A stretch of 64,000 nt of DNA from Sarcomyxa edulis (lineage: Eukaryota > Basidiomycota > Agaricomycetes > Agaricales > Mycenaceae): the NCBI GenBank assembly GCA_009761415.1, contig QUOL01000009.1, positions 992,001-1,056,000 of the forward strand, written 5' to 3'. Below, piece by piece: positions 1 through 64,000 of the stretch; within the stretch, counting starts at the first letter, position 1, and each line of letters begins with the position of its first letter. Under the pieces are notes generated by a model. The model made no database searches, was not told the origin of the DNA, and saw nothing but the letters and a program-made list of their open reading frames with translations. The position numbers were made by a program, and so were the translations under genes.

Positions 1-1034
1 AGAGGGTTGCCACAGGCTGACCTAGAGACATGTCGCCAAAAATATAAGAGCGCAAGCCACATGGTCCGGGGAATGTGTCAATCGTTAGGTTTGAGGAACC
101 GGACCCTGGGTCCAAAGACAAGAGCAAGATCACGAAGCATTACGATGCTACATTGTCCACTTCGGAGATACAACACCGTTTAAGGGGACTTCGACAACGT
201 TCGACAAAGAGGGGGCGACAAGTCAAACAAGCATAGCGATGCTTCGAGCCAAGGCAGCAAGGAAGAACAGGCAAACAGCATAGACAAAAGATACTGGCAA
301 GAGCCTGGAACTCAAAGCCCCATCGATTGCGAAAACATGTATCGATGATCAAGAGCCAAGAACAGAGTCCAGAGGGACAGGCAAGATGACCATCACAAAT
401 TCTTGATGTGCCCCTCAGGAGGTGTAATGGACCTGCACGATACGTGGAGGCTCGTTAGTACACATCAATGATTCAGAAATAGATCGAGGCTTACGGGGCT
501 TCGTGCCCCCGCACAAACAACTGGAAACGAAATCCACAACGAGGTCCGATGTGTGAGCAATGATCTGGAGCGTCGACGGCGAGAGACAAGATCATGAAAA
601 AACAAGCTAGCGGGAGCCATAAAAAACAGCGAAGCAAAGCCGGCCGAGGAAATGACGGCGGGCGCCATTGCACGGACAAGGAGCCAAACGAGAAGCACAC
701 AAAGACATAGAGCACGCGAAGCAGACAGAAACAACGCTGCTACAAACATGCAGTGCATAGACATACAAGGGAAATCAAGCAAGAGTCTCGACAAAGAAAG
801 ACTGTACTTGGACAGTCATTAGGCGACATGATAATAAGAAAAAAATAACCAGGGGATGGCAACGCCCAACGAACACGACACAGGTCATATCAAACATGTG
901 CCAAAACAAGCAGCAGCAGCGTAGAGAACACAGAGCGTACAGTGAGGAAATAGCCAGACACACAATAGTGCCACGAGCATGACGGGCATGAGGACCATAA
1001 ATAACAAGCTGGGGGTAACTCAAAGGAGTGAGCG

Positions 1035-1056
1035 TTGGATGGCCGAAGCCATCCAA
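1035..1056. repeat. Hairpin 1 (TTGGATGGC arms)
   Basis: Perfect 9-bp inverted repeat, TTGGATGGC at 1035-1043 and GCCATCCAA at 1048-1056, closed by a 4-nt CGAA loop. It belongs to a pair with the hairpin at 1613-1638. Confidence 0.8.
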
Positions 1057-1612
1057 CCAGGGAAGATCTACATGGGATGTCGGGATATCAATGACCATGA
1101 TACAACACAGAAGGATGAATATAAATACGCACCACTTGAACAGACCTCGTTCCCAATCCCAGCGTTGGAAGACAAGAAAATACGGATACATCGATACTAC
1201 AAGCCAAGATTGGCAAGCGGTGCACGATAAGAGGAAGACAGGGCACGGAGCAGTCGGATTACAAAGAGTTGACAAAGAGCAGACATCATTAATGTCACCA
1301 GAGCCTGATGAGGACCTCGCCAGAGATGTGCTGCCATTGAAACGGATGTTCGTGTGGATGCGTCGATCCTTGGTCTTGAGCTTGAGGTGTCCAGTCGCCA
1401 AAGCCATGAGATTGACAGAGATAAAAACCAACCAAAATATCAAAGGGCACAAGCCCCGAACAATAATGAAGCAGCGACAAACAAGTAGCCACGATCATCC
1501 ATGGATCGCTGATATGTAGCCAACAGAGGAAGGGGCGTGTGACACATCATCACGTGATAGAAACGCGATTGTGACCATGGCCATGATCCCATCGACGGAG
1601 GATGTGGAGGAT

Positions 1613-1638
1613 GTTGGATGGGTCTTGAACCATCCAAC
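1613..1638. repeat. Hairpin 2 (GTTGGATGG arms)
   Basis: Perfect 9-bp inverted repeat, GTTGGATGG at 1613-1621 and CCATCCAAC at 1630-1638, with an 8-nt loop. The arms share eight bases (TTGGATGG) with hairpin 1, and the sequence to the right of each hairpin is recognisably similar, so the two are diverged copies of one unit. Confidence 0.8.
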
Positions 1639-2631
1639 AAGAACATCGTTGTGTGGTATATCGGGGTATCAGCAACCATGCCACAATATAACCATAACTG
1701 ACAATACGCACAATGTTCAAGAGCACCCTCTTCCAAATCACCCGCCCGTCGATTTCCAACGCTCGTCCCGAAAGATCCAAAGACACGATACAGAATATAA
1801 GACTTGAAAATTCACACGCAGGTGATGATCCAAGCAATGTGCGTGTAGACATACAGCTGACGCAAGGAGTGGCATATAGCGCGTGCATAGGGAAACGCGT
1901 CGCAGCGCTCGACGAAGACCAGAAGAGGATCTGGAGACTGGAGCAGACACGCTAGGGCAAAAACAAACAATGACTTGAGGTAGCCGATGCACTCGACAAA
2001 CAGCGGGGAGAAGATGGAGAGGATCCATGACACGCGGGACAGCTGGGGTGAGGGGAGTGGCAGATATCAGGATGATAGATCAATAGTAGATCGACTGAAG
2101 ATAACATACTAGCAGTGAGCCATGACAGCAATCATACAAGGCGACCACGATGCGAAAGGTCTACAGCCACTGCCTGAAGAACCGCGTTGTAGCAGGAACG
2201 ACAGACCCACACTACACATTACGACGACATGGTAATCACCAACATCGGAGACGAGCATAAACTCAACGATGAGGGAAGGGGGTGCCACAATGGAAGACAA
2301 CATGAAGGACATGGGGTGTGTGGGGCAGTGGCCGATGATCAAAACATGGATAGGTAGGTCCAGAGTAGCATCACGATGAAGAAAAACACACCAGCAACCA
2401 TTGGTCACAAAATCACACAGGGCGTGCATGGCGGCGACGCTCAAGGTCGACGATGAGCTTGATGAACGAGTGGCGCGTTGGTTGTATCGAAGGTAAGGAT
2501 AGCTTGAGATAAAGGAGAGGAGTGAAGGCCTTGTGAAGGAAAAAGAGAGTACAACGGATTGAAAGTAGAAGCGGGCGGGAAGTGGGATGGTGGTGGTAAG
2601 AAGTTGAAAGTGGGAAGTGGGGGGAAATTGA

Positions 2632-2641
2632 ATTTATATCT
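2632..2641 (-). promoter_or_regulatory. TATA-like element for a leftward transcript
   Basis: The reverse strand reads ATATAAAT here and is followed by about 190 nt that are heavily C/T-rich, the usual leader composition of mushroom genes. It suggests leftward transcription into the region 1-2440. Confidence 0.4.
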
Positions 2642-2867
2642 ACTTTGTTTGGTCCGAACGGCATAATCCGGGGACCAAAGCTCGGTTAAGTGCATATTTC
2701 AAATTGTCAAAGCGCTCACCTATAGGAGAGATCAATACACAGGTCAATCATCCGGTGTTCGTGGCTCAAGCTGAGCGATATCTTGTAACTTCTAGGGAAA
2801 TGTAAGCGGAAGCAAAAGGGAGCCAAATCTAAAAGGGATAAACGCGTGAAGATCACGTGCTTCGTGT

Positions 2868-2899
2868 ATTTGACGCGCTTCCTGCTGCACGCGTCAAAT
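2868..2899. repeat. Inverted repeat in intergenic DNA
   Basis: ATTTGACGCG at 2868-2877 is mirrored by CGCGTCAAAT at 2890-2899 around a 12-nt spacer. It lies in the gene-free stretch 2700-3200, which otherwise holds only T-tracts and no frame worth calling. The arms contain CGCGTC, a core found in several other promoters of this window. Confidence 0.6.
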
Positions 2900-3209
2900 C
2901 AGCATAGGAAGATCACTGGAAAATCAGAATCAGTCAAAGGCGATCTCACGCAACGTATACTCACTGGTGAGAATAGATTTCCAATACCCGGACTGGTTTA
3001 GACTCATTTCTCGAGTAAATTTCCTGAACTCAGAGGACTAGAGCGAAGCGAAAGCCAATCAAGCAACCGGGACGCAATTATTGGTCGTCTCTGAGTGACC
3101 TTCGAAGGCACAGAGAGCATCTATGGGTCGAATTTCGCTCAAAGGACAGGGTTTTTTTGTTTTGGCGTCTTGATAATGTTTTTCACTTACTTGCTTAGTC
3201 TTGCTAGAG

Positions 3210-3720
3210 CTATGCGATCGTGAACAACGCCTCAAAAACCATCATGTCTGTAGCAGATGCCATGAACGCTGTATGACCTCCTCTAAGTCCTTCACGAACA
3301 AGAATCCGTGCAATATCGGTGTCAGTCAGCTCCTGATGAGATTGTATAGGATAGTCTGAGACTCACCTCTAAAGAAGATCATGTCACCAAACTCTACCAG
3401 TTGCTCAAAGTACACTGAGATCTAGATGACCTTTCCGAAAGTCCATGTCGTCAAGAGTCAAGACTCCGGTGTGACTCGGAGCGCAAAAGACTGAAAAGAG
3501 AAGACTCCGATCGATCGACGACTTGACCTGCGAGTATTTTGATCATAGGGCCCGCTCATCCCAGCCAACATACATCCATGGCACTCACTTGGTCAACCCT
3601 TGCTCGTCTAGAATGCACACACTGTCGTGGATGTTGTCGGCAGTGCCAAAAATCGTACCTCTCATGATAACAATCTTCCCCATTCCTTGCAAATTCCGTG
3701 ACTCACGGTGAACCGTCATG
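3210..3720 (-). pseudogene. Probable remnant of a multi-exon gene
   Basis: On the minus strand several short coding-like pieces follow one another. One around 3720-3585 contains IVIMRGTIFGTADNIHDS and ends at a GTGAGT donor. One around 3470-3365 contains FEQLVEFGDMIFFR and ends at another GTGAGT. The last, around 3290-3210, contains LVREGLRGGHTAFMAS and ends at TAG. The middle piece needs a frame jump that no plausible intron supplies, and no good start codon is present. I therefore read it as a decayed gene. The family is not recognised; the last piece is faintly ankyrin-like. Confidence 0.3.
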
Positions 3721-3757
3721 ATCATCAACCTACTTATTTCGAATATAGACGCTCGAA

Positions 3758-3773
3758 CGGATATATATCCCCT
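3758..3773 (+). promoter_or_regulatory. TATA-like box upstream of the MFS gene
   Basis: A GGATATATATCC element lies about 55 nt before the start codon at 3823, followed by a C/T-rich leader. Confidence 0.4.
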
Positions 3774-3822
3774 TGCCAATTCTCTCTCCGAACGCCAAGC
3801 ATCCTAGAGTCCAACCGGAAAG

Positions 3823-5794
3823 ATGCCATCCCCTACGATTCTTTCCACCGTAGTAGACGTCGTCGGTCATCGTATCAATGCAAGACCTTCCTGGCTACTT
3901 CCTCATACTGCTGCTCATGCACGGAATTCGATAGTCTCCCAAAATGAAGATCAAAACGTTGTCATCGAAGACTCAGCAGAGATAGACGACAATGTTGAGA
4001 TGCGACTTCCAGATCGTATCTCTTTGATTATAGTTTTGGCAGGGAACGGGCTATTCCAGGTGAGAATCCATCTTCGTTTGATTACCCAGCGCAGACTAGG
4101 TCATAGTGATTTGCCCTGGCCTGATTGGTGGTTCCGTGAGGTATCTACGCCTTGGGGACAAACCATACTAGCGCTTTTTCTCTGGATTTCCTTCCGTCTT
4201 GTTCGAAAGATCACGCCTCACATCCCATGTCATAGATCTCGTTCTTCATGATCGTCTCTTCTGCAAGTGCATATGCAGAACATTTGGGAGGGACCGCGAC
4301 GTTCTCTGGTGAGTCGTCCATCTCTCCTTAAGCACCCCATCTATTCAACAACACAAATCGGATACAGGTCTCGTAATCGGTATCCCCACCGCCTTCGCAG
4401 GTTTAGCACTCATTCCGATGACTAGAACTGACAAAGGTAATTCCCGTCTATAGTTACCTCGATTCTCAATGTATCCCCTGATGCTGTCTTTGATCGTCCC
4501 AGGAAAATACGCTATCCCCTTCCAATTTGCCTACGCAGCGATGTTCCTAGGGAACATCATCTACGGCCTCGCATACCGCTCCAACTTCCTCTACTTGATC
4601 CTCATCGGGCGTATCGTAGCTGGATTTGGCTTCATCGCATTCATGTACTCAAAGCGTTACTGCTCGGATCACCGTATAGTCGGTATCCGCCGACGTACCA
4701 CCCTTGCAGGTGCGATACACCCACCACCATCTCGAACGTCCACATGATCATTGACATTATGTCTCTTCATAGGCTGGCTCGTTGTCGGGCAAGGATTCGG
4801 ATTCAGCGCAGGCCCATTCATCGGAGGTTTACTATACAAGATTGGTTTCGGAAACGACATATTCAACGGTTACACCGCTCCTGGATGGGTGATGGCAGGC
4901 GTATGGGCTGTCTTCTGGTTTGCCAGCGCGAAACTATTCAAGGACGTCCACAAGCCCGCACCCGATATAGCCCTCGTCGAAACACCAAGCTCTCAAACCC
5001 CTGCTCCTAGTACTCTCGAAGATGTACCTCAAGAAACGGTTCAAGACGTCGGAGAGTCGGATGTCCAACGGGTTACCCGTCAGCAATGGGGCGTTATCAT
5101 ATGTATGTGCTGGTATGTGCATCCATACCTACACTACGTACATCCAAAATTCATTTTCGTCTCCATTCCAATATAGGGACGCCATGACTTGCTTCTTCAT
5201 CCTCGCATCCTGGGAAGCAAACATACCCGTATTCGCCGCATCCATCTTCAACTACTCTCCATATAACTCTGGAAACTTTATCGCACTAGGTGGAATAGCT
5301 ACTATACCCTTCCTCCTCTTCAACGTCTACGCCGCTTCTGCTCACCTCGCACAAGATCGTACCGTCCTCGCTTTAGGATCCTCGCTCGGCCTGTCAGGTC
5401 TCTTGATTATGATTGCTACACTATCCAAAGAAAAAGTCACTTTTGCGAGTTTCTACATATCTTGGTTCCTCGTGGCATTGGGTTTCAACATCGGTATGAT
5501 GTTTTCATGATATCGCCTCATGCATTCACTGATGTTGACGTGCTCGCATATCGTATAGCTTCAACATGCACGTTAAGCTTATTATCGAAACAATTACCAC
5601 AATCATGGAACGGTAAAATCAGCTTAGCCATCCAATACTCCAACTATACTGGTAGAGTGTTGGGAGCAGTATGGGGCGGAGCAGGTGTGAAGGTGGGCAT
5701 GACCAATTATGTGGGATTGCAGATTGCAACTGTTGCGGTTGGTGGGTTGATGCATCTGACATTGTGGAGACACCTCAAAGCGAAGACTGGATGA
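3823..5794 (+). CDS. Major facilitator superfamily transporter
   Basis: A membrane carrier of the major facilitator superfamily, substrate unknown. Eight exons could be joined in frame (3823-4059, 4100-4135, 4236-4308, 4368-4436, 4503-4709, 4773-5112, 5177-5493, 5559-5794), giving about 504 residues, the normal size for a 12-helix carrier. A hydrophilic N-terminus of about 65 residues (VVIEDSAEIDD) precedes the first helix. The loop after helices 2 and 3 carries KRYCSDHRIVGIRRRTT, and the next helix has GQGFGFSAGPFIGG, resembling fungal carriers related to MFSD8/SPX-type proteins. A long acidic loop (TPAPSTLEDVPQETVQDVGE) separates the two halves. The second half ends with NYTGRVLGAVWG, a typical helix 10-11 motif. 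The start is the only ATG that leads into the first helix without a stop. A vacuolar role is plausible but is inference only. Confidence 0.85.
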
Positions 5795-5906
5795 ATAACA
5801 AATCCCGTAGAAGTCAATACCTTTGTTGTTCGATTCCTCCTCCTAGATATGTATATGATAGATAATACTGTGCTGTTCGAACTTCGTGGTGCCTCGTACA
5901 TATAAA

Positions 5907-6965
5907 TCAACAACCATTCAGGTAGCTCGTAAGTGCTGTTTTCTCTGCGGTGTCGATAGTGAGCGCGTAGAAGTGTTTCACCTGATGCATGGGGTTGTGA
6001 GTAATTTGAAGTGAGCACAGTCAGAATGAGACTGACAGTTATCCACGCTCGGACGTATGTACAGACGTAGCTTCATACAGATCGTTGGTTAGTTCTCAAA
6101 TTTCACCAATGTGTCGGCTGGAAGTTTACCTCTCCAAAGGGGGTACCCATTTAGCGACATCTACGCTCATAGAATCAGTAAAATGAATCGTCTCATGAGG
6201 TATATCCTCTAAGCACCTTTGTCGCCTGGACCATCAGATCAGTACTTGGCATATCCACAGAGCATGAGAAGTCTCACCTTTAGACTCGTTCAAATTATCA
6301 GTCACCGCGACGAGTTGCGGGCGTGTCAGATCATTGGCAAAAGCTTCACGTTGCGCTGGAGTCCAGTCCCTGGCCCCAGATAACCACGCCTCCTTCAGGG
6401 GCACCAGATGATCCTAGATTATGGTCAGAGTTGCAGAATGAACGGTACAGTACAAGGTAAAGCACGATGTCGAGATCACTAGCAAGCGTCGTGGCTACGT
6501 TGTCGTAAGGAGAAACCCAGTTGCCAGACGTGGCTTTGCATGCACTGTCAGTGACCACGTTAGTGCCGTCTCTCTTCAATACCGCTATTCATAGAGCCTC
6601 AGCATATGCATGGATAACGGTAGTAGAAACAAAGATCCTGACTTTCTCTCGTGTCGCATGTCCCGGAAACTGGTTAGACATTAGTCCCGCATCGTGCATC
6701 TTTGAAGTAGTACTGACTGATATCCCAGGTCTTGAACAAGTCGCGTGCATATGCTGGGGAGTTGGAGTCCACAGCGACGGTCACTGGTGCGAGAAGGAAC
6801 ATGAGACGTTTTCATGGAGCATGTGCTCGTCGGGAACTCACATGCAGCCAAATATGTCTTCGCAGTCGCGACACTCACAGGAGTGGGCAGAGCGCGTGGG
6901 ATGGGGGTAGCCCACACCAAAGAGAGAGAGACGCAGAGAGTCAGGAAAAACCTAAAGGAACCCAT
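5907..6965 (-). CDS. Secreted HNH endonuclease of the DUF1524 family
   Basis: A small extracellular nuclease-like protein of about 205 residues assembled from nine exons. The start at 6965 gives an ideal signal peptide (MGSFRFFLTLCVSLSLVWA) with Ala-Thr-Pro after it. An earlier in-frame ATG at 6998 overlaps a TATAAAA sequence and is less likely. The mature part has the family blocks in order: TREKAVLKRDGTN, WVSPYD, LDIDHLVPLKEAWLSGA (catalytic Asp-His), FANDLTRPQLVAVTDNLNESKGDK, and CTYVRAW. The usual His before CTY is Val here. One intron falls between Ile and Asp of the DIDH motif, and a 9-nt exon (6217-6225) encodes the end of the Asn/Lys helix. Related proteins occur in soil actinomycetes and fungi. 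Use of extracellular DNA as nutrient, or in competition, is inference. Confidence 0.85.
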
Positions 6966-6997
6966 CGACGATGAAGGCTTGCTGGGCTGTCGTGCCA

Positions 6998-7004
6998 TTT
7001 TATA
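6998..7004 (-). promoter_or_regulatory. TATA box of the secreted nuclease gene
   Basis: TATAAAA on the minus strand lies 33 nt before the preferred ATG at 6965. It would place transcription start almost at the start codon, so the leader is very short. This argues against the upstream ATG at 6998, which overlaps the box. Confidence 0.45.
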
Positions 7005-7290
7005 GGAACAACAGGCATATCGTTTTACGCACCTAGCATATGGAAGTCTGGAAGATTGCCAGACCGAGGTAAACGAATGAACGCTGCTGGATAGTACGTA
7101 CGTGCATACTGTCAACTTCTTCACCACACGATGCTGTCGAGCTCGTTACCTCAAAGAAGTCATTTGATCATCAACGAACTTCAACGAAGAAAGATATGCA
7201 CGTTCATGGCATATGGAGATTGACGAAAGTGTGTGATGAACGTTTGTAATCCATTGCTACACCATCCGACGATACCGAATATACATGCGG

Positions 7291-10200
7291 TTACTTGAGC
7301 TTGGCAAACATATCTTTCGATGCTTCAAGCGTTGATATCTCTACTTCTAAGGTCTTCCTCTGTGGCTCATGTGAATACTCAGCGTGTATATGATAGTGTC
7401 GAAGGCATACCTTATCTGCGTTACCTTGGCGAACAGTCTCAGGAACAGTCTCTTCGTAATCTGGATGAGATTCAGTCTTGATTATCTTCCCTAGGTTCAT
7501 TTGAGCAAGGGCCAGCTTCTTCTCGCATTTTGCAATTTCAACGTCGAGGTCCACAAGGCCCTGGACAATAGACGTGAGTATAGAACAGACATACACGTTG
7601 CAGAAAGGATGACTTACGCGAACGAGAGTATGCACGGTGACGGTGGAATTTACGACCTCGCCTCCACATCCAGCAGGAATTTCGCTCGTTTCACGTACCA
7701 CCTTGGCACTTTTGCAACCTTTAGTAAGAGCGATAATAGTCGGGATCTGAGCCTCGAAAAGGGCGACATCGCTTTCAGATTGGATGTGGAAATATACTGC
7801 GAACAATAAGCTGAAGATAGCAATCGACATGAAGAACCCGTGTACTTACATTGTATATCAGTCTGAAGATTGTAAGATGCAATCAGCCTTCGCCCAGCCT
7901 TCAAAGCAGCGAAGACAAGATCGAATTCTTTATCGGCGTTGGTGTATACAAAGTCCTTGTCCTGAGAAGGCTGTTTTCAGTATCTGCTGATCGTTCGAGG
8001 AGCCGGTTTCACCTACAAATACTGGGAAAGACGAGACCATTATTGATGGTGTAGTATCATTCGGTCGCCGTGGTAGGCGCTGCCATAGTTCCTCCGTAAC
8101 GAAAGGCATGAAAGGGTGCAATAAGCGTAGGCCATAGTCGAGACATATGTAGAGCGTTTGTTGAGCGGATTTGCGAACGGCGATTGGGGCGGATTCGTCG
8201 GTCATTGGTTTCATCGCTTCCTAGAAGGAAAGACAGGTCTAGGCCGAAAAAAGGAACAACAGCTCAAGAAATAAACATACAATGTATACATCGCATAACT
8301 CATACATCCAGAAATTATGAACGGCGATGGTCGCTGCCATGAAGTTGCGTTCAGACAGTTGCGTATTGAGCTCCTCGGCGGCAATATTGAGTTTGTGCAA
8401 GATCCACTGTTCGACGAGGCTCTCGTTCCCGGTAGGCTGAAGATGATACAGATTAGAGAAAACCGTGACGGTAGAGCAATAAATGGCAGAGATGAAGTAC
8501 CTTAGCAATAGGTTCCGGAACAAAGCTCTCATCAAATTTCAACATGGCAAATTTGGTGGCATTGAAAATCTTGTTACAGAACTTGCGGTAACCTTCTACG
8601 CGCAGGATGTCAAGATTGATATCACGCCCTATCCCAGTCTGAAGTTTAGTAACGTCGTGCCATATAGTAAAATAGAGTTAGCGCACCTCCCCCTGAATAA
8701 GCACACAGTGCAAACCGGAGAGCGTCCGTCCCACACTGAGGTATCCCCTTCGGGAAATCCTTCTTCTGACCTGCCTTAGCTTTCATGATTTCCTTCTCGT
8801 CCAGATTACCCTCGTATAGCTTCTCGTGAAGAGCCTCCAATGGAAGACCTTGAATGACATCGATAGGATCGATAACGTTACCGAGCGATTTGCTCATCTT
8901 GCGTCCGTGGGCATCCCGTATCATAGCGTGGCACAGTACCTCGTTGAATGGTACTTTTCCTGTAAGTTTGATCCCAAGCATAACCATCCGAGCCACCCAG
9001 AAGAACAGGATATCCCAGCCAGTTTCGAGTACGGTCGAAGGGTAGAAGTTTTTAAGATCTGGTGTCTGATGCCAAAATCGTTAGGTCTCGAAAAAAGCTT
9101 AACGGTCGAGTGGAGATCGTACATTTTCGGGCCAACCCATGATGGAGAACGGCCACAGGCCAGAGGAGAACCATGTATCAAGAACATCTTCATCCTGCTC
9201 CAATGTGAACGTAGAGCCAGCAGCAATTTTCTTGGCTCTTTCTGTAGCTTCTTCGAGAGTTCGACCGACCACCCAGTTGACACCTTCACTGCGCTATTGG
9301 ATTTGGATAATAATAAGATCTGACAACGCCAAATTTGCATCATCAAAACTTACATCTTGATCCTTCCCGTGGACGTTGACAAAGTAAGCCGGGCAACGGT
9401 GACCCCACCACAGTTGACGGGAGATACACCAATCTTGCATATTCTCGAGCCACCTATACCAGTCCGCCTCCGATTGCTTGGGAGTGATAAGCAGCTCACC
9501 CGCTCGCGTTCGCTGCAAATTGACGATATGTTATTATCCATTGTGGAAAAACAGAACGAAAAGCAGCTTACCTTTACAGCTTCTTCTGCTAGTGGCTTAC
9601 AGTTCACCCACCACTGTGGTTTCAATAATGGCTCGATGACATCTCCAGACTTACTGTACGATCATTCATATCAGAACGTTTGCCGTGTAGATACATATAT
9701 TTTACGCACCTGCATACAGGGATAGTCATAGGATTATCTTTCGTTTCGATATACAATCCCGCGGCCTCTAACTCCTTGATGACAGCCACCCTAGCATGGA
9801 AACGTTTCATACCCTGACAGATAATTATAAAGTCAATCTCGAGAAAACACAAGACAAAGTGATAGAGTTACTTGCCTTGAATTTTTCACCCGCGTTGTCG
9901 TTAAGTGTACCATCATCATTCAAGATATTGATGAGTTCCAAGTTGTGTCTCACACCAACTTCGTAATCGTTCGTATCGTGAGCTGGCGTGATCTTGACCG
10001 CACCAGTCCCGAATTCCATGTCGACGATAATGGAATCAGTGACAATCGGGATACGGCGGTCCAAAAATGGATGCTTTGCGAATTTACCGTGAAGGTGCTG
10101 CAGGTGATTTTGTCAGTTAGACAGGCAAAGACAATAATGAAGTGAAACTGACTGTATATCGTGGGTCATCTGGATGGACAGCTATCGCTGTATCACCTAA

Positions 10201-11628
10201 CATGGTCTCAGGACGAGTGGTGGCAACAATAATCTTTTCATCTGTGAAACTGTTTGATTCTATGCTCTTGATATAAGAGATTTGAAGCATACCAGAATTT
10301 TCGATAGGGTAAGCGAAAGAAGTGATAGCACCGAATTCGAACTTTTCCTTGATATTGTATCCCGGCACATTCAACATTGTTCTTCCAGTAAGAACTTTGT
10401 CGTCCACCTGAGAGGCTGAGGGGTCAACGGCTGCGTGACATATAAATGACTGGAAAAAGACACACCTCGAGATTTGAGAGTGTTGTGTTGAGTTGCACAC
10501 ACCAGTTCACAAGACGAGTACCGCGATATATGATGCCTTCCTCGTGTAGACGACAAAAGGTCTCGATGACAGCTTTGGAAAGACGCTGAAGAACTTTGAT
10601 TGGTTTGCGGCTTCGTCAAGATAGCGTATATCTAAACTCACCTCGTCCATAGTGAATGCGACACGATCCCAATCGTAGCTTCCACCAAGACGGTGGAGTT
10701 GGTTTGTGATCCGTCCCTGATAACTTCAAAATATGTAAGCAAGGCGTATAGAAAATGCTGGATGGTAACATACTCATTTTTCCAATCCATCACAGTCTCC
10801 AGGAACTTTTCACGGCCAAGGTCATGCCGGGTCTGGCCAGTGGCTTTATAGAGACGCTTTTCTACGACAGATTGAGTAGATATTCCGGCATGATCGAAGC
10901 CAGGGGAGAATAGAGTAGTCTTTCCGAGCATACGATTCCTTTTGGTGTTTTGAGGACAATTCAGTTGCAATATGCATGGCAGGCGACTTACCATCGAATC
11001 AATGCGTCCTGTATGGCTGTCGTCAAGCCGTGTCCGATGTGCAGGCTACCAGTGACGTTGGGAGGGGGGGCTGGTATGACGAAGACACCTTCCGGTTTGA
11101 CATTACCGTCTGCAGTCATTTGAGGCTTGAAGAAGCCTTGAGCAGACCACCAATCATACCAAGCAGATTCGACAGCGATCGGGTTGTATCCACTGCCCAT
11201 AGGCTGAGACAAATCTAAGGACACAAGGTTATACACCGATGGGAGTCATCGAAAGACCTCTGAACAAACGCACCTTTCTTCTCGCCTGGCGGGGTGGTGT
11301 TCACAAACGGTGCTTCTTCCTCTTTTTTCTCTTTCTCCGCTTTGACCTTCTTCTCAGCAGGTGGAGCCTTGACGGTTTTGGCAGCATTCTTGGCTTCCCT
11401 CTCTAGCCTTTTCGCCTCCTTTTTGGCTGGAATACCATAGGATTAGCCAAGATCAATAGGCTATGGCAAGTCGATCAGACCTGCGCTCTTGGTTAGGGCT
11501 GGTGCACCGGTTGCAGAAACCTCTGGATCGAGTTGTGGCGCGCCATCTTGAGATTGAGACATTGCTCTGAAGCACACAGCGAGAGACGATGGTGGTTTAC
11601 GAGCAAATGAGATATATCGACTCAGCAT
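7291..11628 (-). CDS. VAS1: Valyl-tRNA synthetase, probably serving cytosol and mitochondrion
   Basis: Charges tRNA-Val with valine. Many exons read through the class Ia landmarks in order: [19 protein letters not shown] (HIGH) near 11050, the editing-domain stretch with GADMTP-like [13 protein letters not shown] near 9970, [14 protein letters not shown] (KMSKS) near 8900, ALRFAL just after it, the anticodon-binding region ([13 protein letters not shown]) near 8090, and a C-terminal coiled arm ending SKDMFAKLK. Total length is about 1050 residues, as in yeast VAS1. Two in-frame starts exist. The ATG at 11562 (MSQSQDG) opens the cytosolic form with the Lys-rich fungal N-terminal extension. The ATG at 11628 adds 22 residues ([14 protein letters not shown]...) rich in Arg/Ser and lacking acids, which looks like a mitochondrial presequence. 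No other ValRS gene is visible in the window. Confidence 0.93.
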
Positions 11629-12245
11629 CAGCCATCCAAAATTATCTTTCGAGTCAGATTCGTGACAGTGACCAAGTCACAAGTCGATCTTTTGGACCGT
11701 GTTCAAACTTCAAACTTCACTCAGCAGGAGTCAGCACTGTTCACTGATCATGAACCATTCTTGCTATGACTTGTTCAAATTTCAGACCGTGTACATGTTG
11801 CATGTCATGGCGAGCATACATGTATACAGGACTCCAGGATCACTGGTGGTATTGGCTGATCTCGGTTTCCTCTACAAACTTTGCGATCGTACCACTGAAC
11901 GAAAACGAGACGCGTTCATCCCATCGCAAGAGAATCACCGGACTGGGAGGGCAGGTATGCACGTCGTTCCTTGAGACTAGAACACGGAAAGTCTCGGGCA
12001 AGTTCAAAATGACGGCCACAGAGAAACGATGATCACCACGCGTACAGTCACATCCAGTGAAAGGGTGATATATAGATCCTGCCATAGTTCCTAGATAATT
12101 CAGGAGGCTTGAAAGACGTGGTGGACTTCAGATCTTATCCAAGGGGACGACTATTTCATAGAAATCAGCACTGATATACATTTACATTTTATGGACCAAT
12201 TCCGATTTTGTGAGGTGTCCTTCAAGTTGGGCCCTTCGGTGGTGC
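11629..12245. other. Intergenic, no supported gene
   Basis: Between the ValRS start and the GH5 stop there is one minus-strand frame (11840-12085, 81 codons, two CxC-like cysteine clusters) with an ATG but no family resemblance and no clear partner exon. I see nothing else apart from AT-rich UTR-like sequence. Confidence 0.4.
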
Positions 12246-13876
12246 TCACGCCTCCGTCGCATTATCCGTCAACACCTTGTTCAGCCCCTCTCTCTTCACG
12301 CAATTTTCGAACCTGAAGCTCCTCAAAATTTCGTCAATCCTATCCTCGTCCAATCCCCGAAACAGCTCAGCAAGTTCCTTCACCAAAAATTCCGCAATAA
12401 GCGTTGATCTCACCAACCGCACGACTCGCTTCTCCGTGGTCCATATCGGAGGATACAGCTTCCTGTCCGCCTCATTCGGTACAGCATCTTTGATCATTTG
12501 GATGATGGGATCATAAATATGTTTGACATATTTATCATCTGCCCCCCAGCTATCAGCTGCCAGACGGTGTTTCTTTGCCAAAAAAGGCGCGGCCAGTTTC
12601 ATCCAGGGGGACTCCGGTGAAGCGTACACCATTCCTTGGAGTCCTATATCCTTGTAAAGCCAGATCGACCAGCTCAGACGATCCTGCAGATGCATGTGTG
12701 AATCAACGCGCTGCAAAGGAAGAGGGAAAGGAATACCTTGTGATAGATATCCAACTGATCTTTCAAAACATTATACCTCCGTTCATTGATTTCATCGGTC
12801 GCGTCTCCGTCATATACAGACCTCGCATAGACAGGCCCGAACTCGCCATTCCACACACACAATCCATGATCATCCATCCACTGCCTCTTCTTTTCGTAAC
12901 TCCGTCTCATCCTCCTCCTCTGCTCATCGGTACGGTCATACGGCTCAGGGGAACTCGGGAACCCATATATCGAGTAGTCGTGGATCGAAAAAGCCGTGTT
13001 TTGCCATCTGATATGTAAGAATTACATCCAAGCAAACTCTCACAAATTGGGCGACATACCTCTGGCCCGCATCGTCCGGGAACGCCGAAAAATCAGTCGC
13101 ATAGGTATTCCCATCCAAGAAAAACGCATGGTACGGATCAACTGCTCGTATCGCAGTGTACACCCTATCATAAAACGCAATCAAGCCAACATGCTTCGGA
13201 TCAGCAGGTTCATTGAGTGGATTATATCCCGCAATCCACGTGTTATCCTTATAATGTTTCGCAAGCTCTGTCCAGAGCCAAACGAGTCTGTCTTGAAAAT
13301 CCTTATGAACCCAGAAATTAGCGACGTGGGTCCCGTGATCGCTGTGCCATCCTTGGTTTTGACCACCTGGGGCGGCGTGAAGGTCGATGATGGTGTAGAT
13401 GGAATGTTTGGCACAGAGGGATATGACACGATCGAGGTGTTTGAAGCCTTCTGGTTTGAGGACTCGAGGGTTGTCATCGTCTTCGAAGTGTCGGTAATTG
13501 ATGGCGATTCTGATGCAGTTCAGGCCTAAGGACTTGAAAAATATGGCGTCTGCTTCGGTAAAAAAAATGTTCAAGAAACTAGGCACGATAGTCAGAAAAC
13601 AGATCCTTGGGGGGCATAGATTGGGTACCTTGTCGAAAGCGAACTCGTATTTCTCTTTCCCGAGTACCTCCCTTAGAGCAGCTCGTATTTGGAACTCGCA
13701 ACCTGGAAAACCAGTTATGAAGTTCTCTAATCTGTATGCATATGTTTAGATAGATCAGACTCGGGCCGTATCCTCGGAACTCACAGCATCCAGCCTCCTA
13801 ATCCTGCACCTCGTAAGACGATATCCTTCCCTTGACCGTCAACGATTTTTGTTCCAGAGATCTTGAGGAACGACAT
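12246..13876 (-). CDS. Glycoside hydrolase family 5 protein, non-secreted
   Basis: A beta-glucanase/glucosidase-type TIM-barrel enzyme. The first exon encodes MSFLKISGTKIVDGQGKD then LRGAGLGGWML, which opens GH5 barrels. Next come SLGLNCIRIAINYRHFEDD (strand 2), YTIIDLHAAPGGQNQGW (strand 3 with the substrate loop), GYNPLNEPADPKH (strand 4; Glu of NEP is the acid/base), HAFFLDGNTYATDFSAF, and VWNGEFGPVYA (strand 7; Glu of GEFG is the nucleophile). A C-terminal alpha-helical tail of about 130 residues follows (KDIGLQGMVYASP... ending TDNATEA). There is no signal peptide, so it probably acts inside the cell, on storage or recycled beta-glucan or glycolipid. The substrate is not certain, and I do not assign a subfamily. 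The start fits the LRGAGLGG spacing of relatives. Confidence 0.88.
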
Positions 13877-14138
13877 GGCTGTATGATGAAGAGGGTGGGG
13901 GTAACTTACTTACCAAGATCATCCTGTGATCTCTGTAAACTCGAGTCGAAGCGTCAATAGCAAGCATCCGATGATATTCCGTACTGGAAATAGCGCATAT
14001 CCGTGTCAAGATATCTATATGTGTGATCTAGGATGAAGAATGACGCCAGGCCCGAGAACCTGAACTACAGGGCCGTTCAAGAAAAATAGTGATTTATTGA
14101 ATTTTTTTGTGAACGAGACATATCTGAAGAACTCGAGG

Positions 14139-15328
14139 TCACCGCTGTTCAAATCTATCCCTGGCTTTTTGAGTTCGTCGTATATCTTCTTCTTTGAGTT
14201 TTACATTCAAAGCTGTGAACAGATCTTTGGCGTATTTTTCTCCATCCTGTATAAGCGGTACGACGTGAGTCGAATGATCAAGATCGAAAGAGATGGAATC
14301 TACCTTCAAGAGGGTCTTTATCTGCGCCATATCGAGTTCTCCAGGTCCTAACATACGCATAGCTTGTAGGTCTGGCGGCGATGATGGATGGAAAGAGAAA
14401 ACCAGGAGAAGTCGTAGAGGTGTAGCGCCTTCCTCCTGCGATGTTGCATCAAGATAACTTACAGGCGGCATCTATACCTTGTGTTCAGTATAAGATCCAC
14501 ACACGCAGATGCAATAAAGTCAAATTACCAGGTTCAACGTTATACATAGAGGCCACGAATCCCGCCCTCCAAGAACCTCACCTTCATCCCAATAATCCGG
14601 TAATTCGAAATCGGTCGCGTTTTGAATCTGCCTTGTATCGAATCCACTAGGAGTATCGTCGTCCACGTCCATATCTCCACTAGTAGAACCTCCAGGTAGT
14701 GGCATACTGCCCGATCCGCCTTTTTTCGCCTTGTATTCCACACTTCTCGTTCTGGGTACTTTCGTGTCCCATAAGGCGGCTCTGGCGGCTATGAACAAGG
14801 CGTCGTATATATTTCCAGAGTCTGCCAGAACGACGATGTCAAGATTGAGCAACCAGCATTTCTTTCCACGAAGGATTTTGAGATTAGGAGGATGTAGGGA
14901 TGGATGCGAAAGTGTTTGGTGTAGGATCGTTGACATGTCTTGTTGTAATTCATCCAAAGTTGAAGATGAAAGGTGAGGATATGCTGCAGGAGAACTGTCT
15001 TGATATCATTCAGTCTACACACGAGCAAGATTTTGCAGAACACGGACCAAGAAACGGTACATACAACCTTTCCGGTATCCTGACCGTCTGGTTCGACGTT
15101 TTCTACCTCTAGTTTTGCAGCAGCAAGTACTTCAGTGCCTCCACCACCGTCATGAGCATTCCTGCCGATATTCACTCGTGCGCTACCGTTTGCTAGAGGA
15201 GAAACACCCGTTTCGAGAGCTATGGCCCGAAAGTCGTACAAACCTCGACCATCTGCACGTAATGGCGGATTTGAAGATAGACCAGCTTGAATATACGACT
15301 TTTCAGCCTTTGAGACGCTTGAGGACAT
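14139..15328 (-). CDS. RRP42: Exosome core subunit Rrp42 (RNase PH fold)
   Basis: A ring subunit of the RNA exosome, which degrades and trims RNA in nucleus and cytoplasm; eukaryotic ring subunits are structural. The first exon reads MSSSVSKAEKSYIQAG, then PPLRADGRGLYDFRAIALETGV and NGSARVNIG, the usual RNase PH N-terminal strands. Next are a conserved block LKILRGKKCWLLNLDIVVLADSG, DALFIAARAALWDTKVPRTRS, an acidic low-complexity insert (GGSTSGDMDVDDD), DATSQEE (a beta-turn typical of the family) and GPGELDMAQI. It ends with a basic helix. Length is about 340 residues, slightly long because of the insert. The start at 15328 matches relatives; in-frame ATGs further upstream run into the shared promoter. 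It is transcribed divergently from the aminopeptidase P gene. Confidence 0.9.
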
Positions 15329-15508
15329 GGAAGTGCGAGAAAACCACTGAAAGCTGGAAGACTTGCAAGAACTAAGGACTTGACTTGAAGGCTTCTTGAA
15401 TTTCGAGTAGCGTGACCGTCGGACCGTGACCGATGACCGTGACAGTACACGCGAAATCAATAAATCATCGGAATAAATTGAATCTAATCTCTCACTCGAC
15501 CTCTGAAG
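15329..15508. promoter_or_regulatory. Shared divergent promoter with GACCGT repeats
   Basis: Only 180 bp separate the two start codons. The segment 15411-15444 contains GACCGT three times (15414, 15422, 15435), including GTGACCGATGACCGTGAC. A closely similar GTGACCGTGACC element is tandemly duplicated upstream of the recombinase gene near 50640, so this may be a recurring binding site. Confidence 0.45.
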
Positions 15509-17510
15509 ATGGCCTCCTCCTTCAGCCTGGCTGCCCTGGTGTATCCCGGTAATTAGCTGCCTTGTGAGTATACCTGTATCTATCTAACTGTATCTAGCCC
15601 GTATGCATGTCTTGAAGACATTTGAGAGATTGGTCGAATTATTACCTGCATCTGAACAGACAAAGGTCCGTGCAATCCACCAATATATTGTCGCTGCATC
15701 TAATCTTGCTGCTAGCCCCAAATTCTTCTCCTCGCAGGCTAGTTGTCCCCAGTCATACTGAGTGTGCCTTGTCCTTACAGTATATCTACTCACAGGGGGT
15801 GAAACGCCGTTCCGAAATGACACGGATCGTGAACTGGGTATCAGTCTTTCTTATATCGCACTTAATAGTAGTACTCATAGGTCTTCAGTATTCCGACAGG
15901 AATCAAATTTTTACTATCTTTCTGGGTGCACCATACCATCCTCCTACCTTCTTATCGCATATCAATCAGGGACATCTTTAGCAAATACGCCCTCCATCGA
16001 TCTCTTCATCCCAAAATCTGAACTTGCGGACATGATGTGGTCTGTACCACATCCATCTCCCGAGACCGTCTCGTCAACACACGATGTCACGAAAGTCGAT
16101 CACGTATCCGCTTTACCAACCGCCATCGAAACGATCCTCAAAGCCCTCCCTGATGCCCTATTCCATACCCTCCCGAGAAACTCTACTCAATTCCCAAGTA
16201 TGCCAAATGATTACACAGATCTCATAATCAATGGAGGAGCAATCACTGATCTATACCTCTTGTCCGCACTTCACCGCGCACGATTGATCAAGACACTCCA
16301 TGAAATTGGAACCATCAGAAGAGCTAACGAGATTAGCTCAAGAGCACACGAAGTAGTAATGCGAGTTCTGGGGAAAGCTGTCAAAGGTCAAATTGAAAAG
16401 GGAGCTCCTAACAGGCCACTCCTGCCCGGAGAATGGTTAATCGAGAAGGAGGCAGAAGCAGAAGCGATATTCGTCGCATCATGCAGGAGAGAAGGGTGCG
16501 TATCGCATGACCGCATACCTACTTGTCAAATCTAAACTCAAACCTCACAGCGCCGTTCACCAAGCCTATCTCCCTATTGTCGCTGCAGCCACTCGAGCAT
16601 CGACTCTCCATTACTGCTGCAATGATCGTGAATTCGCCTGGGGTCCCGTCAAACCGCACGATCACCAGAATAACAAAGCATTTGGTGCTCGCAAAAAAGA
16701 ATTGGACCCACAAGTCTTGCTCATCGACGCAGGATGTGAATGGAATTGCTACGCTTCTGATATCACGCGGACGATGCCTGTGGGGAACGGCGGGAAATTC
16801 ACGCCAGAGGCCAAGGCTATATACGAACTTGTCTTGGAAATGCAATCAGTACGCCTATTTCTTTCTCTCATCTTTCGCAAATGGTTGAACTCGATAGTTT
16901 AGTACGCCTTAGATGCTATCATGCCGGGTTTACACTGGGATTCTGTACAATTGCTCTGCCACCGTACCCTCGTGAAAGGTTTTCAGAAGTTGGGAATCTT
17001 CAAAAACCCTTCATCTCCTGGATCGGGTTCTTGGAACTCTGAAGACGCAATCCTCGCATCTGGCATCAGCTCTGCATTCTTTCCTCATGGTTTAGGGCAC
17101 TCCTTAGGAATGGACGTACACGACGTTCCCAGCGCGAGCAAACCTGTGGTTAACGACACCATCGGGAAGGGACAAGAATTAGGACACGAAAGCTTCTACG
17201 AGTATCTAAGGCTCAGGATACCTCTCGAAGAGGGTATGGTCGTGGTATGTCTTTCGCCCACCTTGATTCTATTTTGTTTCCCTGACAACATGTGTAGACG
17301 GTAGAGCCAGGAATCTATTTCTCGCCTCACCTCCTGGCACCCATCCGGGACTCGAAATACATCAACCACGATGTACTGCAGAAATACGAGAGCGTGGGGG
17401 GTGTGAGAATCGAAGATGTCGTGTTAATTACGGAGGGTGGGTACGAGAATCTGACGACAGTCAGAAGTGACACGGCCTGGATTGAAGGGGTATGTTCGGG
17501 TGAGATTTGA
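15509..17510 (+). CDS. Xaa-Pro aminopeptidase / dipeptidase (M24B)
   Basis: A metallopeptidase that releases an N-terminal residue preceding proline. The joined exons give [16 protein letters not shown], then [32 protein letters not shown], the N-terminal domain signature of the PEPP/aminopeptidase P group, followed by DLFIPKS and MWSV. The pita-bread domain carries all five metal ligands: Asp in [10 protein letters not shown], Asp in ASDITRTMP, His in [15 protein letters not shown], Glu in VEPGIYFSP and Glu in [12 protein letters not shown]. Length is about 500 residues. An exon boundary near 15670 is uncertain; a GTGCAA donor makes the frame work. There is no clear targeting peptide. It probably acts in peptide turnover in the cytosol. 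Confidence 0.9.
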
Positions 17511-17905
17511 TGAAGAAAAGACAACTTCGGGTGGGAGGAATGTACTTGTAGCTGTATTCAAAAGCACATCATTTCATAGTCACTCAACCTTGCTCGTGGA
17601 TTCCGCCGTCAGTGCCACTCTCCAGTGTCCAAACTTGAACTTGTAGCCTCAATCGGACCCGAGGATTTCTCGAACAGCATCATCTTCGGGACTTGTGGTC
17701 TTATTATGGAGGGGAAGACCAGAACCGCTCTGGAGTCGCCAAGGATACCTATACGTATAATGGTGCACCATACCCATGCAGTCTCCACCAGTCTTCGAGT
17801 TGGCCAAGCACTTACTGGAAACCTACTAATTGCCCTCTGACATCCCTTTCTTTGGCTATCTTTCAAAGTTTCCCAACAGACGTCGCCCTCGACGTCGCCT
17901 AGATA

Positions 17906-19243
17906 ATGCCCCCTCGTCATTCCCGTTCGGCCTCTAGCGCTAACGAAGAAGTATCCTCGCACCGCGATTCTAATGCTCTCCGCGCATCCATCTTCGACGT
18001 GGCACTACAATTAGGTCTCCTAGAAGACAATAGTAAAGTCGCAGACTGGATCTACAACGACCCAGCGCTGCAAGATGACGGTAGCCGTCATGCTTCACCC
18101 ATCGCCCGGGAGGTCAGATCAAGGGATGAAGGGAGAGGCTACGATACCGATACTGCGACTGGGCCATCGTCTTCTTCAAAGTCAGGAAAAACCAGATTCT
18201 CCCCTGGAGCCTTGATATCGAAAGCTACCAGACGAAAGCATCACGATGAACCCGCTCCGGGGTACGATACTGACGACGGTACCCATCGACCTTCTTCCAA
18301 TAAACGACCACGTTCGAGACGTATATCCTTTTTCCGTTCCAAATCTAAATCAAAACACTGCACTCAGCATCAACTGCAAGCTTCAGGGGATGCCATCCAG
18401 TTCATAGCATCCGAAGCAGTGGAGAATATACGAGTCCAATCTGACCATTCACTCAGACAATCCCTGTTCCGAACGAGGACTTCAGAGAGGCATGACCGTA
18501 CTGTAGACGCCTTTCCAACGCCGCAACCAGAGAATGCGACTGAGGATAGCCAAGGTATTCAGGAAATTCCATCACAAATGAATACACACGTATTTCCTTC
18601 CGTACCTAGACCCCCTTCCCTCGCAAGACGTCGTCGCCGCATTATGTCTCTGAGACCTCTATCATTCTTCGTCCACCGACACTCACAATCGCAGTCCACC
18701 CCTAGCTCTCCCTCGTATCCCGCTGCCCATTCCCCATTCCATCCCTCAAATTCTCTTCCAGCGACGCCCTACGTTCTCGTGACACCCATAGATCCCCCTT
18801 CCGCATCCGCATCTGACTCGTCTTCCTACATCTTTGTTTCTCCACTCGACACATACTCAAACCCTAATCAAACCGATTTCTCCCCGTTCATCGGGTTGAG
18901 AAGGTCAATATTCCATAGATCGCGAAAACGCCGAGGGACCATACATCCGAACCTGTTCTTCGCCGCAAGTCCAACACTATCGATGGAACAGGTAGCCGAA
19001 TCAAGTTCGAGGCGCGTTCATCGCACGCGTTCACGTTCGCTTTCCCTTGGCTCTCTTCCCCTTTCCCAAACCGACTGCAGTCCCAACATAGAGCCTGATT
19101 CCCAACTCTTTAGGCAACCCACCATCAAACGTGGACGAGAGCCTCCCTTTCCCGTTAGGCCTATTCTTCCTACGGTGTTGAAACCGGAGACTAGGGAGGC
19201 TATCAGGAGGTATTATGAGATGGATCACACACAGTCAGATTAG
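17906..19243 (+). CDS. Low-complexity protein 'A', paralogue of the gene at 42908
   Basis: An uninterrupted 445-codon frame of unknown function. It is Ser/Pro/Arg-rich with no membrane segment or signal. Four ordered blocks are shared with the protein at 42908-45858: near residues 23-53 NALRASIFDVALQLG and VADWIYNDP; two GYDTD modules (GYDTDTATG, GYDTDDG) followed by a basic stretch RISFFRSKSKSK; a middle VLVTPIDPP / DFSPFI segment; and near the C-terminus KRGREPPFPVRPIL. Such ordered short motifs in disordered sequence suggest docking or phosphorylation sites. An ATG in a plain leader, with GACGTCGCC twice just upstream, gives the start. No domain is recognised. Confidence 0.7.
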   Translation: MPPRHSRSASSANEEVSSHRDSNALRASIFDVALQLGLLEDNSKVADWIYNDPALQDDGSRHASPIAREVRSRDEGRGYDTDTATGPSSSSKSGKTRFSPGALISKATRRKHHDEPAPGYDTDDGTHRPSSNKRPRSRRISFFRSKSKSKHCTQHQLQASGDAIQFIASEAVENIRVQSDHSLRQSLFRTRTSERHDRTVDAFPTPQPENATEDSQGIQEIPSQMNTHVFPSVPRPPSLARRRRRIMSLRPLSFFVHRHSQSQSTPSSPSYPAAHSPFHPSNSLPATPYVLVTPIDPPSASASDSSSYIFVSPLDTYSNPNQTDFSPFIGLRRSIFHRSRKRRGTIHPNLFFAASPTLSMEQVAESSSRRVHRTRSRSLSLGSLPLSQTDCSPNIEPDSQLFRQPTIKRGREPPFPVRPILPTVLKPETREAIRRYYEMDHTQSD

Positions 19244-20264
19244 AAACCCTGCTACACGTACATTGGATATACCACGCGCGCTATATTCACCTCGGATTAT
19301 GTACTACCACCTATGCTCTCCTCAATGTCGTTGCTTTTCCGAAAGTCTGCTTTATAGTTGGTTGATAGATGTGCTTTGCTTCGTCATTATTTGGTTAGTT
19401 CTTTGATTTTGGTTCTTCGTCTCTATCACTGACAGAGAATTCGATAGTATTGTTAGTAGACACCGTAGTCGTTGTGCGACGTAGCCTCGAGTTTTTGGAC
19501 AACCTTGATATAAGTATAATTCTCGATCATGATTCCACGAGCGGTCACCGAAGGAAAAGTCGTTCACTCTTATTCAAACGTTCCTCCTGCAGTCCTCTTG
19601 CGCTCTTCGACTCTAGGATCTCAAGCTTGTCAGGACGTGCAAAAGGACAAAATTGTTGGTTTAATTTCGTCGATCGTTCTGGAGCTCGTCGATGCCCTCC
19701 AACTGGTGTCTTCGACTGGGAAGATTCGGGGTAGATACCGCACCATTGACGAACGCATGCCCTCTGGAACTGGTCCTGGATCCATCCTCCGCGTCTTTGC
19801 AATAGTATCTGGAGACAAACGTCATTCTCGGAGCGAAAATAGTGTCACTGTTAGAGTTTTGCTGGAGTTGATCATGTATCAATTGGTTTAAGATTATGTG
19901 AGTTCATTTCTGAGAAAACACACGACTTGGACAGTTGAACTCATTATAGACCGTTCTAGATAATCCTGTGTCGACATTGCGACAAAAATAAGCGCTCGAT
20001 ATTATCTCGGTAACCGTCAACACCGCGTTACCCATGGATTTGTGGCCGAGTCCTCTGTGGATCCTTCGGAGTCGCCACGGCGACTTGTTTCATCGAATAT
20101 TATATAGGCTAGCGTCGCAAACATAGTCACCTCTTTTCCATTTCACGACCGCCCTTCTCAGACCCTGCTAGCTCTACGCTGGTCGCACTGCATCACGGTC
20201 TTTGAATTCGAACAACATATCTCACGACATCTAACGAAACATACATACCGAACGACGGCGCACT
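19244..20264. other. Intergenic with promoter of the next gene
   Basis: About 1 kb. A plus-strand frame at 19529-19891 (120 codons) overlaps an equally open minus frame and has no recognisable motif, so I do not call it. A TATATA element at 20101-20106 and a C/T-rich leader precede the gene at 20265. Confidence 0.4.
20101..20106 (+). promoter_or_regulatory. TATA box of the gene at 20265
   Basis: TATATA about 160 nt before the start codon, followed by a CT-rich leader. Confidence 0.4.
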
Positions 20265-21288
20265 ATGCGAAAGGCTAACATTGGCCGCTTGCATCTGAAG
20301 CTTGCCACTGACAACTATCGCTCCATCCACGAGACGTTGCCCAAAGACAAGGTGAGTGTATATGTATAAACAGAATGCAATACTAGTTTTCAAGATAACA
20401 ACGGCATCCTGTTCCCAGTCTATCCCTTCTGCATCTACTAGCTTCGTGTCTGAATGGGTCACAACTCCAACCAAAACCCGATCCTTTCGTTTACAACCTC
20501 AAAGCACTCCCCGTACGAAACCGTGGTTGCGCGAGACTACTAGTGCGTCCATTTGGGGTCACTCTTGCCTCAGTAGTGCAGATATACTGGAGGCTAGCGA
20601 TGGTCCTTCCGGTAGTACAAGACCAGTCAAAGCTGGAGGCAACACATCACGGAGACACAAAATATTGAAAAAGCATCCCAAGGAGAAGAGGAACGAAGAG
20701 GAAGTAACATCAGGGAGCGGAACGAATAAATCTGCGTTCACAAATTTATTCCACGGTTCGATTCCGAAATCCTTTGCGAATATTGGATCTAAATACCGAC
20801 GTTCATCAGTTCAGAGATCTCGAATATCGAAACCGCTGCTGTCCATATCGCCTCCATTGCCTATCCAGAGTCCATCACCACCGTCATTTTCTCCTCTATA
20901 CGAATCACGACTATCATGGTCTGGTCCATTGAACCTCAATCAGCTGGGTGGTTCGCGGTTTGTGGAGAATATTCTCATGTCTCCGCCACCAAGAACCACA
21001 TCGAAGAATGTAGTCATCCGAAAGTCAAATGGAAAGAGCCTCCCAGAGAATGATTATTCTCAGCCGCACTCAAGGCCGTCTCGATCCGGTTCTTTGAAGG
21101 GAACAACCTCACATTATCTTGACTCATCGACGTTACGATCATCGTTACCTACTTCCGACGTTCCCCAATTAGACGGTATCGCCCTGCCTGGAACTTTGTC
21201 AGCTGAATTGGGAGGTACGCAGGGATTGAGGAGTAAAGGATCACGGAATGGTGTGATCTTCGTTGAAGGAAGTGTACCATATATTTGA
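20265..21288 (+). CDS. Serine-rich protein of unknown function
   Basis: Two exons (20265-20351 and 20419-21288) join in phase to give 318 residues. The short first exon reads MRKANIGRLHLKLATDNYRS. The second is Ser/Pro/Arg-rich and appears disordered, with a basic patch RRHKILKKHPKEKR, proline clusters (SPPLPIQSPSPPSFSP) and several SP/RS sites suited to kinase docking. There is no signal peptide, membrane segment or known domain. The intron (67 nt) has a GTGAGT donor and CAG acceptor and removes an in-frame stop, which supports real splicing. Function unknown; it differs from proteins A and B. Confidence 0.55.
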
Positions 21289-21403
21289 CGTAGTTGAAGA
21301 TGGATGCTAGCTACTACATGTATATTATACTGACCAGATTGTGATCAGAAGTAAGAACAAGTCGCAGACGTCGATAGCAAACAAGAAATAAACATGGTAC
21401 CCC

Positions 21404-24400
21404 ATGCAAACCCCATCATTGTCCCCGGACTGCACCGCCACTCGCCACTCTCCTTCCACTTACCGCCAGTACATGGTTCCAACTCGACTCTATTATGCTC
21501 CCCATTCCTCTCGTCTCATATATACTATCATCTCTCTTGCTACTAAGCCAGCCCCGAGACAAAATGTCTACAAACGCGACTTCAATCCGCACAAACCGGA
21601 GGACATCGTGTTCGCGATCCTCATCCCAATACTCGTGTTACTTTCAGGTGTATTCGCCGGCCTGACATTAGGCTATATGAGCTTGGATGAGACTCAGCTC
21701 AATGTTCTTAGCATCAGTGGCACTCCGTCAGTACTCTCACTCCTTCTCTTCGAGTAGGTTTGTCTCAATAGTCATCCATACTACCAACATACTACAGTTC
21801 TCAACGGCTCTATGCTTCGCGCATTAAACCAATACGGAAGAATCCGCACCTTCTTCTTGTAACCCTACTCCTTGCCAACATGATTACCAACGAGACCCTC
21901 CCTGTGATCTCCGAACCCGTACTTGGCGGCGGAGTACCAAGTGTCGCCGCTAGTACCGTGCTCATCGTCATGTAGGTTCGATTAGTCCGCTCTTACCTCC
22001 GTGTGCTGATGTTGTTCCTTCAACCAGATTCTCTGAGATAATTCCTCAATCTCTTTGCACTCGCCACGGGCTCTATCTCGGCGCGAAGATGGCAGGCTTC
22101 ACTCAGATGCTCATATATACTCTCGTCAGTGTTTCTCTCTTCTCCGTCTCTCCACTTTTCATTGCTATGTCACGGAGCTTCTCGGTCAAGCCGTAGTATT
22201 TTCACTCGCTTCATCCGTCTCCAATTTCCTCTGATCCCCGTGCTTCTTTGGCATCGCGTGTCCAAAAGAGGTATATACAGGACCTGAAAAGTCAGACTTC
22301 GCGCCTCTGATCATCATCTAGGTTTACCGTCTCTGGGGCTTCCTGCCATGTTGCGTCATTTGATTTTATCCGGGTCTTTGTCAAAGAATCGCGCATTCCA
22401 GAAGACGCGCATGTGGTACGCGCGTATTGAAGCTTCTAGCCGAAATTGGAGGTCCACGTCGCGTCGTTCAATCATCATATTATTATTCACGCGTTTTCTT
22501 TGAACGTCGATATATGTCTTTTATCTCTGTACATCCAGACCGAACAACACTAACCTCGATCTACAGGGGATAGTCGCCTGGCCAGTTGCTAAGATTCTTG
22601 AGCTGGTTCTGGGCAAACATCACGGAATTATCTATCGGAGATCCGGTACGTCCTATCTTTTTTTTATTTTGACGCATAGCTGTGTCCTGACACAACGGGG
22701 CAACAAGAATTGAAGGAACTCATTGCCATGCACTCTTCGCTCTCCTCGCACGGTGGAGATCTCAAAAGAGACACGGTCACCATCATCGGGGCTACATTGG
22801 ATCTTCAAGAGAAAGTCGTTCGACAGGCAAGTCGCTCGTCAATACTGTGTTATAAGGAAACAGGACTAACTCACGGTCTGCCTCTTTGTCTCAGGCAATG
22901 ACGCCAATATCGGACGTATTTATGCTCTCCATTGATTCAAAATTGGACTACGATCTTCTCAAAAAGATCTGTTTAACCGGACATAGTCGCGTACCGGTTT
23001 ACGAGGAGGTCGAAGTGCCTATGCCCCTCATTGAGACCTCAGCGCCTGTCTCACCTGCACCTGGCAGAGTACGTTCCATATCACTCTTGTTCGAATACAG
23101 AGTTTTGACTTCCATGCATTGTAGATGACAGCGGTACGCAGTATGGTGGGAGCCACGACGGGAAGTAGTGCTGCCATGATGACAGGCGGTGCTGGTGCTG
23201 GTCCTCAGAGAATGCAGAAGGTGAAGAAGATCATTGGTATCTTATTAGTCAAGCAATGTGTTTTACTGGATCCCAAAGGTAGTCGACACTCGTCTCATCT
23301 CGATCTCAAACTAACGTGCCACACCTTCACTTGCACAGATGCAGTCCCTCTACGCAAGATCCCCCTGAACAAGGTTCCATTTGTGCCTAACAACGAGCCT
23401 TTGTTGGGCATTCTGGATAGGTTCCAGGAAGGGAGGTCGCACATGGCTATTGTCAGTCGTTTTAGCGTTGAAAAGGTATGTGTTGCGCCCGGCCCGTCTT
23501 CCTCTGTCATTGAGTATGTTGTCCTTCATTTGTAGGCCGCGAGCGTGAAGAAGGCAGTCAAGAGAGGGCTTACACAGCGCCTTCGCGAGAGAGTTGGCAT
23601 GGGGGATTCTGATACGTCTGATTCCGATACGGAGGAAGGCTCTGATGGGAGTGGAACTGGGAGTGGGAAGGGTGGCAAGAAACATACGAAGAAGAATACA
23701 AAGGCAAATGCTAGCACTGTGGCACCCCCAAAAGACGGGGAAGGGAATCCAGACTGGGATGCAACTCTGAGAGGAGATGCGGTGTTACCAGAGAAGGAGG
23801 TGCCGTTCGATAGGAATGAGAATGCGATTGCCGACGACGATGAGGATGAAGGCACGGTCGTCAATAGGAAAAGGTCTGGTAGAGGGAGGAGTAAGCGTGC
23901 GGGGACCAAAGTCCCCGATGTAGAAATGGGAGTCCTTAATGACAAGGACAAGGAAGGCAAAGCAGGAGAGCCTGTCACCAAGAGTCGACGGACGAGTTTT
24001 CAGCTACCTATGCCGATGTCGATTTCGACGTTGGAACAAAGTATGCCTGCAGATGCAGTTCTAGGCAAACAGGGCGCGGAAGAGGTTCGTTTCTTTCTGA
24101 TATCTCCTCTTAGTCGTGTCAATATCTATCTTCCGTTTCGTCCTTCTTGCTTATGATGTTATCAAGTTCTTACAAGGCTTCGATCCGGCTGTCATGCCTC
24201 TCGGGATCATTACGTTGGAGGATGTGCTCGAAGGTGGGGTCCATTTACCGTCGTTTTGCTCTCACACTGACATAATATTCCAGAGTTGATTGGGGAAGAA
24301 ATTTACGACGAGTTCGATCCGCAAGGAGCTCACGGCGATCCATACGTCCCGCAACCTAATGCTGAACTCACAGTCCCTGCTATCAAGGAACCCGTCGCCA

Positions 24401-25197
24401 CCGTCGATACTTCCACCGTCTCGAACATTTTGAAGACATCCTCTCCTACACCTGTTCTCAAACCTTTGGCTTTGAAGGGGCTAAATTTCCTTAGATCCAG
24501 GAGTGCCCCGCCTACGCCCAGAGATGCCGTTACTAGCATGACCTCTGCACCCAAGCGAAATTCCATGGATATGGATGATCTTCCGCCCCCGCCACCTCAC
24601 ATCGAAATGCCAAACCCGGTGAGAGGTCTTGTGGAGGATGCGAAGATCCAGCCTTCCATCATCGTCGAACAGCACAATACTTCGCCTCAGCCCATGACCG
24701 AATATGAATCCATCTCAATTCCTCTGCCTCCGGTCTTGGATACCAAGAGCAAATCCCTCCCTCCTCCTGGTGGTTTTGTTTCGCCTTCAATCTCACGTAG
24801 TGCCTCTCCGGCTCCTTCCCTCGAAGCCATATTACTCGAACGGAAACGACGTTTGGCACCATTGACAACATCGGCTGGCACTTCTGCTTCAGGCTCCCCC
24901 GCTAATTTAGCGCCACCTCCCACGTCTGGAGTCAGTAGCGGAGCTAGTATCAGGACTGTCGGGGGTAGCGTCAAAGGTACCAGATTCAAGAGCAGTCCTC
25001 TTGGAGGAGGAGATAGGAATGGCATCGTCGTTGCTGAGCAAATCAGAGAAAGTATGGCTGCGGCTGCGACGGGTGCCAAAGATGTAGGAAACCCGAAATC
25101 AGAAAAGGAGGAAGGACGGATACCCAACGGGAAAGATAAGGAAGGCCCAGACAAACAAGATTCTGAGGTTGTCGGAGATTCGAACGGCAGCGAGTAG
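21404..25197 (+). CDS. CNNM/Mam3-type DUF21-CBS membrane protein
   Basis: A divalent-metal homeostasis protein (Mg/Mn handling; vacuolar Mam3 in yeast). The N-terminus is hydrophobic, then NPHKPEDIVFAILIPILVLLSGVFAGLTLGYMSLDETQLNVLSISG opens the DUF21 transmembrane domain, continued by LLLVTLLLANMITNETLPVI and FSEIIPQSLC. The CBS pair follows: AMTPISDVFMLSID and HSRVPVYEE, then IGILLVKQ, PLLGILDRFQEGRSHMAIV and a late GIITLEDVLEELIGEEIYDEFD. Acidic low-complexity inserts split the second CBS, and a long Ser/Pro-rich tail follows, making it longer than animal CNNMs. About eleven exons. Start at 21404 or 21473; both are in frame and the shorter lacks only polar residues. One intron (22125-22566) is 442 nt, unusually long here. 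Confidence 0.88.
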
Positions 25198-26670
25198 GGT
25201 GTCTGGTAAACATTTGCCACATGCTCTTCCTTTCTATGCACTCCTTGAAATGATACCTCGTCCGATAATACGCCGTATGGCCCTCATGTATATCATTGCT
25301 ATTCCGAAATGCTATTCTCTGCAATTGCTACGTTCCACCCTTCCACGACGCCCAGATTACTCATATTCCTTTTTTTACCAGGCCATTGCAAGCCCGATTG
25401 CAATTGAAGCCTGTGTCCGTAGAAAAAGGTAGAAAACACAATTCTACGCGTCAGACACACAAGAGACGCGTCGCGCACGTGATTCTACAGTTTTTAGCTC
25501 CGCTGTCACGTGAAGCAGGGCCTCGAGTCTCCGACATTTCTCGTGGAAGAACTTCCGAGTCGGTCATCTAATTTTTCCCCCTTTGGTCTTGTGAATCTCT
25601 TTTCCTCTCCCTGTTCGTGGCATTCTTGTGTGTCTGGATCATCTGTTAAATTGCGCGTCATATGTTTTCTGCGTCGCCATTATTTGTGATGTCCTATGCC
25701 ATTATATCTGGCATATCTGGCCTGTGTCTTGTTCATTGAGAACTCTGTTCAGCCACGGGCTCTGGCGACTTCTGGTACCTCAGAGCTACGGATTGACGCA
25801 CCTACCGGATCGTGCGGCTGTTCTGAACTTCTGGCTATATTCCTCTGGAAAGCAGTTTGTGACATCCTCGGGTTGTGTCTGACTGAGCCTGGTGACCATG
25901 TCTTGTCCGAGTGTTTTGAGCTTGGTCTTCTCGAACAATCTCATGCCAGCCAGGCATTTTTGAGGTGAATCGTATTTCGATGAGGTACCTTCTCCTTCGT
26001 TCCATTGTTGTTGGCTTAGTCGTCGATTGTTTGTGCGAGGGCACGCGCCTCCCCCTGACAAAGCCACTTCAAATTGAATCAGTCTCTCATTTGCCACCTC
26101 CGAGACTAGTCGGCTTGCCTCTGCCTCTCTTGGATCACAGTAAGTGCGGCCGACTCGGAGCATCGCCACCATATAGTGGCGCTATCGGTGAAATCACATT
26201 CGTGGCTGAGCAAATCTGAAATGTACCAAAAACCTCCTATGCTGACTCGGGCATGAGCGGCCACCCATGTGTCCGTCGTTAGAAATCCTCCTCGTTCCTC
26301 GCGAGATCCTTCTTCCACTATAAGGGCTTCAAGGAAATGTCAGCTCAGTATTCTCCCCGCGCCACATTCCCCGAGTATCAAATGGTCTCGGCATCAAGAC
26401 ACGACCGACTCGGATCACCGTGCTTCGAAGTTTCGTATTGCATTGGCATCTTCCATAACCGAATCGATTACCACGATATATTGTGGGCCTACAATTGGAA
26501 ACCTGTTGGAAATATCAGATCAGCACCGGTCGATGCATCAGTATCTGCTCGTGTGGAACGCGCCAGTCTCCACTGACACGGGGCCTTCTTCCGACACAAC
26601 CGTATCTCTTTCCCTCATGGAAGCCTATATATGACCGTGAAGATAGCGACTATCTGGTAGACATTTTGAA
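25198..26670. other. Long gene-free interval with an MluI-box/CACGTG cluster
   Basis: About 1.5 kb without a convincing frame; competing open frames on both strands at 25628-26219 show no motif. ACGCGT occurs at 25446-25451 and 25466-25471, and CACGTGA at 25476-25482, all within 40 bp. The same combination reappears upstream of 39853 and near 46380 and 46620. The nearest promoter to serve is the UbiA-like gene at 26671, over 1 kb away. Confidence 0.45.
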
Positions 26671-27989
26671 ATGCCAGATATCGAGCAAACTCCCCAAGCT
26701 CGACATGGCCGGTTCGATATGAAGGGTTTCTGCATTACTCTCTTCCTATTCATCAAATCGGACCTCAAGACCATCTTCATCCCAATGGTAAAATGAACAC
26801 AATTTTGATGAATCAATCAAAAAATCTGACTGGCGCTTTTGTCTCATTTAGGTCTCTCTTGGAGTCATGTCTTCTCCACAGCCATATCGCAATCTCGTCG
26901 GTGTCCTTCGAACAGCTTCATGGGTGTGGCTACACTTGCTACAGTTCTGCGTCTCGAATCAGAGCCTTTCAGCTGCAGAAGACACCGAAAACAAACCGTG
27001 GAGGCCTATCCCCTCTTCCCGTATTTCTGTCTCTGAAACGAAGGCATTTCGCTGGATCCTATTGCCTATTTGTCTCGCAGTCTCTTTCATAAATGGTGTA
27101 TCCTATTCAGGAGCATTACTTTCCTTCGCAATATGGCTAAACAATGAAATGCAATTGGACGCTCACTGGATTTCTCGAAATATCATGAACGCCATAGGAT
27201 ATCTCGGATTTGGCTCAGGCGCATGTATCATCATGACTGGTATGTCTTAATCCTTACTCTCTGACCCATTGCTCATGGACAGTCTTCAGGCCGCGCGAAT
27301 TGTCTGACCGTATCAACTGCTGCAGCACTTGTTGGGAATTTTCTCATCATCCTCACTACGATCCATGCCCAAGACTTCAAAGACACCGTCGGTGACATAA
27401 GCCAGGGGCGCAAGACACTACCTATCCTCGCACCTACATGGAGCAGACTCAGCATGCCGTGTCTATTATTCTCGTGGTCATGGGTAATACATAGCATGTG
27501 CGCTCTCAGTGGCACATCATCCGTGGTGCTTTTCGTGACCAGCTTTATCGTCGGAGGTCGTTTCCTGTTTCTCAGGAGTGTCTCCGATGATCAAATATCA
27601 TATCTCCTCTATAATGTTATTTTCTTTCCTTGCATGCGCCAGACGTCGACGTGGTTCTAATCATTGGTCATCTATGATCTCTCAGGTCTGGCTCTGTGCG
27701 GCTCAAATCAACATTCTCTCGTATCGAGGTACGTCGCTGTTAGGTTCTTTCATGCTCTACACCGTTGATTGAGGAAAGAAAATGGCGTTATACAGTGGCG
27801 CCCAACTGGTCTGAGTTCGCAAACAACTTGAACACATTGATCGAGATATGCCACCCGCAACGAATCAAGTGCGTCTTCCTTCAACATGATTGAGATGACA
27901 ACCTAACAAATCTCATCCAGGTGAACGCTACTCGCAACGGAGAGTCAAAGTGGAGACCGTCATACATAACAAAAAGTATACCCTTGTAG
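26671..27989 (+). CDS. UbiA-superfamily membrane prenyltransferase-like protein
   Basis: An integral membrane protein of the UbiA prenyltransferase superfamily, of the kind abundant in mushrooms. Exon 1 (MPDIEQTPQARHG...) leads into FLFIKSDLKTIFIP, followed by LHLLQFCVSNQSLSAAEDTENKPWRPIPSSRIS, the first Asp/Asn motif. The second aspartate motif is QDFKDTVGDISQGRKTLPI. The segments between are hydrophobic helices. Total is about 300 residues over five or six exons. The last junction is uncertain: reading through gives a stop at 27893, splicing at GTGCGT gives 27989. No terpene or polyketide gene adjoins it, so pathway and substrate are unknown. The start was chosen as the only ATG giving an open lead into the first helix. 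Confidence 0.8.
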
Positions 27990-28061
27990 ATCGCTGAGGC
28001 GATGTCACTCAAATAGAAATATAGTCGACGCTCCATCCACAGGAGTCTTCATAGATAATGA

Positions 28062-31000
28062 TTATATATCGTCCTCCGGGCCATCCTCGATCATCTTTGC
28101 ATAGTCTTCGTAACTTGCAAACGTCGGTAGGGATCTCAACTTCTTCCTCTTCTCTCCCTTCGTCTCTTCTCGCTTGCGTTTTTTACTCCCTCCGTCATCT
28201 GCAGAAATCCCGCCCCATTCTTCATCTTCCTGGTCGTCTTCGCCGTCTGGACCGTCGTATTCGATGAGACCCTCAGGGAAGTCTTCGTCCAAAGAGAGCA
28301 GATCTTCGTTGTCTGAGCCCTCCACGAGTGACAAGGCGTCGTCGTCGTCATCCTCGACTTCCTCGCTATCATCGTCACTATCATCGTCAAGATCTGAAGG
28401 AAGCTCGTCACTATCTTCCATGATATCGTCGTCGTCCCCAATGGCTTTGGGCATACTAGCTTGCATGGCCTATAGATAGTCAAGAAAATAAGCTTGGCAA
28501 TGAGGAAAGTCGGATATAGAACAATTACCTTCCAAATCTCAGCTTCTTCGTCATCGCTCCCCTCTTCTTCATCGTCGTCGTCGTTCTGCTCAGGTTCCTT
28601 GATTTCAGTGACCTTATCTCCCTCTCCCTCATCCTCCTCCTCCGCCTCATCGTCGTCGTCGTCGTCAGAGTCTTCACGATCTTTCCGTTTACTTGCTTTC
28701 GCTGCTTTGGCTCTCTCTTTTTCAACCTTCCTCGAGAAGAACTTGTGGAAGAACAACTGTAATCACCCATAATATCAGCTCACATTTCACCACAAGATAG
28801 AAAACGAGACAGAGATACCTGATCAACGGGAACATCTTCGGCCTTTCTCTTCAAGAACGCAGCTTCATTCACTCTCCCTTCCAAATCCTCCACCTCGCCT
28901 CTGAGCAACTTGACACCCGTCCCATCCATTCCACTCGCCGCAGGCTGCATCGCACTCGCACCTTTTCCTTTGCCCGCAGCCATACTGGCAGGGGCCTCTC
29001 CATCTGCGTTCACCTTCACCTTCTTAGGATTCTTGTATACGAACCTATCCAAGAAATGAGAAAGCGTGTTGAGCGAGAGATCGGCGCTTGCTGTTAGAGG
29101 TTGTGACGAGAGTAGTTGACGAGCATGAAGTGAAACTGCTGGGTGATAATGATGGACCAATGGCGCCTGTGAGATTAGTAAGTATCATTTGTACGGAGTC
29201 TCGGGAGTATATGCTATCAAATACGCACGAGTTCCCACAGAGGAGATGAAGACGCGTGTGCAAATTGAGGATCGCGTTTTCGAGGGTCATAATCAGCGTC
29301 TTTCTCTTCCTCAACAGGAGCGTCTGGGTTCTGAGCAAGCATACTCCGTAATCCTGGTACAGATCCAAACAACTGACAACGAAGGAAAGACGTCAGCGTA
29401 TTTTTCGAGGCCTTCTAAATTTACGAAACGCACCTCTCCGAGTAGGAACAACCCACCGGCAACGAATTCCGTCGCCCCACTGCCTCCACTAACCAGCACT
29501 TGCGCAAATCGTCTCACAAGTGCTTTCACTCTCTCACTATCGACATTTCCTGCGTCGGCCTTGATAGATTTGAACAACAAATTTAGATACATGGCCTGTT
29601 TAGAGGATGTTGCAAGTCGTGGGTCGTGTAAGGAGGCATAGAGGGTACGATAATATCGATCAGTGATTGATTTGGTTGTCGATGCGGCGGAGGCTGAAGA
29701 AGACGAGGAGGGCGTGATCAGGGAAGCCGAGATCTGTTGGATGAGGACCAGAGCTTGTAGGGAGATGTTGAAAGTCGATGTATGCGTTATCAAGAAAAGG
29801 GTATCTATATGCTTGTTGAGACTGAACGATACCGAAATATGAGGGTTAGGAATATAATCTATGAGACCAATGACAATACTGACTTTGCATCCTCCGCATC
29901 AATTTTGGCAAATGGAAGGGCTCGATTTACACCTGTCAGGATAGCCGATATCAGTCTGGAATGAGCGTCCTCGACCTCTGCAAATCCAGCAGCGCCCTTG
30001 ACTTCTATCACTTTCCCTTTGCCCTTCCCACCCTTGCCCTTCTTCGCTTCTCTAACTCTGATTCTTCCTCCTTTATCCTTCTTGACTTCTTCTCCCTCAA
30101 CAGGTTCGTCGTCTTCCACCTGCCCATCCTTACCCTCCCCAAGCAGCTCCTTGAACATCTCAAAGTACACATCAATCAACTGCAGCGCCACTCCCCGATC
30201 GCCCGGCGTCGGCGTCAGTACAATTTGGTTGAATGTGATAGTAGCGTAATACCGTGCATGAACGTTGATACCCGTTCCGGGTTTCTTTTCGTCCTGTTTT
30301 GGTTTTGGTTTTGGCTTAGGCTCTGCATCGGCGAACCGAATATGTGTTCCTGTTCCTGCCATAAGAGGTTCTGAAGTGGTTGTAGATGCTGCTTGTGAAG
30401 GTCGGAGAACAAGCGCGATGATCTCCCGAACAATGACGGCCTTCATGGAGGGGTGGGATTGTAGTAATTGGAGGATATGGTACGATGTACGCGAACACAG
30501 AGACTTTTCAGTATCACCCTATACAAATAATTTGGTATGAGGTTTATACGGAGCAGAGAGCAGATACGTACGAGTTTGTTGACTAATAATCGCAACAAAT
30601 TCTGCTCCTGCTCAGGTTTATCTCGGAGAAGTGTGAAGATCAGAGTCAGTGCTTGGGTCCGGACGTAGGGCAGTGGGTCTAGAGAAAGCGTCTTCACAAT
30701 ATCATTAGCCGTCCTATCGAGGGGACTGGTATATGATCGAAACACACCTCCAGTATTTGCAGAATAGAGAAAAAGTATTTCTTAAGCCAGTCTTCGAAAA
30801 ACCAGACCAACAGGTGCTGATCTGTGACATTCGGGTGGAGGAGCGGTTGGTCCCTGAAATACCTATTTACGACCAGCCCGAAAATCAGGACATTTCAATC
30901 CATCGAGTTGAAAATGTATTTACGCACCTTAGTTTCCGATTCGGCACACCACCACCGACCCACCAATCTACGACACATCGTAACGCTTTTAAACTCTCTT

Positions 31001-31804
31001 CACGTCCACCTTTGCCCTTGCCTCGTTCAGCCATAGTTTTCAGTGTAGTCAGGGCTTTTGTGTTGTGTAGAGGACTAGATTGAACGAGAAGTGTCAAAGC
31101 TGAGAGCCGATCAGACAGAGTACCCGACTGTATGATCTTCGAGAGGAAATGAGCTTCCGCCGTGGAGGTTGAGGCTGGATTTGCGGCTTTCGAAGAATTG
31201 GAAGGCGTAATGAAGGTGAGGGTATCCGTGTCGAGTAATGAAGATGCACGAGAAGTAAGAGATGCAAGCTGCGCTGGTGTTGGAGCTGCAGCAGGTGGTA
31301 AGGTGGATATGGATGTATACCACTGAGCGATGGGTGGTGCAACAAAGTGGGATTTTGGATTGAAGGATAATTTTGTGGGTACTGCATCTGGGGCAAGAAT
31401 TGGCAAGGGTTCATCCTTCTGAACAGCCTCAGCTTTCGGTGGTAGTTTTAATTTCGCCGCCTTTCTTGGCGCCTGGGTCTGTGCTTTAGATGTTTTTGCA
31501 CTCTTTTTAGGCTCCTTGGCCTCCTTAGGCTCGTGGTCATTCGATTGTCCGCTGAGAGAAAGACCTTTGAGGAACTTTGAGACATCCTTAGATAAAGCAG
31601 GCTGCAGATAATGAAGTTAGCACGATAGACCTAGAATAAGACGAATTGGAAACGTACATCTACAGGTCCTTCGGTGGATGGCAATGGCTCTTTGATATTC
31701 TTCACGAGCTCGTAGTCTTCATCTGTTCCTCCCAGGGCTTTGACTTGCTTTTTCAACTCTGCGTGTTGGGACGTGCCGCCCTTTTCTTTCCGGAGACGAG
31801 CCAT
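28062..31804 (-). CDS. MAK21: Noc1/Mak21 (CEBPZ) ribosome-biogenesis factor
   Basis: A nucleolar protein that with Noc2 escorts pre-60S particles. It starts [34 protein letters not shown], has a Lys/Glu/Ala-rich linker, then the CBF-domain run: [141 protein letters not shown] and [13 protein letters not shown]. The C-terminus is extremely acidic (runs of D/E between 28750 and 28230) and ends with a KKRKREE basic patch. About 1000 residues, the family length. An upstream in-frame ATG at 31903 exists, but its extension is not conserved-looking. Confidence 0.92.
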
Positions 31805-32159
31805 GGAGAAGTTGGAAAAGAATTGAAAATTCCAAAGTAAATAATCATGGATAAAATGATCGGCATTGGCGACGGCTTCGGCATCAGATCGAAACAACCA
31901 CAACCTTCCATTTCGGGCGTCCTACTTGACAATGCGTGGCTTTTCCCGAATCTTTGTTTCAGCGAGAGCTCATGGTGGAAGAATACGTTGATAAGATGGA
32001 AACCAGATAATTATCCAGGGTGATAAGCTAGGACTTGGAACTTCAGCTAAATACCACACAAATGCTACTAAGTACTAGATGATTGGTGAATATGAAGCGG
32101 TTGCTTCACAGCAAGTTCGTTGTTTGTCTAATCAGGTCTATTCGTACGGTGCATTGATT

Positions 32160-34625
32160 TCAAAGTTGACTCAGGAAGGTGCCAATCTTCTGAGCAGAGG
32201 CAGGTTCTAAACCTTCGACCATGGAAATGTAACCATCCGGCCGTACCAGCACGACCCATCCTGTCGGAATCCAAGACGCATCTTCGCTCACGAAGATACT
32301 AAGAATACACCGCACATCAATATCCACACAAGTATACGAATAGTATCTATGACATACCGCTTCCAAGACCGTAAAGCCTCCGGGACATCCATCCACTGAA
32401 CACTCTCTTTACGATCAGTCAGGATGGTCGAATAGTGTATCATCTCTGGGTGCAATATTTGGCTGATGAGCTCCGTTGTAAGACTGGCGAGAACACCACT
32501 ATGCTCAGTCATAGACGCGACTATGATGACCTTGAATGTCCCGTCCGATGGCGCAAGGTCTTGTAGATCTACTGGATCCCAATCTCCGAGACGTATCAAG
32601 GGCCCCGAAGGGAGTCGTTCCCCGACTCGCAAGCTCGAAAGAGGATACTGGGTTGGGAGAGACAATCGTGATTGGTAGCAGATCCCGATGCCACTGGTGT
32701 GAGAATCAGCGTAAGTAGAGAGAGATTGTATGAAACATATGCTCATGCAAACGAACCTCGTGAACAAATTCTGATCGTGAAGCATCCTGGAGTCAATCTC
32801 AAGTTCAGAGACGCATTTGCATTCCAGATAAAGAGATACATACTCGCGGTATTCTTCAGCAGTCTTCCCATCGAGCGAGTGAGCGATACGTTTATCAAAC
32901 GCAATTAAATCCTGTGCAAAGTTACGTCGCTCGGTCTCATATGTCGCGAGTAGTGACGGATTCGCCCAACCCCGCAAAACGTAGGCGAGCTTCCAGGCTT
33001 TTCGAGATATTTCCCTTCAACGATACGAAACGAATACAAACGAGATTGTACTCACCTAGATTATGTGAATCTCCCATGGACGCATTAGCCCCTTGACCTG
33101 CCTTGGGTGAGTGTGTGTGGCAGGCGTCGCCCACGATGAAGATCCGGTCTTTGTAAGAGTAGCTGGCAGCGACCTTTTGAGGTACTGTAACTTCTACATT
33201 AATCACTGCTCAAATGAGATTTGTACCGTGACAAAATGCTCACCAGTAAAAATCGTGCTCCAAAAAACTCGCGTGAATTCAATCTTGTACGGGTGCATCC
33301 CTTCACGTATACGCTGAGATTCAAATCATCAAAAAAACCTTTTTACCATAGGCGATAGATCATTCACCGTCAAAACTTTAGTTCGCATTATATCTGACGA
33401 AAGGACTGATTTGTCCAATCGCCCATCTGATGTCTTCACACTGTCCTGTGGACCGAGTTGGACATACATGCGTACTTTATCTTCTTCCCTTGGAATGATC
33501 TGCGAGACATTTTTTAGTACAATCTGCAGACAGGAGGATGGAGAGACAGTACCGACGATGATGGCGCCTTTCGAAGATTGTATTACACATTTGAAACGAC
33601 AATCTGGGAAATTTGTGTCGAGTGTGACGTCTGTTACGCCCCAGACATACTCTGTCGGTATGAAATTATAGCTATTATCAGCATTTGACACTCTATTCTA
33701 AGAGCAGTGACTTGCCAGTTTGTTCGCCTTGCATTTCAATGTCGAAATTTCGTCGCACCCAGGAATACGCACCTGTAATGTCATCTATCAGTAGAGAAAA
33801 CTGAAATTCTGGACAGTTCATAGTATTTTACCATCGGCGCCGATGACATATTTCGCGAAAATAGTTTCTGTATCCTCTGTGTTGCCATTCGCAGATTTGG
33901 TGGACGAGGGAGACAATTGTTGGAGTACAGCCTGGAGAGAAGTCTAAACATGTGTAAAATTTTCGTAGGAGTCCTCGACTTTACCTTGATCGGATGAGTC
34001 GAGGTGGTATCGGCATCCATAAGCTTTATAGAGACAGGTGCAACAGGCTGATCAATCGTTACTCCAGCTTTCTCCATTGAGCTCCGGAGAGTTCCTTCAA
34101 TAGTATTAATGTGCGCCGCGACCTCAAATGGGTACCGACAGTCCACTACGACGTTTTTCGACGGGGTAGAACGAACGAGTCCGCTTCCACTTTCATCCTT
34201 CTCGTACGTGATCTGAAATCGACATATAATTCAGGTGAACGGCTAAATTACTGTCTCACTACCGGCGTGGTGCTTACCATGCCATGCACGGGAATGGCTC
34301 CCTGGGCCATGAGCACCGAACGCATTCCATAGCTTTCCCATATCTCCAAAGTACGCGGTTGGATTCCATCAGCATTACCGTATTGCGCACCAATTTCTCT
34401 ATAAATCGAAAGATAGAGGACATGATCCAATCATATGTCAAGGATAATCGCATGATTGAAAACTCACCTACGATCGACAATACGAGTGTCGACTCCAAGT
34501 CGAGCAAGCGCCTGAGCAGCCATGAGACCCGCAGGTCCTGCACCGATAATGAGAACATCTGTGTAAGATGTCATGTCTTGATTGTGTCGTTCGACGCTAG
34601 ATGAGTCTACCGGTCCGGAGGTCAT
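32160..34625 (-). CDS. FAD-dependent aromatic monooxygenase, phenol 2-hydroxylase type
   Basis: A flavoprotein hydroxylase that would use NADPH and O2 to hydroxylate an aromatic ring. The N-terminus has the Rossmann motif [21 protein letters not shown], then [20 protein letters not shown]. The middle carries the DG motif YVIGADGAYSWVR and the FAD-ribityl motif [31 protein letters not shown]. The C-terminal part ([20 protein letters not shown]... ending [18 protein letters not shown]) is the thioredoxin-like domain of phenol hydroxylases. About 620 residues over many short exons. The ATG at 34625 is in frame with a second one at 34571; the first is used because the extra 18 residues are open. 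No signal peptide: soluble. The neighbours do not suggest a pathway; aromatic catabolism is inferred from the family. Confidence 0.88.
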
Positions 34626-36235
34626 TAGCTGAAATAACGATGCCGCAAAGTAGGATAAGATGGTAGATGATTAGGAAATAGGTCTGCCTTGTGAGGTTCC
34701 TGTTCTGTATACTTATACAAGTCGCTGTACAGCACAGAGGTATTGCTGAAACAGACATAGCAACTAGAGTAATAAGGAGGCTTGTATATCATGATTAAGA
34801 ATACATACACGGCCGCCTTCAGATATCCTGATTCTTCAGAATCGCCCCCGAGATGGATCCGACCGGCTTCTGATAGCCTCTAAGCAGTATCTCCAAACTT
34901 GCTGTGAGATCAAAATCCTATCTCAGGAGTAAGGTCGAACTTACATGCATCTAACGAATAGGAACAGGATTGACATCACCACGCGTTCTGATGAGAGGAA
35001 CATCGTGTGGACAGATTTGCGCCGGCCGTCTAAGTTCTGCTTTAGTCGACTCTTCCTTCGCAACTGCTGAAGGGCCTGGTGATCATGAGGCTTGTGCCAG
35101 TGAGAATCGGCCGGCACAGATATACCACGGCGCCGACGACGCACCGTAAAGTGCCTGAGATATAGACCGCCAAACGAGACGGCCAATCTGAGGACTGCCA
35201 AGGCTCATGATAGTAAGTATGGCATAGGTATTTCGGCGGCCACGATTGATTGGTAGAAATTCTATGTCCGGCGGAGGGATCAGGATCCGGAATCAGATAA
35301 CTCAGCAACAGCCGATATCCATGAGAGATTGACAGGACTCGACATAGAGAAAGTCAGATAAAGAAAGCAAGTATCTCCAGGTCCCAAGAGAAGAGTTCGA
35401 GCTCAAGAAAGGCCCGTAGCGGCGTAGCGCTTCCGAGTCGAAAATTAAACGTCGTCCCACGTTGTCACGGTACGATGTACCTTCGATCAGTCACTGTTAC
35501 TGTCACACCCTCTCCTACTCTTCACCATCATGTCGGTTGCAGAATCATGTCAATATGGCGGCCTACCACCTAGGTATTTTTTCTTGCGGAGCTGAAGCCA
35601 CCTTGTTATTCCGATCCTTGTCATACGGACCCGACATCATCGCGAACCGCTTACTTCTATTTTGCCTTGCTGGCCGCCATTGGGCAGTACTTATTGCTTG
35701 TACATCGACTTCGAGGCGGCCTCTCGTGTCGACATCAAAGCTTACCCTATAGCACGGCGCCCGGATGACCTGGGAAAGTGGATCGGATGCAGCCAATTCT
35801 TGACCCTACAATGAGGCAACCACAAGGTCACCAACCCAATGGATATGGCTGCAGAGCCCACTTCTTGGCGGAAAGACTACCTGTACTGCTATGAGTCGGT
35901 AGAGAATTATTTGGGTCCAACAGTGGAGAACATATAGAGGAGTCTTGAGCTCAAGCTGTCCGCTCTTCTCCATGTTTTGTCTTTTGTCATTGTTCGAGAG
36001 CTATCGGATTGTCATGGTCAATGGTCAATAACTGACGATGAAGCAGCCTCGTCGAAGACCTATGTCGACCATTGGCCATGTGAGAGTAAAGCATCCGTAT
36101 GTCGTAACGATTGAACCTGTTCCAGATATTGTTGACAGTTTCCAAAGGTTCCGGACAGAACAAGCACTTGGTCCGGCGCAAGAGGACAGAAAGAAAACCA
36201 TCGTATATACAGATATAATCTGGATCGACCAAGTA
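34626..36235. other. Gene-poor interval with unassigned fragments
   Basis: No frame here could be matched to a family. On the minus strand 35310-34940 has overlapping open frames rich in hydrophobic residues, and on the plus strand 35530-35810 offers short open pieces beginning MSVAESCQYGG, but no consistent exon join appears. It may contain decayed genes. I call nothing. Confidence 0.35.
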
Positions 36236-37352
36236 TCACTCACGGCACTTGCCCCAACCTTCACCATGAACAAATTGACTGAAGTTCAATCTCGAAGATT
36301 GCGACCCAATGACCACTGTATTTCTGGGACGCCACATGGCAAGTACCGATGGACCGAGATGCAACCTCTCAGCTCCTTGACGAGCGGCTTCCACTCCTTC
36401 TTTCATATCACCTTCCACTGAATCAGACGATCCGTCTGGCGTTACACCTGTCATTTGACTGGGTTTGACAGCCTGATGCGGAGCTTTTGGAGCTGACGAT
36501 GAATTCGTTTCTATACTCGGTGGGCTCATCAGCAGTCCTATTCCTCCATCAGGTAATTCTATGCATTCGATGCTCAAGTGTATGGAATACGGAATTTGTT
36601 CTGCGCCTCCCTCGGAGCGCTTCTGCAGTACACGCGTTACATCTAGGCAGTGCTGGTGAGTTTAGGGACCAGTTGTATGACCTTATGGGAGTCACGTACG
36701 TTGACATCCTTGCTTCGAAAGCGTTGAGATCTCGATGTCGGCCCCTCCGATATAGCGGCGTGGAAACAAGTTATGCTGAGCGTAAGCTTGGATGTACAAT
36801 CTTGAGGATTCTAGGATTTCACTTTACACACATGATGAATTTATGAATGTCAACCCTCAGATGGAGTAACAATAGGACTCACATAGCAAAAGTCTCAATC
36901 CACCTCGTAGAAAGATCGCCTTCAGAGATACCAGTCTGATAGGTCACACTATTTTCCAAGATATGTGTCGTAGACGTTAGCTATGGGAATGCTCAGGCCT
37001 TGCTTAGAGTCTTTGGCCTTGTAGGTCAATCCGCTGGCCAGAAATTTGGAACTTTAGTCCTGAGCTGTCCTGATTCTGTGAAAGATCAACGTTCAACTCC
37101 AGATGAACCTGGACTCGGAATATACACCACTCTTGCTCTCTTTCGCTCACCTCCGTATAACATTGATTTCCCAGTGCTTGGAGGTCCGCCTTGACTATAA
37201 GATCCACGTATCCGAGTGGAAGATAATGTTGGAAATTCGGTATTATTTTTAGTGCCGACGCGACTCGTAGGCGCGATCCATCCGTCCGTCGACGGCCATC
37301 TACCGATCCATCCCACTAGCTTACCTTCTACTTCCATGACTTGCGGGAACAT
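36236..37352 (-). CDS. Unresolved gene with a C2-like segment
   Basis: Several minus-strand exons read sensibly in order: around 37205-37010 (VQVHLELNVDLSQNQDSSG... GQRIDLQGQRL), then VTYQTGISEGDLSTRWIETFA, then after a GTGAGT intron EILESSRLYIQAYAQHNLF and YIGGADIEISTLSKQG, then after a GTACGT intron VTRVLQKRSEGGAEQIPYSIHLSIECIELP, and a Ser/Pro-rich end. The RLYIQAYAQHNLF...YIGGADIEI stretch resembles the last strands of a C2 domain. The 5' end is unclear: an ATG at 37352 starts a long open frame, but that ATG is only 34 bp from the divergent start at 37387, leaving no room for separate promoters. A terminal exon beyond 36236 is also possible. Function unknown. Confidence 0.4.
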
Positions 37353-37386
37353 CTAGCACTCAACAGAAAACGGAGTCTCATATCTC

Positions 37387-39531
37387 ATGGCGATTCCTAG
37401 GTTCTCACTATCCCTACGGTCCAGTTTTCGTATCGATCGGAGATGTTTTGCAACTTCAGGCCGTACATCGACCCCACGTTCATTCAAATTCCCTCGACGA
37501 ACGACATACGCATTACTTGGTCTAGGAGCGATATATTTTGTAGACAAGCAGTTTAATGCCTCCTCTATATCCCGGAATTGTAGAACATTATGGACCGTTC
37601 GTTCATCTCCACAGAATCATCATCGAGACATGCTGACTTGCTTTTCCAGTGTGCCATGATCACCATAGACTATAAACTTAACTTTACCCCAGAGAAAAGT
37701 GAACTCATCCCAGAGCTGCATGAACGTGTTGCAAATCGAATGTGGAACCTCTTCACCTTAAACGGAGGTCTTTACATCAAAATAGGTATTCACTTTCATA
37801 TCCAGGCCTTATCTTCAATCTAATGTAGTCGACAGGTCAAGCAATAGGCGCCAATGCTGCCCTCCTTCCCAAAGCAATGCAAGTCAAATTCGCAAAGCTG
37901 TTCGACGACGCACCGCAGATACCTCTTTCCACCGTCAAAGAGGTCTTCCAAGCTGAATTCGGTCGACCACCATCAGGACCCGGGGGTATGTTCGAAATAT
38001 TCCAGGAAGAAGCCGTAGCGAGTGCAAGCATTGCACAGGTGCACAAGGCGAAGCTTTGGCCGACGACAGAAGGAGAGAAGGAAAGGTGGGTTGCAGTCAA
38101 AGTGCAAAAACCTGACGTACGGAAACAGATGGAATGGGATTTAGGAGCGTACCGAGCTGTGATGTGGATGTTCGAGCATTGGGCCTTTGATCTCCCCGTT
38201 TACTTCGTCGTCGGTGCGTCTCCACCTCCACTCTCGTTCTTTGTGTCATTAGTCCTTGATTCGTTCACTTAGACTTTATATCCGACCATCTACGAGCGGA
38301 ACTGGATTTCGTTCAAGAGGCCGCCAACGCATCCCAGACAGCTAAATTCATTGCATCAGAACCCCTCCTTGCAAATAAAGTTCACATTCCAAAGGTCTAC
38401 CCGGAGTTCTCAACCAAGAGAATAATGACGGCCGAATGGATAGAAGGTGTCCGGCTAAGTGACAAAGTAGGTATACGTCGACTTATGGGCGAACGCGAAC
38501 CGAAGATACCCAACAATACCCCTTCTTCAGTTGCTTCTGCGCCTAACACCATCACTATCCCTTCAACCCAGCCCTCTTCCACGTACCCCGCTCCCCTCAA
38601 AGGTGGCGTCAAATCAATAATGAAAACCATGGTCGAGCTATTCAGCGCACAGATGTTTAGCTGGGGCTGGGTGCATTGTGATCCGCATCCAGGAAACATT
38701 ATTATCCGGCCTCATCCAAGTAATCCTACCCTCCCACAGCTCGTACTCTTAGATCATGGACTATATGTCCAGGTGAACGAGGAATTTCGGAGACAATACG
38801 CACAATTATGGAAAGGGTTGTTGGGTGCCGATTGGCGCGCAGTGGAGAACGTCTCAAAGGAGTGGGGCATTGGAACACCTGATTTGTTTGCGAGTGCGAC
38901 GTTGATGAAGCCTGTCAAGTTGAATGGGAGGGAATATAAAGAAGGGGAGACGAAGCAGGAGGACTTCGCAAAGTTGAGTCAGTATGAGCAGAGCGTGAGG
39001 ATGAAGGCCAAGTTGAAGATGTTTTTGACGGATACGGATAAGATGCCCAAGGCGCTGATCTTTCTTGGGAGGAATATGAGGTGTGTATCGAGTTTGAATC
39101 ATCTATACCGTCAAGATTGACCGACATGACCTTCGTTTCTTAGGATGGTACAGGGTATGTTGTGCTTAATCAACTACCGTAGATACCCTGAACTCACTTC
39201 AGCCTACTCATGTCCAGGAAACAACCAATCCCTCGGCTCTCCCGTCAACAGGATCAAGATCACCGGCTACTGGGCCTCTCGCTCGTTAACTCGGTCCCCC
39301 AGCCTTTCGTTGACGCAGCGATTGCGAGAATATTGGTATTACATGGTATTCCGGAGTGCGATGATTTCACTTGATATCGTGTTTTGGGCTAGCAAAGCTA
39401 GACAGTGGGTGATGAGCAGATTTTTTGGTCGGTATGCGGAGGGCTTTGAGGAGGAGTTGGAGAGATCCATGCGGGGCTTTGCGAAGAGTAATTTTGGAGT
39501 TGAGGTTGCTGCTGATGTGTTTGAGGGATGA
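37387..39531 (+). CDS. ABC1/UbiB atypical kinase, mitochondrial (ADCK1/Mcp2-like)
   Basis: A member of the atypical kinase family linked to coenzyme Q and mitochondrial lipid homeostasis. The N-terminus (MAIPRFSLSLRSSFRIDRRCF) is a strong mitochondrial presequence, followed by one membrane segment (YALLGLGAIYFVD). Hallmarks in order: GGLYIKIGQAIG (the KxGQ motif), SIAQVHKA, WVAVKVQKPDV (lysine), MTAEWIEGVRLSD, GWVHCDPHPGNI (catalytic Asp/Asn), LLDHGLY (DHG in place of DFG). A Pro/Thr/Ser-rich insert (NNTPSSVASAPNTITIPSTQP) splits the kinase core. An 11-nt exon (39144-39154) encodes the RMVQG turn after RN. The C-terminus is a membrane-associating helical domain. About 600 residues; closest by architecture to ADCK1 and yeast Mcp2. 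Confidence 0.9.
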
Positions 39532-39745
39532 ACATGATTGTACTCGGGCTCGCTTTGCTCTCTTAGAAAGGACCGCTCCACTATATTATAGCACGTAATT
39601 TATCTGTGTATCATACACGCTGGGGGAGGACATACATCTAGGACTTTGTTCAGCGCTGGAATACAGTGCTTGTCATGTACCTAGTGCCTAGACCAAGCCC
39701 TAAATTTTAGCTTTTAGATGGCCTGTGTGGTGATTTCGAAGTTCA

Positions 39746-39812
39746 ACGCGACGCGACGTCCGAGTTACACGTAAGATCGTGACAGCAGTCGCGTGACAGA
39801 CGCGTGACACGT
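39746..39812. promoter_or_regulatory. CGCG-rich promoter cluster before MID1
   Basis: Contains ACGCGACGCGACGTC (39746-39760) and GTCGCGTGACAGACGCGTG (from 39788) within 70 bp, 40-110 nt upstream of the Mid1 start. ACGCGT resembles the MluI cell-cycle box, but that role is only inferred. Confidence 0.4.
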
Positions 39813-39852
39813 AGGCAACAGAAATTTCATCTGAATTTCCAAACCTCGCAGG

Positions 39853-41428
39853 ATGCTACCTCTCTCTCTCCTTCTCTTCATCTTCGCCCAAACATCCTTC
39901 GCTCAACAGTCGACATTGCATCTCGATTCTGTCTCAAGTTTCAATTCTACTTCAATCCCAAATCCACCTTTATTCACAATTCCAACCGGGGACAATCTTA
40001 CCATCTCGATCGCTCTGTGCTCAGCCAACGCCACTTCTTCTCCCCGGTTTTTCGTAACAAATAGCTCTTCTGTCGCAGATCCTGGGTCCTCTGGAGGTAC
40101 AGATGTGTTTGAGATAGTCTTGAATGAGGGCCAAGGCAATTGGACCGGAGTTTTCCCGACAGGCGGTGTGTTAGCTGTCGAAGATGCAAACAAGACGACA
40201 TTCCAGATCGGCGTCTCGGATGGAGGTTTGCGACAGAATTGGACCTCGGATGATAGTATGGACTGATATATACCACTCTAGAACCTCTACACGAAATTTT
40301 AGACCAGCTACCGCTCCTTGGAGACACGACAGCAAACCAAGCTCTCATATTTTCGCCTCCGTTCAACCCGACCCCACTCTCGCAACCCTCTTATCCGAAT
40401 TACACACTTCCTCTTGCAAATGTCTCGGCTCCTAGCCCTCCAACAACCTTCCCAAACTTCACCCTTGTCATCGCCCCAACTGGATCATCTAATACATCGC
40501 TGACGACCATCCATCAGACGGGATGCTTATTGGGTGCTCAGAAATCCTCGGGGAAAATTGTTAGTGAATCATTATGGCTTCGAGACGAGGAAGGTTGGAG
40601 AACACAATGGATCATCGGGGCTTTGAATCCTTTGACGAATTATACTGCGTATGTGATACAAGACAAGACAAAAGTCAGCGGACCTATATTCTTCGTAACT
40701 AAATCTCGTATGTTGGCAGCCATCCCTTGGTTTAACTTGACACTAACTGGAAGCTGTTTCTAGCGACATTCTCATGTCCTCTAGTGTCATCTCTTCCGTA
40801 TTGTCCCAACATCGCGTACGCAATCCCTCTGCCCGCTCCTTCTTTCCCATCAACGACATATAACTCGCATAATCTCCCCGCTTCTATATCACAACCACTC
40901 CTCTCATCGCTCACAAACTTCACGACCTCTCTCCTGACATTCGCTTGTGGACGAGACAATTATTCTCCTCTCATGACGTGTGCAGATTGTCAAGCCCAAT
41001 ACCGGAAATGGCTCTGTACCGTCAGTTTCACGCGATGTGGCGAAGCCATACATTCTCCTTCCTCTTCGTCTGCTTCGTCTTCGTCTTCCTCATCCTCCCT
41101 AGCCTTCCTTGCCTCCCTCCGCTCTCACACCTCATCAAGGCCATCTCCCACCCCCGCTCTCCTCTCCCAACCCACGTCCACCACCCCTCGAAACCCTAAC
41201 TTTCCTAACATGACTTCAACCTACACAGCCCTTCTCCCATGTCTCGAAGCATGCACAGCTCTCGACCGTGCATGTCCAAACTTCCTAGGAATCGCATGTC
41301 CTGTTCCGCGGTTCAACGCCGCGGCGAGCTACGGTGTCGGGTTTGTGGATAGCGAGAATAACGCGGGGGATGGACTGACGGGGCAAGCACAGGATCGGTG
41401 GGGGAATATTTGGTGTAACAGTGGATAA
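39853..41428 (+). CDS. MID1: Mid1, subunit of the stretch-activated calcium channel
   Basis: The extracellular regulatory subunit that works with the Cch1 channel in low-affinity calcium uptake. It begins with a signal peptide (MLPLSLLLFIFAQTSFAQ), then a Ser/Thr-rich, heavily N-glycosylated ectodomain (many NxS/T, for example SANATSS, NYTLPLANVS). The C-terminal cysteine region has the family pattern: FSCPLVSSLPYCPNIAYAIP, TFACGRDNYSPLMTCADCQAQYRKWLCTVSFTRCGE, and LLPCLEACTALDRACPNFLGIACPV, ending WGNIWCNSG. Three exons; the first intron is best taken as 40256-40302, since the nearer acceptor would leave only 26 nt. About 480 residues. A serine homopolymer run interrupts the Cys region. Confidence 0.88.
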
Positions 41429-42907
41429 ATTATGTCTTGTTAATCATCTGGATGGACGGGTATCTGTTTGTATATTGTGAGATCACTCCTTTACCAAGAC
41501 ATGGACTCGGACGGTTCTATTACTTTACTTCTACTTATTGTTGTCATATGTACCATAGTGCGCGTACATAGCGCGTTGCTTTGCATCCCCTTTCTCATAC
41601 ATAGTCGAGGAAATATACCACGTTGATTGCCTATTTTTATTCCTTCCTCTAGATTTGTCCCTTGGAGGCGGAATCATTCCTCTCGACCGAGTACTATACA
41701 TCCGAAACAGTCACCAGCTGCTCGAGACAAGCACCTGGGAGGTGAATATTCGAACAACATAGTCATCGTCCAATTATTCCAGTCGTACAAAAAGAAGGGT
41801 CGAGGGGACATGAGCTTGAGCATAAGCATCACTAAGATCGATGGCCATACCGACGGCATCAGCTCGAAGGCGAGAATAGAATGGACCGCAGCGGCATAGC
41901 CTATAATCAGTTGGGAGAAGGGTATTCGGGAAGCGGGCATCTGAGGTATGGAACAGCATTGTGGCTTGAGCGTACTCAACACCCGATTGGATACCGTGAC
42001 TGTCGTCGATATAAAGGTAGTACCACCTAAGACTGGTACATTGTCAAAATGGGGCTCACCATCTGTAGATATTACGTGGTCGTTGTCGAGAGTATTCAAC
42101 TCACGCAAGGTATGACATGCGCCGCTGCATTGCGCCCATGAATCGTGTGAGTGCTGCCTTCCAAATGGTGATGACTCTGATGAGGCATGAATCAAGCCCC
42201 ACGAATCAACTTGTGGTCTATGTCTCCTCTGCAGCGATTGGAGCATCGGATGATATATATCAAGACCAAGTGAATGAAGAGATGTTCAAAGGAGGATACA
42301 ATCGAGATGTAATTGCCTAGGAGACACGGGGAAAGCGGGACATTGAGCACGTTTTGACAACGTTCGTATACAATACAGATCTCTCTCCAAGTTCTTCAGT
42401 GTTACTTGGTGGATAGCTAGCTGCATCTCCAGCTTTTAGAGGGTCGGGTGGACATGGTAGTTGCGATTTGAAAAAAGCCTTTGCGAAAAGACGCCGTAAA
42501 ATTAATCGATTATGAAATAAATTGAATATATTCCCTCTTCCCCTCCTCCTACCGTCACGGCAAGTCTTGTTGGCAACCTTCGCTCTTTTCTTGCGCAGAA
42601 ATGCGCTCATAAATCACTCACTTCTACCGTGAAATCTAGGGGATCCCTAATCTTACTTTCTCAGGTTTGACTTTGGGCCTTAACTTTACGCCTTTTTCCC
42701 AGCTGCAGCCGTTACGGAGTAGTTCGAACAACAAGGACTCCATCTATCTCGTATCTATAGACTCGTCTCAGCCTATAAATCGCTTAAAGGACGCAGAGCG
42801 ATCCTATCCACACCTTTCATTCCCCACCGTCACTTTCTTGGACTTTCGCAGACTCTCTCTCTCACTTACAGGTTTGAGGCCAAAGGCCCAACCGTCATTC
42901 TAACGAT
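41429..42907. other. Intergenic; long minus-strand frame not supported
   Basis: About 1.5 kb. A minus-strand frame at 41674-42246 (190 codons) has no recognisable motif and is mirrored by an open plus frame. Another at 42317-42610 is basic and low-complexity. The right end holds the promoter of gene B (TATAAAT at 42774-42780). Confidence 0.4.
42774..42780 (+). promoter_or_regulatory. TATA box of gene B
   Basis: TATAAAT 128 nt before the ATG at 42908, followed by a C/T-rich leader of the usual mushroom type. Confidence 0.55.
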
Positions 42908-45858
42908 ATGAACCCACATTTTACATTTCCTCGCGCTCAAGCACCTACTCCAAGACCTCCCGCTAATCCGACACATTCATCCTCTGATACGCTGACTACC
43001 TCCGCGGAACCAATCGGTCCCGCCGGAAACCGTGAATCGAACGCTTTGCGTGCTTCAGTACTTGACGTCGCTCTCCAGCTTGGTATAGGTGAGAATGGCA
43101 GCACAGTCGCGAACTGGATGTTCAACGACCCTATCGGGGAAGAGGATGAGGAGGTGAGCTACCGTGATTCGTCAATCATTTGACAATTGTCTCGTACAGC
43201 GGAAAATATGATTTCCAGCATTTTTCGAGTCGTTTGTTGTTCATCCTTCTGGCATTTTTCTCGTCCTTTATTTCCGCATCCTCATGGGAACGTTTTCTGA
43301 CGCGACAGAAATCATTATAGGACCAACACTCGAGCTCGCCCGGTTTGACGTCTGGTTCTACAGCCACATCCGAAGAATCCACTAACAACTCTCCCCTCGT
43401 CGGGTATAATTCTGGCTCTACTGCCCATAGCAAAACTGGACTCTACCCTTCTGACCCAGGCAACAACAAGAACGGCAATGAAGGAGCTGATGCCATCGCA
43501 GTACCTAATCGATCCGAAGATTCTCAGAAGATCGCACCGTTGAAGGTTCCTGTTAGACCTCCGCCTGTACCACAGTCACAATCGAATGTGGGCTCTGACG
43601 GACACAAGAAACTGAAGAAAAAGAAAGGTGATGGGAATGGATACGAGAGTGATGGCGGTTATGTTAGTGGGGCAGAAGGGAGAGGCCGCAAGTCGAAGAC
43701 GAAAGAGGGTGATACTGAAGGTGGCATTTCGAAAGCGGAGAAGAAGCTTAGGGAGAAGGAGGAGAAGGAGCGGGCGAAAGAAGAGAAGGCGCGTCGTGCT
43801 CGGGAAGTTAAAGAGGAAAAGGCTAAGAAAAAGGTGGAGAAAGATGCTGGATATGAGACTGAGGGGCATGCGGAAGACAAGTCGAAGAAAGAGAAATCGA
43901 GGTCAAAGAGCAGAACAAGGAGTAAGAAGGATGCGGCGTATGAGACTGACGATGGGTATATCTCTTCGAAGGAGAAAAAGGATAAGAAGTCCAGGTTCTT
44001 CAGGCTCGGGTCGAGAGCGTCGTCAAAGTCGGATCTACACCAAGACGGGAGTGGAGGAGAAATACCGCCTATGCCAGAGCTACCCATGCCACTACCTATT
44101 GCAGACAGGTTCGCCAGCAGTCGGACTGGGACACCAGCACCTACACTCCACAGTAATGCAACATCGACGGTAGGGGCTTCTTCGATCGCCGGGTCATCTC
44201 TGGGTACAGGAAGGACGTCGGATCTGCGATTAGATATGAATTTCCAGAGGGCTTCAGAAGATGATGGAGGGTTTGACTCGGGCTCTCCAGAGAGTCCAGA
44301 GAAAGTCAAACGAAGTGCTGAACCCTTCAGCAATAGCGAATTAGACACTCCAAACTCCAGTGGACACACGGGCGCGAGCGGGAGTCAGTCCACTCTGAAC
44401 TCCTTGCCTAATCCATTGTCGCCGTCATTATCACCGTCGAGATCCAGGTCGATATTCAAAAGGCCGACTTCGCCCGCCACTGTCGCAAAACCTACGATAT
44501 CATATCCTCTCACTCGCTCTACATCTCCAATAATACCACCTGTTCCCTCGTCCTCCCCTTCTCCCGTTTCATCTCCCGCGTCTCCATCCCCATCTCCGTC
44601 ACCTGCTCTTGCTACTCCTCATTCCTTATTTGGACGAAGCCCGACCAAGCGTATACCAAGTCCTCTTTCTTTCGCTTCCAAACTGACCGGCGGGAACAAC
44701 AAAGTTCCAGTGGCGTCGTCCCGTCTTGATTCTTCTCTAGACGCAGGCTCGTCTCCTTCATCCGATGGACTCTCGCCATTCATCATGGTCACACCTGTAC
44801 AAGATTCCACACCGTCTCCCATTGGCGCTAACGATGATTCATTGAAACCTAGAGTCCGACACGTACCTTCACAAATCAGCATAATCCCATCTTCTGATTA
44901 TATCGTACCGTCACCGTTACCCCCGAGTCCGCGTCTCATGTCTCCATCTGCACTGGCCATGTACGACGTCCCGCCCCCGAGTCCACCACCTACCGGTCCA
45001 CTACCAAGGCCTCCGTCGTTTTTGTCTACTGATATCAGTCGAGCAGTAAGTCCCATGTCCATACGCTCTCAGGGGTCAATGATACAAAGAGGTCGAGAGT
45101 CGCCATTCCCCGCTAAACCAATTCTGCACCCGAACGGGAAGAGACCTGATTCTTTTGGAGCGGGATTAGAGGCGAGGATGAGGGTGAAACGGTATAGGGA
45201 TCTGTATGCTGTTCCGAGTCCGGTTGGTGGATGGAAAGCACCAGGAGCTGCTGGCGTGCACGGTTCCCGTCCTGGAATTATGGACTGGCAAGACAATAAG
45301 GGGGGTCCCGTGAATCATGCGGAGACACCTGGGATCCATGTGGAACAGCCCAGTGATGATGAAAATGATGCAGAGGATGGGGAGAATGAGGAGATGAGAG
45401 AGGTGTTGGGTCGATTTTCGTATTCGGACGACAACGTAGACATGGAATTTACAGGTGGGAGTGCACTGAAGAGAACGCAATCCGCTGAAGGGTTATCCGT
45501 AACTCGTCGCCCTTCTGCAAAGAGCTCTGTCGCCACCGACGATGACGACCGTTCCAGATATCCAGAGGAAGATAGGACAGCTGGCCGGTCTACTATGTAT
45601 ATGGTAGAACATGGTGGCAGCACTATCAGTGGCTTTGGAGGCGATTCGAGTCGGAATAGCAGATGGAGCGAGCTCGAGGTTGGCAGCATGTATAGTAGCC
45701 GTGCGAGCTTCATGGACAATGACAAGAGCGGGGAGACGAGGGAACGATTCGTGCAAAGGGTTGAGGCGATGTTTGACGTGTCTGGGAGAGAGAAGCCTCA
45801 GCGTCCAGATATTCCACCTGTCCCGAAGTTGCCTGTAGACTTGACAGGCAGATTTTGA
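42908..45858 (+). CDS. Low-complexity protein 'B', paralogue of the gene at 17906
   Basis: Two exons (42908-43153 and 43321-45858) separated by a 167-nt intron give 927 residues of unknown function. Residues 45-75 contain NALRASVLDVALQLG and VANWMFNDP. A Lys/Glu/Arg-rich middle carries repeated Tyr-Glu-Ser/Thr-Asp modules (GYESDGGYVSG, GYETEG, AYETDDGYISS) followed by KKSRFFRLGSRASSKS. A long Ser/Pro-rich stretch includes FIMVTPVQ and closes with QRGRESPFPAKPIL and a basic ARMRVKRYRDLY. All four blocks occur in the same order in protein A. An acidic region and short SR-rich patches follow, ending in VEAMFDVSG. It is mostly disordered, with no membrane segment. A scaffold or regulatory protein is a guess. 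Confidence 0.75.
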
Positions 45859-46926
45859 ACAGCCGATTGGTTCCCATAACTTATTATTCTCAGCATCACC
45901 TACCGTTCGTTTTCGTAATAATCTTTTCCAATTTGTTGTATCATTTCTTGGTTTTGGTGGTCTTATGTTTTCTAGTCATCCTGGTGTTCATTTGCTATCA
46001 ATGAATCAGCTGTTTTTATTGACAAATCCGGATTGGAGTAGACCTCCAAGTATTCCCCAAGTCGAACAGCTCGAACCTGCACTTGGAGAATGTGGATGAG
46101 TGTTTGTACGAAGACGATGCGAAACACATCCTCCTTGACGTGCGCAAACAAGTCGGGCAAATAGAATTACTCACTATGTACACTATCATCGTCACTGTGA
46201 GGGACTCGCCTCTCAAGGCACCAGTGGCACGTCGCTGTTCAAAGGATATGCGTGCACTAACTCGACAGGTTTCTGCGTACTACCAAGTCACTCGAATAGG
46301 TGCGGGATGTATAGATGCTTCACGCTCTCCAGAGACAAGTGAGACAACCGCCCGGAACAGCCCAGAACGCGGCGACACGTGACACATTCGCGTCGCGTCG
46401 CGCGCAGAATCCTCCACATGCCTCTCACTTTGCCACTCTCCGACTCTCTTGGGACTCTCTTTTTGGCTCCAGCATGTATATATCTGCATTTCCACATACT
46501 CAGAGTGCTCGTAGGAAGTAGAATGTTATAGGCGTCTTTAAATGGGTGGTCAACGCAAGGTCACGGTACTTGAATGTGCAGCCCTTACCTAAGCGAGGGT
46601 GGACGCAAGGCGCCTGCACGTGACGCACGTCGCGTCGCGTCGCGTGGAGCTCGCGCGTACGATCATCCCCATGCCTCCCCACTCCTCCTCTCTCTGGATA
46701 CTAAATTCGGGGGCTCTTTTTTTGACTGGAATATGTGTATACCTTCATTTTAGGATAGTCAGAACGTCCATTGAAGGTACGTTGATCTGGATTTCCGCGC
46801 CCTACTTAAATATGCGGAATTTCCTTCATTTCTTCCTAAACACGAGATTCTCCCGATTGATTTATTCTCTGACAACTGGAAAAGACGGAATAAGGATGTA
46901 TACCCTTTAATCAGGACGTATTACAC
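45859..46926. other. Gene-free interval with a diverged tandem duplication
   Basis: Holds the 3' UTR of gene B, a short minus-strand frame (45972-46160) without support, and two diverged copies of a promoter-like unit (46376-46515 and 46617-46770). Each copy starts with CACGTGAC and a (CGCGT) run, then CATGCCTC, a T-tract and a short tail. Confidence 0.5.
46376..46770. repeat. Diverged direct repeat with CACGTGAC and CGCGTCGCG
   Basis: Copy 1 starts with CACGTGAC at 46376 and a CGCGTCGCGTCGCGCG run to 46405. Copy 2 starts with CACGTGAC at 46617 and CGTCGCGTCGCGTCGCGTG to 46647. Both continue through CATGCCTC, CTC-rich sequence, a T5/T7 tract and ATGT(A/G)TATA. Spacing is 241 bp. Confidence 0.55.
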
Positions 46927-46962
46927 ACAACTATGGTGAAGCGGTTATCATGCTTGCCTTCC
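46927..46962 (+). pseudogene. 5' half of a tRNA-Gly(UCC) gene (positions 1-36)
   Basis: Reads exactly like positions 1-36 of tRNA-Gly(UCC): acceptor strand ACAACTA, TG, D-stem GTGA / TCAT around AGCGGTTA, then G, anticodon stem CTTGC and loop CTTCC, ending at the last anticodon base. The A box is present, but there is no 3' half or B box nearby. Immediately after, the sequence turns into an inverted copy of its own D-arm region. The missing half is found at 55982-56016. Confidence 0.75.
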
Positions 46963-46995
46963 GAGAAAACTGGGCCCATGATAACCGCTTCACCG
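46936..46995. repeat. Inverted repeat made from the tRNA D-arm
   Basis: GGTGAAGCGGTTATCATG (46935-46952) is followed after about 24 nt by its exact reverse complement CATGATAACCGCTTCACC (46977-46994), forming an 18-bp stem. The motif CCGAGAAA occurs once in the loop (46961) and once just outside the second arm. Confidence 0.8.
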
Positions 46996-47031
46996 AGAAA
47001 GCACCTGCAAAAGGGGGTACCTAGAGGGAGT

Positions 47032-47041
47032 TGCAAAAATT
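47032..47041 (-). terminator. Pol III T-tract after tRNA-Gly
   Basis: On the minus strand the tRNA 3' end is followed by AATTTTTGC, a run of five T that would terminate RNA polymerase III. Confidence 0.55.
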
Positions 47042-47125
47042 TACAGCCAAGGGGAATCGAACCCCTACCGCTTGCTCACACAGACAGTCTGGAAGGCAAG
47101 CATGATACCGTTTCACCATAGCTGT
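47042..47125 (-). tRNA. tRNA-Gly(UCC) with a 13-nt intron
   Basis: The minus strand folds as a full cloverleaf: acceptor ACAGCTA with TGGCTGT (one T-G pair), D-stem GTGA/TCAT with a GG-containing loop, anticodon stem CTTGC/GCAAG with loop CTTCCA plus A38, T-arm AGGGG-TTCGATT-CCCCT, and discriminator A. Anticodon TCC lies at 47091-47093. The 13-nt intron (47077-47089, minus strand GACTGTCTGTGTG) sits at the canonical 37/38 position. A T5 tract follows the 3' end on the minus strand, a Pol III stop. The A box lacks one T found in the split copy at 46927. Confidence 0.82.
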
Positions 47126-47146
47126 GATGCTACAGGCCCTACTAAG

Positions 47147-47189
47147 GATATCTCGATCGACACTGCCAGGGATATCTCGATCGAGATAT
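47147..47189. repeat. Left palindromic sites GATATCTCGATCG
   Basis: GATATCTCGATCGA occurs at 47147-47160 and again at 47171-47184. The second copy extends into a perfect 18-bp palindrome, ATATCTCGATCGAGATAT (47172-47189). It is nearly identical to the palindrome at 55862-55881 near the other end. Confidence 0.8.
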
Positions 47190-48344
47190 GACCCCACGCC
47201 TCTCCGTACATCAACGTCTTCAAATGGACAAGTCACCGAAAAGGCCTCCCGGCGCAACGAACTTTCCTCGTCCTTGGTATCTCTTCTTTTGCCAATGCAT
47301 CGCCACCTTGTCTGACTCGAACTCTTCCATCCCCTCATCCAATGAATCCCTCGATCCCCAAATCTTTGATCTCGAATTATGAGAATTCGCTCTTGCACGT
47401 TTCGAACACCCGCGACATCTCCTCTACGTTGTTCTTGAATCGAGTAAAACTTCGGGCGGAAACGACGGAAACTCGTTAAAGAGAAAGTTCTTACCACGTC
47501 TGGTCTCGTCAACGAGGATACAGACATGGACGGATCTATGACAGTGGACGGATTTCGATGGCATGCGGCCTTTGATCAAAGTGAGCGCTATCTTCCATCC
47601 GTTATCGATGAATATACTGTACAGCTGGATATCATTGTTGGCGAGTTCAGGTGAGTCGACCTTGTATACTACCGACGAAGATTCGTCAGTTATTGAAAAT
47701 CCGCGGCGCGTCGCTCGTCGTGAGTACATAACCAAGTGAGTTCTCAGACATTTTTTTTCATCCAAAAATTTCAACGACAATCCTGACGGCGGCTCCTACC
47801 CGGACAGGGAGCACATCTTGAGGCGAATTGGTATTCCACCTTCGACTACCTGTTTGTCTCCCATCGGAACGGATCAGTCAGAAGACGACCTCACGTCCTT
47901 CTCATCGCGTCGCGTTCCTTTTGAACTCCCAAATCCGCACTCGGTTCATTAAACGGACGTGTATGTCCAGGAATACATCGATACGGAAACGGTCAGGGGA
48001 GCATAGTCAGAGATAATGAGGGACAAAATCCTTGGAGCAACTGGCGGGAAGGTGTTTACATCTTGTAGAGAGCAGGACGAATCCCGCCACACCGTCGTTC
48101 TCGTCCTGGTGTCCCTTTCCGGAATATGTCAGTATATAGAGCTAGAATTAACGAGTAGGTACATGGTTCAGTGGGGTGTTCAGAACTTACAAAAGTGTGG
48201 TTCAGACCAAAAGACACGATTGCTGTAGACTCGAGGAGCACAGCCACTTTCCAGGCGAACGCGTTCAAACGCGGTGTGTCACCGTGTGACAGAACTCTCG
48301 ACTTCACCTCCTTTCTAACGTTCGTCATTGGTCAGGGCTATATC
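47190..48344. other. Element interval with unresolved frames
   Basis: About 1.15 kb. Plus strand 47526-47653 encodes a plausible piece (MDGSMTVDGFRWHAAF... VQLDIIVGEF) ending at a GTGAGT donor. The minus strand at 47424-47780 has an equally open frame (YKVDSPELANNDIQLYSIF). I could not join either into a gene. One may be an exon of a further element gene or a remnant. Confidence 0.35.
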
Positions 48345-50318
48345 ATGTCGGACGAGGATACCAATGACCGCCGAGAAGCTAGGCATACCTACCGCAATTG
48401 TCTCCGGGTTGCACAGAACAGTCTAGAAGCCGTAGTTCATGCAAGACATGTCCTTGTGGATGAGTTTTCAGATTCGGATGAAGATGTCGGCAATTCCTCT
48501 TTGAATCTGGAGCAAATCGACAAGAGTTTCAAGAGTACTCTCAATGGATACTTGGTGAGTACGTCTTTGTGTCTTTTGCCTCTTGGAGTCTGACACAGGT
48601 CATGGACAACCAGAAAGCGTTGCCAATCGCGCCAAGTCAACGGACCAACGCCACACCCACCACCGGTGCAGGTGCTCAAACTGCAGGATCTCGAGCATCT
48701 GGAACATCAGCGCAGACCCAAACAGCTGGAGCTTCAGGATCTGGATCTGGCGCGACATCCAAGGGTGCGAAGAGCGCTACCACCAAGGTCAGTCCACATG
48801 ATCCAAATCATGTTCTCGATTTGAGTGTTAACCAAGCGGTAGAAAACATCGCACAAGGACAAGGACAAGCAGACAACTCCCGCAAACTCTGGACCAGCCA
48901 CAACTTCTTCAACCTCATCATCTGGAGCCGCGGCCAACACCGCCGTGTTGACTTCTACTCAAATGGCCGATCTTTGGATCACCTTCAGAGAAAAGCCCTG
49001 CCTCACACCTCAAGAGTTCTTGGCTCAAGTGGTAGCGACTCCAAAGAGCATACCCGTTTCTCGATTGGAGGCGCTGCACAACGCGACTCGTGGCGTGGAA
49101 CTCATTACACAGGAAGATGCTGTTTGTGACCTCGTATATATGCTGTGTACCATGGCACTCATCTACTTGCAGGTCCACCTCTTCCAAGATATCAATAAGA
49201 ATCCATACGACGCCAAAACCCTTCTCGAATCCTACCACAAGGACTTTCAATCGTTAAGAAGGGGCACCCTGGTTGAGAACGTTCAGGTGACCAAATCGCA
49301 TTGGGTAGATCTTATCTTTGGCCCTGCTGTTGAGACTGGCTGATACTAACCTCATCACTGGGCGTAGGATCTACAAAATATTGACACCGGATCGCTAACA
49401 CAAACCTGGGTGCAAACCATGGTTTGCAAACTTATGAGCGCTCATTTTGCGCGACGCTGGTATACGAAAACTAGTCATGACCCTCAATTCCCATCTCGGA
49501 TGTATCGGTCCATTTGGGCCGTAGGACTGGAGGGAAGGAACGCTCTTAACGATCAGGATATCGAAGACCCAGAAATGCAGAGATTGTTCGGAAAAGAGTT
49601 GAAAAGGTCCAAGAAAAAGGAGGAACGTGAAGTTGTCGCGCGCAATCGCCTTCTTCAGATGTATGCTCGAGTGCGTCGATTTTCCTTTGAAATCTCGTCT
49701 ATATCATCTCAGTTCCTCGCCATCAGTTCGGACCCATGGTCATTTTAGATCCTTCGTGGCAGATGCGTTCGTTCAGAAACCAGGCCACAGGTCCGGTATC
49801 CCAGGCCGGAGCAATCAATTACTACAATAGAATGGCAACTGAGGTCGACGCAGACCAGCCCCACCCCCTCGCAGAGAATTGTCTTGCAGCTGAGTGGATG
49901 ATTGTCTACGCTATATCTCAATTATACACCGACGGGCTGAATAGCCCACAAGTCGTGATGATCAAGAATGTCTTATGGGAGTTACGACGTTGCTCCCTCA
50001 TCCATCGCGACCCTACCCCCCCTTTGACCGCTACCCCCCAATTGAACACGAACCAGATGTCGTTGAACTTTCCCGTACATGAAGAGATGTTCGAGAGGTG
50101 GTTCAAGCTCCAAGACAATCTTATCCCGGCAGGCGACATGGCTGAACTTCCTCCTGTTCATGATGCCTCTACACAGAGGGGAAGGGCTAGGCAGGCCTTG
50201 AAGACAATCGGTCAGTTTACTCCCCGAATTCATATGCTGCATATGTTAAATTTTTCAACCAGAGACTGGCCGAGTCGAAAAGGCAAGCACCAAGAGCAAA
50301 GGCAAGCGAAAGGCTTGA
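48345..50318 (+). CDS. Unrecognised protein encoded inside the element
   Basis: Six exons join in frame to about 555 residues. It starts MSDEDTNDRREARHTYRNCL, with an acidic helix (HVLVDEFSDSDEDVG). It then has an Ala/Ser/Thr/Gly-rich linker (residues about 75-160), a conserved-looking helical part (ADLWITFREKPCLTPQEFLAQV, LVYMLCTMALIYLQVHLFQD, LMSAHFARRWYTKTSHDPQF, WQMRSFRNQATG, MIVYAISQLYTDGLNSPQ) and a basic end KSKGKRKA that could be a nuclear signal. There is no Cys/His cluster, membrane segment or known domain. The introns (44-70 nt) all remove stops or shift frame, so the model is coherent. It lies on the same strand as and just upstream of the recombinase, which suggests a partner or cargo of the element. 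Confidence 0.6.
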
Positions 50319-50633
50319 ACAGACGGCTTCCAGGTATTGTTACCTTGAATCTTCTATCAACGAAATTGGACTGAACCCTTCAATTAGTCTTTCTCGTGTG
50401 GTTTTACGATGAGATTCGAGGTGATTCTTTCATGCATGCATTCGAACATTCGTTCGGCTCCTCACTTTTCCTACTGTTTCTCTTTCTCTCGGCACTCGTG
50501 TAGTTCTAGATAATAAATGACCTTTGTATCTTGCTAGCGTTGGTCTAGCTATTGTCCGTGATATTTTTCACAAAGTTAACGTTGAGATAATGTGTCTAGA
50601 AGACGCAGGCCAACGTAGGACCAAAAGCTTGAC

Positions 50634-50677
50634 TCGCAAGGTGACCGTGACCAGTTCGCAAGGTGACCGTGACCAGT
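50634..50677 (+). promoter_or_regulatory. Tandem 22-bp repeat carrying GTGACCGTGACC
   Basis: Two perfect consecutive 22-bp copies (50634-50655 and 50656-50677), each containing GTGACCGTGACC, about 210-250 nt before the recombinase start and about 80 nt before a TATA box. The core resembles the GACCGT repeats in the promoter at 15411-15444. Confidence 0.6.
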
Positions 50678-50753
50678 TCAAACTCCGCTAGAAATCCATC
50701 GTCATCGCGTACCACCTCTTCTCTCTCCCTTTCTCCTCATCCTTTCTCCTCAT

Positions 50754-50761
50754 TATATATA
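50754..50761 (+). promoter_or_regulatory. TATA box of the recombinase gene
   Basis: TATATATA 122 nt before the ATG at 50883, preceded by a long CT-rich run. Confidence 0.5.
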
Positions 50762-50882
50762 TTCGACACAAACATTTGTATTATTGGATTCATATTTTGG
50801 GATCCCCAACTCTTCCCCTCCTCATCATTCTCGAGACACGTGACTCATTGGCTCCTATCTTGATTCTCCGATTCTCCGTACG

Positions 50883-53800
50883 ATGCCTTTGGCTGCACCG
50901 CCACAGCCAAGGCAGTCCACTGCGGCATCCAGACAGGCCCTCATCGCTCAACGTCTTGCTGCGCAAGAACCCAACGTAGCACAGGCCTACCAGGAAAGTT
51001 TGGAAAACACTACACATTATCGTTCTCTCGAGAAGGAGACTTTATCACGCCACAAACACATTTCAAATCTATGGAAAGAGTTTGTCGAACAACATGCCGA
51101 AGCAGCCAACATGTCTGCAGTCATCGCTAAAGGGTGCAAACTTCCTACAGAAGGTGGGTGTACAATAAATCTCATTGTATCACGTCAAATTGATCCAGCG
51201 TTCAGGCCAGATGAAGGAGTTCATACGCTTCATGGGTATGTCCATCCCAGGAAAATTAACGGAATACATGAGCAAGAATACTATGTCCACCTACCTTCAC
51301 ACCTTTTACTGCTTGTGGCCACGGTACGGTTGCCAAAAGTTACCTCAGGACGCCCGTTTGCAGGTCACGGCTTATTCTAAATCCCCCGAATTCCTCAACT
51401 TGGCACCTCTCACCAGTCAAATGCGTGTCAAAGCGGTAGCTGACGCTGTGGACATTGCGATCATAGTGCGCGCATGTTGGGAAGATAGAGATCTATACTC
51501 CTCACTTCGAATTCGGATTCAATTCTTGATTACCTCTTTGATAACAGCCCTTACTTCCTCGCGTCCAGGAGCTGTACTCGAATCCGGGTGTCACACAGGC
51601 TCCAACGAGTGCATACATCACGGAGACATCCAATACATCATCATTCCCAACCCCGACGACCCTGCTCATCCTTTCCTCCTTCTCATCGTCTGCCTCAGGT
51701 ATCTCAAAGGCAAACGGCGAGACGACTCAGCGAATCAATATTTCTTTTTGTGTATGGAGGCGCCCGAGAACAGGCAGTGTTGCTCCGTGATGCTTCTGTT
51801 GTATATTGCTATTCTTGACAAGGTCTTCGTCGATGTCCACACTGTCGATGATATCTTATCACCAGCAATCCATCCCACCGGTGTCCATCGTCTTCGTATC
51901 AGACCGGAGATGCACAATATTCCTGTGTTACGCAAGGATGTTCGAACATCCAGCGGGTGGGTCACATCTCCTACCGAAGCATTCTCATATGCTACCTATA
52001 ACACGCTTCTCCGTGACCAGAGTCTGAGAGCTGGCTTTCCAGGTAATGTTCCTTTTCATTCAAGAGAACATATAACCATCTAACACGGTTCACAAAGTTG
52101 CCATGATTTCGTATGACTCGCGACGTGGAGCTGCGAAAAATTATAGTCTTCTCTTAGCGGAAGCAGAACTCAAAATCTTGATGGGGCACAATCCAGGTTC
52201 TAACCAGTTCTATGTGAGCCTTTAGTACATTTTGATCACTTCACAACAGCTTAACAACCATCCAGCACTCATATCAAACTCGATACTCTACCGTCGATCT
52301 CTCAGCAGTGCACCGTGGCCAAGAACAAGACAAGCAAGTAACGGCAAACATGGATGCACGTTTGGATTTATGCTCATCGTTACGTATCTACTAACACGTC
52401 CCTCTTGCGATTTGATACAGGTATGCATGCGTTTATCTTCCAGGAGAGATGTCGATGCTCCCGTACGGTTGAATATGTCAGAAAGAAACGATCTTTTCAA
52501 TGAGCCAGTCCTGATACAAATGAGGGCCGATAGACGAAAGGTAAACTCCCTTGCAATATATGAATACATATTATTGAATGGCAACCCCTCTGTAGGTCAT
52601 GACCTTGATCAACACACTGGGAACCCGACTTCTCGCGCTTGATGAAAACTCAGATGAAGTTCCTCCTTTGAAGACGGAGATAGAAGAACTGTCTGAGAAG
52701 GCTAAGAAAACATACCTCAAATACACAAACATTGTGAATAGGGAAACCGCATTGCGTGTAAAGGCTTCTCGGGCGGACTTCTTCGAAAGCGCGTCGACAC
52801 GTCAGTTGAGAGGAGAGGTATATGCTATATCGAGTTTGTCGCTGCGTATATGCGCTAACTCTTTTCACTTACAGTCTAGTAATACGCTGATACCCATGGC
52901 CGCAACTTCGGTGTCAAGACTTGCGCGTATCTCGAACCACCCAGAGTCATCTTTGACTGGAACGGCGTCATCGAGTTCAATTGGCCCCAACAAAGAAAAC
53001 CATGCATCTCCTACTTTTGTCCCTAACGATACAACTACACATGACCCATACGACGACCTTCTCGCACTTTTCCACAATTTGACGTCGGAATCGCGTAGCA
53101 CGCACTTAGGCAAATGCGTTGACATGCTATTATCTCTGCCGTCCATGACGTTGGCAGAGTGCTACCCAGGCCAATTTCCTACTGCCGAAAATAAATGCCC
53201 GGTGTGTGATAAGCAGTGCTCGTGAGTCTCATCATGATCCTACGACTACACGCTCTCATCATTTTTCCTTCACAGAACGCTTCATGTCAAGACTGCATCT
53301 CTCAATGGAGAAACTGCCGCACATATCCACAAATGTATCACAGCACAGAAATCGCAAGAGGCCGGGCAGTTTCTGGATGACAGCTATGTCCCTCAAAGAT
53401 GTCTGTGGAGGTCCTGTCGTCGACCTTCTACGATATGGGCCTCCCGAGCAGATTTCATTGAGCATGTCAATACGCACATTGATCCTATGCAGTACCGCCA
53501 CCCAGGGCAAGCTCAGCGTTGTCGCTGGAACATAGACGGTGATAGTGACTGTGAAGAGACCACATGTGATGACTGGCACATCCATTTCTCCGAATACCAC
53601 GCTATAAACACGTCGCTTGTGGTGGTTGTAAAGTATTGCTATCTGTGTAATATGTGGTAAGTATCGAGTGGTTGATCATCAATGTCTTGCTTACATATAC
53701 ATGATTCAGGTTTATCGACATCGACGGAGACGGGGCTGCCTTCAGAGAACATTCCTTAGCTCACTTTGAAACCCTATTTTTGGAGTTCATGACGCGACCA

Positions 53801-55339
53801 ACAACCCCTGTTGATCTGACGCCCCGAGAAATTGTCATCATCGACGATCATATCGAGTTTGAACATGGTACCGGATTTGGTGGAGCTCAGCCAGAATTTC
53901 ACGGATATGTACGCCGGAGTCGCGTGATTACACCCATGTTTTGCCCATGGTGTGTCTATGACGAATCACTAGATATGAGTGAACGTATGAAGCAGTAAGT
54001 GCCTTATCATCATCATAGTCACTCAATGAGACTTAATAGTCCTCGCTCCTAGATGGGCGGACACACAGCTTTTCTACGTACATCTCTGTATCCACACAGA
54101 TGTCATATCTGACACGCCATCATTGTGCCCTGCGCCATCATGCGGGAGTCATTTATTTTCCGCCTACGAACTTCTCTACCACCTCGTGACTTATCATCGA
54201 CTCCCTGTATGTCGCGGGACGAGGCAATCTATCGTTCGGGGACTGAAGCTTCCAGAAAATGTTTCTGAGACATCAGACACGTCGATCTCGACAACTGGTA
54301 CGACATTCGCAGAGATGTCTGCCGACACGTCTAATACTTCCATGGAAACACACGCCACCATGGAGTCCGAGGTTCGGAGAGGCAAGAGAAGAGCTGTGAT
54401 CGTGCATGATGAAGACGATGATGAAGACGAACTTGTGGTGGTCAGGAACAAGACAAGAAAAAGGGCTCGAAGGGCTGTGATCTTGGATGAAGAGGATTAC
54501 GAAGATGAACCTCTGAACGCTGCGGGGGTGGTTGGGAACAAGAAAAGAAGATCTGATCGGGTAGTGGTCCGGGAGGGGAAGATCAAAGCTTTCTGCAACG
54601 GATGCTTCAACGTCCGCGCGGACATATCATCTCATCTTGCTGCCGCCAAAGTCAGGGGCGACAAATGCTACTTGGTGAGTACCTACCAGATTGTAACGGA
54701 CGGCGAAAGAAGCCAGGAGAAGATTCAGTGGGTTCCAGATGAGGTCAGTTCCGTTTGACTGTCCAAACCGTTTCTGCTAACTGTCGTCACCCACAGAATG
54801 GAAGCTTCGTCGTCAGTTCAAAGGGAGGTACTCACAGATGCCACAAGTGCCGCCTTGTTTTCCACGACATCAGGGACCATCTTCCCGACCATTGTGACCA
54901 GAAGGTATTCCGAATCAAGGACCCAGCGTTGGGACGCAAGGGTCGTGAGGAGTTTGGGCCCGAGCACAACTTTTTGGAGTGGTTGGAAACAGCTCCTCCG
55001 CGCAAAGATGAGAAGGTACGTCATAGTGTAGGCGTCTATAGAACAAACTGATAACCAAGAACAATGCAGGACACAATGACAGAACTACACCAACCAAAGG
55101 TCGATATATCTCTCGTTTGCTTGAGACTGCTTGCTGATAACTTATTTATTCAGCCTTATCGATGTATGGGTTGCTCCCGCGAGTTCCGAGACATTCGTCA
55201 ACATTTAGACGGTCCCGCAAGCAGCAAGAGTGGATGTCAAAACCGCAAATACCGCGTCAGATATGGTGATAACTGGGGCAACACCATCAAATTGCCTGTT
55301 TCATCGTCCCCGGTGGCTGGGTCCAGTACCTCGATTTAA
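50883..55339 (+). CDS. Tyrosine recombinase with C-terminal zinc-finger array
   Basis: Probably the enzyme that moves the element. About thirteen exons give roughly 1250 residues. After an N-terminal helical part, the catalytic domain shows SSRPGAVLESGC (first Arg), ILIVCL-type strand then LKGKRRDD (hairpin Lys), TYNTLLRDQSLRAGFP, SYDSRRGAAKN (second Arg), LMGHNPGSNQFY (His) and HSYQTRYSTVDL (nearby Tyr candidates). This order fits fungal DUF3435/Crypton-like recombinases. The C-terminal half, after a coiled linker, holds a series of Cys/His fingers: CPVCDKQCS, CLWRSCRRP...HVNTH, CYLCNMWF...HSLAHF, CPAPSCGSHLFSAYELLYHLVTYH, CNGCFNVRADISSHL, CHKCRLVFHDIRDHLPDHC, CMGCSREFRDIRQHL, with an acidic KR-rich patch between. 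The fingers may recognise the DNA target. The exact catalytic tyrosine is not certain. Confidence 0.75.
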
Positions 55340-55438
55340 ACGCTTCTGACCTTCAAACGCCATTCCTCGTCCCCTGTCTTTCTATCAAGTCTGTGTCCTT
55401 TACATCCAAGTTTTCAATCCCCATTGTTATTGTTTTTG

Positions 55439-55689
55439 TCTCGCATTAGCCTTTGTCGACGCGCTACCCTACAGTTTTCTTTGTCGATTTTTCCGTCTCG
55501 CATTATCCTTCCCTTACACCATCGTCGACGCGCTACCCTAGAGTCTGTATTATGCATCGTCATCATCCCCTGTTTTCATCCTCTATCATTATCCGTGTTC
55601 TTCAATCCCGATTCCTCTGTACACATTGTTTTTGTTTCCGTCTCGCATTATCCTTCCCTTATACCATCGTCGACGCGCTACCCCTACAG
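55439..55689. repeat. Three direct repeats after the recombinase gene
   Basis: Three copies of a unit with TCTCGCATTA at the left and GTCGACGCGCTACCC at the right: 55439-55474 (shortened), 55493-55543 and 55638-55689. Copies 2 and 3 are almost identical over 50 bp. They lie in the 3' flank of the recombinase, between its stop and the right palindrome. Confidence 0.75.
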
Positions 55690-55861
55690 TTTGTATCTTA
55701 GAGTCTGTCTTGTACTGTTACATTCAAGGTTACATTAGAGTATTTTATGACTTGTCCATTTTTGGGACTTACCAAGAGGGAGGTGCCACAACGTTATTCG
55801 GGTGGACCACACAGTAATAGGTTGTTGAACGCAAGGGGCTGATTCGGGAATGAGTTCAGAA

Positions 55862-55881
55862 GATATCACGATCGTGATATC
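55862..55881. repeat. Right palindrome GATATCACGATCGTGATATC
   Basis: Perfect 20-bp palindrome about 100 bp inside the right tRNA half. It differs from the left palindrome (47172-47189) mainly by an A/T change at the symmetric position (CACGATCGTG versus CTCGATCGAG). Confidence 0.85.
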
Positions 55882-55981
55882 AGTACTGACGATTTACTAG
55901 GGTTGCTTCCGAAGCACCGCCACCGCGAAATCCCGCTACGAGTTCTATGGTCACTTCACCGTAGAAGTGGTTTCTGACGAC

Positions 55982-56016
55982 AGCAAGCGGCAGGGGTTCG
56001 ACTCCCCTTAGTTGTA
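55982..56016 (+). pseudogene. 3' half of a tRNA-Gly(UCC) gene (positions 38-73)
   Basis: Reads A38, anticodon-stem GCAAG, CGGC, T-arm AGGGG-TTCGACT-CCCCT, acceptor strand TAGTTGT and discriminator A. The B box is complete. TAGTTGT pairs perfectly with the ACAACTA of the half at 46927, and GCAAG pairs with its CTTGC. A T5 tract (56022-56026) follows. Just upstream, CTATGGT and GAAGTGGTT faintly resemble the 5' half, so some tRNA-derived sequence may also lie on the inner side. Confidence 0.75.
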
Positions 56017-56021
56017 TATAC

Positions 56022-56026
56022 TTTTT
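56022..56026 (+). terminator. Pol III T-tract after the 3' tRNA half
   Basis: TTTTT about 6 nt after the discriminator base, as expected for the original tRNA gene. Confidence 0.5.
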
Positions 56027-58395
56027 GCTCTCCAAAAATTTGACCTCCAGACGGTCTCGAAACCGAGGAGAACGAGTTAGAACGAGCTCGAACTCGAAAA
56101 ATCCCTTTTTTCTAGTTTGTCAGCTGACTTGCGCTTTAGACTATCCTCTTGAGGACCTAGATAGCTCCCTCAATATATCGAGAGTATTCTCAGAAAACAT
56201 TGGGCCCTTAGGCCCCGAATTGATTTACGTAGAGCGTCCCCGATGAGGAGTTTGATGAGGAATAATGGTCACATGCTCAGACACGTCGCGTCTCGGGCTG
56301 GAAGTCGGTGACGTTGTGTCTGGGTTGTGCAAGAAGGCTCATAGATCACTAATAGCTATGACCGCTGGAGTAGAAGGATATAAAGATTGTGTAACGCCAA
56401 TGTAATGCATTGATGCTTTATTCAATCATGACTGCTAGTGGGCCTTGGGTGGGCATGCTCTTAGTATAGGTACAACGTATGAGTGAGATACAGTTACCCT
56501 ATGAGAGGAGAGAGGTCCAGTAAGCAGAAGTACAAGCGCTCGTCAATTTGGCCGTCGAATATGACTCAGGACCTGAGTATCCTATTCTTGTCCTCAAGAG
56601 ACACGTGAGAATAACAGACATCCATAGTCAATGAATTGAGGAGTGAACCGAGCATGTATATATTCAGGGCATAGTGAAGTTTCTGAACGCCGGGGTGTAG
56701 ATATATTCGGGTGAGTACAAGCTACTTTCACCGTAGGCTCTCGCCACAGTTCGACTAAACATAACGCCAGTATTGCGCCGATTTCCTGGTAGCTGAGTGC
56801 TGAGGGGGCACCCGGGCCATATGCCGTTGCCACACTAGTAAGATCATTGTATCCAAGTTAAGTATCCGGTAAAGGACTCGCGAGTGGCATCTCGTAGCCT
56901 GGACGAATGTGCTCTCGTTGATTTAAACGGTCGTGTCAAATTGCTTGGCCTCGTCGTACTGTAGATCACCGGCTCGATCTGGCTAACATGGAAGCAGTCA
57001 GGCTCAAGAGACTGATAGTAGCCTGAGAAACAGCACTAGGCTAAACTGACCAGAGATCCGACTGCAGGACAGGCTCTATCCAAGATATCGAATTCATGAT
57101 GTGCAGTGTTTATATACCCATGTTCTTACCTCCGTTCGGGCCGTGCTAATTCGTCGTAAAAGTGAGCGCCTGGGCCCTTTCGGGCTGCGTATACGTGTTC
57201 ACCGTAGGGGCGCCGCGGAGTTGGTCGGTCACCGGGTTGGTAGCAGGCTATATCACCTTTTATCTACGCCGGGAAATAACCAATTGGCCCTACGCATCCG
57301 GTGCATCCGGTGCATGAAGATGCGAAGGTATCCGGCCTTCAGTACTCAGGCAATTCAATGGCTGAAGGGTTTAGCAAGGAGGTGTTTAAGGGGATGTTCA
57401 TTTCGGTGGGACTTGACGAATCGAGGAGGGATGGCTCAAATTGGGAGGAAACGCGTGGCACTGTTATGGCATCATTGACAAGCAAGTCTAGGATATTTAG
57501 AAAGAAGGTTGACTGACCTACAGGTACGCGTGGCATATGAGCTTTAGTCGTGACCTGGTGTTCACACGACTGTCGTCGAGAGTCACCGACGCCCGTGCTA
57601 TAAACATAGTAAAGGACGTATAAAGTTGAGAGCTGTGAGAAGAAGAACGAGCTATCAGAACATGACACGTACGGGGGAGCTACTGACAGTTCACGCTTAT
57701 GATGTCAGCGGTACGTATCTGTTCGCCGATCTCGAATGGGGTATACCAGAAAGCGTGAACATCATACATACGTTCCGTTGACCTTCGGTTTGTAGTCCGG
57801 AGAGAGCCTCGAGGCGAAGGCGCTAATCGATAACACAGTTGAACTTCCGATAGTCCGTCCGACAAGTTGATAGATGGATACCAGAGACATTTGTCACCTC
57901 CAGGCCGGGTAAACGTATAAGGGTAATGGTGGCGTTGGCTGGAGGATCCTAGTGAATCAGTAGCACTACTCACAAGCAATCAACAATTGAATTCATTGAT
58001 GGAGTGATTGCAGTGATTGTCAAGATGTGCTATAGCTCGCCCAGTATATATGGCCGACTGCAACGGTAGTCTGTAGGTCGGGGTATTCACGCGGATCTGG
58101 GTGGATGGGCCGGGGCTACAGCGCTTGTGAGGATATCGCGAGGATGCTTCGGTCTCGAGGCAGCCTGAGATATCGATCAATTCAGGAATCAATTTGGGAA
58201 GATCGGTCCAAAAATCATTCCGATATTTGGCCCGTATTTGTTTCAGGTTCTTTCGCAGGCAGTTGCCTCCGGATGGAGCATCTTAGCTTTCTACCATCGG
58301 GCGTCTGATTTGCCTTGATTCTATCTATTTCACCAGTATGGAGCCTTCATTTCTTGGCCTTAAACTTTCCACCCAGGCCAAACCCCGAAAAAATC
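56027..58395. other. Gene-free interval, possibly decayed genes
   Basis: About 2.4 kb. Candidate frames at 56594-56833 (minus, begins MATAYGPGAPSALSYQEIG), 57301-57516 (plus, GFSKEVFKGMFISVGLDESRR) and 57680-57979 (minus) have no recognised relatives and cannot be joined. I see no RNA gene or repeat. Confidence 0.35.
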
Positions 58396-58402
58396 TATAA
58401 AT
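58396..58402 (+). promoter_or_regulatory. TATA box of the P450 gene
   Basis: TATAAAT 40 nt before the ATG at 58442. Confidence 0.55.
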
Positions 58403-58441
58403 CAGCTTCAAAATCTCGCTTCTCACCTTCAACCCACCGTG

Positions 58442-60831
58442 ATGTTCAGCCTACAGCTGGATCCAGGCCAATATCGTGCCAGGCGTTTTCTAGACTTTTG
58501 TAGAGCAGTCGTAATACCATGCGCAGCCCTCTCCGTTATTGTCCGTGTCTTTGATTTACCACTAGGAATTTTTTCCATACCAGCACACGTATTATTCGCC
58601 GTGCTATGGAAAATCAGTTCCATCTCTTATCATCGAGTCTCCCAGAACCTGGAAGCCAAGCAGATGGATGCTAGGTGAGCCATGGATTTTTCCCATACAG
58701 AGTGAAAATTTCTAATCCTAGTGATTTCCCATAGAATGATCCCCCACGTAGTTGGGAAATGGCCCGGCAACATCGACATATTGTTGCGAATGATGAAGGC
58801 GTTCAAGACGGCCTACATCCTAGACGTGTATCTTGATCTCTTTGAAGAGTATCAGTGCACGACCTTGAACACCCGCATCCTATGGGTTGACCAGGTAGGT
58901 GCTGTTGCCGTCCGTCACGGATTCATCTGCCAGAGAACTTTTGACCGTGATGGTCGTACTTTCTGGTAAGCAAAGGACTAATTGTCTGACCACAGATCAT
59001 AACAATGGACCAAGAACACGCCAAATTCGTCCTTGCCACAGGATTTTCTCATTTTTGGCGAGGAAGAGTTCAGAAAGAGCGACTGTAGGTACATTTCAAG
59101 TCATCGAGATTTGTATCAACCGTTCAACTACTTCCAGAGAGACATTCTTGGGCCAAGGAATATTCAACAGAGACGACGAAGTAAGCAACCCTGTCATTCT
59201 TGCTTTTGTATGTAAATTGATCCTCGTCTCCCAGCAATGGAAATTCGTGCGCACTGATGTTACTAAACTCTTCATAGGATTTCTGACGAGTTCTTCAGCA
59301 CCGTACGAACGCTCGGCCATTCTTCGCCCGGGAACGTATATCTGATTTCGCCATCTTCGAGCGATACACCAACAACACCATTTCAATCCTCTCTAGACTT
59401 TCCGGCCAGGCATGTGACGCACAGGATTTGTACTCCCGTTTCACCCTCGACGCCGCGTCAGAGTTCCTCTTCGGGCATAACCTAGACACGCTTTCTGGCT
59501 CCCTACCTATACCGGGTAAGACGGCGATGGGGCCAAAGGGAAGCGCGACGGACGATTCGTGGGGGACGTTTGCCAAAGCCTTTGAAAGCGCCCAAATAGT
59601 GGCTACTACGAGGGCTAGACTGGGATATTTTTGGCCCTTGGTGGAGGCTGTGACGGGTGGAGACAGAATGCATAAGCATTCGAAGGAGATTCGGGAGTGG
59701 CTCGATCCAATCGTTAGGAAGGCGGTAGATGACAAGAAGAGAGTGGAGAGTAAGATGGAAGATAGGACGTTTTTGGAACATCTTGCGGGGAGTACGGATG
59801 GTAAGGTGATATCATTGCGCGCTCGATCGTATACATACTGACGTGTTTCATTTGGCAGACTATGCGTTGATCCGAGATCAGTTGCTGAGTATGTTGTTGG
59901 CGTCTAGGGATACGGTCAGTGTGTCTTTTTTCTGTCATTCTTTAAGTTCCTGGCTGACAGTTTTTATCGAGACGGCGTGTCTGCTGACTTTTGTGACCTA
60001 CTTCATGGCTGTCTACCCGGACGTGGCTCGTAAACTCCGAGCAGAGGTCCTGGAGCACTGCGGTGAGCGTGGGGCACCGACTTACGAGAGTCTCAGAAAT
60101 CTGAAATACAGTGAGTAATCCATACCACCGAGTCCCCGAAAGTAGACATTATTCACACTCGGCATGCATTCACTCAGTGCGAGCCGTCATAAATGAAACA
60201 TTGCGATTGTTCCCCCCAGTACCACTGAACATCCGAGAGAGCCGAGCGAGCGCTGTCCGTCTTCCCCTCTCAGACGCGTCCTGCGGTTCATCGGCAGGCT
60301 CAAAACCAATGTACATGCCGGCGAACACACCGCTCGTCTACCTCCCCCTCCTGACTCAACGAAACCCGGTCCTATGGGGCCCAGACGCAGATATATTTGA
60401 TCCTGAACGGTGGATAGACTCGGAACGCGTGAAGATGTTTACTAAGAACCCAGCGATGTATGCTCCGTTCAGCGCTGGACCTCGGATTGTGAGCATCTTG
60501 CTGTCGAGTTGAATTTGTTGACCATAACTATGTGTGAACAGTGCATCGGGCAAAACTACGCGTATAACGAAGCATCATACTTCCTGGTTCGGCTGCTACA
60601 ACGATTCGACACGTTCACGCTAGCGCCAGAGTATCAACCTGAAGGATCTGCGCCGCCTGACGTGTGGCAGACGAGGCAAGGGAGACAGGCGTACGAGCGT
60701 ATATGGCCTGCTGCGGCGTTGACGCTTTATGTCAAGGTAAGTATCCCCAGTTCCTTGTGATGGCTCGTGTTCTCAATCGTCGGGCGGTCTAGGGAGGTAT
60801 GTGGGTACGATTTGGCAGGTCCAAGTCATGA
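58442..60831 (+). CDS. Cytochrome P450, CYP63/CYP52-like
   Basis: A haem monooxygenase of the ER membrane, of the fungal clan that hydroxylates alkanes, fatty acids and aromatics. The N-terminus has hydrophobic anchors (FCRAVVIPCAALSVIVRVF, IFSIPAHVLFAVLW). Landmarks in order: TMDQEHAKFVLATGF, TLDAASEFLFGHNLD, the I-helix LLASRDTTACLLTF (Ser in place of the usual Gly before RDTT), the ExxR helix VINETLRLFPPVPLNIRES, the PERF-like FDPERW and the haem loop [22 protein letters not shown] with its Cys ligand. Many short introns; one lies between RI and CI of the haem loop. It ends GGMWVRFGRSKS. About 600 residues, typical of CYP63. A reductase partner is not in the window. Confidence 0.9.
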
Positions 60832-61220
60832 ACGGCGCGTATGTATTCATTTATTTCCACTCGGATTTTTGGGTTTATGCAAGGTGCCTGCTTATCGGAC
60901 TAGCATCGAGGTAGTCAGTCAGTATTTAGTGTTTGTGTATTCTATACCTATACCCTGTGATGTTGGCAAGCATCCTCTCTTTCCCTACTTCCTATACACG
61001 TGGGTTATACAGAATGTAGAGCAGCAGAAGACTGGATAGATTTTGAAGTGCTAGTGTGAACTACAAGTTGTTTGAATGCTTGAAACGACACGACGAGTGG
61101 CAGAGCAAGAGAACTGAGTGATGGTTGGATATGTACGTATGTTTACAATGCATGTCGGGATGATGAAGCAAATGAAAAAAGATATTAAAGAAAGTCCCTC
61201 GTTCAGTCAGACGAGCGGCG
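60832..61220. other. Intergenic between convergent genes
   Basis: About 390 bp of 3' UTR-like sequence between the P450 and the zinc protein; nothing else seen. Confidence 0.5.
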
Positions 61221-62061
61221 TCAACTGGAATGGCCGTAGCAGTCGTAGCAAGTAGTCGTGACTGAGTTACTGTAGTCCAAAAGTTCAATCGCCGATGATA
61301 TTATCATAAGGATAATGACAGTCAACTTACCTTTCTAGGTTCTCGAAGCAACAATTTCTACACACCGTTCTTCCACATCCGGAAAACAAGCGACGACCAA
61401 CGTGACGACCAGCAGGGGCATCTTTCGAGAGTCCAGGTTCAGGTTCCTCTCCATCAGACTCGGGCTCATCATCTCTCACTTTCCTCCTCCTTGACGCGGT
61501 GGGAGTGGCGTTGACGTCGGTGTTGGTATTGGTATTGGGATTGCTCAGCAGAGTCAGTGCCGTCCGCAGTATCGGTGATGGGGATGGTGAGTACGTCAGG
61601 CATGGGGTTGGTGGCTGGGATGGGGCGCGTGCTGTACATGTTCGAGAACATATGGTGCATGTTGGGGCGGAACATCTAGCAAACGAGGTCAATATAACAG
61701 CAACCTCTTCGAGTTGAGTGGCAGGAACGCACCGAGCACAAATAACGAACTGGTAGGCACCTTGACTCGGCGCTATATTACCAGAGGTGGTGGTTGGACT
61801 CAAATTAATGCTGAGAGAGCGGTGGCAGGCGGTGCATGTCATGGACGATACATTATTGTCTGGATAGATATTGTCCTGGACATTCACGTCGAGGTGGGGT
61901 GTGTTGGACGACTGGGTGGATTCCAACCTCCGTCGTTTATGGGGTGGTTTCTTGGGTGCGAGGTCTATATAATGTCAGTGGCTCAATCCGAATGTCGAGC
62001 AGATGTAATATGGATGAAACTCACCAGGTTCGATACCATTGAGGGAATTCGTCGCTCGCAT
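61221..62061 (-). CDS. Small Cys-rich zinc-binding protein
   Basis: About 235 residues over four exons, start MRATNSLNGIEP at 62061. A basic patch KKPPHKRRRLE is a likely nuclear signal. Cysteine pairs follow: MTCTACHRSLS, VICARCSAPTCTICSRTC, and near the end SGCGRTVCRNCCFENLES and TTTCYDCYGH. The spacing CGRTVCRNCC...CYDC is like a RING/FYVE-type cross-brace and suggests two or more zinc ions. A Ser/Pro/Thr linker with NTNTNTDVNATP and an acidic patch lie between. The last exon was chosen because it supplies the closing CYDC pair; reading on from ENLER loses it. Similar proteins occur across fungi without a known function. Binding of DNA or protein is open. Confidence 0.65.
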
Positions 62062-62550
62062 TGAATATAGAAAATTTGAGAGATCTCTGGTCAATACTTG
62101 CAAGCTCGTCTAGGTCGTCGTCTGAAGTTGAGCGCTGTAAGAAAAGGTGAGGCAAGAATAACAAAACGAGTTTGTGTATGTATAAGTTCCAGAACCTCGG
62201 ACGTCCCGAGGGAGATCTTAGATACCGATCCCCATTTGCAATCGTAACGTGCTTTCAAGGCCTGCAGACGGAATCGAAATTTGAATGGAATAGAATAACT
62301 AGTACGAGTAGTAAGGAGAGTGGGTGGTATAGCGTAGCGTGTCATAAAATCCGCTGCTGTGGGCACACTGTTTATAAGGAAGGTGCGTATTACACGAGGT
62401 CGAAAGAGAAAGGCAGAAACAAAATAGAAAAAGCAGGAATATAGAGAGATATAGAAGTAGGAGAAAAAGAGAAAGAATGTGGTGCAATATATAAATTCGA
62501 AGAACGAGGAAGCATAGCAGAAGTGCTTGGTTATGTACACAAAGCGCGTA
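62062..62550. other. Intergenic between start of the zinc protein and end of epsin
   Basis: About 490 bp, A-rich on the plus strand, with no supported frame; holds the zinc-protein promoter and the 3' UTR of epsin. Confidence 0.45.
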
Positions 62551-62582
62551 TTAGATATCAAAGAACGGTCGTTCACCATTCT

Positions 62583-62613
<31 letters not shown>

Positions 62614-64000
62614 AGCAAAAGGATTGTGACCCGTCGTTTGGGACAGGACATTTCGCCCAGCAGGAGTATAACCATATCTGGACATTCAATTACGACGAGT
62701 CAGTGGCATACTTTTCGATCAGCTCAAAAGACATTCATACCTGAGCTGACCGATGTTTCCAAAAGTATCCTGACCGTCGTCTCTGTTGGCGAAGAGACTA
62801 GCCAAGTGAGCATGCTCTTGGTCGGCTCTTGTCTGTCGTGGTGGTCCTGTATTAGATGGTGGAGGAGAGGAGAATTGCGATGAGGCTGATGATGTCGATC
62901 GAGAGGGTGGGGTGTTGGCGTATGTGCCTTGGAGGTTGAAGGAAGGACCCGTTGAGCTTGATGGGGACGGAACTGGTGGGATGGATGGCGAGACGGCAGG
63001 AGCGAATGGGTTGTTGGAGCTTTTATTGAGAGATTGTTGAATATGGAATTAGCAGCGAGACGATTCAAAAGAACATACCCAAACCCTGTAGGTTGAGCCA
63101 CGAGAGGCTGTTGAGGCTGCAAGAACTGTTGTTGCTGCTGCTGCTGCTGCTGGAAAAGTTGTTGCTGACGCATCCATTCTTCCTGTTGCTGTTGTTGCTG
63201 CTGCTGCTGTTGCTGCTGTTGCCAAACCTGTTGCTGACGTAGATACTCGGCCTAGAGAGCTCGGTGAGTTATACTACAAGATTAGAGGGCAGAGCCTACC
63301 TGCATAGCCTCCTGTTCCGCTTGCTGCTGATATGGGTTGAACGAGGTGAACTGAGGCTGCATTGGCATCTGCGTATACTGGGGTTGAATCTGTGTGAACT
63401 GTGGTTGGAGGCCAACAGTGTACGGTGTGGGGTCGTTTAGGCCAAATGAAGGGAACGGGTTGGTGCTTGGGGGCGCTCTGGAATGAACATGATTAGAGAG
63501 ACGGTTGTCTACAACAACGACAACACTCACAATTGGTTCTGGTCATCGAACAGAGCACTTGAATTGGAGTCCTCGACTGCTTTGTTCCTTTTGGCCTCCT
63601 CCTCCTCACTCAACTTGATAGCTTCCATCAAATCCTTCTCTTCCGCAGTCAAATGTCCCTGCTTAGCTTGCTCAGCGGCCAAAGTCCTCTTGCTCTCCTC
63701 TATAGCCTTCCTGAGCTCATCTTCATCACGGTTCGGTCTGACTCCGTTCAATCCTTTGGAGTGTATCTGCCTCCTGCGTTCATTCTCATCTTCGTCTTCC
63801 TCCGGCTCGTCAGACGCCCCTCCGCGGATCATCCGATCCCGCATAGACGCACGACTTCTTCGTTCCTCTCTCAATCGTCCCTCATCTTGCAAGAGATTAG
63901 TGATATCCTTGGCCTTTTGACGCACATTCGCTCCCTGATCCTTCCCGTCCTCGTCAATGTATTGGAATTCCTTGAGAGTCTTAATGATATAGATATTGTC
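62551..64000 (-). CDS. ENT1: Epsin (ENTH-domain endocytic adaptor), N-terminus outside the window
   Basis: A clathrin adaptor that binds PI(4,5)P2 through its ENTH domain and ubiquitinated cargo through UIMs. The window begins inside ENTH (NIYIIKTLKEFQYIDEDGKD, QKAKDITNLLQDEGRLREER). Two ubiquitin-interacting motifs follow (DELRKAIEESKRTLA and KDLMEAIKLSEEEEAKRN). Then come Gln-rich stretches encoded by CAG/CTG runs (63125-63240 and 62580-62615) and NPF motifs for EH-domain partners (TNPFPSFG, NNPFAP, HNPFAQQ). It ends NGERPFFDI. The missing part is the first 80-90 residues of ENTH on the far side of the window edge. The polyQ tracts are longer than in yeast. Confidence 0.9.

Follow-up and report, generated by a model that had tools for sequence, protein, structure and literature searches.

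The analyzed window is a 64,000-nucleotide stretch of Sarcomyxa edulis contig QUOL01000009.1 (positions 992,001 to 1,056,000, forward strand). It contains two halves of a tRNA-Gly(UCC) gene held about 9.0 kb apart by DNA which carries two protein-coding genes, another tRNA-Gly(UCC), two matching palindromes and pieces of host DNA.

A tRNA-Gly(UCC) gene opened at its intron

The following features represent the split gene and its surroundings.

46617-46782, plus strand: upstream block common to the C36 and C37 tRNA-Gly(UCC) loci, 84% identical to C36 (139/166, gapless) and 76% to C37
46927-46962, plus strand: 5' half (nt 1-36) of the split gene, tRNA1; exact copies at C36, C37 and here, none elsewhere with up to 3 mismatches
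55982-56016, plus strand: 3' half (nt 38-73) of the split gene; exact 33-nt copies in C36, C37 and the window, none elsewhere with up to 3 mismatches
56017-56247, plus strand: downstream flank with a T run, resembling the C36 downstream flank

The genome was searched with the 5' half (36 nt) and the 3' half (33 nt), allowing up to 3 mismatches. Each half was found in three places, all exact, namely the window and the same two intact sister genes, C36:1805777-1805858 on the minus strand and C37:275981-276098 on the plus strand. Over 69 nt, the halves differ from the intact genes at no position (95% bound 4.2%). The preliminary description had recognized them as parts of one tRNA-Gly(UCC) on the same strand; their coordinates are confirmed, and the joined halves are read as tRNA-Gly(tcc) by ARAGORN. 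The split point is the intron site of tRNA-Gly(UCC). Nucleotide 37 was not retained at the split, as position 46963 is G and the three intact genes have A. On the downstream side, 143 of 173 aligned positions in 56016-56247 are identical to C36 with many gaps, and a gapped BLAST alignment of the downstream flank including the 3' half gives 64%. Since both outer flanks are like those of the C36 gene and the halves are exact, they derive from one formerly intact tRNA-Gly(UCC) gene that was interrupted at its intron. The flank homology and the exact identity also rule out a chance resemblance of two tRNA pieces. Four tRNA-Gly(UCC) 5' halves were found in the genome; the insert sits in one of them and three intact genes remain. 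The intron makes up 10 of the 82 nt of the C36 gene and about 47 of the 118 nt of the C37 gene, so landing in it is by itself only weakly surprising.

Genes and host DNA within the insert

Two genes were found in the insert.

48345-50318, plus strand: gene 1, an orphan protein of roughly 540-560 aa in several exons (exon ORFs; borders set by eye)
50883-55339, plus strand: gene 2, a tyrosine recombinase of 13 exons and 1258 aa with DUF3435 and a Cys/His-rich C-terminal half (exon borders, unbroken frame, Pfam)

Gene 1 was found in single copy in the genome. Its protein has no Pfam match above cut-off, and 0 of 1740 scored candidates were related to it at E<=10. The DUF3435 domain of gene 2 (PF11917, 123.3 bits, E=1.6e-35) is the sole match to this family in the 35.6-Mb genome. 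The preliminary description had looked to other copies of this protein for a comparison of their flanks; none was found in the genome besides this one, and with one recombinase copy there is no second insertion for comparison. Gene 2 adjoins neither tRNA half. It follows gene 1, and about 520 bp separate its end from the right palindrome.

The nearest relative of gene 2 is Mycena polygramma protein P0001, with 37% identity. The predicted active-site residues R210, R378/R379 and Y411 are common to both proteins while H400 of gene 2 is Q in the Mycena protein, hence the likely active site appears partly conserved. The predicted structure of P0001 was uninformative (mean pLDDT 35.3). A PDB sequence search gave 0 matches, a widened protein search with a two-sequence alignment gave none at E<=0.01 among 7996 scored candidates, and tblastn found no relatives in prokaryote and viral contigs, in which 27 and 2 stretches matched a pattern. 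GCR1_C was found at E<=1 neither in residues 1-546 and 654-1258 of gene 2 nor in the whole Mycena relative, and the scanned parts of genes 1 and 2 showed no transposase domain.

Just inside the left palindrome, the element bears an odd, compressed patchwork of host DNA from four sources.

47214-47370, plus strand: derived in compressed form from a host gene containing an RRM-like segment, C36:1789700-1790074 (collinear exact blocks, 125 nt total)
47434-47670, plus strand: derived in compressed form from the host SNF5 gene at C36:1811509-1811888 (146 source nt absent; 227/234 identical outside gaps)
47671-47809, plus strand: copy of C34:1008768-1008915 (120/135 identity outside gaps)
47838-48028, minus strand: copy of C12:1221639-1221872, within a 336-aa open frame (166/187 identity outside gaps)

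The exact-block total of 125 nt in the first patch compares with at most 40 in 300 control pieces, and its part 47278-47370 is identical to the source at 86 of 92 positions outside gaps. The RRM-like segment of the source gene scores 19.6 bits with PF00076, slightly below the cut-off of 20.7, and the SNF5 identity is given by Pfam (4.2e-10). An origin from spliced message is ruled out for the SNF5 piece, in which the intron start is kept and part of an exon is missing (exons read by eye). The C34 locus was considered as a lost tRNA-Gly locus and rejected, as ARAGORN finds no tRNA in 3.1 kb there; it has 160 bp in common with the C36 downstream region, presumed to be a dispersed repeat. The C34 and C12 patches differ from their sources at 11% of positions, whereas the tRNA halves are unchanged; these patches probably predate the split, although some of this divergence may have accumulated in the source loci.

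Putative ends of the element and its possible route into the tRNA gene

Between the tRNA halves and the genes, the following features were found.

46977-46994, minus strand: 18-bp perfect inverted copy of the 5'-half D-arm (A-box region; inverted repeat I5, score reached by 0 of 2000 shuffles)
47042-47125, minus strand: complete tRNA-Gly(UCC), tRNA2, with a 13-nt intron (Rfam 54.9 bits; ARAGORN)
47147-47190, plus strand: putative left end, GATATCTCGATCGA (47147-47160), then palindrome GATATCTCGATCGAGATATG (47171-47190) (repeat D8, site search)
55862-55881, plus strand: putative right end, perfect palindrome GATATCACGATCGTGATATC (site search)
55882-55935, plus strand: sequence common to C36:536941-537006 (51/54 identical outside gaps; lacks 12 nt present at the other locus)

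The nearby intact tRNA-Gly(UCC) noticed in the preliminary description, tRNA2, is thus real. It lies inverted, together with the D-arm copy, in the 184 bp which separate the 5' half from the left palindrome. On the right, 100 bp separate the palindrome from the 3' half. The two matching palindromes are built as GATATC-CGATCG-GATATC. When GATATCNCGATCGNGATATC was searched genome-wide with up to 2 mismatches, it was found with 0-1 mismatch in 2 places, both in the window near the two ends of the insert, where chance would give about 0.03 places genome-wide under uniform base frequencies. One further place, on C37, has 2 mismatches. It was rejected as an element end because it reads, by eye, like retroelement coding DNA and gives only short, chance-level matches with the element ends (E 0.069 or worse). 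Comparing 20 bp per side, the longest words common to both palindromes are of 6 bp (GATATC and CGATCG), GATATC lying within the palindromes and hence not being independent evidence; the longest common word at the tRNA junctions is 4 bp. The palindromes rather than the tRNA halves are therefore the likeliest ends of the element, which would span about 8.7 kb (47147-55881). A palindrome may also be an accessory site of the recombinase inside a larger element.

The best explanation of the locus is a cut-and-paste tyrosine-recombinase element with these palindromic ends lodged in the tRNA-Gly(UCC) gene, and our belief and doubt in it are about equal. By bringing the two GATATC ends together, the recombinase would excise the element as a circle with one GATATC and insert that circle at a matching GATATC, with the palindromes as presumed recombination sites. 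The about 290 bp of junction DNA (tRNA2, the inverted D-arm copy and the C36-like piece) would be host or repair filler, produced either ahead of the insertion or in the course of it through faulty end-joining. The inverted D-arm copy begins at CATG, which is what copying of a folded-back broken end would be expected to give. The C36:536941-537006-like sequence starts at 55882, the first base past the right palindrome, which along with the 6-bp against 4-bp common words suggests palindromic ends. Against this explanation, two steps or one untidy step are needed, and the likely active site of the recombinase is only partly conserved with its one relative. An empty site bearing a single GATATC is not known; the candidate C36:536941-537006 was rejected, as it has no GATATC and shows no significant similarity to the left flank on its left side (8% of random flanks equal it).

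The element may instead have targeted the tRNA intron directly. In this somewhat unlikely alternative, the recombinase inserts an element of 46963-55981 into the intron or anticodon loop of tRNA-Gly(UCC), the 5'-half D-arm and its inverted copy are the arms of the left site, and tRNA2 is replacement cargo. The position of the insert in one of the four tRNA-Gly(UCC) 5' halves found is in favor of it. GGTGAAGCGGTTATCATG and an exact inverted copy of it surround a 24-bp spacer at the left junction, with the border between tRNA and element near the middle of the spacer; however, arms of 18 bp and a spacer of 24 bp differ from the 11-13-bp arms and 6-8-bp spacers described as typical in the available part of PMC3212892. 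A short CTTCACCG-AGAA is common to both sides (38/2000 shuffles equally good), but the right 100 bp contain no significant diverged copy of the 5' half (410/2000 shuffles equal it; 59/2000 for the inverse). The upstream block of the other tRNA-Gly(UCC) loci was not seen adjoining tRNA2, as would be the case for a carried copy. The sources of the RRM-like and SNF5 patches straddle the intact C36 tRNA-Gly(UCC), about 16 and 5.7 kb to either side, as if the element had once been there. Its presence in one copy only and the tRNA junctions lacking a common word above 4 bp count against targeting. Hence, of the element proposed in the preliminary description, a fungal tyrosine-recombinase element aimed at a tRNA anticodon loop or intron, the insertion that split the gene and the DUF3435 element inside it stand, while the targeting is no more than possible. 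It is unlikely that a captain-family element is site-specific for tRNA-Gly(UCC) introns, replaces the broken gene with its own intact tRNA-Gly(UCC) and records an earlier stay at the C36 gene in its left-end host pieces.

Capture at a break is improbable. Here the tRNA gene would have suffered a double-strand break whose ends became joined to a free copy of the element, filler being copied in on either side, and the recombinase would have had no part in choosing the site. The 18-bp fold-back copy at the left junction, the C36, C34 and C12 patches and the short right C36 piece all resemble templated end-joining filler. However, the patchwork lies inside the left palindrome, seemingly as part of the element and not of the junction, and the age of the C34 and C12 patches is probably greater than that of the split. 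Continued transcription of the halves with joining of their products in trans, which would account for their unchanged sequence, is very improbable: the absent changes are accounted for by a recent insertion, the sequences beside the halves lack significant complementarity (794/2000 shuffles as good), and three intact genes are left.

Comparison with known systems

Bacterial and archaeal tyrosine recombinases very often use tRNA genes, and prokaryotic integrases at such genes usually leave an intact tRNA on one side. The present locus is similar in combining a tyrosine recombinase with a tRNA gene but differs in that the halves stay apart. We know of no eukaryotic tyrosine-recombinase element which uses tRNA genes. 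If the element does aim at tRNA-Gly and supply a spare gene, a eukaryotic element would have arrived independently at the prokaryotic strategy. No tRNA-splitting recombinase element of mushrooms was found described in the accessible portions of the open-licence literature, which fits the preliminary description's statement that none was known, although captain-type Starships are reported in the basidiomycete Tremella fuciformis in the accessible text of PMC13066641.

Dada transposons of fish use tRNA genes as insertion sites, in some cases around the anticodon, and some copies lie in tRNA-Gly (PMC8869645, in the section available). They differ in having a DDE transposase, whereas no transposase domain was found in the scanned parts here, and in duplicating the target at some sites. 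Terminal direct repeats of 6 bp are present in most fungal Cryptons, according to the same portion of PMC3212892. Like CryptonF elements, the present one is small and surrounds a tyrosine-recombinase gene, and the 6-bp GATATC at both putative ends may correspond to their repeats, whereas its DUF3435 recombinase with no GCR1_C found, its second gene and its palindromic ends are different.

Starships are 15-700 kb in length, often with cargo, and have the recombinase as leading 5' gene; some prefer other transposons or 5S rDNA (PMC12134995, as far as its text was available). Gene 2 is unbroken and belongs to the same Pfam family (DUF3435, 'captain'), and the direct repeats, sometimes with terminal inverted repeats, of Starships may have a counterpart in GATATC and CGATCG at both putative ends. 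In contrast, the element measures 8.7-9.0 kb, carries one further gene, an orphan, without cargo of known function, and its recombinase is the last gene, reading toward the right end, where the Starship captain leads from the 5' end. Even if it does not target tRNA genes, this DUF3435 element, which is small, gene-complete, apparently present once and clearly marked at its putative ends, is a tractable case for how captain-type recombinases choose their sites.

The split tRNA-Gly(UCC) gene and its family

The genome searched was an assembly of 35.6 Mb in 40 contigs, in which the window is C40:992001-1056000. The preliminary description had placed two halves of one tRNA-Gly(UCC) gene on either side of a tyrosine recombinase gene. 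Both halves were found at its positions, and their joined sequence was called as tRNA-Gly(tcc), in agreement with the claim that they belong together. The tRNA genes of the region are as follows.

46927-46962, 5' half of the split tRNA-Gly(UCC) gene
55982-56016, 3' half of the split gene
47042-47125, minus strand, complete inverted tRNA-Gly(UCC) gene (tRNA2)

Searches tolerating up to 3 mismatches placed the 5' half (36 nt) and 33 nt of the 3' half at three places each, all exact, namely the split gene and intact genes on contigs C36 (intron ~10 nt) and C37 (~47 nt). A pattern also admitting tRNA2 gave four 5' halves, these three and tRNA2. At least 56 tRNAs were returned by an Rfam tRNA search of the genome, which scored 63 of 1249 candidates and is no census. 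The stretch 46617-46782 agrees in 139/166 positions with the sequence upstream of the C36 gene, and 56016-56247 matched its downstream flank at 143/173 aligned positions with many gaps. Since the halves are exact and joinable and both outer flanks resemble those of the C36 gene, the locus was at first a normal gene of a small tRNA-Gly(UCC) family and was opened later. The split is probably recent, as no change was counted over 69 nt of the halves relative to the intact genes (95% bound, 4.2% divergence). An insertion that falls in the intron is, taken alone, no strong sign of targeting, since about 12% and 40% of the length of the two sister genes is intron.

The split, C36 and C37 genes are each preceded by a block of ~120-170 bp that has TCGCGTCGCGTCGCG close to its beginning, with no further places among the matches listed (a lower bound). 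It is doubled at the split gene (46388-46507 and 46617-46782) and at C36, and a 41-bp part is inverted downstream of the C37 gene. The rather long intron of the latter (C37:275981-276098) contains CACGTGAC, a word also present in the block.

Putative element ends and junction DNA

The palindromic pattern GATATC-n-CGATCG-n-GATATC was found near both ends of the insert.

47171-47190, putative left end, one mismatch
55862-55881, putative right end, exact

An additional GATATCTCGATCGA is situated at 47147-47160. Raising the tolerance to 2 mismatches added a single genomic place, on C37; the chance expectation for 0-1 mismatch is 0.03 places per genome at uniform base frequencies. GATATC and CGATCG are common to both ends around the palindromes, and around the tRNA junctions no word above 4 bp is common to the two sides. 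Directly behind the right palindrome, from 55882 on, the sequence resembles C36:536941-537006 (51/54 match outside gaps). Because of this rarity, the common words and the start at 55882, we regard the palindromes as the ends of the element, with an even chance of this being right.

Between these ends and the tRNA halves lie 46963-47146 (184 bp) on the left and 55882-55981 (100 bp) on the right. The left stretch contains tRNA2, which is 21 bp away from the putative end, and 18 bp that repeat the D-arm of the split tRNA perfectly in inverted orientation. In the right stretch, a copy of the 5' half was not significant (410/2000 shuffles as good; inverse, 59/2000). Both stretches have a short CTTCACCG-AGAA in common (38/2000 shuffles as good). 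In the mature part, our count of the differences between tRNA2 and the split tRNA is 6 transitions and one deletion, with one acceptor pair compensated; with so few changes and this compensation tRNA2 looks functional.

An element ending at the palindromes would be embedded in junction DNA inside the tRNA-Gly(UCC) gene, a reading with better sequence support than direct targeting and one we hold at about evenly balanced probability. The reading in which the element targets the tRNA intron directly and tRNA2 serves as replacement gene is more striking and rather unlikely.

Host DNA at the left end

Region 47214-48028 of the element holds host pieces in order, from a C36 gene with an RRM-like segment, the C36 SNF5 gene, C34, and C12 in reverse.

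Host pieces in 47214-48028 (matches and divergence outside gaps; divergence has wide intervals)
RRM-like gene (C36), part at 47278-47370: 86/92; source nt missing 10, extra 1; 6.5%
SNF5 gene (C36): 227/234; missing 146, extra 3; 3.0%
C34: 120/135; missing 13, extra 4; 11.1%
C12, reverse: 166/187; missing 47, extra 4; 11.2%

The copies are compressed: exact blocks, 9-47 bp long, follow each other in order, with few substitutions. Several of them directly abut where 4-106 nt are skipped in the source. Chained, the exact blocks from the RRM-like gene add up to 125 nt; none of 300 control pieces exceeded 40 nt. The 63 nt at 47371-47433, which separate the two C36 pieces, had no match save a weak 20-nt one (E 0.27), and 47810-47837 (28 nt, ahead of the C12 piece) was unmatched. 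As divergence differs among the pieces, they were perhaps not all captured at once, those from C34 and C12 probably predating the split. Capture of the element at a break in the tRNA gene would account for the 18-bp inverted D-arm copy as a fold-back, but it leaves the apparent age of the patches unexplained and is improbable.

The intact C36 tRNA-Gly(UCC) gene is flanked by the two source genes, about 16 kb on one side and 5.7 kb on the other, which suggests contact of the element with this locus and is no proof of earlier insertion there. Assuming independent sources, at least two of four within 16 kb of one of the three tRNA-Gly(UCC) loci has P=4e-5, and P=7e-5 with the C36:536941-537006 piece as a fifth, which is not near such a locus; counting both C36 sources as one template gives about 0.6% by our arithmetic. 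The closeness was spotted post hoc.

Genes of the insert and known elements

48345-50318, gene 1, orphan gene, borders drawn by eye
50883-55339, gene 2, tyrosine recombinase gene

The hand-built model of gene 2 has 13 exons and an open frame of 1258 aa. DUF3435 (PF11917) was detected at residues 192-540 (E=1.6e-35; residues 1-546 scanned), so the recombinase reported between the halves is indeed present. Among 7994 scored candidates one relative was found, a Mycena polygramma protein 37% identical, the likeness extending over the Cys/His-rich C-terminal half; alignment search added none. By our assignment, candidate catalytic residues R210, R378/R379 and Y411 are common to both proteins, and H400 is not kept in the relative. 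No second genomic copy of gene 2 was found with its N-terminal part, PF11917 or C-terminal half (counts being lower bounds), nor one of gene 1, which had no relative among 1740 scored candidates of the protein collection. The 3' tail from the recombinase gene to the right palindrome contains repeats at 55390-55711, with units holding TCGACGCGCTACCC.

No tyrosine-recombinase element lodged in a tRNA gene of a eukaryote was found described in the accessible text of the searchable open-licence literature. In the accessible parts of the sources cited here, tRNA-targeting retrotransposons insert near tRNA genes (PMC5006619), and tRNA-targeting DNA transposons are of DDE type (PMC8869645). DUF3435 is the family of Starship captains (PMC12134995), and Starships are already reported from one basidiomycete (PMC13066641).
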